Source of the DNA: Halomonas sp.
GTDB lineage: Bacteria; Pseudomonadota; Gammaproteobacteria; Pseudomonadales; Halomonadaceae
Direction: 5' to 3'
Assembly (NCBI RefSeq): GCF_007625055.1
Contig: NZ_VMQS01000001.1
Span: 73,649 to 137,648, forward strand
Length of the DNA stretch: 64,000 bases
This document shows positions 1 through 64,000 of this stretch, piece by piece. The position numbers and the translations under genes are program-made. Within the stretch, counting starts at the first letter, position 1. Every line of letters starts with the position of its first letter. The notes below the pieces were generated by a model. The model was not told where the DNA came from, ran no database searches, and worked only from the letters and a program-made list of their open reading frames with translations.

Positions 1-434
1 CGCTGATGAGTCGTCTACGTGGAACCGACTACATCTACTCATATCTGTTAGGGTTCTACCGGGATCCAGGTCAACCGCTTGGCGTGAATAATACAGTGCT
101 TGAAGCCTCGGCGATGCCTAACGTACTTGAACCACTGCAAGGGGTTCAGGAAATGGTATGCGCTGAGACAGATCAGCCGGTAGAAGGGCAGTCGCCCGAT
201 CCACTGTCTGGTAAGTATCAATCCTGTGATGTTCTGAAGGTCACTCAAGAAGGTGCCATGGATCCAGACGAGTTTGAAGAGGCCATTTATGACCTCACGA
301 ACTTCCTGGCCTATGCAGGTGAGCCTTCCAAGCTGCAGGCTCAGGCACTAGCTCCCAAAGTTCTGATCTTTATCATCATCTTTGGTGTGGTAGCCTACTT
401 CCTGAAACGTGAGTACTGGCGCGATGTTCACTAA
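1..434 (+). CDS. petC: Cytochrome c1 of the cytochrome bc1 complex, C-terminal part (5' end outside window)
   Basis: This is the C-terminal end of the membrane-anchored c-type haem subunit of ubiquinol:cytochrome c oxidoreductase. The reading frame is already open at the window edge, so the CXXCH haem site lies upstream. The visible part has the conserved GTDYIYSYLLGFYRDP region, an AMP motif at about visible residue 36-38 whose Met fits the sixth haem ligand, and one C-terminal transmembrane helix (about residues 115-135). A short basic tail, KREYWRDVH, follows. The petC-sspA-sspB order is common in gammaproteobacteria. petA and petB are presumably just upstream. The assignment is firm; only the N-terminus is missing. 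Confidence 0.93.
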   Translation, partial: LMSRLRGTDYIYSYLLGFYRDPGQPLGVNNTVLEASAMPNVLEPLQGVQEMVCAETDQPVEGQSPDPLSGKYQSCDVLKVTQEGAMDPDEFEEAIYDLTNFLAYAGEPSKLQAQALAPKVLIFIIIFGVVAYFLKREYWRDVH

Positions 435-469
435 GTGATCATCACCAGATACAGGTAAGACGTAACCTG

Positions 470-499
470 AAGGCGCATGGCATCGGCTGTGCGCCTTTT
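470..499 (+). terminator. Probable Rho-independent terminator after petC
   Basis: An 8-bp perfect stem (AAGGCGCA with TGCGCCTT) has a 12-base loop and is followed by a short T run at 496-499. It lies 36 bp after the petC stop and before the sspA promoter region. The large loop and short T tract make it a moderate rather than strong candidate. Confidence 0.5.
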
Positions 500-550
500 G
501 CGTTATGAGGCAAAGTCTGTTTCTGCTTTTACCCTCTTGGCCTGGTTGCG

Positions 551-559
551 TGTTATGAT
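551..559 (+). promoter_or_regulatory. Candidate extended -10 promoter for sspA
   Basis: The sequence TGTTATGAT is an extended -10 element (TGn plus TATGAT). It lies about 30 bp before the sspA start, after the petC terminator. There is no good -35 hexamer at 16-18 bp, which is tolerated with an extended -10. The call rests on motif match and position only. Confidence 0.4.
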
Positions 560-589
560 GTCAAGTTGATTTGATGTGAGGATGATTTC

Positions 590-1216
590 ATGGGTGTTGT
601 GGCCAAACGGTCGTCGATGATCTTCTATTCGGGCAATGATGATCATTTCAGTCATCGTGTGCGTATTGTGCTAGCTGAAAAAGGGGTAACGGTAGACATC
701 GTTGATGTTAACGACGAGCAGCCGCCGCAGGAACTCGCTGAGCTGAATCCTTATAACAGCGTGCCGACATTGCTGGATCGAGATCTTGTGTTGTACGAGT
801 CCAAGGTGATGATGGAGTATCTGGATGAACGCTTTCCCCATCCTCCCTTGTTACCGGTTTACCCTGTGGCACGTGCACAAAGTCGTTTGTGGATGCATCG
901 TGTAGAGCGAGAATGGTGTCCGCTGGTGGACACGATTAGAACGGGTAGCAAAAAAGAAGCGGATAAGGCACGCAAGGAATTACGTGAAAGCCTGGTGGGT
1001 ATTTCACCCATCTTTGAAGACATGCCGTTTTTCATGAGTGATGAATTTACTCTGGTTGACTGTTGTCTGGCACCGATTCTGTGGCGCTTGCCCGAATTGA
1101 ATATTGAGCTGCCCGAAAAGCAGGTTCAGCCACTGATTGATTACATGACGCGGGTCTTTGAACGTGAAACCTTCCAGGCAGCATTGAACGAATTCGAAAA
1201 AGAGATGCGCGCTTAA
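590..1216 (+). CDS. sspA: Stringent starvation protein A (GST-fold, RNA polymerase-associated)
   Basis: SspA is a glutathione-S-transferase-fold protein without GST activity. It binds RNA polymerase and alters transcription in stationary phase and stress. The 208 residues match the family's usual length of about 210. The N-terminal thioredoxin-like part carries NPYNSVPTL and [19 protein letters not shown], including the surface PHP turn known to matter for function. The helical C-terminal half has [14 protein letters not shown] and ends MTRVFER...EKEMRA. The ATG start follows GAGGA and gives an N-terminus ([10 protein letters not shown]) that lines up with E. coli SspA. sspB follows directly, so the two are probably co-transcribed. 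Confidence 0.95.
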
Positions 1217-1280
1217 CACACATTAACCGTGCCGCCCTGTTGCATGCAGGGTGGGGCGGGCATTAAAACAGGGGAGCAAG

Positions 1281-1805
1281 ATGCACTCTAGTCGTCCCTA
1301 TCTGGCAAGAGCCCTTTATGAGTGGCTGGTAGATAACGAATTAACCCCTTATTTGGTTGTCGATGCTACCCTGCCTGACGTTGAGGTGCCCCGTCAGTTC
1401 GTTCAGAACGGCCAGATCGTGCTGAATGTCGCGCCAACGGCTGTGCGTGATCTTATGATTGAAAATGATGCCATAAGCTTCAATGCTCGTTTTGGTGGTC
1501 ATCCTATGCAGGTAATGATTCCATTACCCGCCTTGATTGCTATCTATGCAAGAGAAAATGGTGCAGGCATGGTATTTGGTCATGAGCCAGAGCTTGATGC
1601 GCCTGATAGCAAGTCTGAAGGGCCTTCGGTTGAAGGCAAGAGACAGGAACAGGATGATGATAAAGACCACAATCCAACGTTATCGATTGCTGAGTCTTCT
1701 CCACCAGGGGATAGCAACAAGCAAGGCCGGCGGGAGGCCAGAGACACAGAAAAGAAGGATGGCAAGAAAAGCGGCAAAAAGCCTACGTTGCGAGTCATCA
1801 AGTAG
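1281..1805 (+). CDS. sspB: ClpXP protease specificity-enhancing factor SspB
   Basis: SspB is an adaptor that tethers ssrA-tagged proteins to ClpXP. The folded substrate-binding domain covers about residues 1-112, with RPYLARALYEWL, QIVLNVAPTAV, FNARFGG and IYARENGAG. An acidic, disordered linker follows. The protein ends KPTLRVIK, which matches the C-terminal ClpX-binding peptide of E. coli SspB (PALRVVK). The start was placed at the ATG after GGGGAG. A GTG ten codons upstream has no ribosome site and would add residues the family lacks. The gene lies 64 bp after sspA and ends at a bidirectional terminator. Confidence 0.95.
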   Translation: MHSSRPYLARALYEWLVDNELTPYLVVDATLPDVEVPRQFVQNGQIVLNVAPTAVRDLMIENDAISFNARFGGHPMQVMIPLPALIAIYARENGAGMVFGHEPELDAPDSKSEGPSVEGKRQEQDDDKDHNPTLSIAESSPPGDSNKQGRREARDTEKKDGKKSGKKPTLRVIK

Positions 1806-1821
1806 CCTATCAGTATAGCCC

Positions 1822-1851
1822 AAAAAAGCCTCATTCAACTGAGGCTTTTTT
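1822..1851. terminator. Bidirectional terminator between sspB and dolP
   Basis: A perfect GCCTCA/TGAGGC stem with a six-base loop is flanked by six A on one side and six T on the other. It works as an intrinsic terminator in both directions. It sits between the convergent sspB (plus) and dolP (minus) genes. Confidence 0.85.
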
Positions 1852-1889
1852 AATAAGACTGCATATTCAAGCATTTTAATTACATTGGG

Positions 1890-2462
1890 TTAATCCAGAT
1901 AATCAAATACCTTAACAATACGCTGAACACCACGGACGGTGGATACTTCATTGACAATCATATCTGCTTCTGAGCGGGCGACGATGCCCATCAGGTAAAC
2001 ACTCGCGTTTTCTGTTGTCACCTCAATCTTGGAAGAATCAATGCGGTTATTGGTCGCCATCTGACTGACCACATTAGTGGTTATCCAGCTATCAGTCAGT
2101 CGTTGAGTCGCAGGTATGGTCGCTGCAATGGCCAACTCGTTGTGTACCTTGCTGACGCCGCGAATATCCTCAGTCACCTGCGTTGCCGTTGATTTAAGTT
2201 CTTCGCTGGGCACCTGGCCCACCAGAAGCACTTCGCCATTAAATACGTTTGCCTTGATTCTGGCCTGGGCAAGACGTCCATCAGTACGCTCGAGTGCGCG
2301 TTCGACTTCTTTGGCAATTGTATTATCAATGGCTTCAACATCGCTTGAACGTGTGCCGTAATTATCTGGATCATGTGCTGATTGTGTGGCACAGCCCGTT
2401 AACAGCAAAACGGCAGTAATGATCAGAGCCAGAGGTAGGCGTGATGACAGCGTCTGTAACAT
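1890..2462 (-). CDS. dolP: Outer-membrane lipoprotein with two BON domains (DolP/YraP)
   Basis: This 190-residue lipoprotein has a signal peptide with lipobox LTGC (acylated Cys24) and no Asp at +2, so it should go to the outer membrane. Two BON domains follow. The first is about residues 50-110 (ARIKANVFNGEVLLVGQVPS). The second is about 115-185 (KIEVTTENASVYLMGIVARSEA). In E. coli, DolP supports outer-membrane integrity at the division site. The start was placed at the ATG after AGGGAA because the upstream extension (38 codons) precedes the signal peptide. Its partners diaA, yraN and lpoA have the same neighbourhood in E. coli. Confidence 0.9.
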   Translation of the reverse strand: MLQTLSSRLPLALIITAVLLLTGCATQSAHDPDNYGTRSSDVEAIDNTIAKEVERALERTDGRLAQARIKANVFNGEVLLVGQVPSEELKSTATQVTEDIRGVSKVHNELAIAATIPATQRLTDSWITTNVVSQMATNNRIDSSKIEVTTENASVYLMGIVARSEADMIVNEVSTVRGVQRIVKVFDYLD

Positions 2463-2626
2463 AGTGAATTCCCTGTAATTGAAATGTGGGCCAAGCTGGC
2501 ATTCAGGCATCGCTGTCGTTAGAAAAGAGTTTCGTGATGATACATCAAACGACAGTTGCCAACAGTGATCCATGCAAGATTGATGGTGTGTTCAAAATAG
2601 CCGAGTTTGCACAGGAACTGAAGTAA

Positions 2627-3235
<609 letters not shown>

Positions 3236-3242
3236 TTAAGCA

Positions 3243-3617
3243 TCAAAATGCGTCAAAGGCGGCTTTGACCCATTCAAAAGAAATATCGGGTGGGGTGCCC
3301 GTGACGGCAAGAATATCAAATCGGCAAGGACAAGACAGCGCGTGTCTTGCCAGGTAAATAGTGGCTGCATGCACAAGGCGCTGCTGCTTTACTGGCGTTA
3401 CGGTTTCCAGAGGATGTCCGTGATGACAATTTTCGCGATGTTTGACTTCGACAAAAACCAGTATGTCGCCATCCTTCATGATCAGATCCAGCTCACCGCC
3501 TTTAACAAACTGGTTACGACCAACCAGGACAAGGCCCTGTTGTTGTAACCAGTTCGCAGCAAACCGCTCGACCAGGGCGCCACGTGCGCGTGCCGTCTGG
3601 GCATTACGATTCGCCAT
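3243..3617 (-). CDS. yraN: YraN family protein (UPF0102, nuclease-like fold)
   Basis: The 124 residues cover the whole YraN family. The core GELDLIMKDGDILVFVEVKHR has the D...E-x-K pattern of the restriction-endonuclease-like fold, so a nuclease role is plausible. The biological function is not established. The start codon overlaps the 3' end of lpoA by 14 nt, which suggests translational coupling. The family is nearly always found beside lpoA and rsmI, as here. Confidence 0.9.
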   Translation of the reverse strand: MANRNAQTARARGALVERFAANWLQQQGLVLVGRNQFVKGGELDLIMKDGDILVFVEVKHRENCHHGHPLETVTPVKQQRLVHAATIYLARHALSCPCRFDILAVTGTPPDISFEWVKAAFDAF

Positions 3618-5109
3618 CAGCCTGAAAGTCCGGGGTCATGATAGGGCTTGGAATGCCGTTTTGAAATTTTGCCCATGGAAGCTCACGGTAAATCCTGCCA
3701 TCACTTGTCAGGGTCAACTGTCCAGTAGCCCCTGATATACGTTCACTTTCGATAAAGTCCTCAATACCTGTTGCAATTTCATAGGCATCAACCCCCATAG
3801 CCATCAATCTGAACATCGACATTTCGCCTTCCTCACGCAAAAGGCGATAGGACTCATAAGACGGCAGGACTTCCTCTCCGCCTACCGCCGCATCAGGAAT
3901 CTGCCAGGGAATATCGACAAAGAACACGTCGTCAAGATCCTGATTGAGGCGTGGCTGCAGCAGGCCTTCATGCAGGTGTGAGGTTGCATAAATGGGTAAA
4001 TCGGATGCGTAATAAAAATCCAGCGTAGGTGGGACCTGGCGTGCATATTCAGGCAGTGCAAGCAAGAATAGCGCATCGATATTCTCCAGTTGAGCGCGCT
4101 CACCGCGAACGTTCAGCGCCGATTCGACCGCACGGGTGACGGCATCGTCTGGCGCATAGCTGACGGCGTTCGTTACGCGACCGCCTGCTTCGCTCCAGGT
4201 GTCCCAGAACGCTTCTCCAGCGCGGCGTCCCCAGTCGTTGTCGGGCACCATGATAGCTATCTGTCGGTGGCCGTCAGTCCAGGCACGCTGTGCAACCTGG
4301 CGTGCTTCATCTTCAGCAGAAAGCCCAAACTGAATCAACTTTTGTGCCTGATTGCGTTCGCTGCGGCCATAGTTGAGTGCCAGGGTAGGCAATGGCACGC
4401 TTTGTTGTGTTTCCAGTGTTGTCACGTTCTCCTTGCTCAAGGGGCCAATGACAAACTCAACCCCCTGTTGGCGAGCCAACTCATAGAGCTCGCCGAGTGA
4501 AGAGTCACTGGAGTCAAAAAAGCTCAGACGGATGGCATTATTCTGCAGGTCATGATGTGCTTTGATAACGTCTTCAATGGTTGAAGCAATGTTGGTCAGG
4601 GCGCCAGATTTTGGCAGGAAAACGCCAATGTGCCCAATAGTACCCAACTCTGTAAGGCCCAGCTGTTCGGCATTGAGCTGTCTGGAGGAGGACAAGGCCC
4701 AACGTCTGCGCTCCTGAAGTGTCTGAAGCTGGTCAGCTGACATGCCCGGTTCATCCTCAAGGAGCTCAGTCGCACGTAGCACTTCTTCTGGCTGGTCAGC
4801 AGATTGTGCCATTGCGGAATAGAAGAGTGCCCAGCGAATCCGGTCTTCCATCGACAGCAGGCTTTCATCAATGTCACCAGCGGTATCAAACGCCAATGAT
4901 TGCTGCCCCTGGCGGTCAAAGGTGAAAGCGGCTTCCAGGCGTGTGATGGCCGCCTGTTCAGGGGACTGCTGTTCCGCTTCACGGAGCAGTTGCTCGGCGT
5001 TGGGGGGAGTGCGCTCAACGACTTCAGGGGGTGACGGCTGGCCGGCACAACCGCCAAGAAAAAGCGCCGTTAATACAATGCTGAATAAGCCACGATATAA
5101 CTGTTTCAT
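3604..5109 (-). CDS. lpoA: Penicillin-binding protein activator LpoA (outer-membrane lipoprotein)
   Basis: LpoA is an outer-membrane lipoprotein that reaches through the periplasm to stimulate PBP1a. The start is the ATG after AAGGAAGG; 22 upstream codons would precede the signal peptide. Lipobox LGGC gives acylated Cys21. A helical TPR-like region spans about residues 40-150. The rest (about 160-500) is a periplasmic-binding-protein-like domain (IGHIGVFLPKSGAL, FVIGPLSKENV, ALFLLALPEYARQV). At 501 residues it is shorter than the E. coli protein, as is usual for Pseudomonas-like species. It is transcribed divergently from rsmI. Confidence 0.9.
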   Translation of the reverse strand: MKQLYRGLFSIVLTALFLGGCAGQPSPPEVVERTPPNAEQLLREAEQQSPEQAAITRLEAAFTFDRQGQQSLAFDTAGDIDESLLSMEDRIRWALFYSAMAQSADQPEEVLRATELLEDEPGMSADQLQTLQERRRWALSSSRQLNAEQLGLTELGTIGHIGVFLPKSGALTNIASTIEDVIKAHHDLQNNAIRLSFFDSSDSSLGELYELARQQGVEFVIGPLSKENVTTLETQQSVPLPTLALNYGRSERNQAQKLIQFGLSAEDEARQVAQRAWTDGHRQIAIMVPDNDWGRRAGEAFWDTWSEAGGRVTNAVSYAPDDAVTRAVESALNVRGERAQLENIDALFLLALPEYARQVPPTLDFYYASDLPIYATSHLHEGLLQPRLNQDLDDVFFVDIPWQIPDAAVGGEEVLPSYESYRLLREEGEMSMFRLMAMGVDAYEIATGIEDFIESERISGATGQLTLTSDGRIYRELPWAKFQNGIPSPIMTPDFQADGES

Positions 5110-5250
5110 GTATCCTTCCTTAGGTTCCAATGGCGCTACCGCTTTACGGGTGGTACATAAATTACTGGTATACAACTAATGGCGACGCAAGGTGTTAATC
5201 GGTTTGGCGTATGCATCGCGTTTTCAGAAGCTGCCATCAATAAATCCGTT

Positions 5251-5262
5251 TATGACGTCATA
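5251..5262. repeat. Perfect 12-bp palindrome in the lpoA-rsmI divergent region
   Basis: TATGACGTCATA is its own reverse complement. It lies 28 bp before rsmI, in the 180-bp region between the divergent lpoA and rsmI genes. That is a position where a dimeric regulator could act. Nothing else in the sequence identifies a regulator. Confidence 0.35.
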
Positions 5263-5290
5263 TGTTTCACAATAAGTCTGGTCAGGAGTA

Positions 5291-6166
5291 ATGATGACGC
5301 ACGTGAAGTTGAACGCAGCATCTCAAGGTACATTGTACGTGGTTGCAACACCAATTGGGAATTTGGAAGACCTTTCTGCCAGGGCGGTCAAGGTGTTGGG
5401 GAGTGTGTCCGTGATTGCGGCAGAAGATACCCGTCATACCGGTCGGCTACTGGCCCATCTGGGTATCAATGTCACTATGCTGTCGTTGCATGATCATAAT
5501 GAAAAACAGAGACTTGAGCAGCTGGATGCCTATCTGCTGGCCGGACAGAGTATCGCCTTGGTTAGTGATGCTGGAACGCCATTGATCAGTGATCCTGGTT
5601 TTACAGTTGTTCATGAATTACGTGAGCGTGGGCGCACTATCGTGCCAGTGCCAGGTGCATCCGCTCTGATTGCTGCCCTGAGTGCGGGAGGTGTTCCCAC
5701 GGATCGCTTTACCTTCGGTGGTTTTTTGCCTGCCAAGCCGACGGCACGTCGTCAGGCACTTGAGACGATCAAACTCCGAGAGGAAACCCAGGTGTTCTAT
5801 GAGTCACCCCACCGTATCATGCACACATTGTCGGCAATGGCCGAGGTACTGGATCAACGTCGGGTGGTGATTGCACGGGAGTTGACCAAAACATTTGAGA
5901 CTTTTCTGTCAGGTTCGCCGGGAGAGTTGCTGTCAGCCATTCAGAGCGACCCCAATCAGGCGCGCGGCGAGTTCGTCATCATGATTGAAGGGGCCGAGGC
6001 CAGCGAACCGCAGACAGCGCTGGCTTTTTCAGAAGAGATGCTGCTGGAAGCCCTGTTGGCTGAGGGGGTTGGCGTCAAGCAGGGAGCCGCAGTAGCGGCA
6101 AGGTTACTCGGTGGGCGTAAGCAAAACTGGTATACAAAATTGCAAGCAATCAAAAGCGGTGATTGA
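5291..6166 (+). CDS. rsmI: 16S rRNA (cytidine1402-2'-O)-methyltransferase RsmI
   Basis: RsmI uses S-adenosylmethionine to 2'-O-methylate C1402 in the 16S rRNA decoding centre. The protein has the N-terminal signature LYVVATPIGNLEDLS, AAEDTRHT, LVSDAGTPLISDPG and the motif PVPGASALIAAL of the tetrapyrrole-methylase-like fold. The C-terminal part contains YESPHRI and RELTKTFE. There are two adjacent ATG codons. AGGAG (5284-5288) is only 2 nt from the first and 5 nt from the second (5294), so 5294 may be the true start. The gene's end carries the rnpB promoter. Confidence 0.95.
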   Translation: MMTHVKLNAASQGTLYVVATPIGNLEDLSARAVKVLGSVSVIAAEDTRHTGRLLAHLGINVTMLSLHDHNEKQRLEQLDAYLLAGQSIALVSDAGTPLISDPGFTVVHELRERGRTIVPVPGASALIAALSAGGVPTDRFTFGGFLPAKPTARRQALETIKLREETQVFYESPHRIMHTLSAMAEVLDQRRVVIARELTKTFETFLSGSPGELLSAIQSDPNQARGEFVIMIEGAEASEPQTALAFSEEMLLEALLAEGVGVKQGAAVAARLLGGRKQNWYTKLQAIKSGD

Positions 6167-6191
6167 GGCAGGACGGGGGCGCTGGTATGCT
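6163..6191 (+). promoter_or_regulatory. Promoter of rnpB, overlapping the rsmI stop codon
   Basis: TTGAGG (6163-6168) and TATGCT (6186-6191) are separated by exactly 17 bp. The predicted start, seven bases after the -10, falls on the RNA 5' end deduced independently from RNase P RNA conservation (about 6199). The -35 hexamer contains the TGA stop of rsmI. Confidence 0.75.
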
Positions 6192-6198
6192 TACGTTC

Positions 6199-6550
<352 letters not shown>

Positions 6551-6651
6551 CATTTTTGCATCAGTAACATATTAATATGTAAACAATGTTTGCATATGCA
6601 ACGCTTGTCATCTCTGACGGGTACCGCGTTTATTTTAAGTGTGAGAACCAG

Positions 6652-7608
6652 ATGTCATCACCCGAAGCGGAAACGGCCGCTGACTCCTTTCGCCATACCA
6701 GTGTATTGCTTCACGGAGCAATTGATGCCCTGGTGCAGGATGCGAGTGGCGTCTATCTTGATGGCACCTTTGGTCGTGGGGGGCACTCGCGACTGATCCT
6801 GGAGCATTTGGAACCTCATGGACGCCTTATAGCCCTCGACCGAGATCCGGAAGCCATAAAAGCCGGCCAGCAGGTCAGTGACCAGCGTTTTCAGTTGGTG
6901 CAGCGTGATTTTGCCCGTTTAGGGGAAGTGGCGAGAGAGCAGGGTGTCCACGGCAGGCTGTCGGGTGTCCTGCTGGATGTTGGGGTTTCCTCCCCGCAGC
7001 TTGATGATCCTTCACGCGGGTTCAGTTTCATGCGTGATGGCCCGCTGGACATGCGTATGGATCCTACCCGGGGTGAAAGTGCCGCTGAATTTCTGGCCCG
7101 TGCCAGTGAAGCGGAAATTGCCCGAGTCTTCAAAACCTACGGGGAAGAACGCTTTGCTAAACGCTTGGCCCGTGCAGTGGTTGATCGACGGTCAAAACAG
7201 CCTGTTACACATACGTTGGATCTGGCCGAGATTCTGAAAACGGCGCATCCGGCTTGGGAAAAGGGCCGCCACCCCGCCACCAAGGCGTTTCAGGGCTTGA
7301 GAATTTTTCTCAATGGTGAACTGGAGCAATTGGACGCCGCGCTTGACGAAGCACTCGAAGCATTGGCGCCCGGGGGGCACCTGGTGGTCATCAGTTTCCA
7401 TTCCCTGGAAGATCGTCGGGTGAAACGTTTCATTCGCTATCACGTACGCGGAGACACTCATCTGCCCCGCGGCGTTCCGGTCCGAGACGACCAGCTTAAC
7501 CGGCGCCTGGAAGCTGTCGGTAAAAGCCAGCGACCCAGTGCAGTTGAAATTGCCGACAATCCGCGTGCCCGCAGTGCTGTCATGCGAGTCGCCAGAAAAC
7601 GAGCTTGA
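6652..7608 (+). CDS. rsmH: 16S rRNA (cytosine1402-N4)-methyltransferase RsmH (MraW)
   Basis: RsmH adds the N4-methyl group to C1402 of 16S rRNA, the nucleotide RsmI also modifies. SAM-binding motifs include [31 protein letters not shown] and [13 protein letters not shown] near the C-terminus. The length of 318 aa is typical. I chose the ATG at 6652, which gives the usual short lead into FRHTSVLL. An in-frame ATG at 6586 would add 22 atypical residues. No mraZ precedes it. ftsL starts 2 bp after the stop. Confidence 0.95.
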
Positions 7609-7610
7609 AC

Positions 7611-7946
7611 ATGGAGAAAGTTGGCCTGAGACAATGGATCATGTCATTGCGCGCAGAGTGGCCCTTTCATCTGCGCCTTGGGTTGTGGCCCGTTTTGACG
7701 TGCCTGCTCTTTGTTGCCTGCCTGACAACAGGGTTGGCTATTGTCGCGACTACCCATCAAACGCGAATGCAGTTTGCAGAATGGCAACGACTGAATCAGG
7801 AAAAAAACCAGCTCAATACGGAGTGGGGGCAGCTGCTGCTTGAGGAGAGTACCTGGTCCTCTCCGGTGCGCATTGAACGTATCGCTGCTGAGCGATTGGA
7901 TATGCGCATTCCCGATGTACATGATGTTGAGGTGATTCAGCCGTGA
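7611..7946 (+). CDS. ftsL: Cell division protein FtsL
   Basis: FtsL is a small bitopic division protein. It forms the FtsQLB complex and activates FtsWI at the septum. The 111 residues comprise a short cytoplasmic N-terminus, one transmembrane helix (about residues 22-44, LRLGLWPVLTCLLFVACL onward) and a periplasmic heptad-like coiled coil (about 48-85). The C-terminal IERIAAERLDMRIPD is the conserved end of the family. It lies 2 bp after rsmH and its stop overlaps the ftsI GTG start. Primary sequence is weakly conserved, so position supports the call. Confidence 0.9.
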   Translation: MEKVGLRQWIMSLRAEWPFHLRLGLWPVLTCLLFVACLTTGLAIVATTHQTRMQFAEWQRLNQEKNQLNTEWGQLLLEESTWSSPVRIERIAAERLDMRIPDVHDVEVIQP

Positions 7947-9652
7947 CAGTGCATTCTGACCGCAACCCCAGGCGCAGCGCTTCTAACGCTTTGCCCCTGC
8001 GCGGTGGGCGATTTTTGCTGGTCGTTGTGTCGATACTGCTGGTCGCGGTTGTTCTGATTGGTCGTGTGACGTTGTTACAGCTGTTTGATCGGCCTTTCTT
8101 GCAGAATCAGGGTGACGCGCGAACCCTCCGCCACGAAACAATCCCCGCCCACCGTGGAATGATTACCGATCGCAACGGTGAGCCGTTGGCTATTTCCACG
8201 CCTGTTGTCACCCTGTGGGCGAATCCGCAGGAACTGCCTGATGATGGCATTCAGCAGGTGCTTCTGGCGGGTGAGTTGGGAATCAACCTGGAAGCGCTCC
8301 AGGCGCGTCTTGAACGCTATCGTGAACATGAGTTCATGTATCTTCGCCGTCATATGACACCTGACGATGCACAGCGCGTGCTTGATTTGCGGTTGCCGGG
8401 TGTTTATTCCCGGCCTGAGTACAAGCGTTACTACCCGGCCGGTGAGGTGGCAGCCCAGATATTAGGGGTTACCAATATCGATGATCAGGGGCAGGAAGGC
8501 ATGGAGTTGGCTTACCAGCCTTATCTCGCTGGACATACCGGTCAGCGGCGGGTTGTCCAGGATCGCCGCGGTCGTCTGGTCAGGGAGTTGGGCGTGGCCA
8601 GGGAAGCTCAGCCTGGCGGGGAATTGGTACTGTCGATTGACCAGCGTCTGCAGTTCATGGCCTACAGGGAATTGCGTAGTGCGGTGATGGACAATGAGGC
8701 AGATGGCGGTGTTGCCATCATGATGGACGTTCGCAATGGCGAAGTGCTGGCCATGGCCAATTATCCGTCTTATAACCCCAATAATCGTGCTGGACTTGAT
8801 CCTCAAGGGTTACGCAACCAGGCGGTGGTCGACGTGTTTGAGCCCGGTTCAGTTATGAAGCCGCTGGCGATGATGGCCGTACTGGAAAGCCGTGAGTTTT
8901 CAGCGGACGAGGTGGTTGATACTTCCCCTGGATGGATGCGTATTGATCAGTTTACCATTCGCGATATCCGTAATTACGGCAAGCTTGATTTTTCCGGTAT
9001 TCTGGAAAAATCCTCTAATATCGGCATGTCAAAACTGGCACTGCAGATGCCAGACACCGCGATATGGGAAAAGTACAGCCAGCTGGGTTTTGGACTGGCG
9101 CCTGGTACAGGCTTTCCGGGTGAATCTGCTGGCAGCCTGCCTGCCCCGATTCGCTGGTCGCGCAGTGAGCGAGCGGCACTTTCTTATGGCTACGGGTTGT
9201 CAGTGTCGCCTTTGCAGCTGGCGAGCGCCTATACTGCCATAGCTAACCAGGGGCAGCGTATGTCGCCGTCCTTGTTACGTCTGAATGATATCCCACAGGG
9301 AACTCAAGTCGTGGCATCCAATACGGCAGAACAGCTGCTCGGTCTTCTGGAAACCTCTGTAGGCCCGGATACCGGAGGACGGCGTGCCAGGGTAGAAGGC
9401 TACCGTGTCGCTGGTAAAACAGGGACAGTACGCAAATCAGATGCATCGGGTTATTCACAAACCGCATATCGGAGCGTCTTTGCGGGCATTGCGCCGGTTT
9501 CTGACCCAAGAGTCGTGACGGTTATCATGATTGATCATCCTAAAGCAGGTGATATCTACGGCGGCGCTGTTGCAGCGCCGGTGTTTTCCAGTATCACCGG
9601 CAACGCACTGCGTCTTCTGGATGTCCCGCCTGATGATGAATCAATTAACTAA
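7943..9652 (+). CDS. ftsI: Septal peptidoglycan transpeptidase FtsI (PBP3)
   Basis: PBP3 is the class B transpeptidase that cross-links septal peptidoglycan with FtsW. A single N-terminal membrane anchor lies at about residues 24-46. The dimerisation/pedestal domain follows, with the early box RGMITDRNGEPLA (71-83). The transpeptidase domain carries the catalytic SVMK (Ser303-Lys306), SSN (357-359) and KTG (492-494). The length of 569 aa is normal. It starts with GTG in a GTGA overlap with the ftsL stop. murE follows after 9 bp. Confidence 0.96.
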   Translation: MTVHSDRNPRRSASNALPLRGGRFLLVVVSILLVAVVLIGRVTLLQLFDRPFLQNQGDARTLRHETIPAHRGMITDRNGEPLAISTPVVTLWANPQELPDDGIQQVLLAGELGINLEALQARLERYREHEFMYLRRHMTPDDAQRVLDLRLPGVYSRPEYKRYYPAGEVAAQILGVTNIDDQGQEGMELAYQPYLAGHTGQRRVVQDRRGRLVRELGVAREAQPGGELVLSIDQRLQFMAYRELRSAVMDNEADGGVAIMMDVRNGEVLAMANYPSYNPNNRAGLDPQGLRNQAVVDVFEPGSVMKPLAMMAVLESREFSADEVVDTSPGWMRIDQFTIRDIRNYGKLDFSGILEKSSNIGMSKLALQMPDTAIWEKYSQLGFGLAPGTGFPGESAGSLPAPIRWSRSERAALSYGYGLSVSPLQLASAYTAIANQGQRMSPSLLRLNDIPQGTQVVASNTAEQLLGLLETSVGPDTGGRRARVEGYRVAGKTGTVRKSDASGYSQTAYRSVFAGIAPVSDPRVVTVIMIDHPKAGDIYGGAVAAPVFSSITGNALRLLDVPPDDESIN

Positions 9653-9661
9653 GGATATGCC

Positions 9662-11173
9662 ATGACAATACCCTCGCGCGATCTTATTCAGGCATTGCAG
9701 CAGGTCTGGCCCGGTTTGCCACTGGCGGAAGTGTTGTCTGATTTGCCTGATCACGTCCGCCTGATTGCCGATTCGCGCGAGGTACAGCCAGGTGACGTTT
9801 TTGTTGCCGTTCCTGGCAGTCAGCAGGATGGTCGCGACTTTATCGACACTGCTCTCGAGGCAGGAGCTGCGCTGGTGTTGAGTCACGCGCGTGATGGTGA
9901 AATTGACTTTGAAGGTGGCATCTTGCCCCTGCCGTCTCTTTCCCTTCTTCTGGGTGAGTTCGGACGTACGCTGTTCAGGGTACCTGAAGGGCTCGATGTG
10001 ATTGCGGTTACCGGCACCAACGGTAAGAGTTCGGTGACGCATTATATTGCTGAGCTGAGCGAACGTTTAGGTACGCCGGCAGGGCTGATCGGAACCCTTG
10101 GAGGCGGGCGTTGCGGCGATCTTTCCGAGAATGGTTTGACAACCCCTGGCCCTCTCGCGCTACAGGCAACTCTGGGTAGCCTGGCTTCCCAAGGGGTCAA
10201 ACGCGTGGCGCTGGAGGCCTCGTCTCATGCGTTGGATCAGAATCGGCTTGGCGCTGTTAATGTCAACGTCGGTGTATTTACCAACCTGAGTCGTGACCAT
10301 CTGGACTACCATGGCAGCATGGCGGCCTATGCGGCGGCCAAGGCCAAGCTGTTCCGCCGAGCGGAGCTGTCTCTTGCCGTGGTGAACGGTGATGACCCAT
10401 TGGCCCGCCTGATGCTTTCCGGCTGCGCTGACAAGGTACGTGTTCTGGCCAGCGGCCAGCATGAAGCAGTGACTCTCAGAGTGTTGGAGTGGCACCCACA
10501 TGCTGACGGCCAGCAGGCAGTTATTGCTACCCCCGATGAAGAGAAAGTGCTGGATCTGGCTCTGATGGGACGCTTTAATCTGGACAACGTGCTGCTGGCC
10601 ATGGCAACGCTGTATGGTCTGGGTGAAAAAATCGATGACCTTGTGGCTGCGGCTAAACTGCTCACGCCTGTGCCAGGACGCATGGAGCTCCATCGAAAAA
10701 CGGGTTCTCCAAGCATGGTTGTCGACTATGCACATACGCCTGATGCACTGCATAATGCTTTAGTGGCATTGAAAGCCCACCTGGGTACAAAGGCCAGGCT
10801 CTGGTGCGTGTTTGGCTGCGGGGGAGAGCGTGATGTTGGTAAGCGGGCTGAAATGGCCAAAAAAGCCGATCAACATGCTGATGCGGTTGTGGTGACAGAT
10901 GATAACCCTCGCAACGAAGCCCCTGACGTCATTCGCGCAATGATCATGCAAGGCTTCAGTGACGTCAGTATGGCTGATGGGAAAGTAGTGGAAATTGCTG
11001 ATCGTCGACAAGCGATTGCCTACGCAGCGGCTAATGCGGCAGCTGAGGACGTCATTCTGGTTGCGGGCAAAGGCCACGAAGCCTATCAGGAAATCAACGG
11101 CCTGCGTCATCATTATCGGGACAGCGATGAGGTGAACAAGGCTCTGAATGGACGGAATGATGCATGCAACTGA
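9662..11173 (+). CDS. murE: UDP-MurNAc-tripeptide synthetase MurE (meso-diaminopimelate-adding)
   Basis: MurE is the ATP-dependent cytoplasmic ligase that adds the third stem-peptide residue to UDP-MurNAc-L-Ala-D-Glu. The P-loop GTNGKSS is at 118-124. The central domain has EASSHALDQNR and FTNLSRDHLDYH, and the C-terminal domain contains DYAHTPDAL. DNPR at 414-417 is the signature of enzymes that add meso-diaminopimelate rather than lysine, so the wall is the Gram-negative type. AAGGA at the ftsI stop serves as ribosome site. The last 10 nt overlap murF. Confidence 0.96.
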   Translation: MTIPSRDLIQALQQVWPGLPLAEVLSDLPDHVRLIADSREVQPGDVFVAVPGSQQDGRDFIDTALEAGAALVLSHARDGEIDFEGGILPLPSLSLLLGEFGRTLFRVPEGLDVIAVTGTNGKSSVTHYIAELSERLGTPAGLIGTLGGGRCGDLSENGLTTPGPLALQATLGSLASQGVKRVALEASSHALDQNRLGAVNVNVGVFTNLSRDHLDYHGSMAAYAAAKAKLFRRAELSLAVVNGDDPLARLMLSGCADKVRVLASGQHEAVTLRVLEWHPHADGQQAVIATPDEEKVLDLALMGRFNLDNVLLAMATLYGLGEKIDDLVAAAKLLTPVPGRMELHRKTGSPSMVVDYAHTPDALHNALVALKAHLGTKARLWCVFGCGGERDVGKRAEMAKKADQHADAVVVTDDNPRNEAPDVIRAMIMQGFSDVSMADGKVVEIADRRQAIAYAAANAAAEDVILVAGKGHEAYQEINGLRHHYRDSDEVNKALNGRNDACN

Positions 11174-12525
11174 CACTGGGTAAAATTGCTGAGGCAGTGG
11201 GTGGGTCTTGCCCACCGGATGCTGCAGAACAAACAATAACCTCGGTTGTCACTGATTCCCGTCAGATTGTTGCAGGCTGTCTGTTTGTAGCGCTCAAGGG
11301 AAAACGCTTCGATGGTCACGCTTATATAGGCGAGGCATTCAGGCAGGGTGCAGTGGCGGCACTGGTCTCTGAACATGTTGACGGACTTGAGAATCCGCAG
11401 CTGGTATGCGCTGACACTCGGTTAGCAATGGGCTTGCTGGCACGCTTCTGGCGTCAACAGTGGTCATCTGGGCCACTGGTGACCATTACAGGTAACAGTG
11501 GCAAGACAACCGTCAAGGAAATCACCGCTACCCTTTTGCAGGCACTGGGGCCGGTACACGCGACGCACGGCAACCTTAACAACGATTTTGGCGTCCCCTT
11601 GACCTTGTTCGGGTTGGGTAAGCAGCATCGTGCGGCAGTGGTTGAACTGGGTGCCAATCATATTGGTGAAATCGCCTGGACGAGCTTGCTGGCCCAGCCC
11701 AGAGTGGCCGTCATTACCAATGTCACCGGTGCCCATTTGGGTGAGTTTGGGGGGATGGGCATGATTGCTCAGGCTAAAGGTGAAATCCTTAATGGGTTGC
11801 CGGTTGACGGCGTGGCGGTTCTTAATCGTGATGATCACTACTTTCCATTCTGGCAGCAGTGGGCATTGCCTCGCCACATCATAAGTTTCGGCTTTCATCC
11901 AGCGGCTGATGTCAGCGCGACTTCATTGGCCTGTGACCCCGAAGGGCATTATGGCTTTGAACTTCGTTGGAAAGACAAGGTCCTGGGGAAGGTCTCGCTA
12001 GAATTGATAGGCCGCCATAATGTGCTTAATGCCCTGGCATCAGCGGCTGTCGCGCTGAGTCTGGATGTGGCGCCAGAAGAAGTGGTCAATCGATTGAACA
12101 GTTTGCAATCCTTGCCGGGCCGTCTGAACCTCGTGCCAGGGTTGAGAGGAAGTCGATTGCTGGATGATTCTTATAATGCTAATCCGGGGGCGGTCAAGGC
12201 TGCCCTGGAGACGTTGATGAGTTTTTCCGGGCCTCGCTGGTGCGTACTCGGTGCCATGGGGGAATTGGGCGCCGACTCTGTTGCACTGCATGCAGAAGTG
12301 GGGGCCTATGCCGCCGCACTAGGGGTGGATAGGCTTATCACCTTGGGGGATCCAGCGCAGGCTGCCAGTCAGGCGTTTGGCAGTGACACACACTTCGACG
12401 ACTATGCTGATTTACAGGCATACCTGATTGAACACCTGCCCGCAGATGCCAATCTGTTGATCAAAGGCTCTCGTAGTGCAGGGATGGAGCGACTGGTCGC
12501 TGCCCTGCGCGTCAATAAAAAATAA
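11164..12525 (+). CDS. murF: UDP-MurNAc-tripeptide:D-alanyl-D-alanine ligase MurF
   Basis: MurF adds the D-Ala-D-Ala dipeptide made by Ddl to UDP-MurNAc-tripeptide, completing the pentapeptide precursor. The P-loop GNSGKTT is at 110-116. NLNNDFGVPLTL and ELGANHIGEI are family-typical, and the C-terminal domain has LDDSYNANPGAVKAAL. The 453 aa equal the usual length. The start codon lies inside the murE end, a 10-nt overlap that implies translational coupling. mraY follows 14 bp downstream. Confidence 0.95.
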   Translation: MQLTLGKIAEAVGGSCPPDAAEQTITSVVTDSRQIVAGCLFVALKGKRFDGHAYIGEAFRQGAVAALVSEHVDGLENPQLVCADTRLAMGLLARFWRQQWSSGPLVTITGNSGKTTVKEITATLLQALGPVHATHGNLNNDFGVPLTLFGLGKQHRAAVVELGANHIGEIAWTSLLAQPRVAVITNVTGAHLGEFGGMGMIAQAKGEILNGLPVDGVAVLNRDDHYFPFWQQWALPRHIISFGFHPAADVSATSLACDPEGHYGFELRWKDKVLGKVSLELIGRHNVLNALASAAVALSLDVAPEEVVNRLNSLQSLPGRLNLVPGLRGSRLLDDSYNANPGAVKAALETLMSFSGPRWCVLGAMGELGADSVALHAEVGAYAAALGVDRLITLGDPAQAASQAFGSDTHFDDYADLQAYLIEHLPADANLLIKGSRSAGMERLVAALRVNKK

Positions 12526-12539
12526 GGTAACCGCCGCTC

Positions 12540-13622
12540 ATGTTATTTCATTTGGCGAATTTTCTAAGTCAGTTTCAAAGTGCATTTCAGGTCTTTAACT
12601 ATTTGACACTGCGCGTCATTCTCGCCGCGTTGACTGCACTCTTGTTGTGCCTGTGGCTTGGGCCCTGGGTCATCCGTCGCCTGGTAGAAGGTCAGATTGG
12701 CCAGGCAGTTCGCGATGACGGTCCGCAGTCACACCTCTCCAAGGCAGGAACGCCCACCATGGGAGGGGCAATGATTCTGATTGCCATGGCAGCCAGTACC
12801 CTTTTGTGGGGGGATCTGACCAATCTGTATGTATGGATTGTGCTGGGTGTTACCCTCGGCTTTGGCGCTGTTGGCTGGGTGGATGACTACCGTAAGGTGG
12901 TTGAGAAGAACCCGCGGGGGCTGCCAGCACGCTGGAAATACTTCTGGCAATCAGTGGTAGGGCTAGGGGCTGCGGTTATTCTGTACTGGACGGCTGGTTC
13001 TCCGGTTGAAACCAGCCTGTTGGTGCCACTGTTCAAGGATTTTGTGCTGCCATTGGGCGTTTTTTACATTGTTTTGACCTACTTTGTCATTGTGGGTAGC
13101 TCCAACGCCGTCAACCTGACGGATGGTCTGGATGGGCTGGCGATCATGCCGACGGTGCTTGTTGCGATGGGATTGTCGATTTTTGCCTACGCGAGTGGTA
13201 ACGCTGTTTTTGCCGACTATCTGCACATTCCCTTCATTCTTGGCACCGGTGAGCTGGCGGTGTTCTGTGCCACCATTGCTGGGGCGGGGCTGGGGTTTTT
13301 GTGGTTCAACACCTATCCTGCTCAGGTCTTTATGGGGGACGTGGGGGCGCTTGCGCTAGGAGCCGCCCTGGGTGTCGTGGCCGTGATTGTCCGCCAGGAA
13401 ATTATCCTGTTTATCATGGGGGGGATTTTCGTTCTGGAAACCATCTCGGTCATTCTGCAGGTCGGCTCTTACAAACTGACTGGTCGACGGATCTTCCGTA
13501 TGGCACCTCTGCACCATCATTATGAGCTAAAAGGCTGGCCTGAACCGCGGGTTATCGTGCGCTTCTGGATAATTACTGTTGTGTTGGTGCTGCTGGGTCT
13601 GGCCACCCTGAAAATCCGTTAG
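12540..13622 (+). CDS. mraY: Phospho-MurNAc-pentapeptide transferase MraY
   Basis: MraY is the integral membrane enzyme that moves phospho-MurNAc-pentapeptide onto undecaprenyl phosphate to make lipid I. The length of 360 aa equals that of the E. coli enzyme. About ten transmembrane segments are visible. Signature motifs are [31 protein letters not shown] (the Mg2+-binding Asp cluster) and [11 protein letters not shown], followed by the cytoplasmic [11 protein letters not shown] loop. It lies between murF and murD with short gaps and is certainly co-transcribed with them. Confidence 0.96.
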
Positions 13623-13631
13623 GAGTCCCAG

Positions 13632-15026
13632 ATGTTGCGTATTCCCCAAGGAACAACGCTGGTGATAGGGCTGGGGGTGTCCGGTCAAGCGATCTGCCGT
13701 CATCTGGCTCGGTTGGGCAGGTCGTTTATGCTGGCAGATACGCGCGATAAGCCCCCCGGGCTTGCCGCCATGCAAGAGCGTTACCCTGGCGTTGAAATTT
13801 ACTGTGGCCCGCTGACCGGGCTGGATCTTCAGGATGCCGAGGAAATCGTGCTCAGCCCTGGCGTCGACCCAGGTACGCCAGGCCTTGAAGGGCTGCAGAA
13901 CACTTTCAATCCCCGAACAGGAGAGCCTCGGCTGGTGGGCGAGATTGCCCTGTTCAGGCGCGCTGCCAAAGCACCGATCGTGGCGATTACCGGCTCCAAT
14001 GCCAAGTCTACCGTCACTACATTGGTTGGTGAGATGGCGCATGCATCAGGAATAAAGGCGGCTGTTGGCGGTAATCTGGGGACAGCAGCCCTGGATTTAT
14101 TGGCGGATTGCCCGCAGGCAGAGCTTTACATTCTGGAGCTTTCCAGTTTCCAGCTGGAGACCACGCCTGCGCTTGGCGCATTATGCAGTGTCTTTCTCAA
14201 TCTGAGCGAAGATCATCTTGATCGCCATGCTGGAATGAATGCTTATGGGGCTGCCAAACGACGCATTTTTATCGACGCATCCAGCGCTGTCGTCAATGGT
14301 GATGACCCAGCGACCTGGCCTGAAACAGGGCATATACCGCCAAGCATCAGCCGCTTTACCCGAGAGTCACCCCGTGAGGATTGTCAGTGGGGGCTGGGTA
14401 TTCAAGACGGCGAGGTGATGTTGATGCAGGGCCAGCGCCCATGGCTCAGGGCCTGTGAGCTTGGCCTGGACGGGGAGCACAATTTTCTTAACGCCCTGGC
14501 AGCACTGGCGGTTGGTGAACACTGCGGTTTCAAGCGCGATGCCATGCGACAAGTGCTGCGTGATTTCAGAGGCCTGCGCCATCGTAGCCAGCGAGTGGCA
14601 GTGGTCAACGGCGTGCTCTGGATTAACGACTCCAAAGCCACCAATGTGGGGGCAACCCTGGCCGCTGTTCAGGGCTTGGGTCCTCGACTGGACGGCAAGC
14701 TGATTCTGCTGGCAGGTGGCGTGGGGAAGGGTGCGGATTTTTCGCCTTTGGCTGAACCCTTGGCCGTTTATGCCCGTGAAGTGCTGCTGTTTGGCAGGGA
14801 TGCTGAAGAGCTCGAAAAAGTTTTGTGCCGGCACCTGCAAACCCGTCGCCTGGAGGATTTGACAAGCGCCATGCAGACTGCATACGAGATTGCTCAGCCG
14901 GGTGACTGTGTGCTGTTATCCCCGGCCTGCGCAAGCCTTGATCAGTTTGTTGATTACCAACAGCGCGGTGATGTGTTTTGTCAATGGATTGAAAGCAGGC
15001 AATGCACGGCCGGAGGGCCATCATGA
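13632..15026 (+). CDS. murD: UDP-MurNAc-L-alanine:D-glutamate ligase MurD
   Basis: MurD is the ATP-dependent ligase that adds D-glutamate as second residue of the stem peptide. The N-terminal Rossmann-like domain begins VIGLGVSGQA. The P-loop is GSNAKST (121-127), the variant with Ala used by Pseudomonas-type MurD. LSSFQLETT and NLSEDHLDRH mark the central domain, and LINDSKATN-like WINDSKATNVGA and LSPACASLDQF the C-terminal one. The length of 464 aa is slightly above E. coli. The stop overlaps the ftsW start (ATGA). Confidence 0.95.
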   Translation: MLRIPQGTTLVIGLGVSGQAICRHLARLGRSFMLADTRDKPPGLAAMQERYPGVEIYCGPLTGLDLQDAEEIVLSPGVDPGTPGLEGLQNTFNPRTGEPRLVGEIALFRRAAKAPIVAITGSNAKSTVTTLVGEMAHASGIKAAVGGNLGTAALDLLADCPQAELYILELSSFQLETTPALGALCSVFLNLSEDHLDRHAGMNAYGAAKRRIFIDASSAVVNGDDPATWPETGHIPPSISRFTRESPREDCQWGLGIQDGEVMLMQGQRPWLRACELGLDGEHNFLNALAALAVGEHCGFKRDAMRQVLRDFRGLRHRSQRVAVVNGVLWINDSKATNVGATLAAVQGLGPRLDGKLILLAGGVGKGADFSPLAEPLAVYAREVLLFGRDAEELEKVLCRHLQTRRLEDLTSAMQTAYEIAQPGDCVLLSPACASLDQFVDYQQRGDVFCQWIESRQCTAGGPS

Positions 15027-16204
15027 AGGCAATGCTCGAGCAGCTGTATAACAAGGTCAGTACGCGTCACTTGAGCTGTGATATCTGGCTGGTCATGACG
15101 GCCGCCGCTCTTGCAGCCATCGGCTGGGTAATGGTCAGCTCGGCTTCCATTGGCCTGCTTGACAATAGTTATCACTACGTGCGTCAACACGGCTTGTATC
15201 TCGCGGTATCGGTAATCGCCACTGTGCTGGTGGTCAGCTTGCCCACAGAGGCTTGGCGACAGAATGCCGGCTTGCTGATGGTGATCAGCATCGTGATGCT
15301 GCTGCTGGTGCTGTTCATCGGTCAGGAGGTGAATGGCAGTAAGCGCTGGATTGCCTTGCCGGGGCCGCTACCCAGCATTCAGGTGTCCGAGTTTGGCAAG
15401 CTGGGGCTGATTGTTTATATGGCGGCATTCATGAGCCGGTTTGTTCTAGAGTTACGTCAACACCATTTGAGCATCATACGTCCGCTAATGATTCTGGCGG
15501 TTCCAGGGCTCCTGTTGCTCAAGGCACCAGATTTTGGAGGAGTGGTCGTTTATACCGTCTGTGTGATCGGGATGCTGATCATGGCGGGGGCTTCTCTGTT
15601 GATCATTATCGGCATCTCCCTTCTGTTGGGAGGTGCCTTTACTCTTCTCGTCATCATGGAGCCTTATCGATTGGCGCGCTGGACAAGCTTTCTTGATCCA
15701 TGGGCTGACCAGTTTGCCACCGGTTACCAGTTGACCCAGGCGTTGATTGCCTTTGGTCGCGGTCAGGTGACCGGCACCGGGCTAGGTAACAGTGTGCAAA
15801 AGCTCCACTATCTGCCTGAAGCACATACCGACTTTATCTTTGCTGTACTGGCAGAAGAAATGGGCATGCTGGGAGCGATCAGTCTGATCATTCTGTTCAC
15901 ACTCTTTATCCTGCGTGCGTTGTTGATTGCCCGCCGTGCTGAGCTTGCCGGGCACCTGTTCGGCGCCTATGTCGCTTACGGCATTGCCTTTGTCATTGCG
16001 GCCCAGGCATTTATCAATATGGCTGTCAGCTCTGGTCTGCTGCCAACCAAGGGCTTGACCCTGCCTTTGATCAGTTATGGCGGGTCAAGTCTCCTGGTGA
16101 CGGGTGTGATGATCGGGCTTTTATTGCGCATAGACGTGGAAACACGTCAGCATCCCAAGCGAGCGCCTATTGCCAGGAAGATGCCTCGGCAAGTGCGCCG
16201 TTGA
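15023..16204 (+). CDS. ftsW: Septal peptidoglycan glycosyltransferase FtsW
   Basis: FtsW is a SEDS-family polymerase that builds septal glycan strands from lipid II in complex with FtsI. About ten transmembrane helices are visible in the 393 residues. Conserved stretches include GSKRWI, PDFGGVVVY, the long periplasmic loop with DPWADQFATGYQLTQALIAF, LPEAHTDFIFAVLAEE, and SYGGSSLL near the end. The start is the ATG in an ATGA overlap with murD, preceded by GGAGG; seven upstream codons are unlikely. murG follows after 28 bp. Confidence 0.95.
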   Translation: MKAMLEQLYNKVSTRHLSCDIWLVMTAAALAAIGWVMVSSASIGLLDNSYHYVRQHGLYLAVSVIATVLVVSLPTEAWRQNAGLLMVISIVMLLLVLFIGQEVNGSKRWIALPGPLPSIQVSEFGKLGLIVYMAAFMSRFVLELRQHHLSIIRPLMILAVPGLLLLKAPDFGGVVVYTVCVIGMLIMAGASLLIIIGISLLLGGAFTLLVIMEPYRLARWTSFLDPWADQFATGYQLTQALIAFGRGQVTGTGLGNSVQKLHYLPEAHTDFIFAVLAEEMGMLGAISLIILFTLFILRALLIARRAELAGHLFGAYVAYGIAFVIAAQAFINMAVSSGLLPTKGLTLPLISYGGSSLLVTGVMIGLLLRIDVETRQHPKRAPIARKMPRQVRR

Positions 16205-16232
16205 TGATGCCTTCAACGATGATGGAGTACAG

Positions 16233-17330
16233 ATGATAATGGCAGGTCAGCGCATATTGATTATGGCAGGGGGAACGGGCGGACATGTTATTCCTGCGCT
16301 ATCGCTTGCCAAGGCACTGCGCCAGCAGAGCATCGAGGTGGAGTGGCTGGGAAGCCCGAGGGGCATTGAAAACCAGCTTGTTCCAGCCGCTGGGATAACA
16401 TTACACCCGTTGAAAATCAGCGGTCTGCGTGGCAACGGCCTGGTGGGCTGGTTGACGGCACCGCTTAACATATATCGGGCAGTGGGTGAGGCACGTCGCA
16501 TCATTCGCGACTTCAACCCGGATGTCGTGGTGGGTCTGGGAGGTTTTGCCAGCGGCCCGGGGGGCATTGCCGCCTGGCTGTCCCGGACTCCTCTGGTTAT
16601 TCACGAGCAGAATGCCGTGGCGGGGCTTACTAATCGGGTCTTGAGCTATCTGGCCAAAAGAACCTACGCGGCCTTCCCTCAGGCATTTGGGACGCGAGCG
16701 GAAGTAATCGGCAATCCGGTGCGCGATGAGATTGCCACACTCGGTGAGCACCCTCGTCAAGCAGATGCCATGCGCGGTCGCAAACTGCGACTGCTGGTCG
16801 TGGGTGGCTCCCTGGGGGCTGTTACACTGAATGAGCGCCTGGCTCCGGCGTTGGCAGGGCTCGATGCAGACGCCCGTCCAGAAGTCTGGCACCAGGCCGG
16901 AAGAGGCCGTGAAGAGGCGACCCGTGCGCACTACGCCGAGTACGCCGTAGATGCCAGGGTAAGTGCTTTCATAGATGATATGGCAGCGGCTTATCAATGG
17001 GCTGACCTGGTGGTCTGCCGCTCGGGCGCCCTGACAGTGGCCGAGCTGGCGGCCGCTGCCAAGCCGGCCTTGTTTGTGCCTTTCCCCCATGCGGTAGATG
17101 ACCATCAAGCGGTCAATGCCCAGGCGCTGGTCAGGGAATCAGCAGCGGTTTGCGTGGTACAGTCCGAGTTGACCCAAGAACGTTTGCTAAGCGAACTGAA
17201 ACAGCTGTTATCCCCCGAGGTGCTGGCAGGCAAAGCGGCCAATGCGCGTCGGGCGGCTTATCTGGATGCAACACAGCGGCTGATGGAAGGCTGCTTAATG
17301 CTTGCTGACAAGGAGCATAAGCGTGACTGA
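16233..17330 (+). CDS. murG: UDP-GlcNAc:undecaprenyl-PP-MurNAc-pentapeptide GlcNAc transferase MurG
   Basis: MurG is a peripheral inner-membrane glycosyltransferase (GT-B fold) that converts lipid I to lipid II. The glycine-rich GGTGGH loop is at residues 13-18. [12 protein letters not shown] and VVGGSLGA follow, and the C-terminal domain has [12 protein letters not shown] and FPHAVDDHQ, which bind UDP-GlcNAc. The start was placed at the ATG five bases after GGAG; an earlier in-frame ATG inside ftsW lacks a ribosome site. The 3' end overlaps murC by 8 nt. Confidence 0.95.
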
Positions 17331-18792
17331 AGTGAATTTAGCAGAAGCGTCGCTGTCAGGCCGTATCAGTGGCCCTGGCATGCGACGTATCCGGCGAATC
17401 CATTTCGTCGGAATCGGTGGTGCAGGCATGTGTGGCATAGCGGAAGTGCTGGCCAATCAGGGTTATCAGGTCAGCGGTAGCGATCTGAAGCTGTCTCCCG
17501 TGGTTGAACGTCTGCGTAACTGCGGTGTGATGGTGGCCATTGGCCATGCACAACAGAATGTCGTGGGTGCCGACGTTGTCGTGGTGTCGACTGCTATTGA
17601 TGCAACCAACCCTGAAATCCACTGGGCCCATGAGCACCGTGTGCCTGTTGTCAGGCGGGCAGAAATGCTCGCAGAGTTAATGCGCTTTCGCCATGGCATT
17701 GCTGTAGCCGGTACTCACGGCAAAACCACTACCACGAGTATCACGGCGACCCTGTTGGCTGAAGGCGGGCTTGACCCGACCTTTGTGATTGGCGGTAAGT
17801 TGACAAGCGCAGGGACCAATGCCCGGCTGGGCGAGGGTGACTACCTGGTGGCAGAAGCGGATGAATCGGACGCCTCTTTTTTGCATTTGCAGCCTTTGGT
17901 ATCGATTGTTACCAATATTGATGCTGATCATATGGCGACCTATGGAGGCGATTTCGAGCGCCTGAAAACGACTTTCATCGAGTTTCTGCACAACCTGCCG
18001 TTTTATGGCTTGGCCGTGCTGTGCCTGGATGATGGTCATGTTCGTGACCTGTGTGGTCAGGTTAAACGCCAGTTTGTCACTTATGGGTTTGCTGCTGACG
18101 CTGACTATCGAATCACTGACTTTACCCAGTATCAGGGGGATGTCACCTTTACGGCGCTACGTCCTGGCAATGCCGCCCCTCTGAAAGTGCGCCTGGCCAT
18201 GCCGGGAAGGCACAATGCCCAGAACGCCATGGCAGCCATAGTGGTGGCCAGCGATGCTGGCGTGAGCGATGCGGCCATTTTGCGTGGGTTGGAAAGTTTT
18301 GCCGGGGTAGGACGACGCTTTCAGGTGCATGGTCACTATTCGTTATCCGGACAAGACGGCGATGTCATGCTGGTGGATGATTATGGTCACCATCCTCGTG
18401 AAGTTGATATGGTCATACAGGCCGTCAGGGCCGGTTGGCCCGAAAGACGTCTGGTTATGCTCTATCAGCCCCATCGCTATTCGCGCACCCGGGACCTTTA
18501 CGATGACTTTGTGCGCGTTCTGTCCAAGGTCGATACTCTGGTGCTATTGGATGTCTACAGTGCTGGAGAAAATGTTCTCCCCGGTGCCGAAGGCCGTTCA
18601 CTGGCCGGTTCAATTCGTCAGCGCGGTGAAATTGATCCATTGTTTGTAGAAGGCAAGCAGGAGCTGCCGGGTATCCTGCAAAATGTATTACGCCCGGGAG
18701 ATATTCTGATAACACAGGGAGCGGGAGATATAGGCGGTATCGCCCAGTCGCTTGCTCAGGCGCAGCTAATGCTTGATGAGGTGTCATTTTGA
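17323..18792 (+). CDS. murC: UDP-MurNAc:L-alanine ligase MurC
   Basis: MurC attaches L-alanine to UDP-MurNAc, the first step of stem-peptide assembly. The N-terminal nucleotide-binding motif [17 protein letters not shown] and the P-loop [10 protein letters not shown] are intact. ADESDASFL and [11 protein letters not shown] lie in the central domain. The C-terminal domain has [10 protein letters not shown] and [10 protein letters not shown] start it at the GTG seven bases after AAGGAG (489 aa). An in-frame upstream start would lie well inside murG. The stop overlaps the ddl TTG start. Confidence 0.95.
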
Positions 18793-19763
18793 GTAGTCAT
18801 CCAGCGATGCAAACAATCAGTGCATCAGAGACAGATGTACAGGAGAGCCGTGTTGTTGTTGTCTATGGCGGCACATCAGCAGAAAGGGATGTCTCGCTAA
18901 AAAGCGGGCAGGCCGTTCTTGCGGCGCTTCGCCGTCAGGGAGTTGACGCTGTTGGCTATGACCCCCATGAAGCCGGGCTGACAGGTCTTGAACAGCTGGC
19001 GCCCGAGCAGGTGTTTATCGCTCTGCACGGTCGAGGAGGAGAAGATGGCTGCCTGCAGGGCGCGCTTGAACTGCTGGATATACGCTACACCGGAAGCGGC
19101 GTGATGGCGTCTGCCCTGGGGATGGACAAACAGCGCACCAAGCAGGTTTGGCAGGCGCTGGGGTTGCCCACTCCGGGAAGTGTCATTCTCAGTGGCTCAA
19201 GTGACTGGCAGGATGTCGTCAATCAGCTTGGGCTGCCGCTGATCGTCAAGCCCGTCCATGAAGGGTCCACGCTGGGTATTACTATTGTGAATTCCCAGGA
19301 TGAGCTGGTGTCTGCCTACCATGAAGCAGCACGTTTTGATGCTCAGGTCATGGCTGAGCGTTTTGTTGTCGGTGATGAATACACGGTTGCACTGTTAGGC
19401 GAGCAGGTACTGCCAGCCATCAGGGTTGAGGTGCCCGGTGGCTTTTATGATTATGAGGCCAAGTATCTCTCCAATACGACTCAATACCATCTGCCTTGTG
19501 GCCTTTCGGGCGACGATGAGCAAGCCCTTGCGGAGCTTTGCCAACAGGCGTTTGCCGCAATTGGTGGCTTTGGATGGGGGCGCGTCGATGTAATGCGCGA
19601 TTCAACTGGCCAGTTTTGGTTGCTGGAAGTCAATACCGTGCCTGGTATGACGGATCATAGCCTGGTGCCTCAGGCGGCCGCTCATGCAGGTATCGACTTT
19701 GATCAGCTGGTAATGGAAATTCTTGCCACGGCAGGTTGGCAGAGTGACCATGAAGCAGCGTAG
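18789..19763 (+). CDS. ddl: D-alanine:D-alanine ligase Ddl (DdlB type)
   Basis: Ddl is the ATP-grasp ligase that makes the D-Ala-D-Ala dipeptide for MurF. Motifs are [13 protein letters not shown] near the N-terminus, [32 protein letters not shown] and the metal-binding [14 protein letters not shown]. The start appears to be TTG in a TTGA overlap with murC, seven bases after GAGG. The next ATG, at 18807, has no clear ribosome site but would also leave the domain intact. The end overlaps ftsQ by 14 nt. Confidence 0.94.
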
Positions 19764-20451
19764 TAGCTGGCTCGGGGTGGCATTATTGACCCTTCTACTC
19801 GTCGCGGGTGGACGCGCGCTGTGGTTGTGGCTTGATCGTCCGATTGAGCGTGTCTCTATTCGAGGAGATTGGGATTATGTCAATGCTGACTATCTGCGAA
19901 CCCAGCTGGCTCCTTTGGTAAGTAATACGACCTGGCTGTCTGCTGACCTGGGTAAGCTGCGTGATGACGCTCTGGATATTGGTTGGCTGCATGAGGTGCG
20001 ACTCTCCAGAGAGTGGCCTGATACTCTGGTGTTTGAACTGGTCGAACAGCTTCCCGTGGCTCGCTGGAATGACCGCTATTTGCTGAATGAACAGGGGGTG
20101 CCCTTTGTTTTTGCCCCCATGGCGGCGCCAGATGGGCTGCCTGATCTGGGAGGGCCAGACGGCAGTAGCCAGGAAGTATTGAGTTATTATCAGAGCCTTC
20201 AGCCGGCATTTTCTTCCCTGGAGCTTTCACTGGATCAGTTAAGGTTGGAGCCGCGTGGTGCCTGGCGTCTGCAGTTTGATGATGACATGTGGGTGATGTT
20301 GGGGCGTCAGCAGCATGATATTCGCCTTGCCCGCCTGGTTTCCTCCTGGGAGCGCGAACTGAAACGTTTCAAGGGAAGCATCCGTTATATTGATCTGCGT
20401 TACCCTAATGGCGTTGCGGTCTCCTGGCATGGTGATGAAAATTACGAATAG
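19750..20451 (+). CDS. ftsQ: Cell division protein FtsQ
   Basis: FtsQ is a bitopic division protein that nucleates the FtsQLB complex. A short cytoplasmic tail and one transmembrane helix (about residues 7-29) lead into a POTRA domain beginning IERVSIRGDWDYVNADYLR. A beta domain follows (LSREWPDTLVFELVEQLPVARW, and RYPNGVAVSW at the end). The ATG overlaps the end of ddl by 14 nt. The 233 aa are somewhat shorter than E. coli FtsQ (276), mostly in the C-terminal tail. Unusually, ftsA does not follow closely. Confidence 0.93.
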   Translation: MKQRSSWLGVALLTLLLVAGGRALWLWLDRPIERVSIRGDWDYVNADYLRTQLAPLVSNTTWLSADLGKLRDDALDIGWLHEVRLSREWPDTLVFELVEQLPVARWNDRYLLNEQGVPFVFAPMAAPDGLPDLGGPDGSSQEVLSYYQSLQPAFSSLELSLDQLRLEPRGAWRLQFDDDMWVMLGRQQHDIRLARLVSSWERELKRFKGSIRYIDLRYPNGVAVSWHGDENYE

Positions 20452-20795
20452 TTGTCGAAATTAGCTTGATGATCGAAGGCGGAAGGTGATTTAAGCGACG
20501 CAGGCTGTAAATGCTTTTTCCAGAAACGGATTGTGCATCAGGGTTGCGACATACAAAAAAATAATTTCTTTAGTTTAGTTTTCTTGTATTTACTCATTGA
20601 TCTTATAATATGGGTAGACAGAAAATGATGTTATTGTTAAGCGATGTTTTCAGAGCAGCCTCTTTGTATCGGCTCGACGCGATTAGCAAACAACTAACAG
20701 CACTGCAGTTATACGTGAGCATTTGACTATTGCTCGAACAATTATTGATCGGTTCATTTTTTCATTCAGCCACTTCCAAGGAGATTTCCCGACTC
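20452..20795. other. 344-bp intergenic break between ftsQ and ftsA
   Basis: No credible gene, terminator or long repeat is visible. The middle (about 20555-20640) is clearly AT-rich against its surroundings and carries a consensus TATAAT box. In most gammaproteobacteria ftsQ and ftsA nearly touch. This region therefore probably gives ftsA-ftsZ a separate transcript. Confidence 0.6.
20604..20609 (+). promoter_or_regulatory. Candidate -10 box for ftsA-ftsZ transcription
   Basis: A perfect TATAAT lies in the AT-rich centre of the ftsQ-ftsA gap. The best -35 options (TTCTTG at 17 bp, or TTGTAT at 14 bp) are weak or badly spaced. A start here would give a leader of about 180 nt before ftsA. Confidence 0.45.
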
Positions 20796-22082
20796 ATGGC
20801 AGATACACCTAACGCTTCAGATATGGTGGTCGGGTTGGACATAGGTACGTCCAAGGTAGTGGCTATTGTCGGCAAGCCTACCGATGATGGCAGTATTGAG
20901 ATTGTGGGTATCGGGGCTCATCCATCGCGCGGCATGAAACGCGGTGTGGTTATTAATATAGAATCTACGGTTCAATCGATTCAACGGGCCGTTGAAGAAG
21001 CTGAATTAATGGCGGGTTGTGAAATACATTCAGTCTATGTGGGGGTGGCGGGTAGCCATATAAGCTCAATGAATTCTGATGGTGTGGTGGCCATCAAGGA
21101 GCGCGAGGTTACCTCTTCCGACATTGATCGAGTGATTGATTCAGCCCGCGCTCGAGCCATATCTGAAGGTCAGCGAGTCTTGCATGTACTGCCACAGGAA
21201 TTTGCCATAGACAATCAGGGTGGTGTCCGCGAACCGCTGGGCATGTCTGGTGTCAGGCTGGAGGCACAGGTTCATCTTGTGACAGCTGCCCTCAATGCGG
21301 TTCAGAACATCGAAAAATGTGTTCGACGCTGTGGTCTGGAAGTTGATGCCATCATCCTTGAACAGCTTGCCTCAAGCATGGCAGTGTTGACAGAAGACGA
21401 ACGTGAATTGGGTGTGTGTATGGTGGATATTGGTGGAGGTACCACGGATATGGCCATTTTTACTGAAGGCGCCATCCGTCATACCGCAGTGATTCCCATT
21501 GCCGGAGATCAGGTAACCAATGATATTGCCATGGCATTGCGGACACCGACCCAGCATGCAGAAGAAATCAAGGTCAAATATGCGTGCGCACTCACGCATT
21601 TGGCCTCTTGTGATGAAATGATCAAGGTGCCAAGCGTTGGTGACCGCCAATCCCGTGATCTGTCGCGACAATCATTGGCTGAGGTCGTCGAGCCACGCTA
21701 TGAAGAGTTGTTTACACTGGTGCGAGACGAACTGCGTCGCAGTGGTTATGAAGACATGGTGGCCGCAGGCATTGTCCTGACAGGCGGCACATCACGGATG
21801 GAAGGAGTGAGCGAACTTGCCGAAGAAATTTTTCATATGCCGGTAAGGATTGCTGCTCCGCAAAATGTTAAGGGTTTATCTGACGTAGTGCGCAACCCGA
21901 TTTATGCCACAGGGGTGGGGTTATTGCACTATGCTTTGCAGGAAGCGCGTCATGGCCAACGCTATGGGAGCGCAAGCAGTGATAGATCGACAGCTCGGCG
22001 CCAGAGTAGCTCTCGGCACGAATTGACAATCGATGTATCACCGCTGGCAAAAATCAAGGGCTGGTTTAAAGGAAATTTCTGA
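20796..22082 (+). CDS. ftsA: Cell division protein FtsA
   Basis: FtsA is an actin-like ATPase that anchors FtsZ to the inner membrane and recruits late division proteins. The phosphate-binding loop is [14 protein letters not shown]. The 1C subdomain follows, then [12 protein letters not shown] and [12 protein letters not shown]. The C-terminal amphipathic helix [12 protein letters not shown] is the membrane-targeting sequence. The ATG at 20796 lies 12 nt after AAGGAG, a slightly long spacing. An in-frame ATG 22 codons upstream adds residues not seen in FtsA. ftsZ starts 34 bp later. Confidence 0.95.
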
Positions 22083-22116
22083 CAGGATCGTATATACGAT
22101 TCAGGAGACGGGGCTT

Positions 22117-23289
22117 ATGTTCGAATTGGTAGATAGCGCACCCTCGAGCAGTGCGGTCATAAAAGTTGTTGGTGTTGGCGGTGGCGGCGGTAATGCTGTT
22201 AATCACATGGTGGAAAGCAGTATTGAAGGCGTGGAATTCATTTGTGCCAATACGGATGCCCAAGCACTTAAACGCGTCTCCGCCAAGACAGTCCTCCAGT
22301 TGGGTAGTGAAATCACCAAGGGGTTGGGGGCCGGCGCTAATCCTGATGTTGGCCGCCAAGCTGCCATGGAAGACCGCGAGCGTATTGCTGAACTGCTCGA
22401 TGGGGCCGATATGGTCTTTATCACTGCCGGCATGGGCGGTGGAACTGGAACCGGTGGAGCCCCTGTCGTCGCCCAGGTGGCCAAGGAGCTCGGTATACTG
22501 ACTGTTGCAGTTGTTACCCGGCCATTCCCGTTTGAAGGCCCCAAACGGATGCGTGCAGCAGAAGAGGGCATGAAAGAGCTCTCCGAGCACGTTGATTCCC
22601 TTATCACTATTCCCAATGAAAAGCTTCTCTCGGTGCTGGGCAAGAATGCCACCTTGCTGACTGCCTTCAGTGCTGCCAATGACGTGCTCTTAGGGGCAGT
22701 ACAAGGCATTGCTGAACTGATTACCAGTCCGGGTATTATTAACGTCGATTTTGCAGACGTACGTACCGTTATGTCTGAAATGGGCATGGCGATGATGGGT
22801 ACCGGCGGTGCAACAGGTGAAAGCCGTGCCAGAGAGGCCGCGGAGAAAGCTATCCGTAGCCCACTGCTGGAAGATATCGACCTTCATGGTGCCCGCGGTA
22901 TCCTGGTTAACATTACCGCAGGCCCTGATCTTTCCATTGGCGAGTTCAACGATGTGGGGGCTACTGTTCAGGAGTTTGCTTCCCAGGAAGCTACGATTGT
23001 TGTTGGTACGTCGATTGATATGGAAATGACCGACGAGCTTCGGGTGACGGTCGTTGCAGCTGGTCTTGACAATAATAAAGCCAAGGCACCCCCCGCGCGG
23101 GAAGCACTGCGTCGCACGGCCGCCGATGCCGCAGACTATCGTAAACTTCAGCAACCTACCGTTATGCGCCAGCAACAAGCGGCGCGTTCCGAGGAATCAG
23201 AGCAGCAGCCTCGTACTGAAAAACGTCGTGCTCCCGAAGCTGATGATTATCTGGATATTCCCGCTTTTCTGCGCCGCCAGGCCGATTAA
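22117..23289 (+). CDS. ftsZ: Cell division protein FtsZ
   Basis: FtsZ is the tubulin-like GTPase that forms the division ring. [13 protein letters not shown] starts the GTP-binding domain, [15 protein letters not shown] is the tubulin signature, and NVDFADVRT is the catalytic T7 loop. A variable linker of about 60 residues, rich in Gln, Arg and Glu, leads to the conserved C-terminal peptide [12 protein letters not shown]. That peptide binds FtsA and ZipA. AGGAG nine bases upstream selects the start; 390 aa is normal. Confidence 0.97.
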
Positions 23290-23353
23290 GCCTCAACATG
23301 AGTGTCATCTAGGCAGCAAGCGTCGTTTTCAATTAGTTAAAACGTACGTTTGC

Positions 23354-23362
23354 TGCTAAAAT
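23354..23362 (+). promoter_or_regulatory. Candidate extended -10 promoter for lpxC
   Basis: TGCTAAAAT (TGn plus TAAAAT) lies in the 200-bp ftsZ-lpxC gap. The -35 region is poor, as is common for extended -10 promoters. It would give lpxC a leader of about 120 nt and a transcript independent of ftsZ. No terminator is visible after ftsZ. Confidence 0.4.
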
Positions 23363-23489
23363 GAACGCTGTTCGATTACTGTTGCCTTGTCTTTCTTCCA
23401 TGTCAGATTTCCATGACCAGCCTTCATGTCGCAGCAGTTCTCCATCAATCATCTGTCTTTCATAAATAATTAGAGTATGACCACTGACC

Positions 23490-24401
23490 ATGATCAAACA
23501 ACGCACCCTGCAGAACGTTATTCGTGCCACTGGAGTGGGTCTGCACTCCGGTAAAAAGGTCAACATGGCGTTGCGTCCTGCTCCCGTTGATACGGGAATT
23601 ATTTTTGTCAGAACGGATATTGAACCTGCTGTAGAAATTCCCGCGCGTGCCAATCTGGTAGAAGACACCATGCTGTGTACGGCGCTTTCCTTTGAAGGCG
23701 TGAAAGTGGCAACGGTAGAGCACTTGATGTCAGCTCTGGCTGGGTTGGGTATTGATAACGCTTACATTGATGTCAACGCACCTGAAGTGCCGATCATGGA
23801 TGGCAGTGCCAGCCCATTCGTATTTCTCATTCAGTCTGCAGGTATCATGGAGCAGCCGGCAGCCAAGAAATTCATGCGTATCAAACGCCCGGTGTCCGTG
23901 GTTGAAGACGATAAGGAAGCCCATTTTCTGCCTCATCAAGGCTTCAAGGTATCGTTTTCCATCGATTTTGATCATCCTGCTTTTGATCGTCAGAACCAGA
24001 CCACACGGATTGACTTTTCCACCACTTCTTTTGTCAAAGAGGTCTCCCGGGCGCGGACATTTGGCTTCATGCGCGATATTGAATTCTTGCGTTCGAACAA
24101 CCTTGCGCTGGGAGGTAGCCTGGAAAATGCTATCGTTGTTGATGACTATCGCATCGTCAACGAGGGCGGTTTGCGCTACGACGACGAGTTTGTCAAGCAC
24201 AAGGTGCTGGATGCCATTGGCGACCTTTACCAGTTGGGTTACAGTCTGATCGGTGAGTTTCGTGGCGTAAAATCAGGCCATGCGTTGAATAATCAGCTAT
24301 GCCGTGAATTGCTGGCACAGCCTGATGCCTATGAAATCGTCACCTTTGAAGAAGCATCATCAGTGGCGCCGATTTCGTATTCAGCGCCGGCAATGGCTTA
24401 A
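23490..24401 (+). CDS. lpxC: UDP-3-O-acyl-N-acetylglucosamine deacetylase LpxC
   Basis: LpxC is the zinc deacetylase of the committed step of lipid A synthesis. The metal ligands are all present: His78 (TVEHLMSAL), His237 and Asp241 ([10 protein letters not shown]). The catalytic His264 lies in KSGHALNN. The 303 aa length matches the family. No strong ribosome site is seen before the ATG, but the N-terminus [18 protein letters not shown] fits perfectly. In E. coli LpxC is controlled mainly by FtsH proteolysis. A terminator follows the stop. Confidence 0.96.
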
Positions 24402-24442
24402 CCTAGAAGGTGAGGTTCCCAGGGCTTTGAATCGTTATGTCT

Positions 24443-24467
24443 AAAGCACCGCCTTGGCGGTGCTTTT
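24443..24467. terminator. Bidirectional terminator between lpxC and dciA
   Basis: A perfect 8-bp AGCACCGC/GCGGTGCT stem with a CTTG tetraloop is flanked by A and T runs. It ends lpxC transcription. It also overlaps the stop codon of dciA on the other strand, so it can serve both genes. Confidence 0.85.
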
Positions 24468-24924
24468 AACGTTTTCTGGCATGCGATGCCAATCTGCTCA
24501 GAGCGTCTTTGAGTGCCGGGTCACCGGTCTCTTGTGCACAGGCCGCCAGGGTTTCGCCAGCATCTTTAGAGAGCTCGCGGGTGTTACGCTCAGGTACCTT
24601 GACGGGATGAACCGGTCGTACCTTGAATACCAATGCGCTAACGCCCTCGAACCCTGGTAGCTGGTGCAGTAGCCTCAACAGATTTGACTGCTCAAAGCGT
24701 AACCAGGTTATCCAGCTGGCCTGGCTACTGATGATGGTCAATTTTCCCTGACGAAATCCGCCCACATAAACATGTGCGCGCATTTCTTGCGGCAGATGAG
24801 CTCTGACATGGCGCTGCGCCTGGTCAATCAGACGCGATTGGCGAATCAGGAGGCTGGCACCGCTGCGTTGTTCGAGGAGTTTCCCGATGGGCTGTGCTCG
24901 CGAACGCTTAACCTTTATACTCAT
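24466..24924 (-). CDS. dciA: DUF721 protein, probable DciA (DnaB-helicase operator)
   Basis: The 152-residue protein fits the DUF721/DciA family, which helps load the replicative helicase DnaB in bacteria without DnaC. It is basic at the N-terminus. A KH-like core follows (RAHVYVGGFRQGKLTIISSQASWITWLRFEQSNLL, given as positions of about 50-85), then a tail of low conservation. I start it at ATG 24924; an upstream in-frame TTG adds nine basic residues. A DUF721 gene beside lpxC and secA is typical of Pseudomonas-like genomes. It diverges from the small ORF before secA. Confidence 0.85.
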   Translation of the reverse strand: MSIKVKRSRAQPIGKLLEQRSGASLLIRQSRLIDQAQRHVRAHLPQEMRAHVYVGGFRQGKLTIISSQASWITWLRFEQSNLLRLLHQLPGFEGVSALVFKVRPVHPVKVPERNTRELSKDAGETLAACAQETGDPALKDALSRLASHARKR

Positions 24925-25027
24925 GCGCTTGGCTCTTCGGCTGATCCTCAAATGGGCGTTTGGGGAGGAAACATGATGTTTGCCGTTTAAAAATAAAGCC
25001 TAACACGCTCAGGAGTTTAGCCACAGC

Positions 25028-25399
25028 ATGTCTTTGCCATCTTTATCGCGACCTTTGTCAGAGCGCCGTTCACGTCGCCATGGGGTTGCGCGATGGTGGT
25101 TGGCAGGCCTCTTGGTGGGCTGTCTGCTGCCGGCTACCTTTTCCCCGGTTGATGTCACGCGCAGCGGCGAGCGCAGCGCTTGTGTGGTGTTATTTGTGCC
25201 CGCGGTGTTGAGAGCCCACTCCCGCCATATTGCCTGGGTGCGGCGGGTTTATCAGCGCTGGCTGGGTAGTGCGCCACCCGACGCGGATGTTCAAGTGACG
25301 TCTGGAAAACGATCCGGTGTCATTATTGTATGGTTGGTAGCCGCTCAAGATGTTTTCACGCGTCGTGGTCCACCGTCCAATCGACGTCAGACAATATGA
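25028..25399 (+). CDS. Small exported-type protein at the secM locus; candidate SecM-like arrest peptide
   Basis: I do not recognise a described family. The 123-residue product has an Arg-rich N-terminus (about 1-23), one hydrophobic stretch WWLAGLLVGCLLPATF (23-38) like a signal sequence, and a middle part without clear features. The C-terminus has VWLVAAQ (101-107) and RRGPP (112-116), ending seven residues later. E. coli SecM, in the same lpxC-x-secA slot, stalls ribosomes with FxxxxWIxxxxGIRAGP. Shared here are VW[IL]xxAQ and RxGP, with two extra residues between them. R-x-G/P-P also occurs in other arrest peptides. LVGC could be read as a lipobox. AGGAG lies 12 nt before the ATG. Being a real gene is likely; arrest is inference. 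Confidence 0.7.
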   Translation: MSLPSLSRPLSERRSRRHGVARWWLAGLLVGCLLPATFSPVDVTRSGERSACVVLFVPAVLRAHSRHIAWVRRVYQRWLGSAPPDADVQVTSGKRSGVIIVWLVAAQDVFTRRGPPSNRRQTI

Positions 25400-25453
25400 T
25401 CCTGGTAACATCATTTCTATTAGGCTCCTTGAGCTAAGCTACGTCAATTGGAC
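25375..25453 (+). promoter_or_regulatory. Predicted mRNA hairpin that would hide the secA ribosome-binding site
   Basis: Bases 25375-25387 (GTCCAATCGACGT, inside the small ORF just after its RRGPP codons) pair with 25441-25453 (ACGTCAATTGGAC). Twelve of thirteen positions pair; the exception is one C-A mismatch. The 3' arm contains GGA at 25450-25452, the only Shine-Dalgarno-like bases at proper distance from the secA ATG (25459). The 53-nt loop holds the small ORF's stop codon and a smaller hairpin at 25420-25437 (seven pairs, one bulge). A ribosome stalled at Gly114-Pro115 would cover roughly to 25382 and open the stem. Confidence 0.65.
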
Positions 25454-25458
25454 AGTTC

Positions 25459-28206
25459 ATGATTAATAATTTATTGCGCAAGGTGGTCGGTTCGAAAAAC
25501 GACCGTGAAGTTAAACGAATGCACAAAAGTGTTCATCATATCAATGCTTTCGAGGCAGAGCTTGAAGGGTTGAATGATGATGAACTGCAGGAAAAAACGC
25601 CCCAGCTGCGTCAGCGCCTGAACGACGGCGAGCCACTGGACAGCTTGCTGCCAACGGCATTTGCCGTGGTTCGCGAAGCCAGCAAGCGCGTGATGGGAAT
25701 GCGCCATTTTGATGTGCAGATGGTGGGCGGTATGACGCTGCACCGTGGGCGCATTGCGGAAATGAAGACAGGCGAAGGTAAGACCCTCGTCGCAACCCTG
25801 GCGGTGTATCTCAACGCCTTGCCTGCCAAGGGTGTGCACGTCGTCACTGTCAACGATTACCTGGCCCGCCGGGATGCCGAGTGGATGCGGCCCTTGTACG
25901 AGTTTCTGGGGCTTTCCGTCGGGGTGATCTTTGCAGGGCAGACCAGCACGGAAAAGCGTCACGCCTATCAGTGCGACATTACCTATGGCACCAACAATGA
26001 ATTTGGCTTTGATTACCTGCGCGACAATATGGCCTTCTCGCTGGATGACAAGGTTCAACGCGGACTGCATTACGCGATTGTCGATGAAGTTGACTCCATC
26101 CTGATTGACGAGGCACGGACGCCGCTGATCATATCCGGTGCTGTGGACGAAAACACGGACCTGTACGGCGTTGTCAACCGCCTTGCCCAGCAGTTGGAAG
26201 CCGGTGAGGAAATGGAGGATGAAGAAGCCACGGTTACAGGCGATTTCCTGCTGGATGAAAAACAGAAGCAGGTTGAATTGACCGAGCAGGGCCATAACAA
26301 GGTAGAGGACCTGATGCGCTCGGAAGGCCTGCTGGGTGAAGGCGAGTCCCTCTATGCGGCCCAGAATCTTAACCTGCTGCAGCATATGCATTCTGCCCTG
26401 CGGGCCAGGCACCTGTATCACCGCGATGTGGATTACATTGTCAATGAAGGGCAAGTAGTGATCGTTGACGAGCATACAGGCCGCTCCATGCCCGGGCGTC
26501 GTTGGTCTGAAGGCTTGCACCAGGCCGTGGAGGCCAAGGAAGGCGTTACTGTCCAGCGTGAAAGCCAGACGCTGGCATCGACTACCTTCCAGAACTATTT
26601 CCGTCTGTATGAAAAACTGGCCGGTATGACGGGCACGGCCGATACCGAGGCCTTTGAGTTTCGTCAGATTTATGGTCTGGACGTTATCGTGATCCCGACC
26701 AACCGTCCACTGGTCCGTAAAGACCTTAATGACCTGGTGTTCTTGAGTGCTGAAGAAAAATTTGAAGCCATCATCAAGGATGTCAAGGCGGAAACAGAAG
26801 CCGGCCGCCCTGTGCTGGTGGGCACTGCCTCGATTGAAACATCGGAATACCTGGCAGGTCTGATGCGTGAGGCGAAGCTCGACTTTAACGTACTTAACGC
26901 CAAACAGCATCAGAGTGAAGCTGAAATCATTTCCCAGGCAGGTCGCCCCGGAGCGATTACCATTGCTACCAATATGGCCGGGCGGGGGACCGACATCATG
27001 CTGGGCGGTAACTGGGAAGCGGAAGCCGCCAGACTTGAAAACCCATCTGAGGCTGAGATAGAGGCACTCAAGGCTGAATGGCAGAAGCGCCACGATGCTG
27101 TCCTGGATGCCGGTGGCCTTCACGTTGTCGGTTCTGAGCGTCACGAATCCAGGCGTATCGATAACCAGTTACGCGGCCGCGCTGGGCGTCAGGGAGACCC
27201 TGGTTCAACGCGCTTTTTCCTGTCGCTGGAAGATAGCCTGATGCGCCTGTTCGGTTCTGATCGGGTCAAGCGCCTGATGCAGGCACTGGGTCTTGAGCAC
27301 GGCGAGGCCATCGAACACAAGATGGTTTCCAATGCTGTTGAACGTGCACAGAAAAAGGTCGAGGGGCGCAACTTTGATATTCGTAAGCAGCTGCTTGAAT
27401 ATGATGACGTGGCCAATGACCAGCGCCGCGTAATCTATGAGCAGCGTAATGAGATTCTTGCCGCGGATGAAGTCGCCGAGGCGGTCGTCGGCATCCGTGA
27501 AGAGGTCATGGACGAGGCGGTCAGCCAGTTTGTGCCGCCTCAGAGTCTGGCGGAACAGTGGGACCTGCCGGGTCTTGAGGTGCATCTCAAGACCGAGTTC
27601 AATCTTGACGCGCCCGTGGTGGCGTGGGCCAAGGAAGACCAGCGCCTCAGTGAAGAAAAGCTTCGCGAGCGTCTGCAGGCCATGCATCAACAAGCCTACG
27701 CCGCCAAGGTGGAGGCTGCGGGTGAAAGCCTGATCCGGCGCTTTGAAAAGCAGGTTATGCTGCAGGTGCTGGATACCCGCTGGAAAGAACACCTGCAGTC
27801 CATGGATCATCTGCGTCGAGGGATTCATCTGCGCGGCTATGCGCAAAAAAATCCCAAGCAGGAATATAAGCGTGAGTCTTTTGAGCTGTTTCAAGGTCTG
27901 CTGACCAACATCAAGGCGGATGTCACTCGTATCCTTAGCCACGTTCAGGTGCGCCAGCCAGAAGAAGTCGATGCGCTGGAACAACAGCGGCGTGAGGCGC
28001 TGGCCCGTGAACAGGCCTCAGCCGCCAGCCGTCACGATGAGCCCACGGAGGCCCAGGCGCCAGAGGCCGAAGGAAATGAAGCGCCTGTGCCGCCGGGCGC
28101 CGATGGTCGTCCGGTACGCCGTGAAGGGCCCAAGGTCGGGCGCAATGATCCCTGCCCCTGCGGGTCCGGAAAAAAATATAAGCAGTGCTGTGGCAAGCTT
28201 GATTAG
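25459..28206 (+). CDS. secA: Preprotein translocase ATPase SecA
   Basis: SecA is the motor that drives proteins through SecYEG. Walker A is at 103-109 (KTGEGKT). [14 protein letters not shown] carries the DEAD-like Walker B, and the second helicase half has [16 protein letters not shown] and [13 protein letters not shown]. The C-terminal tail ends with the zinc and SecB-binding motif [13 protein letters not shown]. The length is 915 aa. The ribosome site is very weak (GGA), so efficient translation may depend on the upstream ORF. It lies 59 bp after that ORF. Confidence 0.97.
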
Positions 28207-28243
28207 TCAGCGTTGAGTCCATCAAAGGTAGAGGGTAATCAGC

Positions 28244-29473
28244 ATGGCAGTAGGAGTTGTGCCTTTTCCGGCCATGCCCCGGATTGAAGGGGTGTGCCTG
28301 GGTAGTGCCATGGCAGGCATTAAAACAGCCGGCCGCCGGGATCTGGTGGTGATAGAACTGCCTGAAACCGTGACGATGGCGGGCGTGTTTACACTTAACG
28401 CCTTCTGTGCCGCACCGGTGCATGTGGCCAAGGCTCACCTTGGCAAGTGTCTGGAAAATCATCAGGCGCCACGTTACTGGCTGATCAATACCGGTAACGC
28501 CAATGCGGGAACAGGCGAGCAGGGGATGGTAGATGCCAGGCAGTCGTGCGTTGCCCTGGCAGACGCCGCCGGAGTGCCGGTGGAAAGTGTCCTGCCTTTT
28601 TCAACCGGGGTGATCGGTGAGCCCTTGCCGATGGAGAAGCTGCTTGACGGCATCCCTGCTGCCTTTGCGGCCCGCCATGAGCATGCGGATGCCTGGGAAC
28701 AGGCCGGTGAAGGTATTCTGACCACGGATACGCGTCCCAAGGGAGCCAGTATCGTGGTGAACATCGGCGATCAGCAAGTGACCATCAACGGGATTGCCAA
28801 AGGTTCCGGCATGATTCGGCCCAATATGGCCACCATGTTGGGGTTTGTGGTCACCGATGCCAGTATTGAGCAGCCACTTCTGGACCAGTTGTTGCGTGAG
28901 ACGACCGAGCGGTCGTTTAACTGCATTACTATCGATAGCGATACCTCGACCAATGACGCCTGCATGCTGGCGGCGACCGGTCAGGGAGCCGTGGTGGCAA
29001 CCGAGGACGAGATTGCTATTTTCCGCAATGGTCTGCAGAGAGTCATGACCGAGCTTGCTCAGGCGATAGTGCGCGATGGTGAAGGGGCAACCAAGTTTGT
29101 CACGCTGCAAGTGGAGAATGCCCGCTCACGTCAGGAGGCACTGGATGTCGCCTTCACGGTGGCTCATTCCCCTCTGGTCAAAACCGCCTTATACGCCTCT
29201 GATGCCAACTGGGGGCGGATTTTGGCCGCAGTTGGCCGTGCGCCAGTAGAAGCGTTTGACGTGAACCGTGTCGTCATAGCACTGGATGAAGTGAGGTTGG
29301 TGGAGCAGGGTGGCCGTGCGCCAAGCTACACCGAAGCGGCAGGGAGCGCGGTGATGGCCCGCGAGGAAATCACGATAAGGATTGATCTTGATCGCGGAGA
29401 AGAGAGTGCCACTGTCTGGACGACAGACCTCTCGCATGACTATGTATCGATTAACGCCGATTATCGCAGCTAG
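28244..29473 (+). CDS. argJ: Bifunctional ornithine acetyltransferase / N-acetylglutamate synthase ArgJ
   Basis: ArgJ recycles the acetyl group in arginine synthesis by moving it from N-acetylornithine to glutamate. Many members also use acetyl-CoA. The precursor cleaves itself between Ala196 and Thr197 in MATMLG to give alpha and beta chains; the new N-terminal Thr is the nucleophile. NTGNANAGTG, PFSTGVIGE and DANWGRI are other conserved parts. GAGGG precedes the ATG. It lies 37 bp after secA, a neighbourhood also seen in Pseudomonas. Whether it is bifunctional cannot be read from sequence alone. Confidence 0.94.
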   Translation: MAVGVVPFPAMPRIEGVCLGSAMAGIKTAGRRDLVVIELPETVTMAGVFTLNAFCAAPVHVAKAHLGKCLENHQAPRYWLINTGNANAGTGEQGMVDARQSCVALADAAGVPVESVLPFSTGVIGEPLPMEKLLDGIPAAFAARHEHADAWEQAGEGILTTDTRPKGASIVVNIGDQQVTINGIAKGSGMIRPNMATMLGFVVTDASIEQPLLDQLLRETTERSFNCITIDSDTSTNDACMLAATGQGAVVATEDEIAIFRNGLQRVMTELAQAIVRDGEGATKFVTLQVENARSRQEALDVAFTVAHSPLVKTALYASDANWGRILAAVGRAPVEAFDVNRVVIALDEVRLVEQGGRAPSYTEAAGSAVMAREEITIRIDLDRGEESATVWTTDLSHDYVSINADYRS

Positions 29474-29516
29474 CCTTGAACGCTGGCAGGTGAGCAAAAC
29501 AGTGGGTACTGACGCA

Positions 29517-30473
29517 ATGAGTGTAATGGTAAAAAGACGGGTGCATGTCGCTGCGGCAGCAATTATCAGCGCTGACCAACAACAGGTGCTGATTGCGCGT
29601 CGGCCCTCGAATGTGGATCAAGGAGGGCTCTGGGAGTTTCCCGGTGGCAAACTGGCCCCCTATGAGACGGGCCTGGAAGGGCTCAAGCGTGAATTGCACG
29701 AAGAACTGGGCGTGGAGATCAGAAATGCCCAGCCTCTGATTCGTGTTCATCACGAATATCCCGACAAGCATATTCTGCTCGATGTCTGGCAGGTTCATGA
29801 ATTTTCCGGCGAACCCTTTGGCCGCGAAGGCCAGGCAGTGCGCTGGGTGCCAATGAACGAATTGGCAAACTATCCTTTTCCGGCCGCGAATCTACCGATC
29901 CTGCGCGCTGTCATGCTGCCGACCGAGTATCTGATTACCGCTGAGGAAGACGACGAGGCGCGCTTTGATGCCCGCCTGGAAAGAGCCCTGCGTGAAGATA
30001 ACATTCGTCTGGTGCAGCTGCGCGCCAAGCAACTGGAAAGGTCGGCCTATCTGGCTCGTGCTCAACGCGCCCTGACGCTGTGCAAGCATTACGGAGCGCG
30101 CCTACTGTTGAACGGTGAGCCTGACCTTCTAAAGGACGTGGAGGCAGACGGGATCCATCTGACCAGTGCGCGTCTGATGAATCTGGAACGCCGCCCGATC
30201 GCGGAAAATCAGTGGCTATCCGCCTCAACTCATGATCAGGCGCAACTTAGCCAGGCCGCCGTATTGGGCTGTGATTTCGTGACTCTGTCACCACTGCGCA
30301 CCACGCCCTCACACCCGGAAGTACCCCCTGTGGGCTGGCATGATTTCCAGCAGCTGGTGGAGCGCGCCGGCATGCCGGTGTTTGCTCTGGGGGGCATGAC
30401 CCGCTTCGATGCACATCACGCACGGGCAGTCGGTGCCCAGGGTATTGCGTCTATTCGCGATTTCTGGAAATAG
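29517..30473 (+). CDS. Nudix hydrolase fused to a thiamine-phosphate-synthase-like domain (MutT type)
   Basis: The N-terminal part (about residues 5-135) is a MutT-like Nudix domain with the full box GxxxxxExxxxxxxREUxEExGU (GGKLAPYET...RELHEELGV). MutT cleans oxidised guanine nucleotides from the pool. The C-terminal part (about 140-318) is a TenI/ThiE-like TIM barrel with RLVQLRAKQL, DGIHLTSARL, DFVTLSPLRTTPSHP and FALGGM. This fusion is widespread next to argJ in Pseudomonas-like bacteria. The second domain lacks proof of thiamine synthesis activity. The start is uncertain: ATG 29517 and 29526 are close, with no clear ribosome site. Confidence 0.9.
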   Translation: MSVMVKRRVHVAAAAIISADQQQVLIARRPSNVDQGGLWEFPGGKLAPYETGLEGLKRELHEELGVEIRNAQPLIRVHHEYPDKHILLDVWQVHEFSGEPFGREGQAVRWVPMNELANYPFPAANLPILRAVMLPTEYLITAEEDDEARFDARLERALREDNIRLVQLRAKQLERSAYLARAQRALTLCKHYGARLLLNGEPDLLKDVEADGIHLTSARLMNLERRPIAENQWLSASTHDQAQLSQAAVLGCDFVTLSPLRTTPSHPEVPPVGWHDFQQLVERAGMPVFALGGMTRFDAHHARAVGAQGIASIRDFWK

Positions 30474-30500
30474 ACCCTCGCTGTCTTGCACGGCGCGGGA

Positions 30501-31406
30501 TCAGTCCCGGTAGCGGCGCGTCAGGTCAGTATAGGCCTCGACGCGCCGATCCCGCAGATAAGGCCATATACGCCTTGTATTCTCGCCGCGTGCCATATCC
30601 AGGGTGACCAGCAGATTGTCGGCTTCTTCCCCGCCGTGGGCTAACAGCTCCCCCTGTGGCCCACAGGCAAAACTGCCGCCCCAGAATTGAATACCACTGC
30701 CGACCTTGGACGGGTCGGCTTCAAAGCCGACCCGGTTGGCAACCAGCACCGGTACACCGTTAGCCACGCCATGGGCGCGCTGTATCAGGGTCCAGGCATC
30801 TTTCTGGCGGGTCTTTTCGGCGCTATCATCGTTTGGATCCCAGCCGATAGCTGTCGGGTAAAGCAGTATGTCTGCACCTGCCAACGCCATCAGTCGCGCG
30901 GCTTCCGGATACCATTGATCCCAGCACACCAGAACGCCCAGGCGGCCCACTGACGTTTCAATCGGGCTGAAGCCACTGGCGCGTGCCGGGTCGTGATCTC
31001 CGGGAGTGAAGTAAAACTTCTCATAGAAACCCGGGTCGTCAGGAATATGCATCTTACGGTAATGGCCCACCCGCCCCTGGGCGCGGTCATATACCACAGC
31101 CGTATTGTGGTAGAGTCCGGCTGCGCGACGTTCAAAAATCGAGCCGACCAGAACGATATTCAGGGTGCGTGCGAGGTCTGCCAGGTGTTGGCCTGTTGGG
31201 CCATCCAGGGGCTCTGCAAGGTCAAACAGAGCCGGGTCTTCGTACTGGCAGAAGTAATGAGTCGCATGCAGTTCCTGTAATACCACCAGCTCAGCGCCTT
31301 GCCGGGCAAGCTCACGAATGGCGGCTTCGCTTGCCGCCAGGCTGCGGGTCTTGTCGGGCCAGGCGTGTTGTTGAACGAGGCCCACTGTCAGGGATTTTTC
31401 CAGCAT
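30501..31406 (-). CDS. aguB: N-carbamoylputrescine amidase (nitrilase superfamily)
   Basis: AguB hydrolyses N-carbamoylputrescine to putrescine, CO2 and ammonia, the last step of the agmatine route. The nitrilase catalytic triad is visible as Glu45 (LQELH), Lys118 (RKMHIPD) and Cys161 (LVCWDQWYPE). The 301 aa length fits. The start is the ATG after AGGA; 19 upstream codons are unlikely. It lies 68 bp downstream of aguA on the same strand, which strongly supports the substrate assignment. The 3' end faces the Nudix fusion gene. Confidence 0.92.
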   Translation of the reverse strand: MLEKSLTVGLVQQHAWPDKTRSLAASEAAIRELARQGAELVVLQELHATHYFCQYEDPALFDLAEPLDGPTGQHLADLARTLNIVLVGSIFERRAAGLYHNTAVVYDRAQGRVGHYRKMHIPDDPGFYEKFYFTPGDHDPARASGFSPIETSVGRLGVLVCWDQWYPEAARLMALAGADILLYPTAIGWDPNDDSAEKTRQKDAWTLIQRAHGVANGVPVLVANRVGFEADPSKVGSGIQFWGGSFACGPQGELLAHGGEEADNLLVTLDMARGENTRRIWPYLRDRRVEAYTDLTRRYRD

Positions 31407-31474
31407 ACTGTTTCCTGTCCTGAATAGAATCATGTCTGGATGGTTGGGCAATCGAGGCGCCACTTGATTCCATC

Positions 31475-32524
31475 TCAGCGTTTAAGCGCTCCCCGGGGTA
31501 GCTGCATGGTCAGGCAATGCAGGCTGCCGTGCTGGCGGATCACGCTGGTGCAGTCAATCGGAATGAGTTGGCGGCCTGGAAAAGCGTTTCCCAATGCTTC
31601 CAGTGCGCGCCAGTCCGCCGGGTCGCCATAGGTCGGCACCAGAACAGCCTGATTGATGATCAGGAAGTTGGCATAGGTGGCCGGTAGGCGTCTCCCATCG
31701 TCGGGTGCATGGCAGGGAGCAGGCCAGGGCAGTGGAATCAGGCGATAAGGTTGGCCATCAGCCTGGCGAAAGGCCTGTAACTCGGCCTGCATGGCAGCTA
31801 ATGCAGGGTAGTGAGGGTCATCCGGATCATCGCATTGCACGTAGGCGATGGTGTCGGGTGAACAGAAACGCGCCAGGGTATCGATATGGCTGTCGGTATC
31901 ATCGCCTTCAAGGTAGCCGTTTTTGAGCCACAGAATACGTTTTGCGCCCAGGTCCTGGCCAAGCTGTGTTTCAATGTCCCTGCGCGAAAGTCCCGGATTA
32001 CGATTGGGGTTGAGCAAGCAGGCTTCAGTGGTCAGTAAAGTGCCTTCACCGTCCGTTTCGATACCGCCGCCTTCGAGCACCAGGTCGCGGGTTTCAACCG
32101 GGCATGCCCAGCACTGAGCTGCATCCAGCTGGCGGGTTAGCTGATTGTCCAAAAGTGCTGGAAACTTGCCACCCCAGCCGGTAAAGGTATAGTCGAGCAG
32201 TTTGAGGTGCCCTGCTGAGTTGGCGACGCTGATCGGACCATGATCGCGCGCCCAGGTATCATTGCTGGCGCCGACCAGCAGCTGAACCTGCTGGTCGGCG
32301 ACTGCGTAGCCGCGGAATCGTTGGGCAAGGCGACGTCGGGTCGTCTCGTCGGGTACGCAGACAAGTACTCGCTGGTAGCGCGCCGTCGCCAGGACAATGC
32401 GCTCCAGGGTTGCCTCTATGCGTTCCAGCAGTGGCGCCCAGTCACCATCCTTGCGTGGCCAGGTCAGTTGAATGGCGTCCTGGGGGGCCCATTCGGGCAG
32501 CATTTGAAAGAGAGCGTTCGACAA
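31475..32524 (-). CDS. aguA: Agmatine deiminase
   Basis: AguA converts agmatine to N-carbamoylputrescine. It belongs to the guanidino-group-modifying (pentein) fold. Features are TWARDHGPI, LEGGGIETDGEGTLL, NGYLEGDDTDSHIDTLARF and the catalytic cysteine near the end (GSLHCLTMQ, Cys337). The 349 aa are about normal. The apparent start is TTG, with AAGAGG about seven bases upstream. An ATG seven codons later has no ribosome site. With aguB it makes a two-gene putrescine operon. The source of agmatine (SpeA) is not in this window. Confidence 0.92.
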   Translation of the reverse strand: MSNALFQMLPEWAPQDAIQLTWPRKDGDWAPLLERIEATLERIVLATARYQRVLVCVPDETTRRRLAQRFRGYAVADQQVQLLVGASNDTWARDHGPISVANSAGHLKLLDYTFTGWGGKFPALLDNQLTRQLDAAQCWACPVETRDLVLEGGGIETDGEGTLLTTEACLLNPNRNPGLSRRDIETQLGQDLGAKRILWLKNGYLEGDDTDSHIDTLARFCSPDTIAYVQCDDPDDPHYPALAAMQAELQAFRQADGQPYRLIPLPWPAPCHAPDDGRRLPATYANFLIINQAVLVPTYGDPADWRALEALGNAFPGRQLIPIDCTSVIRQHGSLHCLTMQLPRGALKR

Positions 32525-32744
32525 CCTGAGGCCTCTTGGATAGGGGGCGTAAATGATTGGCGTGTGTCTACGCCGCGCAATGTAGGGCGGCGCTGTCCGG
32601 GTTGCAAGCCTTTTACAAAATTCGCTGCCTGAAAATCAAGGCAAGGGAACACCGCGTCCGTTTGGCGTTCCAATCCAGCCGCCAACCCTGTGCAGTCAGG
32701 ACGAAAAACCGTACCATGAGCGCTCGCTAATAAGGAATCATGCC

Positions 32745-33986
32745 ATGCTTGATCGTTTGCCTTTTCTGGTGGGCTTGCGCTATGTCCGCGCAAAACGCCG
32801 AAATCATTTTATTTCATTTATATCAATGACCTCTATGCTTGGCTTGATGCTGGGGGTTGCCGTCCTCATTCTGGTGCTATCGGTGATGAATGGCTTTGAT
32901 CAAGAATTGCGCACACGCATTCTGGGCATGGTACCTCACACCAAGATCGAGGCCCGCAACGGCATGGTGGAGTGGGAAGCTCTGGCCAATCAGCTGATCG
33001 AGCGTGAGCGGGTGATAGGTGCCGCACCCTATATCGAGCAGCAAGGCATGTTTTCCGTGGGGGGACGTAATCAGGGGGCCATGGTTAATGGCATTCATCC
33101 CGAGTGGGAAGACCGGGTGTCAATCATCGGGGAGCATATGCAGCAAGGCAGCCTGAGCGACCTCGAAGCCGGTGAATGGCATATTGTTCTGGGCTCCATG
33201 CTGGCGCGACAGTTGGGGGTTGGCGTGGGTGATCGTGTGACCCTGCTGGTACCGGAAGCCTCGATAACCCCGGCAGGCGTGTTTCCTCGTCTGAAGCGCT
33301 TTACCGTCAGTGGAATTTTCAGCGTCGGCGCTGAACTTGATGCCAGTCTGGCCTATGCCCACATTGATGATATGCAGACGCTGGCCCGTATGGGGAATGC
33401 GGTGGGGGGACTGCGACTGGAGCTTGATGATCTGTTTACTTCCGGGCAGGAAACGCGGGCTATTCTCAATACGCTGGGGCCTGAATATCAGGGTCGTGAC
33501 TGGACGTTTTCACACGGAAACCTGTTTCAGGCGATCCAGATGGAAAAACGCATGATCGCCCTGCTGTTGACCGTTATCGTAGCAGTAGCGGCGTTCAATA
33601 TTGTCTCGACCCTGGTCATGGTCGTGACTGATAAACGCGCTGACATCGCCATTTTGCGCACCATAGGTGCCACCCCAGGCTCTATCATGGGCATCTTCAT
33701 TGTTCAGGGGCTGGCGATTGGTATCATCGGGATAGCTGTTGGTGTCGGTGTCGGAGTGTTACTGGCCTTGACCATTGCAGACCTGATTGGCTGGGCCGAA
33801 TCCGTCTTGGGTATCCAGTTTCTGGATGCAGGCGTCTATTTTATCAGCGATCTGCCTTCAAGGCTTTTGTGGAGTGATGTGGGCAATATTGTTGCCGCTG
33901 CTTTCGGGCTGACCTTCCTGTCGACCCTTTATCCCGCCTGGCGCGCCGCCCGCGTGCAACCCGCCGATGTATTGCGCTATGAGTAA
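32745..33986 (+). CDS. lolC: Lipoprotein-releasing ABC transporter permease, LolC/LolE family
   Basis: This is the inner-membrane subunit that extracts outer-membrane lipoproteins and hands them to LolA. Four transmembrane segments are visible: one near residues 25-47 and three after about residue 265. A large periplasmic domain separates them. The stretch VPEASITPAGVFPRLKRF resembles the LolC Hook that binds LolA. Length 413 aa. AAGGA precedes the ATG. lolD follows after 10 bp, but no lolE follows lolD. The single protein may therefore act as a homodimer (LolF-like), or lolE lies elsewhere. Confidence 0.92.
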   Translation: MLDRLPFLVGLRYVRAKRRNHFISFISMTSMLGLMLGVAVLILVLSVMNGFDQELRTRILGMVPHTKIEARNGMVEWEALANQLIERERVIGAAPYIEQQGMFSVGGRNQGAMVNGIHPEWEDRVSIIGEHMQQGSLSDLEAGEWHIVLGSMLARQLGVGVGDRVTLLVPEASITPAGVFPRLKRFTVSGIFSVGAELDASLAYAHIDDMQTLARMGNAVGGLRLELDDLFTSGQETRAILNTLGPEYQGRDWTFSHGNLFQAIQMEKRMIALLLTVIVAVAAFNIVSTLVMVVTDKRADIAILRTIGATPGSIMGIFIVQGLAIGIIGIAVGVGVGVLLALTIADLIGWAESVLGIQFLDAGVYFISDLPSRLLWSDVGNIVAAAFGLTFLSTLYPAWRAARVQPADVLRYE

Positions 33987-33996
33987 GGATACCGTC

Positions 33997-34710
33997 ATGT
34001 CAAACGAATCTATGCCCCAGCAGCCCGCTGCGCCTGTGATGCTGGTATGTGAGGGTATTTCACGGGTGTATAGCGAAGGTCCGCGGGACCTGACTGTGTT
34101 GGATAAGCTGTCGCTTAGTGTGCATGCGGGAGAGCGCGTGGCCATCGTGGGAAGCTCCGGCTCAGGCAAGACCACCTTACTGAACCTGATGGGGGGGCTT
34201 GATCGTCCCACTGATGGCAGCATTATCATTGCCGGCAAATCGCTGGCTGGGTTGGGGGAGGCCGCCATGGGGCGGTTCCGCAATCGTTATATCGGTTTTG
34301 TCTATCAGTTCCACCACTTGCTGGCCGAGTTCACCGCAGTGGAAAATGCTGCCTTGCCGCTGATCATCAGGGGCCAGCGCAAGCGCGATGCAGAAAAACG
34401 TGCACTGGCGCTGCTCACCAGAGTGGGGATGGCCGCGCGGGGTGACCATAAACCAGGCGAGCTGTCAGGCGGGGAGCGCCAGCGGGTAGCAATCGCCAGA
34501 GCTCTGGTGACTGACCCTAGCCTGGTGCTGATGGATGAGCCGACGGGTAACCTTGATCAGCAGACCGCCTCAACCATTCTGGACTTGATGGATGAGCTGG
34601 CCAGGGAGAGCGCCTGTGCCTTTGTAATTGTCACCCATGACCGGGACCTCGCCGCCCATCAGGATCGGGTTTTACAACTGGATAATGGCCAATTGGTGGT
34701 CACCAGCTAG
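33997..34710 (+). CDS. lolD: Lipoprotein-releasing system ATPase LolD
   Basis: LolD is the ABC ATPase that powers lipoprotein release by the LolC/E permease. Walker A is GSSGSGKTT, the signature is LSGGERQR, and Walker B is LVLMDEPTGNLD. The Q-loop region YQFHHLLAEF is LolD-typical. I chose the ATG at 33997, eight bases after AAGGA. In-frame ATG codons at 33967 and 33979 overlap the end of lolC and give longer, unconserved N-termini. The 3' end is 5 bp from the convergent DUF2062 gene. Confidence 0.95.
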   Translation: MSNESMPQQPAAPVMLVCEGISRVYSEGPRDLTVLDKLSLSVHAGERVAIVGSSGSGKTTLLNLMGGLDRPTDGSIIIAGKSLAGLGEAAMGRFRNRYIGFVYQFHHLLAEFTAVENAALPLIIRGQRKRDAEKRALALLTRVGMAARGDHKPGELSGGERQRVAIARALVTDPSLVLMDEPTGNLDQQTASTILDLMDELARESACAFVIVTHDRDLAAHQDRVLQLDNGQLVVTS

Positions 34711-34715
34711 CGCTA

Positions 34716-35273
34716 TCAATGTTCATCATCGAACTGGGATTCCATCCTGGCGCGACGTAGCTGGCGCCTGGCTCGTCGATGGCGCCAGTTGCGTGAGACA
34801 TGCCAGCGCCAGATCAGGCGAGTCGCGATATTGGCAAGAATGGCAAGTGTCACCGCAGTGATCAGTGAGCCGAGAAACAGGGCCGGCATGATGTCCTGCA
34901 TCTGCTCGGCGATCCAGCGTGTTGATATGCGCGACGGTGCTTCACGAACCGGCGTGTCGAGGAAGAAGGCACCAATGACGTAGTTGATATAGAAAATCAG
35001 TGGCATGGTCAAAGGATTGGTCACCCATACCAGACCGATGGAAAGTGCCAGATTGCAGCGGGTCAGGCGGGCACCCAGGGCAGCGATTACCATTTGAAAG
35101 GGAATTGGCAGCATGGCACAGAACAGGCCAACGCTGAACGCGTTGGCAACGCTGCGGCGGGTCAGCAGCCACAGCCGGGTGTCAGCCAGTAAGGGAGCTA
35201 CCAGCCGTAAGGAAGGTTGCCGCCGAAGGGTGTCGGGTTTTGGCATATAGCGATGTAAAAACCGACGCGGCAT
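34716..35273 (-). CDS. DUF2062 membrane protein
   Basis: The 185 residues match the DUF2062 family: a conserved core with VGLFCAMLPIPFQM and NPLTMPLIFYINYVIG, two or three transmembrane segments (about 45-75, 85-105 and 130-155), and a very basic C-terminal tail (WRHRRARRQLRRAR). The function is not established. Genes of this family commonly sit between the lol genes and comEC in Pseudomonas-like genomes, as here. There is no visible terminator between it and lolD. Confidence 0.85.
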   Translation of the reverse strand: MPRRFLHRYMPKPDTLRRQPSLRLVAPLLADTRLWLLTRRSVANAFSVGLFCAMLPIPFQMVIAALGARLTRCNLALSIGLVWVTNPLTMPLIFYINYVIGAFFLDTPVREAPSRISTRWIAEQMQDIMPALFLGSLITAVTLAILANIATRLIWRWHVSRNWRHRRARRQLRRARMESQFDDEH

Positions 35274-35412
35274 AGACGATACTCTCGCCAGGTAAAAAAG
35301 CTATTATCCATATAGTACCAGCATTCGGCTATGCAAACGCATCAGGTCAGGTAAACGCGGCTGGATATCACTACATTGAGGGAGTTGACGAAGGATCGCC
35401 AGGGAGGGCGAC

Positions 35413-37692
35413 ATGCGCACAGGTAAAGCGCTGCCAGCGGCACTGGCCCTGTTAGGGGGCGTGCTGGCTGTTGCATCCGGACTTGTTCTTCACTATCCAG
35501 CACTCATCCTGGCGGCATACCTGCTGGCAGGGCTATGGATAGCCAGCAGCCACTTTACAGGCCTTGTGTTCTGGCTACTCTGGGGCACCATTACCGCGCT
35601 GCTGACAATGGAGCAGGGGCGGGCCTTACCGGCTGGCCTGAGCGGTAGCGATCTACGCGTCGAGGCCAGGGTGCTTGACGTGCGCGATGATAACGGTGTG
35701 GCGCGACTGACTTTGCGGCTGCAGAGCTGTGTGTCACCGCCGGGTCAGCCAAGCTGTAAGGCGCTTGGCAAAGTGCGCGTCAGTGCTTATCAGGATACTG
35801 CCTTTCAGCCCGGTGAGCGCTGGGGAATGACTTTGCGTTTGCGCCCCCCGCGAGGCTTCAGCAATCCTGATACTTTTGATTATCAGGCCTGGCTGTGGCG
35901 TGAGCGTTTGCACGCCACCGGCTATATTCGCCAGTCACCGCCTGCCGTCAGGCTGGCTGAATCATCTTTTTCGCTACGCCGTCTCGGGCTTGAATACCTG
36001 GCTGAAAAACCCTTGACGGAGCGCTCTCGACGCTGGCTGGCGGCGCTGACGCTGGGCGATAGCGATCAGCTGGAACGTCAGGACTGGGATCTGCTCAATC
36101 ATAGTGGCACGACCCATCTGGTGGTGATTTCAGGGTTACATGTGGGGCTGGTAGCGACCTTTAGCCTGCTGTTAGCGCGTCTCGTCGCTCGCGTGATAAG
36201 CCCGGGAAACTGGCGATTACGTACCTGGCCATGGTGGTTGGCGGCCGCTTCAACAATTGCGTATGCCACTCTGGCAGGGCTGGCGCCTCCAGCGCTTCGC
36301 GCCATGCTGATGGCGCTGGTGGGCTTATGGGTTGCCAGTGGGCGGCATGCGCCAGGCCCTTGGCAGGCATGGTGGCTGGCAGTCGCGATGGTTGTCATGG
36401 TAGATCCGCTGGCCGCCTGGCGGCCCGGCTTCTGGCTGTCGTTTGTTGCTGTGGCCTGGTTGATCGTGATCTGGCATGGTCGGTCCCGCCCAAGCGGAAT
36501 CAGAGGCTGGCTGTGGGCCCTGGTGCGCACCCAGCTTCTACTGGCTCCGCTGATGGCAGGCGCGGTGCTGCTTGCCTTTGGTCGTCTGGCCCCACTTGCT
36601 CCCTTGGTCAACCTGCTGGCGGTTCCCTGGGTGAGCCTGGTGATGGTACCCAGTGCCATGCTGGGCTGGTTGCTGCTGCCGGTTACGCCCCTGTCAGAGA
36701 TGAGCTGGTGGGTGTTTGAGCAGGCGCTCGATCTTTTTCATGCGTTACTGACGCTCAATGTGGCGTATCTGCCGCTCTGGGAGCCTTCTTTCAGCCGATA
36801 TAAAGCCCTGGGGGTAGGCTTTATCTGGCTGGCACTGTGCTGGGGTCTGCCCGCCATTTCCTGGGCCCTGCGCGCCTTCGCTGTAGTGATCATCAGTCTT
36901 CTGGCGGTATGGCCGAATGAAGAACACTGGCCAGAAGGCGCACTCAGGGTCAGCGTGATGGATGTGGGGCAAGGGCAATTGGTAGAATTACGCAGTCAAC
37001 AGCAACGAATGCTGTATGATACCGGCCCGCGGTTCCGTTCTGGTTTCATGCCGCTTGATACGTTATGGCCAGGCAGCCAGCAATTTGATCACGTGGTAGT
37101 AAGTCACGCTGATAACGATCATGCGGGCGGCATCAGCGCATTGCTAGATGGTCATGAGGTAATGGCCTGGTGGCTGCCCGAAGGAGAAGAAACGGATGTG
37201 TCGGCCATGCCGACTCCCCGGACCTGCGCTGCCGGCCAGCGATGGTCGATCGATGGCATCGGCTTTCATTACCTTTGGCCGCCACCCGGTATAAACGAGT
37301 TGACTGCCAACGACCGCTCCTGTGTCCTGTCTGTCACCGTGGGCGAGCATTCTCTGTTGTTGACCGGCGATGTGGGAGTGAACGTCGAGCGGCGGCTGCT
37401 GACGCTGCTTGATACGCCGCTCTCGGTTCTGGTGGCAGGGCATCATGGCAGTAATACCAGCTCTGGAGAACAGTTTGTGCGTTCCACCCAACCCCGTCAT
37501 GTGGTCTTTAGTGCCGGTCGGGATAACGCTTTCGGGCACCCCACTCAGGTAGTCGTCAGGCGTTTTCGCCGAGCGGGCAGCTGTTTGTGGAATACGGCTC
37601 ATGACGGTGCTCTTACCTTCTGGTTGATACCGGGGGAAACGCCAAGGGTCACACCTCAGCGCGTGTTACATGGCAAACGCCAGCGGTGTTGA
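35413..37692 (+). CDS. comEC: DNA internalization-related competence protein ComEC/Rec2
   Basis: ComEC forms the inner-membrane channel for transforming single-stranded DNA. An N-terminal membrane part with an OB-like domain (about residues 60-160) is followed by the multi-span competence domain (about 190-500; HSGTTHLVVISGLHVGLVA). The C-terminal metallo-beta-lactamase domain (about 515-745) has SHADNDHAGGI, LLTGDVG and VAGHHGSNTSS, so the metal ligands look intact. Length 759 aa. GGGAGGG precedes the ATG. Presence suggests, but does not show, natural competence. Confidence 0.94.
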   Translation: MRTGKALPAALALLGGVLAVASGLVLHYPALILAAYLLAGLWIASSHFTGLVFWLLWGTITALLTMEQGRALPAGLSGSDLRVEARVLDVRDDNGVARLTLRLQSCVSPPGQPSCKALGKVRVSAYQDTAFQPGERWGMTLRLRPPRGFSNPDTFDYQAWLWRERLHATGYIRQSPPAVRLAESSFSLRRLGLEYLAEKPLTERSRRWLAALTLGDSDQLERQDWDLLNHSGTTHLVVISGLHVGLVATFSLLLARLVARVISPGNWRLRTWPWWLAAASTIAYATLAGLAPPALRAMLMALVGLWVASGRHAPGPWQAWWLAVAMVVMVDPLAAWRPGFWLSFVAVAWLIVIWHGRSRPSGIRGWLWALVRTQLLLAPLMAGAVLLAFGRLAPLAPLVNLLAVPWVSLVMVPSAMLGWLLLPVTPLSEMSWWVFEQALDLFHALLTLNVAYLPLWEPSFSRYKALGVGFIWLALCWGLPAISWALRAFAVVIISLLAVWPNEEHWPEGALRVSVMDVGQGQLVELRSQQQRMLYDTGPRFRSGFMPLDTLWPGSQQFDHVVVSHADNDHAGGISALLDGHEVMAWWLPEGEETDVSAMPTPRTCAAGQRWSIDGIGFHYLWPPPGINELTANDRSCVLSVTVGEHSLLLTGDVGVNVERRLLTLLDTPLSVLVAGHHGSNTSSGEQFVRSTQPRHVVFSAGRDNAFGHPTQVVVRRFRRAGSCLWNTAHDGALTFWLIPGETPRVTPQRVLHGKRQRC

Positions 37693-37744
37693 AGCCCGCC
37701 CGTATCAGGTAGAATTTTGCCATCTATAACGGTCAGGAGAGCAC

Positions 37745-39511
37745 GTGACTGAATCTGGGTTATCCATCTATAAACGTTTGCTAAGCTATGTCAAACCCCA
37801 CTGGCGAGCCTTCAGTCTGGCCATTCTGGGTTTCGTCATCTATGCCGCATCAAGTACCGCGCTGGCTGAGTTAATGAAACGTCTGATTGACGGGATCCAG
37901 AACCCGGATGCTGCCTTTCGACTCTTCCTGCCCATGTTCGTGATCATCATGTTTTCGGCCCGTGGCCTGGGCACTTTTCTGAGTACCTATTTCATGGCGT
38001 ATGTGGGGCGCTATATCATCCACACCCTGCGCTGCGATGTGTTTGCCCACATGCTGCACTTGCCCGGCGTTTTCTTTGACCACCATTCCAGTGGGCATCT
38101 GGTATCACGAGTGACCTATCACGTTGAGCAGGTGGCGGGAGCCGCCACTAAAGCGGTCACCATTCTGTTGCGTGAAGGGCTGTTCGTGATTGGGCTTCTG
38201 GGTTACCTGCTATGGACCAACTGGCTGTTGACCTTGCTATTTATGGCAGTCACGCCACTGATTGGCCTGGTGGTCAACTATGTCAGCAAGCGCTTCAGAC
38301 GCATCTCCAGGCGCATTCAGCATTCCATGGGCGATGTTACCCATGTAGCCTCTGAGGCCATTTCGGGGCACAGGGTGGTGCGTACCCACGGTGCTGAAAA
38401 CTATGAGAAGCAGCGTTTTAACCGGGTCAGTGAAGAGAATCGCCGTCAGAGCATGAAGGAAGCCATGACCAAGGCAGTCAGTTCACCGGTGATCCTGATG
38501 CTGGTGGCCATCTCGATGGCCTTGCTGGTCTGGCTGGCCATGGCGCCGGCATTGCTCGATGACATGACGCCTGGCGAGTTTGTGGCTTTTATTACCGCTG
38601 CGGCGCTGATGGTCAAACCGGTCAGGCAGCTGACTGAAATCAACGGCGAGATACAGAAAGGCATAGCCGCGGCCGGAGAGCTGTTCACTCTGCTGGATGA
38701 ACCGCCAGAAGTCGACGAAGGCAAGTTGCTGCCGAAGCGCCTGAGTGGTGAGCTGGCCCTTGAAGGGGTACGTTTCCGCTATGCGCCTGAGCAGCCCGAT
38801 GTGCTGCATGGTATTGACCTGCACATTGCCCCAGGTGAGTTGGTGGCCCTGGTCGGGCGTTCAGGCAGCGGCAAATCGACGCTTGTCAACCTGTTGCCGC
38901 GTTTCTATACGGCTACCGGCGGACGGATTGCCATTGACGGCGTTGATATAGGTGATTATCAACTGGGCCCGCTGCGCCATAACATCGCCATTGTTTCCCA
39001 GCAGATCACCCTGTTCAATACCAGCATTGCCGGTAATATTGCCTATGGCGTGGATGATGCCGACTCTGCGGCCATTGAGGCCGCTGCCAAGGCGGCCCAT
39101 GCTGACGAGTTTATTGAACAGCTACCCGAGGGGTATCAGACCCGGGTGGGAGATAACGGTGTCATGCTGTCAGGCGGCCAGCGCCAGCGCCTGGCGATTG
39201 CCCGAGCGATTTATAAGGACGCACCGATCCTGATTCTGGATGAAGCCACCTCGGCGCTGGATACCGAGTCCGAGCGCTATATCCAGCAGGCGCTGGACTA
39301 CGTTTGCCAGGGCAGGACCACGCTGGTGATTGCTCACCGCTTATCTACTATTGAACAGGCGGACCGCATTGTGGTGATGGAGCAGGGTCGGATCGTTGAA
39401 GAAGGCTCGCATCCTGAACTGCTGGCACAGAATGGTGCCTATTCGGCACTTTATCGCCTGCAGTTTCAGGACAGCGGTCGCAAACCGCCCACAGGTAAAG
39501 TGGTACCATGA
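37745..39511 (+). CDS. msbA: Lipid A export ATP-binding/permease protein MsbA
   Basis: MsbA is a homodimeric ABC exporter that flips core lipid A across the inner membrane. Six transmembrane helices occupy about residues 1-320. The nucleotide-binding domain has Walker A VGRSGSGKST, signature LSGGQRQRLAIARA and Walker B ILILDEATSALD. The 588 aa length fits. It starts with GTG after AGGAG. The stop overlaps the lpxK start in ATGA, the usual msbA-lpxK pairing, which separates it from other half-size ABC exporters. Confidence 0.95.
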   Translation: MTESGLSIYKRLLSYVKPHWRAFSLAILGFVIYAASSTALAELMKRLIDGIQNPDAAFRLFLPMFVIIMFSARGLGTFLSTYFMAYVGRYIIHTLRCDVFAHMLHLPGVFFDHHSSGHLVSRVTYHVEQVAGAATKAVTILLREGLFVIGLLGYLLWTNWLLTLLFMAVTPLIGLVVNYVSKRFRRISRRIQHSMGDVTHVASEAISGHRVVRTHGAENYEKQRFNRVSEENRRQSMKEAMTKAVSSPVILMLVAISMALLVWLAMAPALLDDMTPGEFVAFITAAALMVKPVRQLTEINGEIQKGIAAAGELFTLLDEPPEVDEGKLLPKRLSGELALEGVRFRYAPEQPDVLHGIDLHIAPGELVALVGRSGSGKSTLVNLLPRFYTATGGRIAIDGVDIGDYQLGPLRHNIAIVSQQITLFNTSIAGNIAYGVDDADSAAIEAAAKAAHADEFIEQLPEGYQTRVGDNGVMLSGGQRQRLAIARAIYKDAPILILDEATSALDTESERYIQQALDYVCQGRTTLVIAHRLSTIEQADRIVVMEQGRIVEEGSHPELLAQNGAYSALYRLQFQDSGRKPPTGKVVP

Positions 39512-40533
39512 CTCTTTCCCAGCGCTGGCTGAAAGCGGCGTATCAAGGTAGCTTCTGGCTGGCCCCGCTGCGGCCACTGGGCGCCCTGTATGCGTGGGTC
39601 ATGAAACGTCGCTATGACGCCTATGTAAGCGGTAAGCGTGATGTATGGCAAGCCCCAGTGCCCGTTATTGTGGTGGGCAATATCACTCTGGGCGGTACGG
39701 GGAAATCACCTCTGGTGGCCTGGCTGGTGCGCTGGCTGAAAGCTCAGGGTTATACGCCAGGTATTGTGACCCGGGGCTATGGCGGCAAGGCCGCGGACTA
39801 TCCGCTTGTTGTTACTGCGGATACTGACGTCACTCAAAGCGGTGATGAACCGCTGATGCTGGCCCAGCAGACGGGCGTGCCAGTGGTAGCTGACCCGCAG
39901 CGGTCAAGAGGAGCAAAACAGCTGGTGACAGCGGGCTGCGATGTCATCGTCAGCGATGATGGCCTCCAGCACCTGTCTCTGGGTCGGGATATTGAACTGG
40001 CCTTGCTGGATGGTTGCTGGGGACTGGGCAATCGCCGCTGTCTGCCAGCCGGGCCACTGCGTGAACCGGCCAGCCGTCTGCAGCCGGTGGATGCCGTTCT
40101 GGTGAATGGCACGCCTTCTCCCTCGTTACCTGAACACGCCACCCTCATGCAGCTGGTACCCACTACCTGGCGCCACCTGGCCACTGGCGAACAGCGGCCC
40201 CTGATACCTTTGCCGTTCAGCTTGCCGGTCAATGCCATTGCCGGTATCGGGCGGCCCGAGCGTTTTTTTGAGACGCTGGGCACCCTAGGGGTTTATGGAG
40301 GCTGGTATCCTTTCGATGATCACTACCATTATGAGGCGTCGTCATTGCAGTTCGCTGGCCGGCAGGCCGCACGTCCGCTCTTGATGACAGCAAAAGACGC
40401 GGTTAAATGTCGACATATAGCCCCGCCAGACAGCTGGGTCCTGGATGTGGAAGCCAGTCTTCCACCTGAATTCGAGTACTGGTTAGCTAAACGGCTAACC
40501 GCGCTTACTGCGAGGAGACGAACTGATGGATAA
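39508..40533 (+). CDS. lpxK: Tetraacyldisaccharide 4'-kinase LpxK
   Basis: LpxK phosphorylates the lipid A disaccharide at the 4' position at the inner membrane. The N-terminus carries a hydrophobic stretch and the P-loop GNITLGGTGKSPLV. TRGYGGK, GDEPLMLAQQ and DDGLQH are conserved, the last including catalytic Asp and His residues. A degenerate second half ends the protein (341 aa). It overlaps msbA by 4 nt and the Trm112 gene by 8 nt, so translation is probably coupled. Confidence 0.95.
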   Translation: MTLSQRWLKAAYQGSFWLAPLRPLGALYAWVMKRRYDAYVSGKRDVWQAPVPVIVVGNITLGGTGKSPLVAWLVRWLKAQGYTPGIVTRGYGGKAADYPLVVTADTDVTQSGDEPLMLAQQTGVPVVADPQRSRGAKQLVTAGCDVIVSDDGLQHLSLGRDIELALLDGCWGLGNRRCLPAGPLREPASRLQPVDAVLVNGTPSPSLPEHATLMQLVPTTWRHLATGEQRPLIPLPFSLPVNAIAGIGRPERFFETLGTLGVYGGWYPFDDHYHYEASSLQFAGRQAARPLLMTAKDAVKCRHIAPPDSWVLDVEASLPPEFEYWLAKRLTALTARRRTDG

Positions 40534-40735
40534 GCAACTGTTGGCCATGCTGGTTTGCCCGATGTGCAAGGGTAAACTCAAGTATGTACGCGAGTCAGGG
40601 GAACTGCAGTGCCTGTATGATGGCCTGGCCTACCCGATCAAGGACGATATTCCGGTAATGTTGCCTGAAGAAGCCCGCGCAATGGACGCCGATGAAAAAC
40701 TGCCGACCTCTCCTGGCCGTAGTGGAGAAGAATGA
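40526..40735 (+). CDS. Trm112 family protein (YcaR-like)
   Basis: This small 69-residue protein has a zinc-knuckle-like CPMCKGKL near the N-terminus and the conserved LAYPIKDDIPVMLPEEAR. Eukaryotic Trm112 activates methyltransferases; the bacterial role is not settled. One CXXC is present and a third Cys follows in LQCLYDGLAYP. It overlaps lpxK by 8 nt and abuts kdsB directly. The lpxK-Trm112-kdsB order is widespread. Confidence 0.92.
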   Translation: MDKQLLAMLVCPMCKGKLKYVRESGELQCLYDGLAYPIKDDIPVMLPEEARAMDADEKLPTSPGRSGEE

Positions 40736-41539
40736 ATGGTTGGCTCACAGGCAAGTACATCGGCGGCTGAATTTATTGCCATCGTGCCCGCCCGTTTTGG
40801 TTCCAGCCGTCTGCCGGGCAAGCCGTTGCTGGAGATTGGTGGAGAGCCCATGGTGGTTCACGTCTGGCGCCGCGCCTGTCAAAGTCTGGCCAGTCGAGTC
40901 GTGGTCGCCACTGATGATGTGCGAATCCGTGAAGCGCTGCTGCCTTATGGCGCCGAGGTGGTCATGACTGCAGCCGAGCATCCGTCCGGCACTGATCGCC
41001 TGGCCGAAGTTGCCGATACGCTGGCGCTTGATAACGAGGCCCTGGTCGTCAATGTGCAGGGTGACGAGCCCTTGATCCCTCCGGCCCTGATCAACCAGGT
41101 TGTCCAGCGGCTTGCAGATGATCCGGCGGCTTCAATAGCGACGCTGGCAGAACCTATCACGGATATCGATGCCTTGTTCAATCCCAATGTAGTCAAGGTC
41201 GTGCGTAGCCTGCAGGGTCGGGCGCTGTACTTTTCCCGGGCGCCGGTTCCCTGGGATCGTGAGCATTTTGCCTCCCGCCCTGAGCTGTTGGAGACTGATG
41301 CCTGGCTCAGGCACATTGGGTTATATGCCTATCGGGTTGGTTTCCTGAAAGACTATCGTGACTATCCGCCCGCCCTGCTGGAACAGTTGGAGCAGCTTGA
41401 ACAGCTGCGCGCACTGCAGCAGGGTCATGTGATCCAGGTAGCGCTGGCCTGTGCTGTCAACCCGCCTGGGGTTGATACGGCTGAGGATCTTGAGCGGGTT
41501 CGTCAACTGATGGGTGCTGACGACCAGGAGGGAACATGA
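40736..41539 (+). CDS. kdsB: 3-deoxy-manno-octulosonate cytidylyltransferase KdsB
   Basis: KdsB activates KDO to CMP-KDO for the LPS inner core. The nucleotide-binding N-terminus is [16 protein letters not shown]. Other conserved segments are [28 protein letters not shown] and [11 protein letters not shown]. At 267 aa it is slightly longer than E. coli KdsB because of a short N-terminal extension. The ATG follows the Trm112 stop immediately. The stop overlaps the phosphatase start (ATGA). Confidence 0.95.
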
Positions 41540-42000
41540 AGGTGCTATTTGTCTGTCTGGGTAATATCTGTCGCTCGCCCAGCGCAGAAGGGGTGTTCAG
41601 CAAAATTCTGGAAGCTCAGGGGTTGCAGGACAGGGTGGAAGTGGATTCCTGCGGTATTGGTGACTGGCACATAGGCAAGGCCCCGGACGCTCGCGCTCAG
41701 CAGGCTGCCATGCGCCGAGGCATTGATATCAGCGGTCTGCGTGCCCGCCAGCTGAGTGAAGAAGATTTTGCCGTGTTTGATTTCATTCTGGCGATGGATG
41801 ATGACAACCTCAGGGCCATTCAGGCCATACAGCCCGAAGGCTATCAGGGCACGACATGCCTGTTTATGCGCTTTGCAGGCCAGCCGGAGACACCTGTGCC
41901 GGATCCCTACTTCGGGGGAGAACAGGGATTTGAGAACGTTCTCGACATGATCGAAGATGCCTCAAACGGCCTGTTGCAGCATGTTCGGCTATCCTTATGA
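41536..42000 (+). CDS. Low-molecular-weight protein tyrosine phosphatase
   Basis: The catalytic P-loop CLGNICRS (Cys7 to Ser14) and the general-acid loop DPYFGG (DP motif in VPDPYF) define this family. Length 154 aa is standard. The target is unknown. Relatives in capsule operons (Wzb) act on tyrosine kinases, but no kinase gene is nearby. The same position, between kdsB and murB, is seen in Pseudomonas (ptpA). Four-nt overlaps on both sides imply coupling to KDO and peptidoglycan genes. Confidence 0.92.
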
Positions 42001-43007
42001 CGCCTCGCAACTGGCTGTCTGAGGTTGATCTTAGCCCTGCCAACACGCTGCAGCTTCCTTCCAGCGCTGAATATTTTTGTGCGCCGGTAACGCTCAAAGC
42101 GCTTCAGGACTGTCTGCGCCGAGCCCACCAGGAAATGCTGCCAATTCAGCTTTTGGGGGGAGGCAGCAATGTGTTGCTGCCAGAGTATCTGGCGGGGCTG
42201 GTCGTCCATCCGGCCCTGACACAATGGTGGATGGAACCTCGGGGTGATAGCCTGCTGGCCCATGTGGGTGCCGGGGTGAATTGGCACGCTCTGGTAATGG
42301 CGACGGTGGGAAAGGGCTTGTGGGGGTTAGAGAATCTGGCCCTGATACCCGGTAGCTGTGGCGCAGCACCAGTGCAGAACATTGGCGCCTACGGGGTCGA
42401 GTTGGCTGATGTGCTCGAAGCTGTAGAGGTGATGTACCTTGCGGATGGTCATCTGGCCTGGCTTTCCGCTGAGGAGTGCGCCTTTGGTTATCGTGAGAGC
42501 ATCTTCAAATCCGAACTGTTGGGTAAGGTAGTGATCACCCGGCTTGTACTACGCCTTAAACGCCATGCTGCACCGGTACTCGGTTATGGCGACCTGGCTC
42601 AGCGGCTGGGAGAAAGTCCGAGCAGCCTGGACGTGGCGAACACAGTGTGTCGGGTGCGCAGCGAAAAACTTCCGGACCCTGCCCAACTGGCCAACGCGGG
42701 CAGTTTTTTCAAGAATCCCCTGGTTAGCGCTGAACAGGCCAGGGTGTTACTGGATGCATATCCGGCCATGCCGCATTTTGCCCAGCAAAACGGTACCGTC
42801 AAGCTGGCGGCTGGATGGCTGATTGATCAATGTGGCCTGAAAGGTGCTCGTTTTGGTGCCTTTGGTGTGCATCACCGTCAGGCATTGGTGCTGGTACACT
42901 TTGGCGGTGGTAACAGGCCAGAACTGCTGGCCGTCGCCGAGCAGATAGCCGCTGAAGTAAAGGCGCGGTTTGGCGTGTTACTGGAAATTGAGCCGCGCCT
43001 GCTATGA
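41997..43007 (+). CDS. murB: UDP-N-acetylenolpyruvylglucosamine reductase MurB
   Basis: MurB is the FAD/NADPH enzyme that reduces UDP-GlcNAc-enolpyruvate to UDP-MurNAc. GGGSNVLLPE and GLENLALIPGSCGAAPVQNIGAYGVE (quoted here in two parts; about residues 107-130) bind FAD. GSFFKNP holds the catalytic Ser, and the final EIEPRLL holds the catalytic Glu. Length 336 aa matches type I enzymes. It overlaps the phosphatase gene by 4 nt and is the only mur gene in the window outside the dcw cluster. A strong terminator follows. Confidence 0.94.
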   Translation: MTPRNWLSEVDLSPANTLQLPSSAEYFCAPVTLKALQDCLRRAHQEMLPIQLLGGGSNVLLPEYLAGLVVHPALTQWWMEPRGDSLLAHVGAGVNWHALVMATVGKGLWGLENLALIPGSCGAAPVQNIGAYGVELADVLEAVEVMYLADGHLAWLSAEECAFGYRESIFKSELLGKVVITRLVLRLKRHAAPVLGYGDLAQRLGESPSSLDVANTVCRVRSEKLPDPAQLANAGSFFKNPLVSAEQARVLLDAYPAMPHFAQQNGTVKLAAGWLIDQCGLKGARFGAFGVHHRQALVLVHFGGGNRPELLAVAEQIAAEVKARFGVLLEIEPRLL

Positions 43008-43029
43008 CGCGGAAGTGAATGCCAGATAC

Positions 43030-43063
43030 AAAAAATCCCGAGGCAGACGCCTCGGGATTTTTT
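43030..43063. terminator. Strong bidirectional terminator between murB and rne
   Basis: A 15-bp stem (AAAAAATCCCGAGGC with its perfect complement) carries an AGAC tetraloop. The outer six A-T pairs provide the U tract in either direction. It separates the convergent murB (plus) and rne (minus) genes. Confidence 0.95.
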
Positions 43064-43105
43064 GTAACAGTCGCTCGTCCTTGAGCAGCCATATACAGCG
43101 CTGGG

Positions 43106-46100
43106 TTATTCGCCGCTAGCGTCCTGTTGCTGGCGTTTGCGCAGCTCCCGTGGGTCGTTGTGGGCACGCCGCCGCCGCCGTGAAGCACGTGGTTGCTGTG
43201 CTTGCTCTGTATCATCCTTTGACGCCTGAGAATGATCAGCCGAGGACATATCCGTCGTAACGGTAACCTGCGGTTCATTCGCTTCGGACGTTTCATCATC
43301 AGATGGGGACGTTATCTCATCAGCGTTGGATGCTTCATCTGCCGCTTCAGAAGTGGGGGTGTCAACAGAAGCGTTGTCATCTGGCGTTGGCTGTTCAGAA
43401 GCGGCTTCATCTGCGCCTGGCTGAGTGTCTGATTCAGCGTCAACGTCAGTTGCTGGCGTTGTTTCAGGCGCTTTTTCCTCGGGCACTTCAGCCGCTTCCT
43501 GCGCTATTTCAACGTCAGTTTTGGACTCAGTTTCAGGGGCTTTTTCCTCAGTCGCTTCCTGCTTTAATTCAACGTCAGTTGCTGGCACTGTTTCAGGCTT
43601 AAATGGCGCTGGTTGGTCAGTGGCGGCAGCGTCAGCTTGAGCCATCTCAGGCTCAGCGGTGGCCTTTTCAGCGTTTTGCTCGCTGGGCATGTGCTGATCA
43701 GCGTCAGCCTGTTCAGGCACTGGCTGGGCAGTTGCCGTTTGCTCAGCAGCCGGTAGGTCAACGACCGGTTGTTCAGCTGAATCGATTTCAGCAGGCTGGT
43801 CAGCAATCGGATTGTCAACCTCCGGGCGTTCGGTCATCGTCTGGCCGTGGTCAGCAGTGTCAGCAACGTCTTTATCAGCTGCGGGCGCTACAGCGGTCGA
43901 TGTATCATTGGCAGACACATCGGCTGCGGGCGCTTCAGCAAGCGCTGCCTGCCTTTCTGCTGCGGTTTCCTCGGCTTCTTTCTGCAGTTTTTCCTGCTCA
44001 GCCTGAGCGTCCGGGCTCAACGCATACTTGCGTGAGCGATCACGCGGATTGTTGCGGGTACGCTTGGGCTTGCCGTCATCCTGGACTGTCTCTGGCGATG
44101 CCTTATTATCCTTGGGAGCCTGCTTTGTGGCTTCATTGGCAGGAGATTTGGCGGCGTTGTCAGCGTCAGCGCTGGCTGTCGTTGGCTTATCAGCAGCGTT
44201 CTGCTGACGACCCTGCCCGCTGTTCTTGTCCTGTTGAGGATGCTTGCGGCGGTTGCGTGTACGACTGGGACCACTGCGTTTCTCGGCGGTATCGTCCTTG
44301 GTCGTGTCTTCCCTGGGAGGTGCTACGTCTTGCTGAGCGCTGCTTTCCTGGCGGCGAGATTTTGCTGGGCTGCGTTTGTTATCGTCCTGCTGAGTGCGAG
44401 TTTCCTTACTGCCACTATCCTTGTCTGTGCTGTCTCTGCTCGAAATCTTTCTATTGGAACTGTCCTTATTGGAACTATTGCGACCTGAACCGTTTCTGGC
44501 GCTGCTGTTTTTACTACTCGTGCCTTTGCCAGCGTTGCTTCGTTGGGAAGCTTGGGTGGTGTTTCCCGATGGCTGAGCGACTGGTTGACGCGCAGTTGCC
44601 TGCGGTGTCGCACTGTCCTTGGCGGGCTGTTCGTCTTCACCACCCAGCAGTTTCGCTACGCTGCGTATCAAGCGGCCTACCAGAGTTGAAGAGGCGGGCG
44701 CCGGTGCCAGTGGGTCAGACTGCGTATCATTCTGAAGCGATGCGGGTGCCGGGGCGTTATGGACGACGCTCTTGACGGCTGCTTCAGCGCGCTGGGCGGG
44801 TGGCTTGAAGCTGTGCTCCGGCTCTTTGCCAACATCGCTGTCAGTCGAAATCTCAAAGCTGGAAACTGACTGGAAATCTTCTTCATCAAGATGATCATCG
44901 CGCAGGCGCTGAACGTCGTAATGCGGTGTATCCATTTCCGGGTTAGGTAACAGGACAACGCGCACTTCCTGGCGCGCCTCGATATCCGCGAGTACACTGC
45001 GTTTTTCATTAAGCAGATAAGTCGCCACTGGTACTGGCAGAATGGCGCGGATCTGGGCACTGCGCTCCTTCATGGCTTCTTCTTCGATCAGGCGCATGAT
45101 GGAAAGCGAAAGAGAGCGCACGTCGCGGATAGTACCCTGACCGTTACAGCGTGGGCAGACCACGCCGCTGGTTTCGCCAAGAGATGGGCGCAGTCGCTGG
45201 CGCGACATTTCCATCAGGCCAAAGCGTGAAATACGTCCGATCTGAACCCGCGCACGGTCGAGCTTCAAGGCATCGCGCATGCGGTTTTCAACTTCACGCT
45301 GGTTACGTGCCGGTCCCATATCGATAAAGTCGATAACCACCAGGCCACCGATATCACGCAGGCGCAGTTGCCGGGCAATTTCATCGGCAGCTTCCGAGTT
45401 GGTCTGCAGGGCGGTTTCTTCGATATCGCTGCCACGGGTGGCTCGAGCCGAGTTGATATCAATGGATACCAGTGCTTCAGTGTGATCAATCACAATGGAG
45501 CCACCGGAGGGTAATTTGACTTCCCGTTGATAGGCCGTCTCGATCTGGGATTCGATCTGGAAACGTGAGAATAGAGGGACTTCGTCCTCGTACAGTTTGA
45601 TCTTCTGCTGATACGAAGGCATGACCTGGCGAATGAAATTCAGCGCATCACTGTAGATATCAGGGCTGTCAATCAGGACTTCGCCAATATCCTGACGCAG
45701 GTAATCACGCATGGCGCGAATGATAACATTGGATTCCCGGTAGATCAGGAAGGGGGCCGGGCGTTTGGTGGCTTCCGACGTGATGGATTCCCACACCTGA
45801 ACCAGGTAGTCAAGATCCCATTGCAGTTCCTCAGGAGAACGGCCGATACCAGCGGTGCGTACGATAAGCCCCATCTTGTTGGGCACCGTCATCTGGTTCA
45901 TGGCGTCTTTGAGTTGGCTGCGCTCTTCCCCCTCGATACGCCGGGAAATCCCCCCCGCACGTGGGTTATTAGGCATGAGTACCAGAAAGCGGCCGGCGAG
46001 GCTGACAAAGGTTGTCAGCGCAGCGCCTTTATTGCCACGCTCTTCCTTGTCAACCTGAACGATGACTTCCTGTCCCTCTTTCAGCACTTCCTTGATGCTG

Positions 46101-46357
46101 GGGCGCCCTGACACATCCTTGACAAAATACTCGCGAGAAATCTCCTTGAGTGGCAGAAAACCATGACGTTCCGCGCCAAAATCAACAAAGGCGGCTTCAA
46201 GAGAAGGTTCTACGCGGGTGATTTTGCCGCGATAGATATTGGCTTTTTTCTGTTCTCGTGCTCCGGATTCAATATCCAGATCATACAGGCGTTGGCCATC
46301 GACAAGGGCGACGCGCAGCTCTTCTGGCTGGGTCGCATTGATGAGCATACGTTTCAT
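43106..46357 (-). CDS. rne: Ribonuclease E
   Basis: RNase E is the essential endonuclease for mRNA decay and rRNA/tRNA processing, and the scaffold of the degradosome. The catalytic half (about 1-520) has an S1 domain ([20 protein letters not shown]), the 5'-sensor region and DNase-like domain with metal ligands Asp300 (VSIDINSA) and Asp343 (VVIDFIDM). The Zn-link is CPRC (401-404). The other half (about 520-1083) is disordered and rich in Glu, Ala, Pro, Ser and Asn. It has basic patches and an Arg-rich end, [17 protein letters not shown]. Length 1083 aa is close to E. coli. Confidence 0.95.
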
Positions 46358-46465
46358 GTTGTCTCACATAGCGATGCGTGCCGGTGCCCCACCCGTTGGG
46401 AAGACGAGTGGCAAATCGCGCTGCTGCGTGCTTGTGCTCGGCGCATGGATATGCAAACGCATCAT

Positions 46466-46489
46466 GCCGGGCAAGCATAACTGCTCGGC
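46466..46489 (-). other. Hairpin in the rne leader, proximal
   Basis: Eight-base arms GCCGAGCA and TGCCCGGC (as read in the rne transcript) pair with one A-C mismatch around an 8-nt loop. It sits about 110-130 nt upstream of the rne start codon. Confidence 0.35.
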
Positions 46490-46629
46490 TGACGAGGTTC
46501 TTGAGTACGTGGCGAAGGCTGGACATATTTCGGCGGATGTCATATCCCCCGGCCCTGCTGACTCCGCCAACACCTGGCATTCATCGATTTGCCAACGTCG
46601 GCTACCGGCACAACGTTGAACATAGTTAT

Positions 46630-46673
46630 CAGGCAGGCATGCGTTTAATGACATTTTAACGCCTAGCTGCCTG
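46630..46673 (-). other. Two-tier hairpin in the rne leader, distal
   Basis: Read on the plus strand, CAGGCAG pairs with CTGCCTG (7 bp). A symmetric 4x4 internal loop (GCAT/CTAG) follows, then GCGTT with AACGC (5 bp) around a 12-nt loop. Such a tiered stem is what an RNase E autoregulatory element could look like. It is about 270-315 nt before the rne start. Confidence 0.45.
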
Positions 46674-46933
46674 ACGTGGCGTAACTTACATCTATATCTT
46701 TCAACCGAAGCCACTAGGACTGTCGCTATTTTCAGCGTTGGGTCAGTGTCCCCGGCTGACGCTTTGTTTCCTGCCGTTAATTCACCACCATGGTCAATCA
46801 ACGGCAAATTAACAGCTTCTAACTGTTTATCTGCAACTGGTTATTGCTGATTACCAGTGACGATCTGTTATGAGTTGCAACTGCCAACAAACCAACGTTA
46901 GCGGCAGAGTCCTGCAATTTTTAATCAGCGCTT

Positions 46934-46955
46934 ATGGCCGTGCATACACGGCCAT
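46934..46955. repeat. Perfect 9-bp inverted repeat with tetraloop between rne and rluC
   Basis: ATGGCCGTG and CACGGCCAT are perfect complements around a CATA tetraloop. There is no T run on either strand after it, so it is not an ordinary terminator. It could be an operator or an RNA hairpin near the rne transcription start. Confidence 0.5.
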
Positions 46956-47044
46956 TTCCGCTTCGCTCAGGCCTGCGTGTTGGTCGAGCAGGCGCTTTTA
47001 TAGTGAGCAGCTTGGAATATAACAGTAAAGCGGCTCACCAGCAA

Positions 47045-47076
47045 TTGACGCAATACGTTGGCGTCTGGGCTAGAAT
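47045..47076 (+). promoter_or_regulatory. Weak candidate promoter for rluC
   Basis: TTGACG (47045-47050) and TAGAAT (47071-47076) are good hexamers but are 20 bp apart, outside the usual 16-18. A start near 47083 would give a leader of about 29 nt. The spacing lowers confidence. Confidence 0.35.
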
Positions 47077-47111
47077 GCCGCTTTTGGTTCATTCAGCAGG
47101 AGCGCAGACGC

Positions 47112-48053
47112 ATGGCCGAAGGGCGTGAAGTGCAATGGGTTGAGATTACCCCCGAACAGGCCGGGCAACGCATCGATAATTTCCTGATGACGCGCCTTAA
47201 AGGGGCGCCTAGAGCCTTGATCTATCGCATCGTGCGTAAAGGCGAGGTGCGGGTTAACAAGAAGCGGGTCAAGGTGGACTACCGCCTCCAGGGTGGTGAT
47301 CGGGTGCGTGTGCCCCCACTGCGCCTGGCGCCCCGTGAGGCGGTCAAGGAAGTCAGCGACAACCTGCGCGATGTATTGCTGGGTAGTGTGATCATGGAAG
47401 GGCCGGATTGGCTGGTGCTTAACAAACCTTCCGGTCTTGCAGTGCACGGTGGCAGTGGTGTCAAGATTGGCTTGATTGAGGCGCTTCGCCAGGTGCGGGA
47501 TGACCTGACGTTCCTGGAGCTGGTGCACCGGCTGGACCGTGATACCTCGGGATGTCTGTTGCTGGCAAAATCCCGTGATGCACTGGTAACCTTGAACACA
47601 GCGTTGAAACAGCATGCCATGGAAAAGCGTTACCTGGCGCTGGTCAGTGGCCGCTGGCCAGCCAAGAAAAGCTATGTCAGTGCCCGACTGGACCGCTATG
47701 AGGCTGGTAACGGTGAACGACGCGTGCGGGTAGATCCGACTGGCAAAGTGTCACGCACACGCTTCTCAGTTGTGGAAACCTACGAACGTGCAACCCTGAT
47801 TGAAGCCGAGCCAGTGACTGGCCGAACGCATCAGATTCGTGTTCACGCCGCCCATGCAGGGCATCCACTGTTGGGCGATGACAAATATCCCAGCCGTGAA
47901 AGCGAGCAATTATCACGCCGCATGAAGGTAGGCCGATTATTCCTGCATGCCCATGCATTAACCTTTCCTGAGCCAACCAATGGTCGTCCGGTAACCGTCA
48001 AGGCTGCTTTGCCTGACACGCTGGAAGATGTATTACGTCAGGCCCGACAATAG
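47112..48053 (+). CDS. rluC: 23S rRNA pseudouridine synthase RluC
   Basis: RluC makes pseudouridines at 955, 2504 and 2580 of 23S rRNA. The N-terminal S4 RNA-binding domain (about 12-75; RIDNFLMTRLKGAPRALIYRIVRKG, residues approximate) precedes the RluA-type catalytic domain. That domain has HRLDRDTSG with the catalytic Asp, and GRTHQIRVHAAHAGHPLLGD. Length 313 aa. AGGAG ten bases upstream sets the start; 18 upstream in-frame codons have no ribosome site. Divergent position to rne supports RluC over other paralogues. Confidence 0.93.
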   Translation: MAEGREVQWVEITPEQAGQRIDNFLMTRLKGAPRALIYRIVRKGEVRVNKKRVKVDYRLQGGDRVRVPPLRLAPREAVKEVSDNLRDVLLGSVIMEGPDWLVLNKPSGLAVHGGSGVKIGLIEALRQVRDDLTFLELVHRLDRDTSGCLLLAKSRDALVTLNTALKQHAMEKRYLALVSGRWPAKKSYVSARLDRYEAGNGERRVRVDPTGKVSRTRFSVVETYERATLIEAEPVTGRTHQIRVHAAHAGHPLLGDDKYPSRESEQLSRRMKVGRLFLHAHALTFPEPTNGRPVTVKAALPDTLEDVLRQARQ

Positions 48054-48069
48054 CGGACATTAAGATATT

Positions 48070-48732
48070 ATGCGCTTTGATCTTGTGATTTTTGATTGGG
48101 ACGGCACCCTGATGAACTCAGTGCCTAAAATTGTTGCCTGCATGCGGGAGGCCACCCGGGATGCACAGTTGCCTTCGCCGACGGATAAAGCGGTCGAAAA
48201 TATTATTGGCCTGGGGCTGCCCGAGGCAGTGGCGACCCTGTTTCCTGGTATAAGTGAGGCGCAATCAACGCGACTACGTGAATGCTATGCCCATCACTTT
48301 GTGCATGCCGATAACACGCCAATGACGTTTTTCGAGGGCGTTGAGCAGCATATTCACGGGCTTAGAGAGCGCTCCGAGCTGAAAATGGCGGTAGCAACCG
48401 GCAAGACCCGTAAGGGGCTGGCACGCATCTTTGAACAGACCCGAAGTGGTGACTGGTTTCACGCCAGCCGCACGGCGGACGAAACCCGCTCCAAACCGCA
48501 TCCGCAGATGCTCAGTGAATTATTGGAAGAACTCTCTCTGCCCGCAGAGCGGGCTGTCATGGTCGGGGATACCGAATACGACCTGGCAATGGCGCGCGCG
48601 CTGGGCATGCCTAGTGTCGGGGTGAGTTATGGTGTGCACAGCGTGGAGCGGCTGACCACCTGTGAACCGGAGTTTATCGCCCATAGTGTCGATAGCCTGT
48701 TTGACTGGCTGAACCGCGAGCTTGGAACCTGA
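48070..48732 (+). CDS. HAD-superfamily phosphatase (phosphoglycolate phosphatase-like)
   Basis: All four HAD motifs are present: DWDGTLMNS with the nucleophile Asp, VATGKT, the Lys in SKPHPQM, and MVGDTEYDLAMA. The cap domain is helical (C1 type). Length 220 aa. The family includes phosphoglycolate phosphatases and many general phosphatases, so the substrate is uncertain. It follows rluC by 16 bp and precedes sppA by 13 bp, an arrangement shared with Pseudomonas. Confidence 0.9.
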   Translation: MRFDLVIFDWDGTLMNSVPKIVACMREATRDAQLPSPTDKAVENIIGLGLPEAVATLFPGISEAQSTRLRECYAHHFVHADNTPMTFFEGVEQHIHGLRERSELKMAVATGKTRKGLARIFEQTRSGDWFHASRTADETRSKPHPQMLSELLEELSLPAERAVMVGDTEYDLAMARALGMPSVGVSYGVHSVERLTTCEPEFIAHSVDSLFDWLNRELGT

Positions 48733-48745
48733 ACGAGGAGCTGGT

Positions 48746-49852
48746 ATGAGCAAAGAGAATACGCCTGACGAAGACGATAGACCCGGGCCCGATCCCTGGA
48801 CCCAGGAGGTTGGGGCGGGCGCGCAGAAACGCCAAACCGAGGAGGCTGAGCCTGCGGCGAGTGAGGATGCTGAGGCGCTCGTGGAGCGTCAGCGTCTGAT
48901 GCAGCTGGAGATGATGGATCGCTGGATTGGTGGTGTGCTCACCGAACAGCGCCGCAGCCGTCGCTGGAAGCTGTTTTTCCGTTTTATATTTGTAGCGATT
49001 ATTGTCGCTTTGCTGTGGGGTGCTTTTTCCAGCGCCATCCTGGTCGGGGCGGGTCGCGGCATGCCTGCCCAGCCACACTTGGGGATTGTCACGGTGGACG
49101 GCGTGATTGCCAGTGACTCACCCGCCAATGCTGAGCGTGTCATCAGCGGCTTGAATCGTGCCTGGGAGGCCGAGCATACCGAGGCGGTCCTGCTGCATAT
49201 CAACAGCCCGGGGGGCAGTCCCGTCCAGTCGCAGCGCATATATGCGGAAATCATGCGCCTGCGCGACACGGGCGATAAACCCATTATTGCCCTGATAGAG
49301 GATATTGGGGCCAGTGGTGCCTACTACATTGCAGCGGCAGCAGATGAGATTGCCGCTTCACCTGCCAGCCTGGTGGGTAGCATCGGTGTCATTTATTCCG
49401 GTTTTGGCTTTGAGCGCGCAATTGACTCGCTTGGGATCGAGCGTCGTGTGCTGACGGCGGGTGAAAACAAGGCTTTTCTCGATCCTTTCAAGCCGCTGGA
49501 TGAAGACACTACCGAGTTCTGGCAACAGGTACTGGATAACACTCACCAGCAGTTCATTGATGATGTGGTCGCTGGGCGGGGTGAACGATTGAGCGATGAC
49601 GACGAGATCTTTTCAGGTCTGATCTGGAGCGGCGAGCAGGCAATAGAGCTGGGCCTGATTGATCGCCTTGATTCACTGGAATCATTATCCCGATCGTATT
49701 TCGATGAGGCGCGCTGGGAGGACTATACCCCAGCGCAGGATCCTTTTGAGCGCCTGTCACGCCGCTTTGCCCAGACAGCGGCTCAGCTGTTGGGCCTGAA
49801 AAGCTCGCCGTCGCCGGTTTCATTGCAGGTGCCGTCGGACGCCTCCTACTGA
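48746..49852 (+). CDS. sppA: Membrane-anchored S49 signal-peptide peptidase, SppA/SohB-like
   Basis: This single-domain S49 serine protease degrades signal peptides or small membrane fragments. An acidic, cytoplasmic N-terminus (about 1-60) precedes one transmembrane helix (about 75-100). The protease domain has INSPGGSPVQS, IEDIGASGAYYIAAAADEI with the nucleophile Ser, and VGSIGVIYSGF. The catalytic Lys is likely in the later part. Length 368 aa is half of E. coli SppA, as in Bacillus-type and Pseudomonas enzymes. GAGGAG seven bases upstream sets the start. Confidence 0.9.
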   Translation: MSKENTPDEDDRPGPDPWTQEVGAGAQKRQTEEAEPAASEDAEALVERQRLMQLEMMDRWIGGVLTEQRRSRRWKLFFRFIFVAIIVALLWGAFSSAILVGAGRGMPAQPHLGIVTVDGVIASDSPANAERVISGLNRAWEAEHTEAVLLHINSPGGSPVQSQRIYAEIMRLRDTGDKPIIALIEDIGASGAYYIAAAADEIAASPASLVGSIGVIYSGFGFERAIDSLGIERRVLTAGENKAFLDPFKPLDEDTTEFWQQVLDNTHQQFIDDVVAGRGERLSDDDEIFSGLIWSGEQAIELGLIDRLDSLESLSRSYFDEARWEDYTPAQDPFERLSRRFAQTAAQLLGLKSSPSPVSLQVPSDASY

Positions 49853-49862
49853 GGTTGATAGG

Positions 49863-50471
49863 TCACGGCATAAAGGTGCTGGCGTCAAGCGGGTCAATGC
49901 CCGCCTGGCGCAGCATCCGGCACAGGGCAATCATCGGCAGGCCAATCAGGGCGTTGGGATCCTGGCCCTCAAGGGCCTCAAACAGAGCAATCCCCAGGCC
50001 TTCCATGCGAAAGCTGCCAGCACTGTTAAGTGGCTGTTCCTGGGCAACGTAGTAACGGATTTCGTTTTCTGACAAACGGCGAAAGACTACTTCGAATGGT
50101 TCTACATGCACTTGATGTTGCCCGTGCCGTGTGTCGACCAGCGCCAGGCCGGTCAGAAAAGTGACGCGCTGGCCTGAAAAGCGGCGTAAGTTGGCGCAGG
50201 CTTTTTCTTCGCTGAGCGGCTTGCCAAGAATATCATTTCCGAAGATGGCCACCTGATCCGAGCCGATAATGCAGTGGTGCGGATACTCATCTGCAATCGC
50301 CTGCGCCTTGCTCAATGCCAAGCGATGCACCAGGGCCTCGGGCGTCTCGTCTGGATGCGGTGTCTCATCAATGTCCGGTGAGTGAGCCCGATAGGGGATA
50401 CGCAGACGGTCAAGCAAATCTCGGCGTGAGGCAGAGCTTGAGGCGAGAATCAAAGGGGTGTCAGTTGGCAT
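49863..50471 (-). CDS. maf: Maf family nucleotide pyrophosphatase (YceF-like)
   Basis: Maf proteins hydrolyse non-canonical nucleoside triphosphates to monophosphates. The N-terminal LILASSSASRRDLL loop, the SPDIDE acidic motif, IIGSDQVAIF and LGKPLSEEKA are typical of the YceF/7-methyl-GTP branch. Length 202 aa. The start is the ATG after GAGGA; twenty upstream codons are rejected. It converges on sppA with only 10 bp between. A neighbour of yceD-rpmF in E. coli too, but divergently oriented. Confidence 0.92.
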   Translation of the reverse strand: MPTDTPLILASSSASRRDLLDRLRIPYRAHSPDIDETPHPDETPEALVHRLALSKAQAIADEYPHHCIIGSDQVAIFGNDILGKPLSEEKACANLRRFSGQRVTFLTGLALVDTRHGQHQVHVEPFEVVFRRLSENEIRYYVAQEQPLNSAGSFRMEGLGIALFEALEGQDPNALIGLPMIALCRMLRQAGIDPLDASTFMP

Positions 50472-50573
50472 CTTGAGGTTCCTCAGAGGTAATCGACGCT
50501 GGTTATAAGAGTCTGGTTGCAGTGTAACCAAGCGGGAGTTGCACGCCTACCGGCAATAAATATCGCGCTGGCT

Positions 50574-50602
50574 TTGACAGCGACGGGGGGAGTGCCTATC
50601 AT
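50574..50602 (+). promoter_or_regulatory. Strong sigma-70 promoter for yceD-rpmF
   Basis: Perfect -35 TTGACA (50574-50579) and -10 TATCAT (50597-50602) are exactly 17 bp apart. The predicted start (about 50608-50610) lies only two to four bases before the yceD ATG, so the transcript would be almost leaderless. Confidence 0.8.
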
Positions 50603-50611
50603 TGCGCGCCT

Positions 50612-51157
50612 ATGTTGACCTCACAAATTCCCAGCCGGGTCGAGCCTTATAAGCTTGCAGCCCGCCACGAACGCCTTGAAGGCACGGTTGCGCTTGATTC
50701 ACTGGCGCGTCTGGCCGAAGAGGCTGGTCCGCAAACCGGTCAGTGCCAGGTGGTACTTGAGTTTGCTGTCAATGCCCAGGGGCGTCGTGAAATTCGTGGC
50801 CATTTGCAGGCAGAGCTGTCGCTTGCCTGCCGACGTTGCCTGGAGCCTATGGTGCAGATGGTCGAAAGCCATTTTCTGCTCGGTATGGTCAGCGATGAAG
50901 CGCTTGCCGGTGAGTTGCCGTCAAGCCATGAGCCTGTGCTGGTGGAAAATGAACAGCTTGACTTGCTGACCGTCGTGGAAGATGAGCTAATTCTCAGTCT
51001 TCCCCAGGTTGTCTATCACGACGAGCAGGATTGTGGTGTTTCAGCACAGCAGTTGGTCAGCAAGGCTGATGATGATACTGGTGCTTCATCAGCCACAAAC
51101 CCCTTTGCCGTGCTGAACACGTTGAAAGACAGCAGCACTTCAAAAGGCAAAAAATAG
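50612..51157 (+). CDS. yceD: YceD family protein (DUF177, ribosome assembly-linked)
   Basis: This 181-residue protein of the DUF177 family is linked with 23S rRNA accumulation in bacteria and plants. The conserved cysteine pair CRRC, the ENEQLDLLTVVEDELILSLP segment (positions about 110-130) and the ending NPFAVLNTLK match E. coli YceD closely, including the N-terminus. No ribosome site is visible before the ATG because the promoter is immediately upstream. rpmF follows in 28 bp, the universal arrangement. Confidence 0.93.
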   Translation: MLTSQIPSRVEPYKLAARHERLEGTVALDSLARLAEEAGPQTGQCQVVLEFAVNAQGRREIRGHLQAELSLACRRCLEPMVQMVESHFLLGMVSDEALAGELPSSHEPVLVENEQLDLLTVVEDELILSLPQVVYHDEQDCGVSAQQLVSKADDDTGASSATNPFAVLNTLKDSSTSKGKK

Positions 51158-51185
51158 TTTTTCTCTACATCTGGAGTAATTAATC

Positions 51186-51356
51186 ATGGCAGTCCAAAAG
51201 AACCGTAAAACCCGTTCCAAGCGCGGCATGCGTCGCAGTCACGATGCTCTGAGTGCACCTACCCTGTCTCAGGACAAGGAAACAGGTACTACTCATCTTC
51301 GTCATCACGTGGCAGCTGACGGCTTCTATCGTGGCCGTAAAGTGGTTGAAGTATAA
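51186..51356 (+). CDS. rpmF: 50S ribosomal protein L32
   Basis: A 56-residue ORF encodes bL32: it begins [17 protein letters not shown] and ends [10 protein letters not shown]. It is the form without zinc-binding cysteines. GGAG nine bases before the ATG is the ribosome site. The position between yceD and plsX is universal in gammaproteobacteria and couples ribosome and lipid genes. Confidence 0.97.
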
Positions 51357-51417
51357 CGCTTGCAACGTTCGCTGGCTCAGCCAGACAGCGATGATCCAAT
51401 AGACATGGTTCATTAGT

Positions 51418-52464
51418 GTGCGCATTGCAATAGATGTCATGGGCGGTGATTTGGGTCCGCCCGCGATTATCGAAGGTGTTGCCAAGGCAGCGTGCCTGTA
51501 TCCTGATGTGCGATTTCTGCTGTTTGGTCCAAGTCGGCAGATTACTGCCGAACTTTCGCGCTTGCCGCAGCCATTGGTTGCGGCAGCATCGCGTATGTCA
51601 GTATGCGATGCTACACACGTGGTACCTCCTGAGGCATCAGCTGCATGGGCGCTTCGTCATGGTCAGCAGACGAGCATGGCAAGAATGCTTCGTTCACTTG
51701 TGCATCCTGACAGGCCTCCAGACGCCGACGCCGGTGTCAGTGCCGGCAACACGGCGGCGCTGGTTGCCTTGTCACGTCGAGAACTAGGGACCTTACCCAC
51801 CGTTACCCGTCCAGCTATCAGTACCTCCATCCCGACCCGCAATGGCAAGCACTGCTACCTGCTGGATCTGGGTGCCAATGTCGACTCCCCTGCCCAGCGT
51901 CTGGTGGAGTTTGCCCTGATGGGCGCTGTCATGGCCCAATGTGTTGATGGTGTTGCCAGGCCTCGGGTTGGGTTGCTCAATGTGGGGGTTGAAGCCACCA
52001 AAGGGGGGCAGGTCGTGCGTGAGGCGGATATACTTATCCGCTCGATAAACGAGGCCTCGCTATTTGATTATCAGGGTTACGCAGAAGGCGGCGATCTTTT
52101 TCAGGGTTACCTTGATGTGCTTGTCTGCGATGGTTTTGTGGGTAATGCGGTGCTTAAATCCAGTGAAGGGTTGGCTCGCATGCTGGTGGAAAGGGTTCAG
52201 GCAACGTTTGAGTCGCGTCTGACAGGGCGTCTGGTAGGCTTTCTGGCTCGACCCGCGCTGAAACGGCTCAAGCAGGAGCTTGATCCAGTGCGCTATAATG
52301 GGGCCAGCCTTTTGGGGCTTTCCCGAACAGTGGTCAAGAGTCACGGCGCCAGCCACGCAGATGGCTTTTGTTACGCTGTGGCGCGCGCCATCGATGAAGT
52401 TGCTCAACAGTTGCCCGAACGACTTGCCCATCGCCTGATGCAGTTGCCAAGACGTTCTGAGTGA
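51418..52464 (+). CDS. plsX: Acyl-ACP:phosphate acyltransferase PlsX
   Basis: PlsX converts acyl-ACP to acyl-phosphate for phosphatidic acid synthesis. The N-terminal IDVMGGDLGP motif, GVSAGNTAALVALSRR, LLDLGANVD and VCDGFVGNAVLKSSEGLA are family hallmarks. Length 348 aa. The start is GTG (MRIAIDVMGG), preceded by no strong ribosome site. It lies 61 bp after rpmF. fabH, which follows plsX in E. coli, is absent here. Confidence 0.94.
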   Translation: MRIAIDVMGGDLGPPAIIEGVAKAACLYPDVRFLLFGPSRQITAELSRLPQPLVAAASRMSVCDATHVVPPEASAAWALRHGQQTSMARMLRSLVHPDRPPDADAGVSAGNTAALVALSRRELGTLPTVTRPAISTSIPTRNGKHCYLLDLGANVDSPAQRLVEFALMGAVMAQCVDGVARPRVGLLNVGVEATKGGQVVREADILIRSINEASLFDYQGYAEGGDLFQGYLDVLVCDGFVGNAVLKSSEGLARMLVERVQATFESRLTGRLVGFLARPALKRLKQELDPVRYNGASLLGLSRTVVKSHGASHADGFCYAVARAIDEVAQQLPERLAHRLMQLPRRSE

Positions 52465-52608
52465 CTGAGCTGATCGTCGAAAAGGCAGATATTTTAATGC
52501 AGAGAACATCGGGGATGGTTCTTTGCAACACGTGCCCAATAAAAACATTGGTCGCCAGTGGTTTATCGCTCATAAGAGCAAACGCCAACCAGAGCAAAGG
52601 TGAACGAC

Positions 52609-53580
52609 ATGTCTCAACCCCTTGCCCTCATATTTCCCGGGCAGGGCTCTCAACAGCTGGGAATGCTTAGAGAGCTGGCCGAGCGCTACAGTGTAGTCGG
52701 TACAACGTTTGAAGAAGCAGCGGATGCTTTGAGTTATGACCTCTGGAAGGTTGTGCAGGAAGGCCCGGAAGCATCGTTGAATGCGACTGCCTGTACCCAG
52801 CCGGCACTGTTGGCATCGAGTGTCGCCATCTGGCGTGTCTGGCAGGAGTTGGAAGGTCCTCGTCCAGTCGTCATGGCAGGTCACAGCCTGGGTGAATACA
52901 GTGCCATGGTGTGCGCAGGTGTGATGAGCTTTGCTGAAGGTATAAAGCTGGTTCGCCTGCGCGGTGACGCCATGCAGGAAGCCGTACCTGCCGGTCAAGG
53001 GGGGATGGCAGCCATTCTCGGGCTCGAAAACGCAGCAGTTGAAGCAGCCTGTGCTGAAGCTGCGCAAGGAGAGGTTGTATCGGCCGTCAACTATAACGCG
53101 CCCGGCCAGGTGGTGATTGCCGGCTCCAAAGGTGCAGTGGAAAGGGCGATTGCAGCTTGTCAGGGCGCCGGCGCCAAACGTGCCATGCCCCTGCCGGTGT
53201 CGGTTCCGTCTCATTGTGCTCTGATGAAGCCAGCGGCAGAACGTCTGTCTGCAGCGATACAGTCCATTGATCTTCGGGCGCCGCGCTACAGCGTTATCCA
53301 GAATGTTGATGCCAGAGCGCATGCCGACGTTGATACCTTGCGCACCCGACTTGTCGAGCAGTTATATCGTCCAGTACGCTGGACCGAATGCGTGGAGGCC
53401 ATGAGCGAACAGGGAGCTGAAACCTTTATTGAGTGCGGGCCCGGTAAAGTGTTGACCGGCCTGAATAAGCGAATTGTTCGTGGCAGCAGGGGGCTGGCAG
53501 TCAACGATCCGGACAGTTTGAGTGCGGCACTGGAGCTGGCACGTGAAACGGTCGCTGCCAGTAGCGATATGCAACGCTAG
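52609..53580 (+). CDS. fabD: Malonyl-CoA:ACP transacylase FabD
   Basis: FabD moves malonyl from CoA to acyl carrier protein to feed fatty-acid elongation. It has LIFPGQGSQQLGM at the start, the nucleophile Ser93 in GHSLGEYSA, and the catalytic His in VPSHCALM. Length 323 aa. AAGG eight bases before the ATG sets the start; a GTG three codons earlier is less likely. A 144-bp gap follows plsX in which I see no gene and no clear promoter. Confidence 0.95.
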   Translation: MSQPLALIFPGQGSQQLGMLRELAERYSVVGTTFEEAADALSYDLWKVVQEGPEASLNATACTQPALLASSVAIWRVWQELEGPRPVVMAGHSLGEYSAMVCAGVMSFAEGIKLVRLRGDAMQEAVPAGQGGMAAILGLENAAVEAACAEAAQGEVVSAVNYNAPGQVVIAGSKGAVERAIAACQGAGAKRAMPLPVSVPSHCALMKPAAERLSAAIQSIDLRAPRYSVIQNVDARAHADVDTLRTRLVEQLYRPVRWTECVEAMSEQGAETFIECGPGKVLTGLNKRIVRGSRGLAVNDPDSLSAALELARETVAASSDMQR

Positions 53581-53673
53581 ATGAGTGTGCGGGGCAATTG
53601 ATGCGGATGCCTGTCAATATCGCCGCTGATTAGCCAGATAATCGAGCTGAAGACAGAGTTAAGGACTGAGCTG

Positions 53674-54417
53674 ATGACAGAAGAACGCAAAGTGGCGCTG
53701 GTCACAGGGGCTAGCCGTGGTATCGGGCGGGCGATTGCTCATGAGTTGGCACGTCAAGGACGAATCGTGGTGGGCACGGCCACCAGCGAATCGGGCGCTG
53801 AAAAAATTGACGCAGACCTCAAGGCGCAAGGTTTCGACGGTGCGGGTATGTGCCTGAATGTCAACGATCAGGTCAGCATTGATGGCGTGCTCAAGCAGAT
53901 TGGTGAAAATTTCGATGTGCCGACTATCCTTGTCAACAATGCCGGCATTACCCGCGATAATCTGCTGATGCGCATGAAAGAACACGAATGGGATGAGGTT
54001 CTGGATACCAATCTCAAATCTGTCTATCGTGTAAGCAAGGCGTGTCTGCGTGGGATGACAAAAGCCCGCTTTGGGCGCATTGTGTCGATCAGCTCGGTGG
54101 TGGCCACCATGGGGAACCTGGGCCAGGCTAACTATGCCGCCGCCAAAGCGGGTATGGAGGGTTTCAGCCGCTCGTTGGCCAGGGAAGTGGCATCACGAAA
54201 TATTACCGTCAATAATGTGGCTCCCGGATTCATCGCGACCGATATGACGCAATCATTGCCGGAAGCGCAGCATGAAATGTTATTGAAACAGATTCCGCTG
54301 GCGCGCTTGGGCACACCCGAAGAAATCGCCGCCGCTGTCGGGTTTCTGACCAGCGATGCAGCAGGATACATCACCGGTGAGACCCTACAGGTTAACGGCG
54401 GTATGAATATGCGATGA
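53674..54417 (+). CDS. fabG: 3-oxoacyl-[acyl-carrier-protein] reductase FabG
   Basis: FabG is the NADPH-dependent short-chain dehydrogenase that reduces 3-ketoacyl-ACP. It has the nucleotide loop TGASRGIGRAI, the NNAG motif, catalytic Ser (SISSVV), and Tyr-Lys in YAAAKAG. The end GYITGETLQVNGGMNM is diagnostic for FabG among SDRs. Length 247 aa. AAGGA lies about eight bases before the ATG. Flanked by fabD and acpP as in most proteobacteria. Confidence 0.96.
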   Translation: MTEERKVALVTGASRGIGRAIAHELARQGRIVVGTATSESGAEKIDADLKAQGFDGAGMCLNVNDQVSIDGVLKQIGENFDVPTILVNNAGITRDNLLMRMKEHEWDEVLDTNLKSVYRVSKACLRGMTKARFGRIVSISSVVATMGNLGQANYAAAKAGMEGFSRSLAREVASRNITVNNVAPGFIATDMTQSLPEAQHEMLLKQIPLARLGTPEEIAAAVGFLTSDAAGYITGETLQVNGGMNMR

Positions 54418-54435
54418 TGCCTTTGATTTTCGCGG

Positions 54436-54462
54436 TTGCGTCTATCAAGGGGCGTCTATAAA
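54436..54462 (+). promoter_or_regulatory. Weak candidate promoter for acpP, with direct repeat
   Basis: TTGCGT (54436-54441) and TATAAA (54457-54462) are 15 bp apart, one short of the usual range. The octamer GCGTCTAT occurs twice here (54438-54445 and 54452-54459). acpP is often expressed from its own strong promoter, so the position is sensible. Confidence 0.35.
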
Positions 54463-54539
54463 CTACTCCGCAGCTTTTGGCTTGCGGTTTCCAAATGGCT
54501 GTTTACCTAACGGCTAACGTGAATGACTGGAGTACGTTA

Positions 54540-54773
54540 ATGAGTACAATCGAAGAGCGCGTAAAAAAAGTAGTGGCTGAGCGCCTGAACGTTAAAGAAG
54601 AAGATATCCAGAATGGATCTTCCTTTACCGAAGACCTGGGTGCTGATTCTCTCGACACCGTTGAACTGGTGATGGCGCTTGAAGAGGAATTCGACACTGA
54701 AATTCCTGACGAAGAAGCTGAAAAGATCACCACGGTTCAGGAAGCTATCGATTACGTCAACGCCCACCAGTAA
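54540..54773 (+). CDS. acpP: Acyl carrier protein
   Basis: This is the 77-residue acidic carrier of fatty-acid intermediates. Ser37 in [16 protein letters not shown] is the 4'-phosphopantetheine attachment site. The start is the ATG seven bases after GGAG; a longer frame of 21 upstream codons has no ribosome site. A terminator 50 bp downstream ends the transcript, which would raise ACP level relative to fabF. Confidence 0.97.
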
Positions 54774-54820
54774 GGGGCGGCATTGATGGCACGAGCCGAG
54801 GCGGCCTGACCGCCTGATGA

Positions 54821-54850
54821 AAAGCCGCCCTTGAATGGGGCGGCTTTCTT
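54821..54850 (+). terminator. Terminator after acpP
   Basis: Ten-base arms AAAGCCGCCC and GGGCGGCTTT form a perfect stem around a 7-nt loop, followed by CTT. The T tract is interrupted by one C. It separates acpP from fabF. Confidence 0.75.
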
Positions 54851-54914
54851 GTATCAGGCTTTAAAACATTCACGCGGACAAACGCCGGGCATCTACGCAG
54901 CGGTTAAATTTCGT

Positions 54915-54920
54915 TATACT
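54915..54920 (+). promoter_or_regulatory. Candidate -10 box for fabF
   Basis: TATACT lies in the 243-bp acpP-fabF gap after the terminator. The -35 region at 17-18 bp is poor. A promoter is needed somewhere here because the terminator precedes fabF. The rest of the gap shows no gene. Confidence 0.4.
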
Positions 54921-55090
54921 GTGAGGCTGTGGCAACGTCATTTTCTTTCAGCGGTCGTTTCTGCTGATGGAAGACAATTCAGCTCACATCGCCCAGTTCA
55001 CAAATGGAATGGGCGCACTCGTCACAGTGATGGCAGGTGCCGCAATAACCTGAACGGGTTAAGTCACCATGGATGCCTGGAGGAAAACGC

Positions 55091-56329
55091 ATGGCACGTA
55101 AAAGGGTAGTGGTAACTGGGCTAGGCCTGGTGACCCCTGTAGGAAACACTGTCGATGAATCATGGGCAAATATTACAGCAGGCAACAGTGGAATTGCCCT
55201 GATTGATGACTTTGACACCAGTGGTTTTAATACGCGCTTTGGTGGTTCGGTCAAGGCATTTGATATCAGTCCCTATCTGAACCCTAAAGACGCACGTAAG
55301 ATGGATCTTTTCATTCAATATGGAATGGCTGCCGGCGCACAGGCAATTAATGATTCAGGTATTGAGTGTACTGAAGATAACGCTGAGCGCATTGGCGTGG
55401 CGATTGGTTCCGGGATTGGCGGTTTGCCGATGATCGAGCACAACCATTCAGCGCTATTGAAAAGTGGCCCACGTCGTATTTCGCCTTTTTTTGTGCCGGG
55501 CTCTATTATCAACATGATCTCCGGCAACATTGCGATCCAGCACGGCTTTAAAGGGCCCAACATCGCGATCACTACCGCCTGCACCACCGGGACGCACAAT
55601 ATTGGCTACAGTGCTCGCACCATCGCCTATGGTGACGCAGATGTGATGATCTGCGGTGGCGCCGAAATGGCGACCACCCCGCTGGGGCTGGGCGGTTTTT
55701 CTGCCGCACGCGCGCTGTCGACCCGTAATGATGACCCCAAAGCGGCAAGCCGTCCCTGGGATACTGACCGTGACGGCTTTGTACTGTCTGACGGTGCAGG
55801 GGTCATGGTGTTGGAAGAATACGAGCATGCTGTTGCGCGTGGTGCGCCTATTTACGCCGAGCTGGCCGGTTTTGGCATGAGTGACGATGCCTATCACATG
55901 ACGGCGCCGCCCGAAGACGGTCGCGGTGCTGCCCTGTCAATGCGCAATGCGATCCGCGATGCCCAGCTCAATCCGGAAGCAGTGGATTACGTCAATGCCC
56001 ACGGCACCTCGACGCAAGCCGGAGACCTGGCAGAAAGCCGTGCGATTGAATATGTGATGGGCAGCGCTGCCAAGCAGGTAGCGGTAAGCTCAACCAAATC
56101 GATGATTGGCCACCTGCTAGGTGCTGCCGGAGCGGTTGAAGCCGTGTTCAGTGTCCTGGCTATTCGTGATCAGGTGGCCCCGCCCACCATCAACCTGGAT
56201 AACCCTCAGGAAGGTTGCGACCTGGATTACGTGCCACACACAGCACGCAAGATGAATATTGATGTGGCGCTTTCCAACTCTTTCGGTTTTGGCGGCACCA
56301 ACGGCTCTCTGCTGTTCAAGAAAGTCTGA
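55091..56329 (+). CDS. fabF: 3-oxoacyl-[acyl-carrier-protein] synthase II FabF
   Basis: FabF (KAS II) condenses malonyl-ACP with acyl-ACP. Catalytic Cys164 lies in [10 protein letters not shown]; the two His residues are in VNAHGTST and [11 protein letters not shown]. Length 412 aa. GGAGGAAAA before the ATG is a strong ribosome site; six upstream in-frame codons are unlikely. The order acpP-fabF-pabC-mltG-tmk-holB is the classic one. Confidence 0.96.
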
Positions 56330-56345
56330 GACAAACGGAGCCTGG

Positions 56346-57170
56346 ATGTCGACACTGTCCACGGTGCCCTTTGATGACCGCGGTTTGGCTTATGGTGATG
56401 GGGTATTTGAAACCGTGCTGTTACGCGGTGGTCAGCCCGTACTCTGGCAATATCATCGTGCCAGGTTATTACGTGGCTGTGCCACGCTGGCTATTTCCCC
56501 GCCCAGTGATCAAGCGCTGGAGGCCTGCTGGCAGGCATCTCCAGGCCAGGCGTCTGACACTGGGCTCGAGGTGCTCAAGATAATTGTCACCCGGGGCAGC
56601 GGTGGTCGGGGTTATGCGTGTCCGCCAGATCCAGCGCCTCGCCTGTTAAGCCACCGTTCATCCTTTACGCCGATACCCCAGCGCTGGCGAGAAGGCATTT
56701 CAGTCTGTGTATGCCAGTTGCGCCTTGGGCATCAGCCTCTGCTGGCAGGTATCAAGCATCTGAATCGGCTTGAAAATGTGATGGCACGGCGGGAATGCCA
56801 GCATCCGGCCATTGCTGAGGGGTTGCTGGCTGACCAGCAGGGCAATCTGATTGAAGCCACGAGCATGAATGTGTTCTGGCAGGCGGGCGGCCGACTTTGG
56901 ACGCCGGAACTGGAGCAGTGTGGCGTGGCCGGTACCTTGAGGGCAGCACTGCTTGAGCGGGGATGGGTGCGAGAGGGGACTCTGCCGCTATCCAGTCTTC
57001 AGGACGTCGAGCGACTCTGGGTGGCGAATTCGGTTCAGGGCGTCTGGCCCGTGACGGCGCTGGTGACAACGACGGGTGAGCACCTTCAGCGCTTGCCATT
57101 GGCAGCGGGTGATCCACTTCAGGCGCTGGCTCACCCACTGATGGGCTATCCGCCGGATAATGCAGGCTAA
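56346..57170 (+). CDS. pabC: Aminodeoxychorismate lyase PabC
   Basis: PabC is the PLP-dependent enzyme (fold IV, branched-chain aminotransferase family) that releases p-aminobenzoate for folate synthesis. It has FDDRGLAYGDGVFETV at the N-terminus and GIKHLNRLENVMAR with the PLP Lys. The later LIEATSMNVFW and VANSVQGVWPV fit PabC. Length 274 aa. GGAG precedes the ATG by about six bases, 16 bp after fabF. A D-amino-acid transaminase is less likely given the context. Confidence 0.93.
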   Translation: MSTLSTVPFDDRGLAYGDGVFETVLLRGGQPVLWQYHRARLLRGCATLAISPPSDQALEACWQASPGQASDTGLEVLKIIVTRGSGGRGYACPPDPAPRLLSHRSSFTPIPQRWREGISVCVCQLRLGHQPLLAGIKHLNRLENVMARRECQHPAIAEGLLADQQGNLIEATSMNVFWQAGGRLWTPELEQCGVAGTLRAALLERGWVREGTLPLSSLQDVERLWVANSVQGVWPVTALVTTTGEHLQRLPLAAGDPLQALAHPLMGYPPDNAG

Positions 57171-57226
57171 GCGCTGGTTGAACTATATTTTCAAGCAAGT
57201 CTATCAAGATCAGGAGAACTGCCGTC

Positions 57227-58237
57227 GTGAAACGTTTACTGGCTGTGTTGTTGGCAGTTGCCCTGTTGGCGGCGGTGGGTGCAGCAGGAGGCTACTTTTA
57301 CTGGCAGAGCCGCCTTGATGCGCCCCTGAGCATAGAAACGCCTACCCTGTATGAAGTGCCGTCTGGCGCAGGCTTTAATCGCGTGGTGAACGACCTTGCT
57401 GCTCAAGGGGTGATCAGCGACGCCTGGGCGTTTCGCTTGCTGACGCGTCTGGCACCTGATGACGTGCCTTCAATCCGTTTAGGTGAATATCGTCTGCTGC
57501 CTGAAATGCAGGGCCGTGATCTGCTGGCAGTGTTTGAAAACAACGAGATTGTCACTTATCCCCTGACCATTCCGGAAGGCTGGACATTCCGTCAGATGCG
57601 CGCCCAGCTGGAGGCTGCAGCGAAGCTTGAACAGCGCACGGGCGGGCTCAGTGATGCCGAGGTGATGACGCTCCTGGGGCGTGAAGGCGACCATCCTGAA
57701 GGGCGCTTTTTCCCGGATACCTATCGCTACCACCTGGGCATGAGTGATGTGGATATTCTGCGCCAGGCGCTGGAAAAGATGGACCGCGCGCTTGAACAGG
57801 TGTGGGCCGAGCGTCAGGACGAACTTCCGCTTGAATCGCCTTATGAGGCCTTGATCATGGCGTCGCTGATCGAGCGTGAAACCGGAGCGCCTGAAGAGCG
57901 TCGCCAGATTGCCGGCGTTTTCAAGCGTCGTCTGGAGAGCGGCATGCGTCTGCAGACTGACCCGACGGTGATCTACGGCATGGGCGAAGATTATGACGGG
58001 CGGATCACCTATGCGGATCTTCGCGAGGCAACGGCCTACAATACCTATGTGATTGATGCCTTGCCGCCCACGCCTATTGCCATGCCGGGTCAGGCATCGC
58101 TTGAAGCCGCCGTCGATCCGTTGCCAGGAGATACCTTTTATTTTGTCGCCAAAGGCGATGGCACTCATCATTTTTCGCGCACCTTGCGAGAACATAACAA
58201 TGCAGTCAATCGCTACATCCGTAATCGAGATAACTGA
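57227..58237 (+). CDS. mltG: Endolytic murein transglycosylase MltG
   Basis: MltG cuts nascent glycan strands and sets their length. A short cytoplasmic tail and one membrane helix (about 5-25) precede a LysM-like region. The YceG catalytic domain has GRFFPDTYRY, the SLIERETG segment with catalytic Glu, LQTDPTVIYG and YNTY near the end. Length 336 aa matches E. coli. It starts with GTG after AGGAG. It is placed between pabC and tmk as in E. coli. Confidence 0.94.
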   Translation: MKRLLAVLLAVALLAAVGAAGGYFYWQSRLDAPLSIETPTLYEVPSGAGFNRVVNDLAAQGVISDAWAFRLLTRLAPDDVPSIRLGEYRLLPEMQGRDLLAVFENNEIVTYPLTIPEGWTFRQMRAQLEAAAKLEQRTGGLSDAEVMTLLGREGDHPEGRFFPDTYRYHLGMSDVDILRQALEKMDRALEQVWAERQDELPLESPYEALIMASLIERETGAPEERRQIAGVFKRRLESGMRLQTDPTVIYGMGEDYDGRITYADLREATAYNTYVIDALPPTPIAMPGQASLEAAVDPLPGDTFYFVAKGDGTHHFSRTLREHNNAVNRYIRNRDN

Positions 58238-58272
58238 AGGCCCGGTTATCGCCACTGGAAGCCAAAGGATAA

Positions 58273-59915
<1,643 letters not shown>

Positions 59916-59939
59916 ACCGCGATAAAGGAGTTGCCAGGT

Positions 59940-60275
59940 ATGACTGCTCACAAGGCATTATCGCTTCAGATCCCGGATATACCTACATTGCTGTCTGCCT
60001 ACATGCCTTTTCTGGAGCGCGGCGGCATTTTTGTTCCTACGCCGAGGCTTTATAGCCTGGGTCAACAGGTGGTGTTGCTTCTGACCCTGCCGGGTGATGA
60101 CGAGCGTCTGGTGATCAATGGCAAGGTGGCCTGGCTCTCGCCAGAGGGCGTAAGCGGACGGCGCATTCCGGGCATTGGCGTCCACTTCACTCAGCAGGAC
60201 CACCATGCACGCGATCGTATAGAAGCCTTGCTGGCCGGGCAGCTGGATCAGGCCGCACCTTCTTACACTTTGTGA
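59940..60275 (+). CDS. pilZ: Type IV pilus PilZ-domain protein
   Basis: This 111-residue PilZ domain protein resembles P. aeruginosa PilZ, needed for type IV pilus assembly. LERGGIFVPTPRLYSLGQQV and INGKVAWLSPEG (two separate stretches) are conserved. The N-terminal RxxxR and the N/DxSxxG that bind c-di-GMP are missing, as in PilZ itself, so nucleotide binding is unlikely. AAGGAG sets the start. Its place between holB and tatD is the Pseudomonas one. Confidence 0.9.
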   Translation: MTAHKALSLQIPDIPTLLSAYMPFLERGGIFVPTPRLYSLGQQVVLLLTLPGDDERLVINGKVAWLSPEGVSGRRIPGIGVHFTQQDHHARDRIEALLAGQLDQAAPSYTL

Positions 60276-60336
60276 ATGCAGACATTGTGTGAACGTCTGC
60301 CGGCTATCATTTTTCACTTATTCTGTTGAGTTCCCC

Positions 60337-61170
60337 ATGTTTGTTGATTCTCACTGCCACTTGGACCGTTTGTCGGATAAAACTCACGCTGGCGATCTGG
60401 CCGCCACCCTGAACGCTGCCCGTGCCGCTGATGTCAGCCAGTTTCTGGCTATTGCAGTGACCCTGGAAGACGTGCCTGGACTGGCTGCAATTGCCCGGCA
60501 GCATCAGGACGTGGCGATTTCAGCTGGGCTTCACCCCTTGCATAGCGCAGAAAAAGAGCCTGACGTCGCTGATATTGTCGCCGCTGCCGACCAGTATGGG
60601 GCGGTAGCGATAGGTGAATCCGGCCTGGATTATCACTACCGGGACAGTGTGCCCGTAGATGTTCAGCATGCACGTTTCAAGCGCCACCTGTTGGCTGCCC
60701 GGGAGCTGGAGTTACCCATAGTCGTACATACCCGGGAGGCCAAGGAAGACACCCTGGCGCTGCTGCGTGAATACTCTGATTCCGAGGTGGGCGGTGTTCT
60801 GCACTGCTTTAGTGAGGATCTGGAGATGGCCAGGGAAGCCGTCAGGCTGGGTTTCTATATTTCATTTTCAGGCATGGTGACCTTTGCCAAAGCGGCGTCT
60901 CTGCGCGAGGTTGCCCGGCAGATCCCGTTAGACCGGTTGCTGATCGAGACAGATAGCCCCTATCTGGCACCCGTGCCACATCGAGGCAAGCCTAATCAGC
61001 CTGCCTGGGTTGTGCCGGTGGCCGAATGTATAGCCGAGGTGCGTGGTATCAGCGTTGATGAAGTGGCCATGCAAACGACGGCCAATTTTTATCACTTGTT
61101 TCGATCCGCTGTGCCTGAAGCGCCGGCCAAGGTACGTGAAGCGCTTAACATGGCAGGTCTGATCAACTGA
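60337..61170 (+). CDS. tatD: TatD family metal-dependent hydrolase (deoxyribonuclease)
   Basis: TatD-like hydrolases are metal-dependent nucleases with a TIM barrel. Ligands are visible in DSHCHLD, IGESGLDYHY, VVHTREA, GVLHCFSED and LIETDSPYLAP. Length 277 aa. I chose the ATG giving MFVDSHCHLD; sixteen upstream codons have no ribosome site. It is the YcfH branch by position after holB and pilZ (E. coli: tmk-holB-ycfH). Function in DNA repair or degradation is inferred from the family. Confidence 0.93.
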   Translation: MFVDSHCHLDRLSDKTHAGDLAATLNAARAADVSQFLAIAVTLEDVPGLAAIARQHQDVAISAGLHPLHSAEKEPDVADIVAAADQYGAVAIGESGLDYHYRDSVPVDVQHARFKRHLLAARELELPIVVHTREAKEDTLALLREYSDSEVGGVLHCFSEDLEMAREAVRLGFYISFSGMVTFAKAASLREVARQIPLDRLLIETDSPYLAPVPHRGKPNQPAWVVPVAECIAEVRGISVDEVAMQTTANFYHLFRSAVPEAPAKVREALNMAGLIN

Positions 61171-61206
61171 GCAACCAGGTTGCTTTTGCTATCGAGGTGC
61201 AACGTC

Positions 61207-61758
61207 ATGCAGATTGATCGTCTCCTTCATCATGGTGATGGTGCAGCAGAAATCCCGCGGCTTGATGAGTGGCATCCTCCTTTGCTGGGTGATATGCCAT
61301 TGCTTATTCAGGCAGATGGTCAATGGCTGCATGAGGGTCGACCCTTTACGCGTCCACACCTGGTGCGTCTAATGGCAAGTCTGTTGCGTCAGGACCCTGA
61401 AGGTATCTGTCTGGTGACTCCAGACGAGCGCTGGCGCATAGAAGTCGCCGATTGCCCCTTTTTGATCGTTGCGGCCCGTCAGTACAGTGGTAACTGGTGG
61501 CTTACCACCCAGTATGGTGATCAACTATGCCTGGATCAAAGCCATGTCCTGCAAGTGACGACAACGCCTGAAGGTGAGCAGGTGCCCCAGGTCATGGTTC
61601 GTTTTGGCCTCTCTGGGCGATTGAGTCGTAATGTCTACTATCAGCTGGTTGATAGTGCTGAAACCCACGAGGGCGAAGACGGGCAGTATGACGTCGGCTT
61701 TTGGAGCGGCGGTCATTGGCAGACGCTGGGTGTCATTGACTCTGGCGAGGCGCCGTGA
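61207..61758 (+). CDS. DUF1285 family protein
   Basis: The 183 residues fit the DUF1285 family, whose function is unknown. Conserved stretches include PLLGDMPLLIQADGQWLHEG, FTRPHLVRLMASLLRQDPEG and LSRNVYYQLVDSA. No signal peptide or membrane helix is seen, so it is cytoplasmic. The start follows GAGGTG. Its stop overlaps the helicase GTG start (GTGA). Confidence 0.85.
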   Translation: MQIDRLLHHGDGAAEIPRLDEWHPPLLGDMPLLIQADGQWLHEGRPFTRPHLVRLMASLLRQDPEGICLVTPDERWRIEVADCPFLIVAARQYSGNWWLTTQYGDQLCLDQSHVLQVTTTPEGEQVPQVMVRFGLSGRLSRNVYYQLVDSAETHEGEDGQYDVGFWSGGHWQTLGVIDSGEAP

Positions 61759-64000
61759 AAAGCATGATGGACATACCGCTGACGCAACAGCAGCAGGCGG
61801 TGGTTGAACATCAGGCCGGGCACGCCCGGGTGGCGGCGGTGGCGGGTGCCGGCAAGACCACTACCATGGCGGCGCGTGTGTTGTATCTGTTAGCCCAAGG
61901 TGTCGTACCCAAGCGCATCCTGGTGTTGATGTTCAACCGCTCGGCACGCGATGATTTTCAGCGGCGGTTGCAACAGATGGCCCAGCCGGGCCAGCCTTTG
62001 CCGGATATTCGTACCTTTCACTCCCTGGGTTATCGTCTGACCAATAGCCTGAGCCGCTGGCAGTCGCTTGAGCCACGTCGTCTGCTATCCGCTGACTGGC
62101 AGTTGGAACGTCTGCTCAAACAGGCCAGCCTGAACGTGCTTTCTGATCAGCCGGAGCGCCGTGAAGCTGCTCTGGAGGGAGAACGGCTGGAAGCATTGGC
62201 ACATTTCTGCGGGCTGGTGAAAGCCGAGATGGCCGATCCGGACGAGCTTCATCAGCGGCTGGGTTATGAGTCGGATACCGACTATTTTCCAGCTGCCTTT
62301 CAGGCCTCAGAAGCATTGCTGCAGGAGACAGGGGTCATGACGTATGCAGACCTGCTTTATCGCCCTTTGCGTGCCTTGGAGGCTGATACCGGTTTGCGCC
62401 AACGGGTGGAAGGTTATCTGGATCATGTCATCATTGACGAGTATCAGGATATCAATACTGCCCAGCAGCGCCTGCTGGCGGTGCTGGCGGGTACCCGGGC
62501 AGAAGTCATGGCGGTAGGGGATGCCAACCAGTGTATCTATGAATGGCGAGGCGCTCGGCCGGATACCATGCTGGAAAATTTCACTGCTACTTTTGGCAGT
62601 GCAACGGATTACCCACTCTCAACAACGTTTCGCCATGGCCATGCTCTGGCGCTAGCGGCCAATCACGCCATTCACGCCAACCAGCGTCGTCCGGATCAAC
62701 TGTGCCTGGCGGCGGACGGGAACCCGACCACCGAGATTCACGTAGCGCAGGGTAGCCGCCTGCTGCTGGATACCCTGTTTGACTGGAAATCCCAGGGGTG
62801 GCCTTTGAGTGATGCCTGTCTGCTGGTGCGCAGCTGGGCGCTATCGGTGCCTGTTCAGTTGGCACTGCTCCAGGCTGGTATACCGTTTCGCATGCAGCAG
62901 GAAGACCGTTTTGTGTTCCGTTTGCCGCTGGTTCAGGCGTTGGCCGGTTACCTGAAGCTGGCACGCCAGCCAGTCCTGCTTAATGACCCTGAGCTGGTCA
63001 CTCTCTTGCTGGCGCAACCCACGCCTTTTGTTGCCCGTGAGCGCCTGCAACGGCTGGCTTTTGAGCTGGCCCGCACGCAGCAGTGGCCCCAGCGTGATGC
63101 TGCGGTGCTGGCAGATCTCAAGCCCGGGCAGAAACGTACCCTCAAAAAGCGCTGGATGCTGCTGATTGAACTGCCCAGGCTAGGCCAATGGCCCACTTCA
63201 AGGCTGTTGCAGCATGTGGTGGATAGCATTGATGCCGAGAAAACCCTTAAGCGGGCCGCCGCGCGGCGTGATAAGGGCGAAGAGGATGTGCGTCTGCTGG
63301 ATGTGCTGATTGAGCAGGCGAACAGTGTCCAAAACCCGGACGCCTTTATTGAACTGTTGGAACGACCGGTTGAAAATCAGGCCAATGGGGTGCTGATCAG
63401 CACGGTTCATGGGGCCAAGGGACTGGAATGGCCACTGGTGGCGGTGGCCGGGGTGAATGAAGAGGATTTTCCCCATTATAGCCGCGACAACCCTCTCAAC
63501 GATGAACGCCTTGAAGAAGAACGTCGGCTGTTCTATGTGGCAATTACCCGCGCCCAGCGGACACTATTGCTATTGCATGATGGCGGTGAGCACCGTCCGA
63601 GCCGGTTTATCGCCGAAAGCGCCTGGCAGGATTGTATGCAGGTGGCGAAACACTTGCAGGTTGCAGCAAAAGATCCGTCGCAACACGACGCACAACCACC
63701 CGTGAGTGTCACATCACCTTCCATTATCAGCCGTTACCTGACAATGATCGGGCGTGACGATATAACGCTTACCGCCAGCCCCAGGACGCCGCATATTGCC
63801 GAAAGCAGCACGGCTTACTCTACCCGCGTGGACTATTACCCCGGCCAGCGACTGCGTCATCATTTCTTTGGTGAAGGGGAGATTGCCAGTGTGGAAGGCA
63901 GCGCCGATAATCCGGTCATAGATGTGCGTTTTATTGAAGCAGGCAGGCGTCGCCTGGTGGCCAGACAGGCGCCGATTGAAGTGCTGGATATCAAGCAGGC
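61755..64000 (+). CDS. UvrD/PcrA-type superfamily 1 helicase, C-terminus outside window
   Basis: The frame is open from a GTG (GTGA overlap with the DUF1285 stop, GAGG upstream) to the window edge (748 codons). It has Walker A VAGAGKTTT, Walker B IIDEYQDIN, GDANQCIYEWRGA, TTFRHGHALA, ISTVHGAKGLEW and RRLFYVAITRA. These are the SF1A motifs Ia to VI. Near the end, YYPGQRLRHHFFGEGEI resembles the Tudor-like tail of PcrA/UvrD that binds RNA polymerase. It is shorter than or diverges from Rep and UvrD in the accessory domains, so I call only the superfamily. Confidence 0.9.
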   Translation, partial: MKSMMDIPLTQQQQAVVEHQAGHARVAAVAGAGKTTTMAARVLYLLAQGVVPKRILVLMFNRSARDDFQRRLQQMAQPGQPLPDIRTFHSLGYRLTNSLSRWQSLEPRRLLSADWQLERLLKQASLNVLSDQPERREAALEGERLEALAHFCGLVKAEMADPDELHQRLGYESDTDYFPAAFQASEALLQETGVMTYADLLYRPLRALEADTGLRQRVEGYLDHVIIDEYQDINTAQQRLLAVLAGTRAEVMAVGDANQCIYEWRGARPDTMLENFTATFGSATDYPLSTTFRHGHALALAANHAIHANQRRPDQLCLAADGNPTTEIHVAQGSRLLLDTLFDWKSQGWPLSDACLLVRSWALSVPVQLALLQAGIPFRMQQEDRFVFRLPLVQALAGYLKLARQPVLLNDPELVTLLLAQPTPFVARERLQRLAFELARTQQWPQRDAAVLADLKPGQKRTLKKRWMLLIELPRLGQWPTSRLLQHVVDSIDAEKTLKRAAARRDKGEEDVRLLDVLIEQANSVQNPDAFIELLERPVENQANGVLISTVHGAKGLEWPLVAVAGVNEEDFPHYSRDNPLNDERLEEERRLFYVAITRAQRTLLLLHDGGEHRPSRFIAESAWQDCMQVAKHLQVAAKDPSQHDAQPPVSVTSPSIISRYLTMIGRDDITLTASPRTPHIAESSTAYSTRVDYYPGQRLRHHFFGEGEIASVEGSADNPVIDVRFIEAGRRRLVARQAPIEVLDIKQ

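Follow-up and report, generated by a model that had tools for sequence, protein, structure and literature searches.

In the window, a stretch of 64,000 nucleotides from a Halomonas genome, the interval from lpxC to secA holds dciA on the opposite strand and a small upstream open reading frame, hereafter the uORF (Table 1). The original prediction placed a 123-codon frame directly upstream of secA and described its N-terminus as basic and then hydrophobic. Both descriptions hold, as the uORF ends 59 bases before the Pfam-supported secA and an Arg-rich start followed by a hydrophobic core is read in its sequence. The Shine-Dalgarno-like CAGGAG of the uORF, or a near variant of it, was seen on inspection at the equivalent position in plus-strand orthologues. 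No sigma-70-like promoter was recovered by a promoter scan of 24850-25520, the Rfam search returned a single match far below the gathering score, and at E <= 1 neither Pfam nor NCBIfam gave a match to the uORF protein.

Table 1. Position, strand and supporting evidence of the features at the secA locus of the window
Feature	Position	Strand	Evidence or remark
lpxC	23490-24401	+	
dciA	24466-24951	-	
CAGGAG, Shine-Dalgarno-like site of uORF	25010-25015	+	12 nt upstream of its ATG
uORF (123 codons/aa), presumed secretory arrest peptide	25028-25399	+	ORF, conservation, distribution
Signal-like N-terminal region, residues 1-44	25028-25159	+	Arg-rich start, then WWLAGLLVGCLLPATF
Lipobox-like L29-V30-G31-C32	25112-25123	+	Sequence conservation
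Conserved putative arrest segment V104-A-A-Q-D-V-F-T-R-R-G-P-P116	25337-25375	+	Conservation in 93 proteins
Putative RGPP arrest core R113-P116	25364-25375	+	Conservation; predicted P-site P115 (25370-25372) and A-site P116 (25373-25375)
5' arm of predicted masking helix, GTCCAAT-C-GACGT	25375-25387	+	Pairs with 25441-25453; within predicted footprint of stalled ribosome
3' arm, ACGTC-A-ATTGGAC, holding presumed secA Shine-Dalgarno TTGGA (25448-25452)	25441-25453	+	Predicted pairing
secA, presumed regulated gene	25459-28206	+	Pfam SecA domains

Within the signal-like region, R22, W23, W24, L28, L29, V30 and C32-P35 are invariant among 15 aligned members, and the mean hydropathy of residues 25-39 is 1.88, a value taken from a hydropathy scale and not from a dedicated signal predictor. 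The most hydrophobic stretch of 12 residues (2.57) lies past the signal in a conserved middle segment, at residues 50-61 (25175-25210, SACVVLFVPAVL). The C-terminal end of the uORF is VWLVAAQDVFTRRGPP followed by seven residues, and the C-terminus of the protein reads VWLVAAQDVFTRRGPPSNRRQTI. The distance from residue 44 to P116 is 72 residues, in line with the more than 30 residues that separate signal and motif end in the RQH family of arrest peptides.

A protein search recovered the uORF in 37 of 58 genomes, comprising all 37 of its own genus; the 21 genomes that represented 21 further families of the order gave no match. A 15-row profile detected it in 234 of the 250 genomes sampled from the family. 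Among 390 genomes of the order, 28 matched this profile; the 18 strong matches (E 2.6e-16 or better) were all in Halomonadaceae, and the remaining 10, which came from other families, spanned 25-56 profile positions with weak E-values (3.6e-4 to 0.01). Named genomes were scanned as well, and of the 91 relatives obtained the best 80, which bear the names Halomonas, Vreelandella or Halovibrio, were retained. They contributed 79 proteins, and 14 came from the genus and order protein search, giving 93 parsed proteins (92 distinct). The locus L083 (olivaria TYRC17) was excluded from protein counts; at about position 3711 it has a frame break within the uORF, possibly an assembly error, with RGPP intact in another frame. 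Six divergent members belonging to five other genera were kept outside the 93.

At the C-terminal end, D108, R113, P115 and P116 are present in all 93 parsed proteins and V109 and G114 in 92 each, with G114 replaced by Ala in one. The motif is RGPP in 92/93 and RAPP in 1/93, which agrees with the C-terminal RAPP-like motif of the RQH family. The patterns used to fetch the named genomes were N-terminal and selected for the signal, not for the C-terminus. As the codons of the conserved end vary synonymously among the 79 named proteins (from the best 80 of 91), selection acts on the protein; the uORF is a real gene under protein-level selection. The tail after RGPP varies across the 93 proteins both in sequence and in length (1-13 residues). 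All six divergent members have a hydrophobic stretch (hydropathy 2.2-2.3 over 12 residues) ahead of the motif, which is RGPP in five and RAPP in one, and D108-V109 is missing in two of the six (G432 and G425). A natural RAPP in place of RGPP is found in L105 (Halomonas litopenaei SN20-17) and in L180 (G425).

The original prediction had named W102, Q107 and R112, along with G114 and P115, as the residues that selection should have kept in relatives. Conservation of G114 and P115 was borne out, but W102 occurs in 3/93 proteins, Q107 in 9/93 and R112 in 42/93 (Gln in 38, Pro in 13), and the conserved positions are instead D108, V109, R113, G114, P115 and P116. Judged from the aligned sequences, R113-G-P-P116 forms the core, and the register first proposed was shifted by one residue. 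An R112-x-G114-P115 reading aligned to the RAGP of SecM was rejected on the conservation in the 93 proteins, and the proposed stall at Gly114/Pro115 was dropped with it. Toeprints of RQH peptides show the P-site occupied by the third residue of the motif (PMC10987492), so that P115 is the predicted P-site residue of the stall and P116 that of the A-site.

The cysteine of the signal deserves separate mention. The lipobox-like stretch reads LV[SG]C in 92/93 proteins and LVTC in one (L102), followed by LLP in 93/93, a count that partly reflects the search, as the pattern that retrieved 79 of the 93 included this stretch; LV[SG]C is also present in 30/30 members of the whole-protein-search set. 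All six divergent members keep the cysteine, and a strict lipobox, judged by the lipobox consensus, is retained only in G431. An A-x-A site about ten residues further on, which would fit ordinary signal peptidase, occurs in 31/93. A lipoprotein signal is not known to us from any arrest peptide, and the term lipobox was absent from the literature on translation arrest and arrest peptides among the matches listed. The uORF product might be a lipoprotein precursor whose stall release is tuned by lipoprotein export or maturation in addition to general Sec activity, which would let it monitor lipoprotein traffic in setting SecA. We hold this to be improbable because of the pattern-based fetching and the single strict lipobox among the divergent members.

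We looked at the gene content upstream of secA in relatives with and without the uORF. A sequence pattern for M23 peptidase was found upstream of secA in all 15 usable loci among the 16 genomes of the family without the uORF, the truncated L187 (G490) being left out of the gene-content counts. Within the DNA examined, the pattern was absent upstream of secA in all six divergent uORF genomes and in 80/80 named loci (best 80 of 91). In 28 genomes from other families of the order the M23 pattern was present in 23, and our filters retained no secretory R(A/G)PP uORF upstream of secA in these 28; the filter removed a single RAPP, from a frame of 35 codons that overlaps M23. A SecA tree of 58 usable tips, which omits 6 of the 28 other-family loci, 65 of the 80 named loci and L095 (empty sequence), split the 21 uORF-bearing tips (6 divergent, 14 named and the window) from all others with a support of 0.98; those 15 tips of the family that lack the uORF clustered elsewhere (support 0.90). 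Two of the loci without the uORF, L188 (G497) and L189 (G424), encode a second SecA-like protein with an open frame of 682 and 697 aa, respectively. The peptide thus marks one clade, in which it occupies the place where relatives have an M23 peptidase, an arrangement newly described here. The simplest reading is a single gain in the ancestor of the clade, with the M23 gene lost or displaced. The suggestion that Pseudomonas-type genomes usually have other genes at this locus fits the relatives sampled, most of which carry the peptidase, and the uORF appears to be independent of SecM.

Downstream of the RGPP codons, the window leader is predicted to form a helix that masks the presumed secA Shine-Dalgarno sequence (Table 1), and a GGA stands shortly before the secA ATG in 80/80 leaders. 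A ribosome with P115 in its P-site would presumably cover the mRNA to about 25386, going by the toeprint distance. In the window leader, 8.6 kcal/mol are needed to open the region from -18 to +5 of the secA start, a cost that drops to 5.0 kcal/mol on removal of the bases up to R+23. None of 40 mononucleotide shuffles of the post-RGPP region masked the secA start as well as the natural sequence; among 60 synonymous recodings of the tail the fraction that did so was 0.02. The whole window leader was not more stable than its shuffles (z -0.81). The leaders L002 and L003 showed drops of 7.9 and 3.7 kcal/mol, and against synonymous recodings neither was outstanding (0.38 each).

Leader analyses of the relatives omit L082, L083 and L101 and use groups made by eye. 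The drop exceeded 1 kcal/mol in 39 of 80 leaders, and as the natural arm lay above the shuffle mean in only 45 of them, there is no family-wide masking effect. The synonymous-recoding test covered 60 of the 80 leaders, and at 0.05 the natural sequence was outstanding in 8/23 leaders of Halomonas proper, 1/3 of the window clade, 0/3 of the L-group and 2/31 of the sampled Vreelandella. By duplex energies the arm stood out (p < 0.05) in 8/23 Halomonas-proper leaders against 0/23 for an upstream control window, and in 0 to 1 leaders in each of the other large groups. Duplex energies do not distinguish the arm in the window clade, where the upstream control had the better score (z -3.0 against z -1.7 for the arm). 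As a yardstick, the secM leader of E. coli gave a drop of 1.4 kcal/mol that was not distinct from shuffles (0.12), and the opening-energy test is on this account not very sensitive. The idea that post-RGPP bases control secA in all relatives was dropped, as support came only from the window leader and from some leaders of Halomonas proper. In three relatives the codons around VAAQD (25336-25359) pair with about 25430-25444 better than shuffles (z about -3); this partner was placed by eye, and the pairing, which crosses the Shine-Dalgarno helix, would form either a pseudoknot or an alternative fold.

For the 23 Halomonas-proper leaders a two-helix structure was drawn from the consensus of the same 23 sequences, a bias in its favour, and 85.0% of its cells were paired against 26.7-42.5% when the structure was slid and 78.8% in shuffles, the last reflecting column composition alone. 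Its covariation score was 0.252 compared with 0.150 in shuffles. Eight pairs had changed on both sides against 5.8 in shuffles, a level reached by 45 of 500 shuffles; two of the eight belong to the 11-pair outer helix, which is the relevant one, and six to the inner hairpin. A degenerate 11-base arm pattern was matched in 14/23 of these leaders, with 10 matches sharing one reading frame and 4 lying in another; the exact 11 bases occur in 9/23 (8 in one frame, 1 in the other). As the arm is matched in differing reading frames, these data suggest RNA-level selection on the arm in Halomonas proper, though descent alone could keep it in close relatives.

Taken together, the uORF very probably encodes a secretion-monitoring arrest peptide of the RGPP type (RQH family), and the arrest itself we infer by analogy. 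The N-terminal signal would bring the nascent chain to the Sec machinery. With R113-G-P115 on the P-site tRNA and Pro116 entering the A-site, peptide bond formation would be blocked, as in the published RAPP and RGPP peptides. The stalled ribosome, lying over about 25375-25386, would prevent the arm at 25375-25387 from pairing with 25441-25453 and leave the secA ribosome-binding site open. Pulling by SecA/SecYEG is expected to release the stall, as it does for SecM. When export works, the ribosome would pass, the helix would form and secA translation would fall, and under export stress secA translation would be raised.

The step from arrest to secA can also be conceived without unmasking, the stalled ribosome acting through its proximity or through translational coupling. 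Opening energies, duplex energies and synonymous recodings mostly did not detect arm-secA coupling in Vreelandella leaders, which speaks for this, but the window leader and part of Halomonas proper have an arm where the stalled ribosome would sit, and an RGPP peptide of Alteromonas regulates secDF2 by such a stem-loop (PMC10987492). We therefore regard action by proximity or coupling as doubtful, while giving it some weight. A further departure from arrest-mediated control is an exported protein, possibly a lipoprotein, that has its own function and in which RGPP arrest is incidental or absent. The conserved C32 and the conserved, partly hydrophobic middle segment would suit such a protein; against it, the strongest conservation outside the signal lies in the last segment up to RGPP, the tail beyond varies, and RAPP-like motifs are reported to be depleted from proteomes (PMC12992588), which makes an own function very improbable.

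The uORF might also be a strongly drifted orthologue of E. coli SecM, for it has the same place upstream of secA and a similar architecture. The likeness to E. coli SecM (FSTPVWISQAQGIRAGP) that had been pointed out is real for the window sequence, in which VW[IL]xxAQ is shared and the spacing from W to the chosen Arg is two residues longer, but with W and Q so rarely kept it is not a property of the family. The E. coli pattern FxxxxWIxxxxGIRAGP was not recovered in the 93 proteins, as W stands at the equivalent position in only the three mentioned and the motif is RGPP or RAPP, never RAGP. The uORF protein gave no match to Pfam SecM (PF06558) at E <= 1. Searched against 274 genomes of the class, the SecM model matched none at E <= 0.001, and in 61 genomes of the family nothing passed the cut-off, seven weak matches at E <= 1 having a best value of 0.003 with internal stops; the E. 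coli control was found in both searches. The 15-row profile compared with the single E. coli SecM sequence gave a probability of 0.3%. The peptide is moreover confined to one clade whose relatives carry M23. SecM orthology was rejected on the Pfam scan, the class and family genome searches and the single-sequence profile comparison, and we consider a drifted SecM very improbable. The proposal of a divergent secretion monitor is thus retained in so far as the sequences support a secretory arrest peptide at secA, but its derivation from SecM by drift is not supported.

If the reading as an RGPP-type secretion monitor is true, one gammaproteobacterial clade has put secA under the regulation of an arrest peptide encoded just ahead of it, at a site that a peptidase gene takes up in its relatives. 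Control of secA by stalling would then have arisen a second time, apart from SecM. What appears to be a single origin, together with the clade-specific RNA arms, would make this a good system for the co-evolution of arrest peptides and mRNA switches, and the conserved signal cysteine raises the testable question of what the peptide senses.

No paper on an arrest peptide of Halomonas, or on a Halomonas SecM with secA, was found in the open-licence PMC literature. We take Halomonadaceae to be placed in Pseudomonadales, as in GTDB 202. RQH arrest peptides, including RGPP peptides upstream of secA, were described by Fujiwara et al. 2024 (PMC10987492), where uA_RQH_Pseudomonadales (R109GPP, upstream of secA) arrested the ribosomes of both E. 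coli and B. subtilis in vitro (fAP > 0.9). Among the motifs compared in PMC12992588, RGPP generally gave the most robust arrest, and EF-P gave no rescue of ApdA/ApdP arrest; the structural basis of RAPP arrest is given in PMC10951233.

Compared with these systems, the uORF peptide looks like a member of the recently described RGPP class and not of the E. coli SecM family. It resembles E. coli SecM in being a secretory uORF upstream of secA with a putative C-terminal Arg-to-Pro arrest core, and the helix over the secA ribosome-binding site of E. coli (PMC10987492) has a predicted counterpart in the window leader. Unlike SecM, the family has RGPP and not RAGP, no conserved W, and Pro instead of Gly in the predicted P-site, and no sequence kinship was found; a masked secA ribosome-binding site would indicate shared function with SecM, not kinship. 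With uA_RQH_Pseudomonadales it has in common a small secretory secA uORF, RGPP near the C-terminus and the GTDB order Pseudomonadales, and by position, motif and order the two are probably the same family. This identity is one that we infer, as the main text of PMC10987492 names no species for that peptide; Arg at residue 109 occurs in 2/93 orthologues, L101 (RGPP) and L105 (RAPP). ApdA, ApdP and ApcA share the RAPP/RAPG core and stall with the third residue in the P-site, as predicted here, but in the actinomycetes and alphaproteobacteria that encode them they precede secDF or yidC. The uDF_RQH_Enterobacterales of Alteromonas naphthalenivorans is likewise an RGPP peptide, whose stall was seen with reporters to open a stem-loop over the downstream ribosome-binding site (PMC10987492), although its target is secDF2 and not secA and it belongs to a different lineage.
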